Positions 1 through 17,672 of a DNA stretch of 17,672 nucleotides are shown one piece after another; the stretch's first letter is position 1; the number at the start of each line of letters is the position of its first letter. The notes beneath the pieces are model-generated. The model did not search any database, was not told the origin of the DNA, and saw only the letters and a program-made list of their open reading frames with translations. Both the position numbers and the translations under genes were made by a program. Source of the DNA: Anaerolineae bacterium (GTDB taxonomy: Bacteria; Chloroflexota; Anaerolineae; 4572-78; NAK82); NCBI GenBank assembly GCA_030597485.1, contig JAUVRU010000007.1:1-17672 (forward strand), written 5' to 3'.

Positions 1-2
1 AC

Positions 3-662
3 AACCACTTCCGCGAAATGGGCATCAACAAAGCGGTAGCCACGGTGGTCACCCAGGTGGAGGTCAGCCGTGATGACCCGGCGTGGCAAAGCCCCAGCAA
101 ACCCATCGGCTCCTTCATGGACGAGCCCGACGCAAAGCGTCGCCGGGAGCAGGAGGGTTGGAACGTCGTCGAGGATGCCGGCCGCGGATGGCGACGGGTG
201 GTGCCATCCCCTTTGCCCACCCGGGTCGTGGAGCTGGACGCGGTGAAACAGCTGATTGACGCCGGCATGGTAGCCATCACCGTGGGCGGCGGCGGCATCC
301 CGGTGGTGGATGACGGGACAGGCAACCTCAAGGGCGTGGCGGCCGTCATCGACAAGGACTACGCCTCCAGCCTGCTGGCCACCCGCATTCAGGCGGACCT
401 CTTTTTGATCAGCACCACTGTCGAGAAGGTGGCACTCAACTTTGGCACGCCTGAGGAGCGATGGGTTGATCACATGACCCTGTCTGAAGCCAAGAAGTAC
501 CTGGCTGAGGGCACTCACTTCAAGAAAGGCAGCATGGCTCCCAAGATGCAGGCAATCATCTGGTTCCTGGAAAAGGGAGGCCAGGAAGCGATCATCACGG
601 ACCCAGAGAACATCGAGCGTGCAATGCGGGGCGAAACTGGTACCCACATCACGCCTGATTGA
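3..662 (+). CDS. arcC: Carbamate kinase, C-terminal part (5' end outside window)
   Basis: Carbamate kinase moves phosphate between carbamoyl phosphate and ADP, giving ATP, carbamate and then ammonia plus CO2. It usually ends arginine deiminase, agmatine or purine/allantoin degradation pathways in the cytoplasm. The frame is open to the window edge (residues NHFRE precede the first visible Met at 18), so about a third of the usual ~310 residues is missing upstream. Family hallmarks seen are the VATVVTQVEV strand, the SKPIGSF segment, the RRVVPSPLP motif, the ITVGGGGIPVV nucleotide/carbamate loop, the VIDKDYASSLLA segment and the C-terminal FKKGSMAPKMQAIIWFLE segment. It ends with TGA and is followed by a 240-bp spacer. 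A carbamoyltransferase is expected upstream, outside the window; that is inference. Confidence 0.95.
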   Translation, partial: NHFREMGINKAVATVVTQVEVSRDDPAWQSPSKPIGSFMDEPDAKRRREQEGWNVVEDAGRGWRRVVPSPLPTRVVELDAVKQLIDAGMVAITVGGGGIPVVDDGTGNLKGVAAVIDKDYASSLLATRIQADLFLISTTVEKVALNFGTPEERWVDHMTLSEAKKYLAEGTHFKKGSMAPKMQAIIWFLEKGGQEAIITDPENIERAMRGETGTHITPD

Positions 663-902
663 CCGGACAGGGGAATGAAGATGCCGTCACGTAGCACCCG
701 GTCAGCGGGCAGATAGGAAACAGAACACGCTGATGGACCGCAGATTTTCGCGGCCGCTTCGTCGAGAAGTGAACCAGACGTCATCGATCTCTTCTCCCTG
801 GCCTTCCGGCACCTGGCGCAGGCAGGGGACAGGCTGCGGTGTTAGCGTTCTCCATGGCCGGCCGGCCACCTGCCCGCCTTTCATTTCCACCAAGGAGAAA
901 TC

Positions 903-1601
903 ATGGCAAGATACCTGGTATACATAGAGACGACCGGCGACCCGATCACAGTCAAGGGGCCGGTGGCTCACGTGCCGGCGCTGCCGGGCGCGTCGGCGCG
1001 AGGACGGACAACGGAAGAAGCCAGAGAGAAGATCAGGGGTGCCATCGAGGAGTACTTGTCGCTGCTGCGAACTGTGGGTGAGCCGGTGCCCAAGGCAGGA
1101 GAGGACATCCACCTGGAGTTTGAGGAGGTTGAGGGCACCACCTTTCTCACCGACTACGATACGCTGCGTCCCAGCGAAACGGAAACCATCTTTCGCTGGA
1201 TGGCCATCTCACGCCAGGAACTGGTGGACCTGCTCAAGTGCATCTCAGAGGAGGCGATGGCCTGGAAAGCTGACGAGAATGCGCAGTCGATCAGTGAGAT
1301 CGTCTGCCATCTGGCGGAGTCCGACCTGTGGTACACCGACCGACTCAAGCAGTGGCCCGCCATCCCGATGTTTCGACTGGCAGCCACCCGGGGCGTGGCC
1401 CTGGAACGCCTGCGCGCCCTCACCGAGGAGGAACGAGGCCGGGTGATCCATCACGAAGGGGAAGACTGGACGCCGCGGAAGGTCATCCGTCGTATGCTGG
1501 AGCACGAACGCGAACACATCGCTCAGATTCAGGAGATGGCCGAGGCGCATCGCCAGCGGTCAGCAATCAGCCATCAGCAGACAGTGGTCAGCGGGCAGTA
1601 G
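903..1601 (+). CDS. HicB-like domain fused to DinB-like domain protein
   Basis: The 232-aa product has two parts. Residues 1-70 resemble the HicB/UPF0150 fold: an opening beta strand ARYLVYIE, a central VPALPG turn and a helix TTEEAREKIRGAIEEYL. Residues about 90-215 look like a DinB/YfiT four-helix bundle, with His136 (in IVCHLAES), His201 and His205 (HEREH) as the likely metal triad. Start: ATG at 903 with AAGGAG at 892-897. No HicA toxin gene lies beside it, so a toxin-antitoxin role is not supported. DinB-like proteins are metal-binding and often act as thiol transferases, but the substrate here is unknown. The last ~17 residues and the stop codon come from a low-complexity repeat (CAGTAGA units), so the original C terminus may have been elsewhere. 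Confidence 0.8.
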   Translation: MARYLVYIETTGDPITVKGPVAHVPALPGASARGRTTEEAREKIRGAIEEYLSLLRTVGEPVPKAGEDIHLEFEEVEGTTFLTDYDTLRPSETETIFRWMAISRQELVDLLKCISEEAMAWKADENAQSISEIVCHLAESDLWYTDRLKQWPAIPMFRLAATRGVALERLRALTEEERGRVIHHEGEDWTPRKVIRRMLEHEREHIAQIQEMAEAHRQRSAISHQQTVVSGQ

Positions 1602-1626
1602 ACAGTAGACGGTAGACAGTAGACAG
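1596..1626 (+). repeat. Heptamer tandem repeat (CAGTAGA)n
   Basis: Four consecutive 7-bp units (CAGTAGA, CAGTAGA, CGGTAGA, CAGTAGA) and a partial CAG. The first unit supplies the TAG stop of the HicB/DinB gene. Just upstream (1558-1595) is a looser series of GTCAGC/ATCAGC words. Such short tandem heptamers are common in spacers of Chloroflexi and cyanobacteria (general knowledge). No function is evident. Confidence 0.85.
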
Positions 1627-1692
1627 GAGGACACACGGTGCGCGATCCAGAGATATCCTGGCTGGAATTCCAAAACCGCCCCAGTGTCGACT

Positions 1693-1756
1693 CGCTGATT
1701 CGCTCATTCGCCGATTCGCTCATTCGCTGACTCGCTGATTCGCTGACTCGCTCATT
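1693..1756 (+). repeat. Octamer tandem array, 8 x CGCT(G/C)A(T/C)T
   Basis: Eight contiguous 8-bp units fit CGCTGATT, CGCTCATT, CGCCGATT or CGCTGACT with no interruption. The array ends 13 bp before the threonine synthase ATG and directly abuts its ribosome binding site (AAAGGA, 1758-1763). It therefore occupies the place where a nearby promoter or leader would lie. There are no spacers, so it is not CRISPR. Two similar units recur in inverted orientation at 3094-3120. Confidence 0.9.
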
Positions 1757-1810
1757 CAAAGGAACATCAATGAACCACGTTCTGAGCCTGAAATGCCTCA
1801 TATGCGGTCG
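1731..1810 (+). repeat. Left arm of 80-bp inverted repeat flanking threonine synthase
   Basis: Aligned by eye with the reverse complement of 3041-3120, this arm matches at 68 of 80 positions without gaps. It covers the last three octamer units, the ribosome binding site and the first 14 codons of threonine synthase. Similarity stops abruptly on both sides. The arms are about 1.23 kb apart. Confidence 0.85.
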
Positions 1811-3053
1811 GGAGTACCAACCGGATGAGGTGGAGTACGTGTGCCCCGACCACGGCAATGAGGGCATCCTCGACGTGCAGTATGACTATGCCCTGATCGG
1901 GCGGCGTTTCAGTCAAGGAGATCTGCTGCACGACACCAACTACACAATGTGGCGCTACAAGCCGCTGCTTCCGGTGGAGCCGGACTCCCCGGTGCCGCCG
2001 TTGACGGTGGGCTGGACCCCGCTGATGCGCGCCAATCGTCTGGCAACCGAGCTGGATCTCAGGCGCCTGTGGATAAAGGATGACGGCCGCCAACCCACCG
2101 CCTCCTTCAAGGATCGGGCCAGTGCCGTTGCCGTCGTCAAGGCCCAGGAAAAGGGGGCCCAGGTCATCACCACTGCCAGCACCGGCAACGCGGCGGCGGC
2201 TCTATCCGGCCTGTGCGCCAGTGTCAGCCAGCCCAATGTGATCTTCGTGCCCGAAGCCGCACCGCCGGCTAAGATCGCCCAGCTGTTGGTCTTCGGCTCG
2301 ACGGTGATGCTGGTCAAAGGCAGCTACGACGAAGCCTTCGAGTTGTGCCTGCTTGCCGCCCAGGAATACGGGTGGTACAATCGCAACACTGCCTATAACC
2401 CCTATATGACCGAAGGGAAGAAAACGGCCAGCCTCGAGATCTGCGAACAGCTGGGCTGGCAGGCTCCAGATCGTATCTTCGTCAGCGTGGGCGATGGCTG
2501 CATCATCGGCGGGTTGCACAAAGGGATCAAAGACCTGCGTGCGCTGGGCTGGATTGACCGCACGCCACGCCTGATGGGGGTACAGGCAGAAGGCTCGGCC
2601 TATATGTACCAGGCGTGGGCGAACGGTGAGGACGTGCTGACCAAGCCCCCCATCACAGCCCACACCATCGCCGACAGCATCAGCGCCGGGTTGCCCCGTG
2701 ATCGTCTCAAGGCTATGGCGGCAGTGCAGGAGACAGATGGTGCCTACATCCAGGTCAGCGACCAAGAGATCCTGGCGGCCATCCCCGCGCTGGCACGCGG
2801 ATGCGGCGTCTTTGCCGAGCCGGCCGGTGCCGCCGCCTATGCCGGGCTGGCGAAAGCCATCGCCGAGGGTCTGGTGGGAGCCGCCGAGCGAATCGTGGTG
2901 CTGGTGACGGGCAATGGGCTCAAAGATGTGACAGGTGCTATGAAGGCGATGGAGCAGATCGGTACCCGCGCCCACGTCATCAGGACGTCTATGGACGACG
3001 TGAAACGGACAATGGCCATAGATCAATCAGGTGCTGTGACCGATGGCATATGA
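1770..3053 (+). CDS. thrC: Threonine synthase (PLP-dependent)
   Basis: The product is 427 aa, a fold-type II PLP enzyme that would convert O-phospho-L-homoserine to L-threonine and phosphate in the cytoplasm. The N terminus carries a zinc-ribbon-like segment (CLIC at 9-12, CPDH at 25-28), typical of threonine synthases of archaeal and Chloroflexi type. Lys114 in TASFKDRAS is the predicted Schiff-base lysine; TASTGNAAAA is the Ser/Thr-Gly-Asn phosphate/carboxylate loop; GDGCIIGG would bind the PLP phosphate. The GVFAEPAGAAAYAGL and VLVTGNGLKD segments are also family-typical. Start: ATG at 1770 with AAAGGA six bases upstream. No homoserine kinase or homoserine dehydrogenase is adjacent, so a related activity such as a threonine/serine lyase remains possible. 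The gene sits between the arms of an 80-bp inverted repeat that includes its first codons. Confidence 0.9.
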   Translation: MNHVLSLKCLICGREYQPDEVEYVCPDHGNEGILDVQYDYALIGRRFSQGDLLHDTNYTMWRYKPLLPVEPDSPVPPLTVGWTPLMRANRLATELDLRRLWIKDDGRQPTASFKDRASAVAVVKAQEKGAQVITTASTGNAAAALSGLCASVSQPNVIFVPEAAPPAKIAQLLVFGSTVMLVKGSYDEAFELCLLAAQEYGWYNRNTAYNPYMTEGKKTASLEICEQLGWQAPDRIFVSVGDGCIIGGLHKGIKDLRALGWIDRTPRLMGVQAEGSAYMYQAWANGEDVLTKPPITAHTIADSISAGLPRDRLKAMAAVQETDGAYIQVSDQEILAAIPALARGCGVFAEPAGAAAYAGLAKAIAEGLVGAAERIVVLVTGNGLKDVTGAMKAMEQIGTRAHVIRTSMDDVKRTMAIDQSGAVTDGI

Positions 3054-3120
3054 GGCATTTCAGAGTCACAACGTGATTGATTGGTGGTCCTTCGAATGAG
3101 CGAGTCAGCGAATTGGCGAG
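3041..3120 (-). repeat. Right arm of inverted repeat; inverted relic of thrC 5' end
   Basis: On the minus strand this segment reads as a copy of the region around the threonine synthase start: octamer-like units, then the equivalent of the leader, then codons for INHVVTLKCLICHR against MNHVLSLKCLICGR in the real gene. The start codon equivalent is ATC, so it is not a working gene start. The segment overlaps the last codons of threonine synthase and fills most of the spacer before the glycosyltransferase. A further GTCAGC-rich stretch at 3160-3181 (minus strand) matches in type and order the words found at 1555-1595. Confidence 0.85.
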
Positions 3121-3195
3121 TGGGCTGGCCGGCAAAACAGCCCCCCACCGATGCCTGAAGGCTGACCGCTGACTGCCAGCAAACGGAGCCAGACA

Positions 3196-4179
3196 GTGAA
3201 CAATAAGCCCCGCTATACAATCGTGGTTCCCTGCTACAACGAGGAGGGCGGGCTCCACGAACTGCACCGGCGTTTGTGCCAGGTGATGGACCAGACCGGC
3301 GAAACCTGGGAAATGGTACTGGTCAACGACGGCAGCGGCGACCGCACGCCAGAGATCATACGCGAACTGCGCGCCAGCGACCCACGGGTCAAGATGATAG
3401 ACTTCGCCCGCAACTTTGGCCACCAGCTGGCGGTCACCGCCGGGCTGGACTATGCCCAGGGCGATGCCGTCGTCATGATAGATGCCGACCTGCAAGACCC
3501 GCCCCAGCTTATTCTGGAGATGATTGACCGCTGGAAGGAAGGCTACGAGGTGGTCTACGCGGTGCGCAGCCAGCGCAAGGGGGAAAGCTGGTTCAAGGAA
3601 TTCACTGCCAAGCTATTCTACCGCATCATCTTCCGCATCACCGACGTGGACATCCCGCTGGACACAGGGGACTTCCGGTTGATGGATCGCAAGGCGGTGG
3701 ACGCCACCAGACAGATGCGAGAGCGACATCGTTTCCTCCGGGGTATGACCAGCTGGGTGGGATTCCGGCAGACCGGAGTGTATTACGTACGCGAAGAGCG
3801 TTTCGCCGGTGAGACCCACTACCCTTTCCGCAAGATGTTCAAGTTCGCCCTGGATGCCATCACCGGTTTCAGTTACCTTCCCCTTCAGCTGGCCACGTAC
3901 CTGGGCTTTGGCATCGCTGGCCTGAGCGCGCTGGCTGCCTTGGCCGTCGTCTTTGCGCGGCTATTCATGGGAGCAACGCCATTCTACGGACAGGCCACCA
4001 CCCTGGTCGTCGTGCTCTTCTTGGGGGGCATCCAGTTGATCACCCTGGGGATAATCGGTGAATACCTGGGCCGCATCTACGACGAGGTGAAGGGCCGGCC
4101 CCTGTACATTGTGCGTGAGACTATCGGGTTTGATGAACCATCCAGGCAAGACGCAACCCATTCAGGAGAGAGTAGCTGA
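3196..4179 (+). CDS. Family 2 glycosyltransferase, polyprenyl-phosphate type, membrane anchored
   Basis: The product is 327 aa and resembles GtrB/DPM1/ArnC-type enzymes, which move a sugar from a nucleotide donor to a polyprenyl phosphate on the cytoplasmic face of the membrane. The GT-A domain shows [11 protein letters not shown] (7-17), the [10 protein letters not shown] nucleotide motif (42-51), ARNFGHQ (71-77) and the metal-binding DADLQD (96-101). The segment [11 protein letters not shown] (155-165) is typical of the bactoprenol glucosyltransferase subfamily. Two C-terminal membrane helices lie at about 232-258 and 268-290, followed by [15 protein letters not shown], a hallmark ending. 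Start: GTG at 3196 with ACGGAG at 3183-3188. Its TGA overlaps the next ATG by one base, so the two are translationally coupled although their biochemistry seems unrelated. The donor sugar cannot be read from sequence. Confidence 0.92.
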
Positions 4180-5648
4180 TGATTGATCTGACCATTCACG
4201 AGCCACAACTGGCCAAAGCCGTCGAGCGAGCGCGTGAGCGGGGCATCATCATCCCCACCTTCCGCCAGCACAAGAACCCGGACACTGTTCCCGCCGCCGT
4301 CAAGGGCAAGTTGGCCAATATCGGGCTGTGGGATATCACCCCGCTCAACCTGTTCCGTATCACATGGAAAAACGAGCCGGTCGACTTCGGCGGCGGCTTC
4401 AACGGCGTCAATTACCTGGAGTTTCCCAAGTCGCTCACCGGCATTGAGGCACGCATCATTGCTCTGGTGGGCAAGTGGTTTCCCACCGGCGCTCACAAGG
4501 TGGGTGCTACCTTCGGCTGTCTGGTACCGCGTCTGGTCACCGGCCAATTCGATCCCACCACCCAGAAGGCTGTCTGGCCCTCCACCGGCAACTACTGCCG
4601 GGGTGGTGCCTACGATGCGGCGCTCCTGTCCTGCGAGTCGGTGGCCATCCTGCCGGAAGGGATGAGCCAGGAACGGTTCGACTGGTTGGCATCGGTGGCG
4701 GGCGAAGTGATCAAGACGCCTGGCTCAGAAAGCAACGTCAAGGAGATCTTTGACAAGTGCTGGGAATTGCGGGAAACCCGCGACGATGTGGTCATCTTCA
4801 ACCAGTTCGACGAGTTCGGCAACCAGCTGTGGCACTATGACGTCACCGGCCACGCTATGGAGGAGGTGCTGGAGCGGGAGCTGCGCCCCGGAGATACTTA
4901 CCAGGGGGTGGTGCTGACCACTGGCTCGGCGGGAACGAGCGGCTGCGGCGATTATCTGAAGGAAACATTTCCCACCAGCAAGATTGCCATCGGCGAGGCG
5001 TTGCAGTGCCCCACGCTGATGTTCAATGGATTTGGAGCCCATCGCATCGAAGGCATTGGCGACAAGCACGTGCCGTGGATACACAATGTCCGCAACACCG
5101 ATCTCATCATGGCCATAGACGACGAAGCCAGCGTGGACCTTATCCGGCTCTTCAACGAGACGGCCGGCTGCGAGTACCTGGCCCGTCAGGGCGTGCCCCA
5201 GGAATTCATCGCCCAACTACCGCTGCTGGGCATCTCCTCGGTTGCTAATTTGCTGTTGGCCATCAAGTTCGCCAAGTACTACGAACTGGGGGACACGGAT
5301 GTGGTGTTGACCGTGCTGACCGACTCAATGGAGATGTACGAGAGCCGGCTGCAAGAACTGACCCAGGAACGAGGTGAGTTTGGCGACCAAGACGCGGCCG
5401 CCGTCTATCACCAACACCTGCTGGGCCAGACAATAGACTACGTCGAGGAACTGACCTACTACGGGCGCAAGCGCGTCCACAACCTGAAGTACTACACTTG
5501 GGTTGAGCAGCAAGGCAAAAGCGTCGAAGAACTGCAGGACCAATGGTACCGGCCCGATTACTGGACTAGCATACACAAACAGGTTGATGAGATCGACGAG
5601 CTCATCAGCGCATTCAACGAGAAGACTGGCCTGTCAAGAAACATCTAG
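4179..5648 (+). CDS. Large PLP-dependent enzyme of the cysteine synthase/threonine synthase fold
   Basis: The product is 489 aa, of fold-type II. Lys107 in TGAHKVGATFG is the likely Schiff-base lysine, PSTGNYCRGGAYDAAL (134-149) is the substrate loop, and TTGSAGTSGCGDYLKE (247-262) is the Gly-rich phosphate-binding loop. It is longer than cysteine synthase (~310 aa), with an N-terminal segment of ~85 residues and a C-terminal helical extension rich in Tyr and acidic residues (about 400-489). I recall similar proteins in Chloroflexi and Clostridia labelled only as pyridoxal-phosphate dependent enzyme, so I give no substrate. Start: ATG at 4179 with AGGAGAG upstream. It overlaps the glycosyltransferase stop and is followed after 33 bp by an aminotransferase. 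A beta-elimination or beta-replacement reaction on an amino acid is the reasonable inference. Confidence 0.85.
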   Translation: MIDLTIHEPQLAKAVERARERGIIIPTFRQHKNPDTVPAAVKGKLANIGLWDITPLNLFRITWKNEPVDFGGGFNGVNYLEFPKSLTGIEARIIALVGKWFPTGAHKVGATFGCLVPRLVTGQFDPTTQKAVWPSTGNYCRGGAYDAALLSCESVAILPEGMSQERFDWLASVAGEVIKTPGSESNVKEIFDKCWELRETRDDVVIFNQFDEFGNQLWHYDVTGHAMEEVLERELRPGDTYQGVVLTTGSAGTSGCGDYLKETFPTSKIAIGEALQCPTLMFNGFGAHRIEGIGDKHVPWIHNVRNTDLIMAIDDEASVDLIRLFNETAGCEYLARQGVPQEFIAQLPLLGISSVANLLLAIKFAKYYELGDTDVVLTVLTDSMEMYESRLQELTQERGEFGDQDAAAVYHQHLLGQTIDYVEELTYYGRKRVHNLKYYTWVEQQGKSVEELQDQWYRPDYWTSIHKQVDEIDELISAFNEKTGLSRNI

Positions 5649-5681
5649 ACGACCCACCAAACGCATAAGGAGGCACCTGCC

Positions 5682-6848
5682 ATGAGATTCGCAGAACGCA
5701 TGAGCCAGCTTGGCACCGAGACCGCCTTTGAGGTACTGGCCCGTGCCAGGGCTCTGGAAGCACTAGGACGCGACATCATTCACTTGGAGATTGGAGAACC
5801 TGACTTCGATACGCCCGGCTACATCATAGACGCTGGCGCCAAGGCAATGCGCAGTGGCCACACCCACTACACCCCGGCTGGCGGTGTGCCCCAACTGCGA
5901 CAGGCCATCGCCGACCATATAAGCGAAAGCCGGGGGATAGACGCCCGCCCGGAGCAGGTAGTGGTCACGCCCGGCGCCAAGCCTATTATGTTCTTCACCA
6001 TCCTGGCGCTGCTCAATCCGGGCGACGAGGCCATCTATCCTAATCCGGGCTTCCCCATCTATGAGTCTGTGATCAACTTCGTGGGGGCCAAGCCGGTGGC
6101 GCTACCACTGCGCGAGGCAGACGACTTCCGCTTCGACCCCGACGAATTCCGCAGCCTGGTCACCGACCGGACCCGTCTCATCATAATCAATTCCCCCCAG
6201 AACCCGACTGGGGGTGTCCTCACCCGCGAAGACATAGAAGCCGTGGCCGAGGCGGCTAGAGAGCGGGATATTATGGTGCTCAGCGATGAAATCTACGAGC
6301 AGATCCTGTACCAGGGGCAGCACGTCAGCATCGCCTCCCTGCCAGAAATGCAGTCGCGCACGATTCTGCTGGACGGCTACTCCAAAACCTATGCTATGAC
6401 CGGCTGGCGGCTGGGCTACGGCGTGATGCCGGAGGCGCTGGCAGAAGGGGTGACCAAGCTGATGGTCAACTCAAACTCCTGCCCAGCGGCGTTCACCCAG
6501 CAGGCGGGTATTGCCGCCCTGGAAGGACCCCAGGATGATACAGCCGCCATGGTGGAGGCCTTTCGAGAGCGACGGGACGTCATCGTGGATGGTCTAAACC
6601 GTATTCCGGGTTTCCGGTGCGCTCGACCGGCAGGTGCCTTCTACGCCTTTCCCAACGTGCAGGAGACCGGCATACCGTCAAAGGAGCTGGCCGACTTCCT
6701 GCTGCAAGAGGCCGGCGTGGCCGTGTTGGACGGGGCCTGCTTCGGCCAGTACGGCACAGGCTACCTACGCCTCAGCTACGCCAACTCGGTGGAGAACCTT
6801 CAACGGGCCCTGCAACGCATACAGGAGGCGCTATCAACTCGCCAGTGA
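5682..6848 (+). CDS. Class I/II aminotransferase (aspartate aminotransferase-like)
   Basis: The product is 388 aa, of fold-type I. Visible motifs are HLEIGEPDFDTP (34-45), HYTPAGGVPQLRQAIA (62-77), VTPGAKPIMF (95-104), NSPQNPTGG (170-178), SDEIYE (201-206) and SKTYAMTGWRLGY (234-246), with Lys235 forming the Schiff base. YLRLSYANS near the C terminus holds the Arg that binds the substrate carboxylate. Start: ATG at 5682 with a strong AAGGAGG at 5668-5674. It lies 33 bp behind the PLP enzyme and so is probably in the same operon. The subgroup includes aspartate, alanine and aromatic aminotransferases; sequence reading alone does not decide the substrate. It converges on the histidine kinase gene with 38 bp between them and no obvious terminator. 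Confidence 0.92.
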   Translation: MRFAERMSQLGTETAFEVLARARALEALGRDIIHLEIGEPDFDTPGYIIDAGAKAMRSGHTHYTPAGGVPQLRQAIADHISESRGIDARPEQVVVTPGAKPIMFFTILALLNPGDEAIYPNPGFPIYESVINFVGAKPVALPLREADDFRFDPDEFRSLVTDRTRLIIINSPQNPTGGVLTREDIEAVAEAARERDIMVLSDEIYEQILYQGQHVSIASLPEMQSRTILLDGYSKTYAMTGWRLGYGVMPEALAEGVTKLMVNSNSCPAAFTQQAGIAALEGPQDDTAAMVEAFRERRDVIVDGLNRIPGFRCARPAGAFYAFPNVQETGIPSKELADFLLQEAGVAVLDGACFGQYGTGYLRLSYANSVENLQRALQRIQEALSTRQ

Positions 6849-6886
6849 TGGGACCCAAACCGGAAAAGAGTGCTGTCCAGGGAAAT

Positions 6887-9886
6887 CTAGCGCTGTTCCG
6901 CAAACGCAATCGTGAAGGAAGTACCACCAGTTCTGTCAAGCGTGATCGTGCCCTGAAGCTGTTCTGTCAGCAGATTCACCAGTTGCAGACCCAGCGACTG
7001 TGTGTTGCGAAAGTCCAGATCAGGTGATAGACCAACGCCATTGTCGCTGACTGTCCACAGGTATTGCCCGTCCTCGACCCGACGATCGACGGTCACCTCG
7101 CTTGCTGTCGCTTCATCTCTGTCGTCCGGGAAAGCGTGTTCCAGGGCATTCGCCACCAGCTCGTTGATGATCAGACCGCAAGGAATGGCCGTGTCAATGT
7201 CCAATGGCACGTCTTCGACCTGCACCTCCAGGGTGGCCGGTTGTCCCCGACCCTCGTATGCCCCGGCCAGGTAGTCCACCACCTCCTGGACGTACTCGTC
7301 GGCACCAATGCTGGCCAGGTCTGGGGACCGGTACAGCTTCTCGTGAATGAGCGCCATGGATCGGATACGACGCCGGCTGTCCGCAAACGCCTGCAGCGCG
7401 ACCGGGTCTTGAACGGTGTCTGCCTGCAGGTCGAGCAGGCCCACGATCACATTCAGGTTGTTCTTGACCCGGTGGTGGATCTCCTGCAGCAGCACCTCTT
7501 TCTCCCGCAGCGATGCCCGGATTTGTTCCTCCGCCCGCTTCCGCTCCGTGATGTCCAGAGCTGATCCCAGCATACTAAACGGCCGGCCCTTGTCATCCAG
7601 ATTCAGACAGGCAACGGTGTGGATGGTTCTCATCTCTCCATCCGGGCGAATGATACGCATCTCTATGTCATAGGGGACATTCTCTTCCAATGCCCGGCGG
7701 AGAGATTCCTCTACTGCTGCACGATCATCAGGATGAAGGAATGACCGAAAGGTCTCGGGTGTCGGGCTGAAACGGTCAGGATCAACGCCAAAGATCTGAT
7801 AAAGCTCTTCGCTCCAGGTCAGTGCGCCAGTTGAGAAGCTTCTTTCCCAGCTGCCCAGATGGGCCAGCTCTTGTGCTCCGGCAAGCATGGCTTCGCTTCT
7901 TCTGAGCGCCTCCTCGGCTCGCCTGCGCTCGGCCAACTCGTCCCGCACTTGCTCATACAGCCTGGCGTTCTCAATGGCAACAGCGGCATGGTCGGCAAAG
8001 GCCTGCTGCCGCTCGGCGTCGACCTGGTGATAGAAATTGGGGGTCTTGCTGTTGACGTTCAGGAAGCCAATAACCCGATCCCGAAGACAGATGGGAGCAC
8101 CGATGTACGATGCGATCCAGCCTGTCTCCGGCGTGGGCACCCAGTCACCACAATTGGTTACGTCAGGGATGGCCAGGGGCTGCCGGGTATCTCGCATCTT
8201 GCGCAGATTGGCAAAGTCATCTATGCGAAAAACCCAGGATGAGACGAACTCCTCACCGCCCAGCTGCGCGTAGCCGCGGCGGCGGAAGATACGGCCATTG
8301 TCACCCTCGATGAGCATGATATCGGCGGCATCGTAGGGCAGCACCAGCGCCACCTGCTCCAGAATCAGGTCGAGCACCCGCTCATATTCCAGGGTGGTGC
8401 TCAACGCCGCAACCGCCTGGCGCAGGGCTTCGGCCAGCACCCGTTGTTCGTGCTCGGTTTCTAGCAGGCGCTCTCGCTCCGCTTCCACCTGCTTGCGCTC
8501 CTTCATCTCAAGTTCCAGACGACGATGTGCCTGCGCGTTTCTTAGCGCTGAGGAGGCGTAGGCCGCGAACGACTCGGCCAGCATCAGGTCTTCCTCCGAG
8601 AAGTCCCTTCCCATGCGGTGGAGGCACATAGCCCCAATGACCTCGCCGTCGATCACGAAAGGAGCAACGATGACGCGCTCCTCTAATTCGACAGGTGTAC
8701 CCGGAATCTGGTAACCGGACGGGTTTGCTGCGGCCTCATTGAAGATCAAACCGCGTCTGGCTTTCACCGCCTGGCCCGTGAAACTGGTCTCAACGTTGAG
8801 AGAGGCCGAGCGGACTGCCTCCTCGTGTTCTGGATCGATAACGATCACAGGGCTCAAGGTCTCGCCGTCCGATTTAAGCAGGTATATGCTGCAACCCACG
8901 GCGTCGAGGATCTCCCTGGCTCCACCCCCGATGCGGGTCAGAACCTCACTGACGTCCAGGCTAGCCGTGAGATAGCGGGCGGTCTCAAGCAACAGCTCCT
9001 GGTCACGCGCCTTCCGCTGTGTCGCCTCCTCGGCACGCTTGCGCTCGGTGAGGTCGATCACGGACACGATCACTCGAGAGAGGTCCTCCTCGCATCCCGG
9101 CGTCACCGACCACTTAACCCAAAGGTCCAGGATCTCGCCCTTTCGCGTGCGATTGGCGGTTTCGCGTTCAAACGTATGCCGACCTTCCGCGATGGCGACC
9201 AGCTCGTTCTTGAACGTGTCAGTCGTTTCGGCGCCGAGAACCTCACCAAAGTCTCGCTGCGCCTGCTCTTTGGATTCAAATCCGTGCAATCGAAGCGCGG
9301 CCTGATTGACATCGTCCACCTTGACCAGCGACACGCAGTGCACAACATCCTCGGGGTGGTCGTCGAAGTAACGTTCGAAATCCGAGACTCCCTGCTGCCG
9401 CCGGCTTTCAATGAAGACTCTGACGGCAGAGAAATCCTCCTCCCAGAGAGGCACCGGTGAATTGTCAAACAAGTCCCGGTAGCGGGCCTCACTCTCGCGC
9501 AATTCCTGCTTCAACCGGTGGCTGTGCAGGGCCATCTCGATCGTGACGCGCAGGTCCCTTTCCTGGAATGGCTTCAGGATGTACCCATAGGGTTCGGTGA
9601 TCTCCGCCCGCCGCAGCGTGCCAGTGTCCGAGTGAGCCGTCAAGAACACCACCGGGATGCCAAATTGCGCACGGATCTCCCTGGCCGCCTCTATGCCATC
9701 CATCGGCCCTTTGAGGCCAATGTCCATCAACACCATTCCCGGCTTTGTCTCAGCTGTCTTCTCGATGGCGGCCTGTCCGGAAGCCGCTATCGCCACGACG
9801 TCATATCCGACACCTTGCAGTCGCCTCTGCACGTGTCTGGCAGTGATCTGATCATCTTCGGCAATGAGTATTCGCGCCTCTGCCAT
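6887..9886 (-). CDS. Hybrid sensor histidine kinase REC-PAS-GAF-GAF-PAS-HisKA_2-HATPase
   Basis: The product is 999 aa and has no membrane segment, so it is a cytoplasmic sensor. An N-terminal receiver domain (1-120) has Asp11/Asp12, phospho-acceptor Asp55, Thr83 and Lys105. A PAS domain (~133-285) ends in DLTERKRAEE; GAF 1 covers ~308-455; a charged coiled coil ~455-490; GAF 2 ~500-645; a second coiled coil ~645-668; and a PAS_3-like domain ~683-785 ends in DITERKRAEE. The dimerization domain is of the HisKA_2 type (EIHHRVKNN at 802-810, acceptor His804 or 805). The ATPase has an N box at 908-916 (NELVANALE), a G1 box DNGVGL (948-953) and a G2 box SLGLQL (964-969). Start: ATG at 9886 with GGAGG eight bases upstream. 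No response regulator gene is adjacent, so phosphate flow out of the kinase is unknown. Confidence 0.93.
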   Translation of the reverse strand: MAEARILIAEDDQITARHVQRRLQGVGYDVVAIAASGQAAIEKTAETKPGMVLMDIGLKGPMDGIEAAREIRAQFGIPVVFLTAHSDTGTLRRAEITEPYGYILKPFQERDLRVTIEMALHSHRLKQELRESEARYRDLFDNSPVPLWEEDFSAVRVFIESRRQQGVSDFERYFDDHPEDVVHCVSLVKVDDVNQAALRLHGFESKEQAQRDFGEVLGAETTDTFKNELVAIAEGRHTFERETANRTRKGEILDLWVKWSVTPGCEEDLSRVIVSVIDLTERKRAEEATQRKARDQELLLETARYLTASLDVSEVLTRIGGGAREILDAVGCSIYLLKSDGETLSPVIVIDPEHEEAVRSASLNVETSFTGQAVKARRGLIFNEAAANPSGYQIPGTPVELEERVIVAPFVIDGEVIGAMCLHRMGRDFSEEDLMLAESFAAYASSALRNAQAHRRLELEMKERKQVEAERERLLETEHEQRVLAEALRQAVAALSTTLEYERVLDLILEQVALVLPYDAADIMLIEGDNGRIFRRRGYAQLGGEEFVSSWVFRIDDFANLRKMRDTRQPLAIPDVTNCGDWVPTPETGWIASYIGAPICLRDRVIGFLNVNSKTPNFYHQVDAERQQAFADHAAVAIENARLYEQVRDELAERRRAEEALRRSEAMLAGAQELAHLGSWERSFSTGALTWSEELYQIFGVDPDRFSPTPETFRSFLHPDDRAAVEESLRRALEENVPYDIEMRIIRPDGEMRTIHTVACLNLDDKGRPFSMLGSALDITERKRAEEQIRASLREKEVLLQEIHHRVKNNLNVIVGLLDLQADTVQDPVALQAFADSRRRIRSMALIHEKLYRSPDLASIGADEYVQEVVDYLAGAYEGRGQPATLEVQVEDVPLDIDTAIPCGLIINELVANALEHAFPDDRDEATASEVTVDRRVEDGQYLWTVSDNGVGLSPDLDFRNTQSLGLQLVNLLTEQLQGTITLDRTGGTSFTIAFAEQR

Positions 9887-9905
9887 TGCATCAACCTCCG
9901 GGCCT

Positions 9906-9943
9906 TGACACTGTCATTGGCGACTGGTTTGCTTCAGACCAGT
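9906..9943. promoter_or_regulatory. Two short inverted repeats upstream of the histidine kinase
   Basis: A perfect palindrome, TGACACTGTCA (9906-9916), and a hairpin with a 9-bp stem (one G-T pair) and a 3-base loop (9923-9943, arms ACTGGT and ACCAGT) lie 20-57 bp upstream of the kinase ATG. They could be an operator or a leader structure for the kinase mRNA. I see no good -10 box beside them. Confidence 0.3.
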
Positions 9944-10183
9944 GGCGATGCCTCCCTCACAATCTGGCCTCTTGGCATCTGCCTGAAAACAAGGTGAGCC
10001 GATGAGCGTCCTGTGCCACTGTGTGGGCCCCCTCCTGGTACGCACCGGTTCGGGGAGCCGTTGGGCGAACTGGGCAGATTATACCGCAGGTCCTATCTTT
10101 CTGCCAGAAGGTCAGGGACTTCACGTCTGGAACAAGGTTTGAGGGCTAGCCACCTGACACTTTGGTCACATAGTTCCAACGGG
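9944..10183. other. Spacer without recognisable gene
   Basis: This is the first half of the 616-bp gap between the kinase and the next gene. Short open frames exist on the plus strand (for example 10013-10219), but they lack a ribosome binding site and family motifs and run into the decamer repeat, so I call none of them. No RNA gene is evident. Confidence 0.5.
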
Positions 10184-10262
10184 ACGCAGATATACGCCGA
10201 TGCACGCTGGTTTTCCTAGATTTTCAATATTTGCGTCTGCGGGAATCAGCGAAAATTCGCGT
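10184..10262. repeat. Decamer dyad repeat (3 + 3 units of ACGCnGATnn)
   Basis: The left arm (10184-10213) has three 10-bp units: ACGCAGATAT, ACGCCGATGC and ACGCTGGTTT. The right arm (10233-10262) has three similar units on the minus strand: ACGCGAATTT, TCGCTGATTC and CCGCAGACGC. An AT-rich 19-bp centre separates them. The 10-bp period equals roughly one DNA turn. Similar ACGCAGAT-type spacer repeats are known to me from Chloroflexi and Planctomycetes genomes. Confidence 0.7.
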
Positions 10263-10364
10263 GCCATTGAGAACTGTCAGGTAACCAAGTCTGGGGGCTT
10301 GAGGGTTGGGCCGGAGATCGAGCGCACTGGAAGCCCATCCGCCACCGGACTGCCCCCCCAGAAG

Positions 10365-10383
10365 AAGGGGCACTTCGCCCCTT
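10365..10383. other. Perfect hairpin before the 10503 gene
   Basis: Arms AAGGGGC and GCCCCTT pair over 7 bp around a 5-base loop. No T run follows on either strand, so it is a weak terminator candidate. It overlaps the left edge of the promoter proposed at 10382-10410 and may insulate it. Confidence 0.4.
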
Positions 10384-10410
10384 GCCACAAATCCTGATGC
10401 AGGGTAGAAT
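10382..10410 (+). promoter_or_regulatory. Sigma-70-type promoter for the 10503 gene
   Basis: TTGCCA (10382-10387) and TAGAAT (10405-10410) each match consensus at five of six positions and are separated by exactly 17 bp. The expected transcript would have a leader of about 85 bases. A four-codon mini-frame (ATG GAG GAC TAG) occurs at 10478-10489 in that leader. Confidence 0.55.
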
Positions 10411-10502
10411 TCCGATACGGAGTGCAGATCTGGAGCAGGGCCAGGCAAGGCACTTGAGATCCGCCAGGCACCGATCATGGAGGACTAGGACGGGGGAAGG
10501 GA

Positions 10503-10973
10503 ATGTACGCTGACGACAAGGTGTTGGTGGCCGTCGTCAATAACCTGCCCGATTGGGACCGGGTGCAGAACGAGGGCTGGTATCGCCTGCCCACCAAGAA
10601 CGCGCCGCCTGGCAGCCCCGACTTCGACTGGTTGGGATTCTACTTCACAGGCGCGTTTGGGGAAGACCGATGGGCCATTCACTACTATGCATCGATTGAG
10701 GGTCACGAGCTACTGACCCGACGCCAGCTCATCCCCTCCGAACCAGATCACCCCCGAGCGGGGCAATGGTACTACAAGTTGGAGCTGGGTCCGCTCCAGC
10801 ACAAGATCCCGCCCATCGTGAGCGCTCGCTGGCGACGTATCGCCTTCAGTGCCACCAGCGGCGACCGCTTCACGCATGCCACCGAGATCAACGATCTTCT
10901 GGCTCAGGAAAGCCCGTCCGGCCGGCCCTACGTGACCTTGAGGGAGCCAGGGACGTCGAGTCAATCAGAATAG
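10503..10973 (+). CDS. Conserved hypothetical protein
   Basis: The product is 156 aa with no signal peptide or membrane helix, rich in Trp, Tyr and Arg. The segments DDKVLVAVVNN (4-14), EGWYRLP (24-30), WLGFYFTGAFGEDRWAIHYYA (43-63) and WYYKLELGPLQ (89-99) resemble a small beta-rich protein family that I recall from Chloroflexi and cyanobacteria without a known function. The alternating aromatic strands could suit a PUA/SH3-like fold, but that is a guess. Start: ATG at 10503 behind a purine-rich GGGGGAAGGGA. It seems to be a single-gene unit with its own promoter at 10382-10410, and it converges on the cytidylate-kinase-like gene. Confidence 0.75.
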   Translation: MYADDKVLVAVVNNLPDWDRVQNEGWYRLPTKNAPPGSPDFDWLGFYFTGAFGEDRWAIHYYASIEGHELLTRRQLIPSEPDHPRAGQWYYKLELGPLQHKIPPIVSARWRRIAFSATSGDRFTHATEINDLLAQESPSGRPYVTLREPGTSSQSE

Positions 10974-11047
10974 AGCCAGTAGGCTCGAAGAGACACATTG
11001 CCGCCAACGCGGTGCGAGACCAATTGGGAAGCCAAGAAGGACTCCCC

Positions 11048-11713
11048 TCAAGCGACCGGATCAGCCCGCAACTGTTGGACTAGGCTCACAATCGTCAAGG
11101 CGGCTGCTTCCAGATCCAGCTTGCCAGTGTTGACCACCAGGTGATAGAGCAGGGGATCGTCCCACCGAATATCGAAAAGCGTTGCCAGGTACTTGGCGGC
11201 CATTTGGTCATGGTTTCTGGCCAGCTCACGGGCCTCGTCGGGGCCCACGCCTTCTCGCTCCTGTGTGCGAAGAATCCGGTCTGCCAATGGCGCCTCGATG
11301 CGAACGTGCAATACATCGGGCACGTCCTGCAGCGTCGCCTGCCCACCGCGCCCGACAATGACCACATCGCCCTGCTCATAGGCAGCATATATGGCAGTCC
11401 GAACCAGGTTCGCGCACCGCGCCTGGTCCAGCTGAGCCTCGCTCAAGGTCTCTCTCCCCGAAGGGTCCTGCGACCGGACCGAAATCCGGACGACGCCGTG
11501 GCATCCAGGCATGAGCAGACGGTCCAGGAATCTCTTCGCCTGATGATGCTCCTCCGAGAAGTCAGCCAGTTCCTCGCCGCGCAGCCCTACCTCAGCGGCT
11601 ACCTGCGTCATCAGCAGCTTGTCGAGGTAGCGATACCCCAACAGCTCACATACTCGGTTCGTGATCTCGAAGCCACCGCTGCCAAACTGCCGGGAAATGG
11701 TGATGACTGTCAT
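11048..11713 (-). CDS. Cytidylate kinase-like P-loop protein
   Basis: The product is 221 aa and matches the cytidylate kinase-like family (Cytidylate_kin_2), nucleoside monophosphate kinases of uncertain substrate. It starts with TVITISRQFGSGG, whose FGSGG end is a shortened P-loop lacking the usual Lys. It then shows the LGYRYLDKLLM segment, VVIVGRGGQATL (a typical strand-loop), VLHVRIEAPLADRI and a DPLLYHLVVNTGKLDLEAAA ending that is characteristic of the family. Start: ATG at 11713 with a full AAGGAGGT (11719-11726) five bases upstream. An extended -10 box lies 64 bp upstream. It stands alone, with no ribosomal protein S1 or other cmk partner nearby. Confidence 0.85.
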   Translation of the reverse strand: MTVITISRQFGSGGFEITNRVCELLGYRYLDKLLMTQVAAEVGLRGEELADFSEEHHQAKRFLDRLLMPGCHGVVRISVRSQDPSGRETLSEAQLDQARCANLVRTAIYAAYEQGDVVIVGRGGQATLQDVPDVLHVRIEAPLADRILRTQEREGVGPDEARELARNHDQMAAKYLATLFDIRWDDPLLYHLVVNTGKLDLEAAALTIVSLVQQLRADPVA

Positions 11714-11776
11714 GTCACACCTCCTTGAACATCTTCGTTTGCACTGGACAACTGTGTGGCGAACATCCTTATCATG

Positions 11777-11785
11777 ATTATACCA
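11777..11785 (-). promoter_or_regulatory. Extended -10 promoter for the cytidylate kinase-like gene
   Basis: The minus strand reads TGGTATAAT, a perfect TATAAT with the TGn extension. The -35 position at 17 bp spacing (TCCCGG) is poor, which fits an extended -10 promoter. An ATCATGAT palindrome (11771-11778) overlaps its downstream edge. Confidence 0.55.
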
Positions 11786-11913
11786 CAGATCCTTGACGGC
11801 CGGGAGTCTGATTTCAACAGGTGTTCAGTCTACTTCTCCGTCAGTCTTGAGCTCAGGCACCCGCCCTGCCCACCCACAGCCTGCGCCCGATGGACAGGGC
11901 ACCTGGATGGGAA

Positions 11914-12792
11914 TCAACGTGGGCGCATCTGCTGAACCAGGGTGACGCCAAAGACAACGACAAGCAGCCCCAGGATCTGAACAGCGGTCAGGGTCTCGCC
12001 CAGGAGAAACCACGCCAGGAGCCCCGCTCCCAGCGGGCACAGGTTGAGCAGCACGTTCATCTCCAGCGCTGTGAGCACCTGCACGGTGTGGTGATACAGC
12101 ACGTACGCCAACGCCGTGTTGACGAACGCCAGGAAAAGGATAATGGCCCAACCGTTCAGCGTCATTGCGGGCACGCCTTCCAGGGGAAGCGCTATGAGCA
12201 GGAGAAAACCTCCACCGATGGCCAGAGGAATCGCCGTTCGGGATAGCGTATCTATGTCGCCATCTTTGGCAAGTCCCCGCGCCAAGATGCCAAAGGTCAC
12301 GAAGCTGATCATCCCCACCGCTGCAATCGCCAAGCCCAGCGGTTCTCCAGAACTGAGACCGGGTGAGAAAAACAACGCAGTTCCGGCAAGGGTCACGGTG
12401 ACGCCGACTGCCTGTAATCGCGTTGGTATCTCTCGGAGCCAAACCACGCCGGCGAACAACACCAGAAGGGGGCCAAGGTTCATCATGAAGGAGAGGGTTA
12501 CTGCCGGCAGATACCTCAGACTGAGATAAGCTGCGCCATTGGCGATCGTATAGGCGGTGATGCCGATGGCAAGCAACCGAACCCACAGGCGCGGCGGCAG
12601 ACCTCGAAGGCCGCGAAGACGGGGGGCCAGGAATGGCAGCAAGACGAGGAAACCAATGAAATACCGCAAGCCGGCTATCGTCAGCGGCCCCATGTAGGCC
12701 AGCGCCATCTTGACGAAGACGAAGGACGAGGCCCAGATGATGGTGACCAGAAGGCCTTCTATGATTGCGACTGAATGAGATTGCACCTTCAT
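11914..12792 (-). CDS. EamA/DMT-family transporter
   Basis: The product is 292 aa with about ten hydrophobic helices arranged as two EamA repeats, as in drug/metabolite transporters (RhaT/YdcZ-like permeases). Seen are IIEGLLVTIIWASSFVFVKMAL at the start of repeat 1, LPAVTLSFMMNLGPLLVLF near its end, and VQVLTALEMNVLLNLCPLG then FLLGETLTAVQILGLLVV in repeat 2; the ALE-at-helix and LGE motifs are typical. It would export or import small metabolites across the inner membrane; the substrate is unknown. Start: ATG at 12792 with an in-frame TAA nine bases upstream, so the start cannot lie far upstream. The ribosome binding site is weak. It follows the NUDIX gene on the same strand after 157 bp, so co-transcription is possible. 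Confidence 0.9.
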   Translation of the reverse strand: MKVQSHSVAIIEGLLVTIIWASSFVFVKMALAYMGPLTIAGLRYFIGFLVLLPFLAPRLRGLRGLPPRLWVRLLAIGITAYTIANGAAYLSLRYLPAVTLSFMMNLGPLLVLFAGVVWLREIPTRLQAVGVTVTLAGTALFFSPGLSSGEPLGLAIAAVGMISFVTFGILARGLAKDGDIDTLSRTAIPLAIGGGFLLLIALPLEGVPAMTLNGWAIILFLAFVNTALAYVLYHHTVQVLTALEMNVLLNLCPLGAGLLAWFLLGETLTAVQILGLLVVVFGVTLVQQMRPR

Positions 12793-12949
12793 GGCAGTTT
12801 AACCCCAATGGCCCCCAGCGTTGTCGTGCCCCCGGGGAGCACCACGCCGCAGGAAACCAGTTGTTGGCGTGCTCGCCGGGTTTGCAGGACGGCCATCTTT
12901 CAGTCCACTCGGGACCGGGTTCGCGACTCCACCTCAGAGAATGGAGGGC

Positions 12950-13570
12950 TCAGTCGAAGTCTGTGAGCCACTCTGGATGGCGGTGGTGTTCGAACATGCG
13001 CGCCACCTGCCTCGGGGTCACACGTCCTAGCGAGAGATCCGGGACCTCAGCCTCGGGAAAGAAAGCCACGCCGTCCGTCTCCGTGCTGGCGGCGGCCGTG
13101 CCCCCCGTCAGCTGGCACAAGAAGAAGAGCTTGTAGATATGATGTGGGTGCGGCGGCACCTGGCCGTGCCTGGTCCTGTCGTACACGGCCAACACCTTGA
13201 CCGCACGTGTCCGGTAGCCCGACTCCTCGTGGATCTCCCGCACCACACTCTCGCCAGGTGACTCGCCGACATCGGCCCATCCACCTGGCAGTGTCCAGCC
13301 CCCATCTATGCGCTCTCTCACGAACAACAAGGCATCGTCACGAAAGACGACCCCACGCACGTCGACCTTGGGGGTGGCATAGCCAGCCTCTTGGATGAGA
13401 AGGTCCAGCACGCGCTCTACGCTCGTGCCCGAACCGGCCGCCAGCATCTCAGCCGCCACTTCCCGCACGGCCTGGTAGCGCTCCACGTCAAAGGGGTTCT
13501 CTGCGAAGGTGAGTCCGTTCTGTGCGATGGCCTGCAGCCGCTTCGTCCACGCCAACCATTGAGGCTCCAT
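12950..13570 (-). CDS. NUDIX hydrolase with Nudix_N_2-like N-terminal domain
   Basis: The product is 206 aa. The N-terminal helical part (WLAWTKRLQAIAQNGLTF...) resembles the domain that precedes NUDIX in ADP-ribose/CDP-choline pyrophosphatases of the BcRPPH type. The NUDIX box is intact at residues 97-119 (G-x5-E-x7-REIHEESGY) and follows the substrate-side GGWTLPGGW. It would hydrolyse a nucleoside diphosphate linked to another moiety, with Mg2+. I chose the ATG at 13570 because AGGAG lies nine bases upstream and a promoter (13598-13625) sits just before it; a longer frame to 13615 would begin inside or upstream of that promoter. It may share a transcript with the transporter downstream. 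Confidence 0.9.
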   Translation of the reverse strand: MEPQWLAWTKRLQAIAQNGLTFAENPFDVERYQAVREVAAEMLAAGSGTSVERVLDLLIQEAGYATPKVDVRGVVFRDDALLFVRERIDGGWTLPGGWADVGESPGESVVREIHEESGYRTRAVKVLAVYDRTRHGQVPPHPHHIYKLFFLCQLTGGTAAASTETDGVAFFPEAEVPDLSLGRVTPRQVARMFEHHRHPEWLTDFD

Positions 13571-13597
13571 GTCCCGCTCCTGACCCATCTGCCCACC

Positions 13598-13625
13598 AGT
13601 ATAGCGCCAATCCATCAGTCCACAA
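13598..13625 (-). promoter_or_regulatory. Promoter for the NUDIX gene
   Basis: On the minus strand TTGTGG (13620-13625) and TATACT (13598-13603) are 16 bp apart. The -10 matches five of six positions; the -35 is weaker. The predicted transcript start is some 20 bp upstream of the chosen ATG at 13570. Confidence 0.4.
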
Positions 13626-13690
13626 ATCCGGGCACAGTGATTGACGCTGTCCGCGGTACGCCAGGGGCAGCATCGTATCGCCCCCTATCG

Positions 13691-13725
13691 CACAGAAAAG
13701 AAGGACGGAGCAGAACCAATGCTCC
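13691..13725 (-). terminator. Probable terminator after the Tyr/Gly-rich genes
   Basis: On the minus strand GGAGCA pairs with TGCTCC (13707-13725, 7-base loop), followed by a pyrimidine-rich tail including CTTCTTTTCT. The stem is short and the T run interrupted. A GGGGCATGCCCC palindrome at 13754-13765 lies just before it, after the stop of the preceding open frame. Confidence 0.4.
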
Positions 13726-13767
13726 ATCCCCCTGATTGTGAGCCTGTATGGTTGGGGCATGCCCCTG

Positions 13768-14151
13768 CTAGGGACAGACACCGGGCGGATACATGCTCGA
13801 GTACAGATCGCAGGCAGTCACGTAGGGATCGCTGTAACCAATGTGCCGTCCCTGATAAGTACTTGTGTAGTAGCTGCCACTGTAACCACCGTAAAGAACT
13901 GGATAGCCGGCATAATAACCGTCACCGTAGCCTACGTAGTAGCCGTACCCGCCATAATATGGGCCAGGCCTCTGGGCCGAATCTCCTGACTGGTATTCCT
14001 CCTGACGCGGCTGCTCCGACCGATTAGATATGATTGGAGCGTCCAAGAACAAAGCCAGCACCCGACAGCACGGATTGCCTGTCCGGTCAGCCACCGTGCT
14101 GTTGCCGGCGAGGCAACAGTTATTGTTACCATTCTCGGCGCCTGCAGTCAA
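13768..14151 (-). pseudogene. Probable decayed Tyr/Gly-rich paralogue
   Basis: This frame continues directly, in phase, from the TGA of the Tyr/Gly-rich gene at 14152-14496. It begins at a TTG codon with no ribosome binding site, so independent translation is doubtful. The first ~60 codons look non-coding apart from a short hydrophobic remnant (RVLALFLDAP). Codons ~63-110 then encode Tyr/Gly repeats such as PYYGGYGYYVGYGDGYYAGY, clearly akin to its neighbour. A perfect 8-bp hairpin (14099-14119) lies near its beginning. I read it as a tandem duplicate that lost its signal peptide. The alternatives are readthrough of the TGA, or a start further in that I cannot identify. Confidence 0.45.
14099..14119 (-). 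other. Perfect hairpin after the Tyr/Gly-rich gene
   Basis: Arms CTGTTGCC and GGCAACAG pair over 8 bp around a 5-base loop, 33 bp downstream of the TGA on the minus strand. No T tract follows, so it is more likely an mRNA-stabilising or partial terminator element than a classic terminator. Confidence 0.35.
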
Positions 14152-14496
14152 TCAGCGAATGATGTAGCCGCCGCCAAAGCGGGCAAAGGCACCCTGATAG
14201 GGGCCGCTGCTGTAGCCACCGCCAAAACGATCGTAGTACACCTGACCGTAGCCACCGTAGCCGTATCCGTAGTACGGGTACGGGCTTACACTGTAGCCAG
14301 TATAGTAGCCCCGGTCGTAACCGGTGTAATAGCCATCTCTGAAGCCGTAGTAGTAATCTGCTGGGGGACCAGGGTAGTAGGCCGGGCCGTAGTAGTAGGG
14401 AGACGGATAGGGATAGGGTCCCTGGGCCGCCGTCACACTAACCAGAGCCAGTAACAGGACGAACGCCAGTACCAGTCCGATGCCGATTCTCTTCAC
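14152..14496 (-). CDS. Secreted Tyr/Gly/Pro-rich repeat protein
   Basis: The product is 114 aa. A Sec signal peptide (MKRIGIGLVLAFVLLLALVSVTAAQG, cleavage near residue 25) is followed by a low-complexity mature chain: PYPYPSPYYYGP, then units like DGYYTGYDRGYYTGYS and YYGYGYGGYG. About a third of the mature residues are Tyr. No enzymatic motif is visible. Such chains are typical of surface or matrix proteins that stick or cross-link through tyrosines; that is inference. Start: GTG at 14496, chosen because AAGGAGGT (14503-14510) sits six bases upstream. A good promoter lies at 14587-14615. Confidence 0.8.
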   Translation of the reverse strand: MKRIGIGLVLAFVLLLALVSVTAAQGPYPYPSPYYYGPAYYPGPPADYYYGFRDGYYTGYDRGYYTGYSVSPYPYYGYGYGGYGQVYYDRFGGGYSSGPYQGAFARFGGGYIIR

Positions 14497-14586
14497 CTGA
14501 ACACCTCCTTAAATGATGTCATTGCATATATCCACCACGCACGCATCGGTGCGAGCGGAATGGTCGAGAGATATTTCCTTAGATTC

Positions 14587-14615
14587 ATTATATCACATTT
14601 GACAGCCCGTTACAA
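14587..14615 (-). promoter_or_regulatory. Strong promoter for the Tyr/Gly-rich secreted protein gene
   Basis: On the minus strand TTGTAA (14610-14615), a 17-bp spacer and a perfect TATAAT (14587-14592), preceded by TGA as an extended -10. The leader to the GTG start is about 85 bases and contains the full AAGGAGGT site. Confidence 0.65.
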
Positions 14616-14972
14616 TGGCCTGTGACGGGTGACTACCCACAACGCGTTTGTTTGGCAGTAAATTTGATGGATTCGAGCCTTCAGGCGGTCCCACGTGACC
14701 CAAAGCCCGGCGAAAGCCTCGACTCCGGAGATCGATTGACTTGAAGGATTTGTGGATAATCGCCGACCTGCCCCTCGGACTTGCATTGTTGCCCTATAGG
14801 TGCCATAATGGCGTAACGTACCGGGTCGTTCCTCCTGCGGCGCGGCATTTGAGCGAGATCCAAGCATCAACGCCCACAGCGTCAGGCTCAGACAGCACTC
14901 AGAGCCCGGAGAACAGCGGCCAGATGCGATAGACCAGCCAAACGACGTATAGCACACAAAGGAGAAAACACC
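14616..14972 (+). other. 357-bp divergent spacer
   Basis: This separates the Tyr/Gly-rich gene (minus) from the DUF4332 gene (plus). It holds the candidate promoter at 14781-14809. I see no credible coding frame: the open frames crossing it lack ribosome binding sites and motifs. No RNA gene was recognised. Confidence 0.5.
14781..14809 (+). promoter_or_regulatory. Candidate promoter for the DUF4332 gene
   Basis: CATAAT (14804-14809) with a TGn extension is preceded at 17 bp by TTGCAT (14781-14786), which keeps only the TTG of the consensus. It would give a leader of about 155 bases, so a closer promoter is possible. Confidence 0.3.
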
Positions 14973-15377
14973 ATGGCGAACTTGAAGGACATCGAAGGTG
15001 TGGGACCAGTCTACGCGGAGAGGCTGCGAGGCGCGGGTATCGGGACCACCGATGCACTGCTCAAGCAAGGCGCCACCCCGCAGGGCCGCAAAGAGATCGC
15101 CGACAAGACCGGCATCAGCGACAGCCTGATCCTGGAGTGGGTCAACCACGTCGATCTCTTTCGTGTCCGGGGTGTCCAGGAGGAGTACGCCGACCTGCTG
15201 GAGGAGGGTGGGGTCGACACCGTGCCCGAGCTGGCACAACGCAATGCCGAAAACCTGTACCAGAGACTGGTAGAGGTCAACCGGGAGAAGAGACTGGTTC
15301 GCCGCCTGCCGGCTCGGGCGGACGTGGCCAGTTGGATCAAGCAGGCCAGGCAGCTCCCTCGTGTCATCACCTATTAG
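14973..15377 (+). CDS. DUF4332 helix-hairpin-helix protein
   Basis: The product is 134 aa, small and basic. It opens with the helix-hairpin-helix segment DIEGVGPVYAERLRGAGI (6-23), followed by GRKEIADKTGISDSLILEWVNHVDLFRVRGV and a second HhH-like pass EEYADLLEEGGVDTVPELAQR, the usual layout of DUF4332 proteins. The family resembles the nucleic-acid-binding HhH pairs of DNA repair proteins, but no member's role is certain to me. Start: ATG at 14973 with AAAGGAGA upstream. The next gene starts only about 50 bp on, so the two may be co-transcribed. Confidence 0.88.
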   Translation: MANLKDIEGVGPVYAERLRGAGIGTTDALLKQGATPQGRKEIADKTGISDSLILEWVNHVDLFRVRGVQEEYADLLEEGGVDTVPELAQRNAENLYQRLVEVNREKRLVRRLPARADVASWIKQARQLPRVITY

Positions 15378-15428
15378 TACGCCGTCGCGGCGATGCGAAG
15401 CGGTTGCCGCGCTGCCTGCGCGCCAGTG

Positions 15429-15962
15429 ATGGTCTCGTCCCGTTTACCCGTGACAACACTGGTTGCGCTTTTCCTGATCTGGTTCGCCGCTGGCTGCAGT
15501 GGCCTGCCAACCGCCTCGCGGGTGCAGCCCATGCCCACGCTCACTGACGTGCCCAAGATAACCATCACCCCTTCGCCATTACCAACAAGCGCGGGGACTG
15601 GCAACGCCGACGTGGGCCATGTGCGGGCGGTGCAATCTGCCGATGGCGGTTGGACCTTCTATGTGACCGTGGCGCATCCAGACACGGGCTGGGACGATTA
15701 CGCCGACGGCTGGGACGTCGTCACCCCGGAGGGCACTGTCCTCAAGCCAGACCCGGACAGCCCCTTCACCCGGTTGCTGCTTCACCCCCATGAGAGCGAG
15801 CAGCCCTTCACCCGCAGTCAGAGCGGCATTGTCATCCCGGCCGGCGTGACCGAGGTGCGAGGGCGAGCGCACGATCTGGTGGACGGGTGCGGGGGACGTG
15901 AGGTGACGGTTGACCTGACGGCCGATTCCGGGCCCGGTTTTGAGGTGGTGCGCCGCCAATAA
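15429..15962 (+). CDS. Predicted lipoprotein, conserved hypothetical
   Basis: The product is 177 aa from the chosen start. The N terminus has Arg, a hydrophobic stretch (TTLVALFLIWF) and a lipobox AAGC with Cys23, so a lipid-anchored protein outside the membrane. A Thr/Pro-rich linker (to about residue 58) leads to a compact domain with GGWTFYVTVAHPDTGWDDYADGW, LLLHPHESEQPFTRSQSG and VRGRAHDLVDGCGGREVTVDL. I recall this domain as a stand-alone hypothetical in Proteobacteria and other groups; no function is known to me. An in-frame ATG at 15393 would add 12 residues. Neither start has a clear ribosome binding site, and I prefer 15429 because it gives a normal signal length. Confidence 0.75.
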   Translation: MVSSRLPVTTLVALFLIWFAAGCSGLPTASRVQPMPTLTDVPKITITPSPLPTSAGTGNADVGHVRAVQSADGGWTFYVTVAHPDTGWDDYADGWDVVTPEGTVLKPDPDSPFTRLLLHPHESEQPFTRSQSGIVIPAGVTEVRGRAHDLVDGCGGREVTVDLTADSGPGFEVVRRQ

Positions 15963-15982
15963 GCCCAGTATGCAGCCTTGGG

Positions 15983-16015
15983 TGGCGCACTTGAGCTGCG
16001 CCACGAGCGTGAGGC
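15983..16015 (+). terminator. Hairpin pair after the lipoprotein gene
   Basis: Arms GTGGCGCA and TGCGCCAC form a perfect 8-bp stem (15983-16005), overlapped at its 3' end by a small CGAGC/GCTCG stem. Only a weak T-containing stretch (GGGGTTTCCATTT) follows. A terminator is plausible but not typical. Confidence 0.4.
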
Positions 16016-16044
16016 TCGGGGTTTCCATTTGAGTTGAGGTGGCC

Positions 16045-16797
16045 ATGGATCCAGGAGGCAAGACCGCTCTCGTCACTGGCGGCGCGCACCGAGTGGGCAA
16101 GGCCATCACGCTGGCACTGGCACGAGCTGGGGCCAATGTGGTGATTAACTACCACACCTCGGCCGACGCAGCCGAGACCACTGCCGCCGAAGCGCGCGCG
16201 CTGGGCGTAAGGGCACTGCCCATCCAGGCGGACGTATCCGACCACGACCAAGTGCAGGAGATGGTGACGGCCGCCAGAGACCGTCTGGGTGCGGTAGACA
16301 TCCTGGTCAACAGCGCATCCCGCTTCGAGAAGACCCCTTTCCCCACCCAGAACATCGCTGCCTGGCACCGGGTGACCGACATCCTCATCCACGGCCCCTT
16401 CTACTGTGCCAATGCAGTGGCCCCCATCATGCTGGAGCGTGGTGAGGGCTTCATCATTAACGTCGTGGATCTGGCAGCCTGGCAGCCGTGGCCCAACTTC
16501 GCCGCCCACAGCGTGGGCAAGGCGGCCTTGCTGGCCCTGACCCGGCAGTTGGCGCTGGAACTGGCTCCGACCGTGCGGGTCAACGCGGTGGCACCCGGCC
16601 TGGTGTTACCGCCCCCCGGGTACACCCAGGAACAGATCGCGGGGGCTGCTCACAAGAACCTGCTTGGTCGCTGGGGCAGCGTCGACGACGTCACCCGGGC
16701 GGTGATGTACCTGATCGAGGCCGACTTCGTCACCGGCGAGGTAATGATTGTGGACGGTGGAGAACAGTTGGGTTTCCTCAAGCCCAACAGCCCGTGA
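16045..16797 (+). CDS. Short-chain dehydrogenase/reductase with altered active site
   Basis: The product is 250 aa, with a Rossmann fold. The TGGAHRVG cofactor motif (11-18), with Arg in the loop, resembles pteridine reductases (PTR1/FolM) and suggests NADPH. NSAS (89-92) replaces the usual NNAG. The catalytic tetrad is changed: the helix-4 Asn is Leu114, the Ser is Asp142 (as in PTR1), and the Tyr of YxxxK is His155 (codon CAC at 16507-16509), while Lys159 is kept in HSVGKAAL. The C-terminal half is otherwise standard, with VRVNAVAPG and TGEVMIVDGGEQLG. It may act on another substrate, be a binding protein, or be inactive. Start: ATG at 16045 with GAGG upstream; a GTG at 16039 is possible. 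It converges on a pseudogene 8 bp beyond its stop. Confidence 0.88.
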   Translation: MDPGGKTALVTGGAHRVGKAITLALARAGANVVINYHTSADAAETTAAEARALGVRALPIQADVSDHDQVQEMVTAARDRLGAVDILVNSASRFEKTPFPTQNIAAWHRVTDILIHGPFYCANAVAPIMLERGEGFIINVVDLAAWQPWPNFAAHSVGKAALLALTRQLALELAPTVRVNAVAPGLVLPPPGYTQEQIAGAAHKNLLGRWGSVDDVTRAVMYLIEADFVTGEVMIVDGGEQLGFLKPNSP

Positions 16798-16804
16798 GCG
16801 ATCT

Positions 16805-17672
16805 TCAGGAGGATCGGTTGCTAGTGGGCAGCAACCAGCGCCATCCCGGCGACAGGGGCCTGATGACCTGGAGTATCTGCTCAGCACCCGCCGTGTCGGC
16901 ACAGTTGCAGAAGACAGCCGTCTCGAGCGATCCCGTGCGCAGCCACCAGGGCCGCCACCTCGCGGGCTAGAGCTGTCCTTCCTATGCCATCCACGCCCCA
17001 CAACTGCACAGCCGAGCGGCCCCGGAGGGCGCGTTCCAGGCCAAGCAGCTCCCGCGCCCTCCCGTGGAAACCGTAGGTGGGCGGGGGCGAGAAGTTGTGA
17101 AGTCTGCCAGTCCTGCCCCCATATCTGGCCTCGCCATATGCAGGGGCGACGGCAGCCGATACCTCCTCCACAGAGGGCAAAGCCCGACACAACGTCAGAA
17201 CTGGATCCGCGTCCGCTTGGTGCAGTTGGGGAACGAACCAGTCCTGGATATCAATGGTGTGGGTGCCAGAGTCCAAGCGCAACCGGCGCCCGGGGTCTGT
17301 GTGTGGCCGGCCCCGGGCTTCGTTCAGCGCTTGACCCACCGGGAGGCCATTGACAAGCTCAGCACAGAAGCGCTCCACCAGCAATCGAGCCGTTCGGGCG
17401 AAGGCGATTACGCTCCCCACCCCACTCTCGAGAAGGGCGGAAGCGACTAAACTGCCAGCCTCGAGCACCACCAGCGGCACGTCGATTGGAGAAAGCGCGT
17501 CACCGAGCTCGGCCCCGGTGATGAAGTGGGCGGTGTCGTTTTCGCGCTCAAAGGCGCGCACGTTGGCATGGCCGCCAAATAGAAAATCCCCGCCCAACGG
17601 GCGGGGACAACATGGCATCAAAGGCTTGCAACGCGCACTGTCGGAGCGCCAACCGACGACGACTCACGCACC
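16805..17672 (-). pseudogene. Decayed CHAT protease - NTPase gene (partial)
   Basis: The longest open frame (16881-17621) encodes a CHAT caspase-like domain end (GGDFLFGGHANVRAFER, DVPLVVLEAG, LVASALLESGVGSVIAF, IDIQDWFVPQLHQ) joined to an NB-ARC-like ATPase start (GFHGRARELLGLERALRG, GVDGIGRTAL). It is broken at both ends. Upstream, the neighbouring frame reads like coding (ALRQCALQAFDAML at about 17610-17650) and joins GGDFLFGG if one base is removed near 17600. Downstream, another frame continues sensibly (TGSLETAVFCNCADTAGAEQ, about 16885-16945) until a TGA at 16805-16807. The CHAT catalytic Cys, expected just after VVLEA, is missing with about ten residues. The Walker A Lys is Arg (codon at 16977-16979). 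The CHAT His in GGHAN remains. Intact relatives are much longer, so the 3' end is lost next to the SDR gene. Confidence 0.75.

Follow-up and report, generated by a model that had tools for sequence, protein, structure and literature searches.

The threonine synthase gene thrC lies between the arms of an inverted repeat in the window analysed here (the whole stretch of 17,672 nucleotides), and the downstream arm, which reads as a decayed copy of the beginning of the gene, provides its last codons and stop. The repeat is confirmed as real and statistically strong, and it most likely goes back to a one-off DNA-copying slip between short repeats flanking thrC. It is probably a lineage-specific inverted partial self-duplication, seeded by a template switch or one-sided repair between inverted octamer arrays. 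It looks like a presumably neutral accident, not a switch, and it is best regarded as an inverted duplication of an ordinary, repeat-seeded kind that later decayed.

The thrC gene (1770..3053, + strand) was identified as an open reading frame for 427 amino acids with a match to Pfam PF00291 (PALP fold family; E 3.6e-75) and homologues named threonine synthase; it is followed by a family 2 glycosyltransferase gene (3196..4179, + strand; Pfam PF00535). The first-pass annotation had reported 68 gapless matches over 80 positions between 1731-1810 and 3041-3120 read as reverse complement, and exactly this agreement was recovered, at the same coordinates. A repeat search of the whole window extended the arms to 1730-1811 (+ strand) and 3040-3121 (- strand), i.e. 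82 nt each, matching at 70 of 82 positions (85% complementary) and lying 1228 nt apart, and this pair is the longest inverted repeat in the window. In a self-comparison of 1500-3250 the best gapless inverted score was 58 (+1/-1), against a mean of 15.6 for 100 dinucleotide shuffles; with a shuffle maximum of 26, the similarity is clearly better than that of shuffled sequence. The make-up of the arms had also been described correctly: the 5' arm comprises the last 3.5 octamers of an array, a leader with the motif AAAGGA and thrC codons 1-14. Matches between the arms number 26/28 in the octamer part (1730-1757), 9/12 in the leader (1758-1769) and 35/42 in the coding part (1770-1811), which bears out only roughly the earlier statement that coding and non-coding parts are equally conserved. 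When the low-complexity octamers are left out, the remaining stretch (1758-1811) still matches at 44/54 positions, for which a binomial estimate (match rate 0.26), scaled up to every pair of positions in the window, comes to 3.6e-9; low-complexity octamers are therefore no explanation of the inverted repeat. No Rfam family was matched in the window, and a promoter scan of 1400-3400 returned a single site, within thrC (shuffles average 0.4), and none in the leader or in either arm.

The surroundings of thrC are rich in short repeats. Upstream, the order is (i) a heptamer array of the GTCAGC / CAGTAGA type (about 1559..1626, + strand; TRF and array search), (ii) other sequence, (iii) an octamer array of the TCGCTGAT type with 8.2 units (1692..1757, + strand; TRF), (iv) the leader with AAAGGA and (v) the thrC start at 1770. 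Downstream, in inverted order, codons 14 to 1 are followed by the leader, three octamer units in opposite orientation (3096..3119, - strand; regular-expression array search), a GC-rich spacer (GTGGGCTGGCCGGCAAAACAGC...) and a short heptamer stretch (these last two at 3120..3180, - strand). The same order of repeat words had been claimed for both sides; by inspection, heptamers, octamers and thrC start do follow one another on each side, but the intervals between heptamers and octamers are out of register. The heptamer array also reaches the neighbouring reading frame at 903-1601, in which a weak UPF0150/HicB-like N-terminus (below the Pfam cut-off) is joined to a DinB_2 domain: its last residues, RQRSAISHQQTVVSGQ, are encoded by the array itself (1554-1601), and there too a repeat array appears to form the gene end.

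The octamer and heptamer words are dispersed in the assembly, and the leader and coding part is confined to the two arms. A search of the assembly with 1725-1830 gave 17 matches, two at the arms and 15 with octamers only. A regular expression found 16 octamer arrays in the part of the assembly that was read, for which array-bearing contigs were chosen on purpose; 10 lie outside and six inside mechanical open reading frames of at least 100 codons, some of which may be spurious. The arrays are thus degenerate, arranged head to tail, present in many places and mostly outside genes, as dispersed short tandem intergenic repeats are. The TAACTGA heptamer repeats of Beggiatoaceae and Cyanobacteria, as outlined in PMC4679880, are short tandem intergenic repeats of this kind: as here, short head-to-tail units recur at numerous intergenic sites, in some cases directly ahead of start codons, whereas the octamers differ from them in unit length and sequence, are degenerate and occur in both orientations. 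No description of such octamer arrays in Chloroflexota was found in a literature search. Two octamer arrays of opposite orientation also lie 75 nt apart on another contig of the assembly (L095, G000:C83; 5228-5267 and 5342-5397), and near contig ends in the related genome G003 there are long direct tandem repeats whose units measure some 25-60 nt (L181, G003:C147; L184, G003:C81).

A counterpart of the downstream layout, octamers followed by a GTGGGCYGGCCGG-type spacer and heptamers, is present on contig C514 (L105) between two other open reading frames and without thrC; the two align with a score of 56, whereas none of 1000 shuffles scored above 37. When the assembly was searched for 3115-3195, 22 matches were listed at E up to 1: the window, a match of the spacer on contig C107 (E 0.03) and others that mostly cover the heptamers; the C514 place is absent from these matches. 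Given a counterpart without thrC, the leader and 14 codons would suffice as the copied tract, and the downstream array need not belong to the copy and may, as this one counterpart suggests, predate it.

Judged by its protein sequence, the 5' arm is the donor and the 3' arm the copy, since the residues of the former agree with those of close homologues and the latter has amino-acid changes and no ATG. The 5' arm encodes MNHVLSLKCLICGR, of which all 14 residues recur in the homologues P0002 and P0003 and all but one in P0001, and the 3' arm translated in the same sense reads INHVVTLKCLICHR, with the ATG lost and three amino-acid changes. Four of the seven coding differences between the arms fall at codon positions 1 or 2, a pattern as expected if no protein constraint had acted in that sense. 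Past codon 14, a gapped extension suggested by eye scored 10, compared with a shuffle mean of 10.7, and 76% of 2000 shuffles reached 10; past its thrC-internal edge the copy thus shows no similarity above that of shuffles. The first-pass annotation had proposed, among other origins, the relic of an inverted tandem thrC duplication. An inverted duplicate of the gene's own 5' region is indeed present, but it is a short partial copy with nothing recognizable past codon 14. That a complete inverted duplicate once existed and was later deleted up to codon 14 is unlikely: the arms do begin upstream of thrC and extend into the gene, as those of a full duplicate would, but the alignment ends where it should have gone on, a search with 1758-1900 gave no other trace of a thrC duplicate in the assembly, and a second, large deletion would be required.

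The copy lies next to a change in the protein. The nearest homologues among 120 listed of 7905 found are P0001, P0002 (named Ardenticatenia bacterium; Ardenticatenia is a class of Chloroflexota) and P0003, with 97, 95 and 94% identity. Going by the name of P0002, the uncultured bacterium that carries the window probably belongs to the Chloroflexota. Over the first 419 residues, 406, 398 and 394 positions, respectively, agree with the window's protein; after residue 419 the three homologues continue with RIEVRS or RIEVWS and a stop, whereas the window has SGAVTDGI (residues 420-427) and a stop, encoded by 3027..3053 (+ strand). Codons 424-427 and the stop (3051-3053) lie inside the copy or at its edge, 3027-3039 is a changed stretch ahead of it, and the change point at residue 420 (3027) is 13 nt from the copy edge (3040). 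The few patterns tried for the window's C-terminal tail fitted none of the 120 listed homologues. P0001-P0003 were compared as proteins, and it is their tails, not their DNA, that bear on the ancestral state. Twelve differences in 82 positions would seem many for an event younger than the split behind the 97% identity, though the copy would have been free of constraint.

All 61 genomes searched with the thrC protein, the window's own among them, gave a match, and the loci of the best 30 matches were compared, comprising the window's own and 29 others at 63-85% identity. In oriented sequence, the region from 300 nt upstream to 150 nt inside the gene was scanned against the final 150 nt of the gene plus the 500 nt that follow it. 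No inverted copy of the gene start was found in the 29 related loci, of which L050 and L051 were not assessable (the contig ends at the gene) and L046 offered just 65 nt of upstream sequence. Short-repeat arrays are clearly inverted around thrC at L038, in G003, and at L048 (inverted scores 22 and 26; direct scores 16 and 16). L054 carries repeats in both orientations (inverted 14, direct 17) and was not counted as clearly inverted, and besides these three no related locus exceeded an inverted score of 12. In G003, which belongs to the same family and another genus, thrC stands between oppositely oriented arrays of the same octamers, without a copy; these arrays (L177, G003:C356; 79-174, 1039-1062 and 2435-2466, on both sides of thrC) have a polarity opposite to that in the window. 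At L048 the arrays are made of another short repeat, inverted on both sides of the gene. As for gene order, by eye, a family 2 glycosyltransferase gene apparently follows thrC in the G004 locus too, and in several other related loci a PLP-enzyme gene directly follows thrC.

The inverted repeat is unusual within the read part of its genome. With 1758-1900 as the query, the window's own assembly yielded thrC itself and 3040-3092 (E 4.7e-9), ahead of a match with E 0.2, and thus no further copy of the leader and coding part beyond the two arms. Inverted matches were also scanned for as pairs within one sequence, octamer-bearing contigs being picked deliberately and the rest by number. In the own assembly (G000) this covered 101 sequences including the window, with 542,096 readable bases of 2,942,156 (18%) and 14 contigs wholly N; six inverted matches passed the threshold, among which the thrC pair is the sole one with separated arms, the remaining five being palindromes at one place. 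In G003 (20 contigs, 167,214 readable bases, two wholly N), 19 inverted matches passed, 11 non-periodic and eight array matches, and among the 11 one has separated arms (29 nt, L191). The thrC pair is the single case of its kind in this sample of 18% of its own assembly and a small part of G003; since other array pairs in the part read lack such an extension, the proposed mechanism, if correct, seldom operates. In genome contigs, a pattern of 18 bases taken from the arm was found in 28 stretches, many from Bacillus-type species; the one examined, L016 (Chloroflexi), is by eye an ABC-transporter coding region and was set aside as a chance match.

The history that we consider probable would start from degenerate octamer arrays, of the sort dispersed in the assembly, flanking thrC with opposite orientations. 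While DNA was being replicated or a break repaired, a strand end of the downstream array would have primed on the upstream array; synthesis would have continued for 54 nt through the leader and thrC codons 1-14, and the strand would then have returned to a point close to the end of thrC. In this way thrC would have gained new last codons and a new stop, plus an inverted duplicate of its beginning; that duplicate would afterwards have decayed unconstrained. Like the product of a template switch, the 3' arm is a reverse-complement copy of a nearby stretch (70/82, above shuffles). Priming similarity may have been offered on the array side by the octamers, in register at 26 of 28 positions, though these are perhaps themselves part of the copy; the array match could instead belong to one longer copied tract. 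Mutations that arise when the template is switched between inverted repeats are known, as presented in PMC8604942 and PMC8794818. Shared with the thrC case, as far as these accounts go, are a nearby reverse-complement copy thought to be seeded by inverted similarity, an altered coding sequence and a possible stem. The examples in these accounts concern short repeats or stems of RNA genes, whereas at thrC a distance of 1.2 kb separates the arms, the tract measures 54 to 82 nt and the presumed seeds are dispersed tandem arrays.

The long mRNA stem suggested by the first-pass annotation is predicted: the arm duplex has a calculated energy of -124.2 kcal/mol, and when 1700-3195 is folded to minimum energy, 74 of the 82 bases in the 5' arm would pair with the 3' arm. 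It is nonetheless quite improbable that the arms form a selected device, in which the 3' arm, by pairing in the mRNA with the leader and the start codon, would damp or stabilise thrC expression. Such a stem is expected from any inverted copy; the mismatches show no significant sign of selection for pairing, four of 12 being G-U (p 0.13 under a simple 2-in-12 expectation, with little power from one sequence); the inverted copy was not seen in the 29 related loci (two of them not assessable); and the leader would presumably be covered by ribosomes before the 3' arm is made.

A fold-back chimera of the assembly is very improbable. The assembly is fragmented (72% complete, 545 contigs), but a fold-back artefact should be near identical and the arms differ at 12 of 82 positions; moreover, the thrC reading frame stays open up to its stop codon, and the copy's edge adjoins the point of divergence from the proteins of the homologues. 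The same divergence bears on the invertible unit that had also been proposed. In invertible DNA segments, as in phase variation, inverted arms surround a segment, and at thrC inverted arms likewise flank one gene; here, however, the arms are diverged and partly coding. That 1811-3040 flips through recombination between them is hardly credible, given perfect runs of 20 and 18 nt at most, a divergence that frequent exchange would not leave and the lack of a recombinase among the 10 window proteins scanned with Pfam. A mini-element, of which several copies would be expected, finds no support, the leader and coding part occurring nowhere else in the assembly.

It is a long shot that Chloroflexota short-repeat arrays seed gene-start copies onto gene ends, remodel C-termini and make giant 5'-3' mRNA stems, and that the stem over the thrC ribosome-binding site tunes threonine synthesis here. 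The locus clearly illustrates, in nature, how part of a gene can be duplicated in inverted orientation with one end of the duplication in a dispersed short-repeat array, and a biosynthetic enzyme owes its last codons to the inverted copy. Should events of this kind prove recurrent, the arrays would give rise to altered C-termini and to long mRNA stems.
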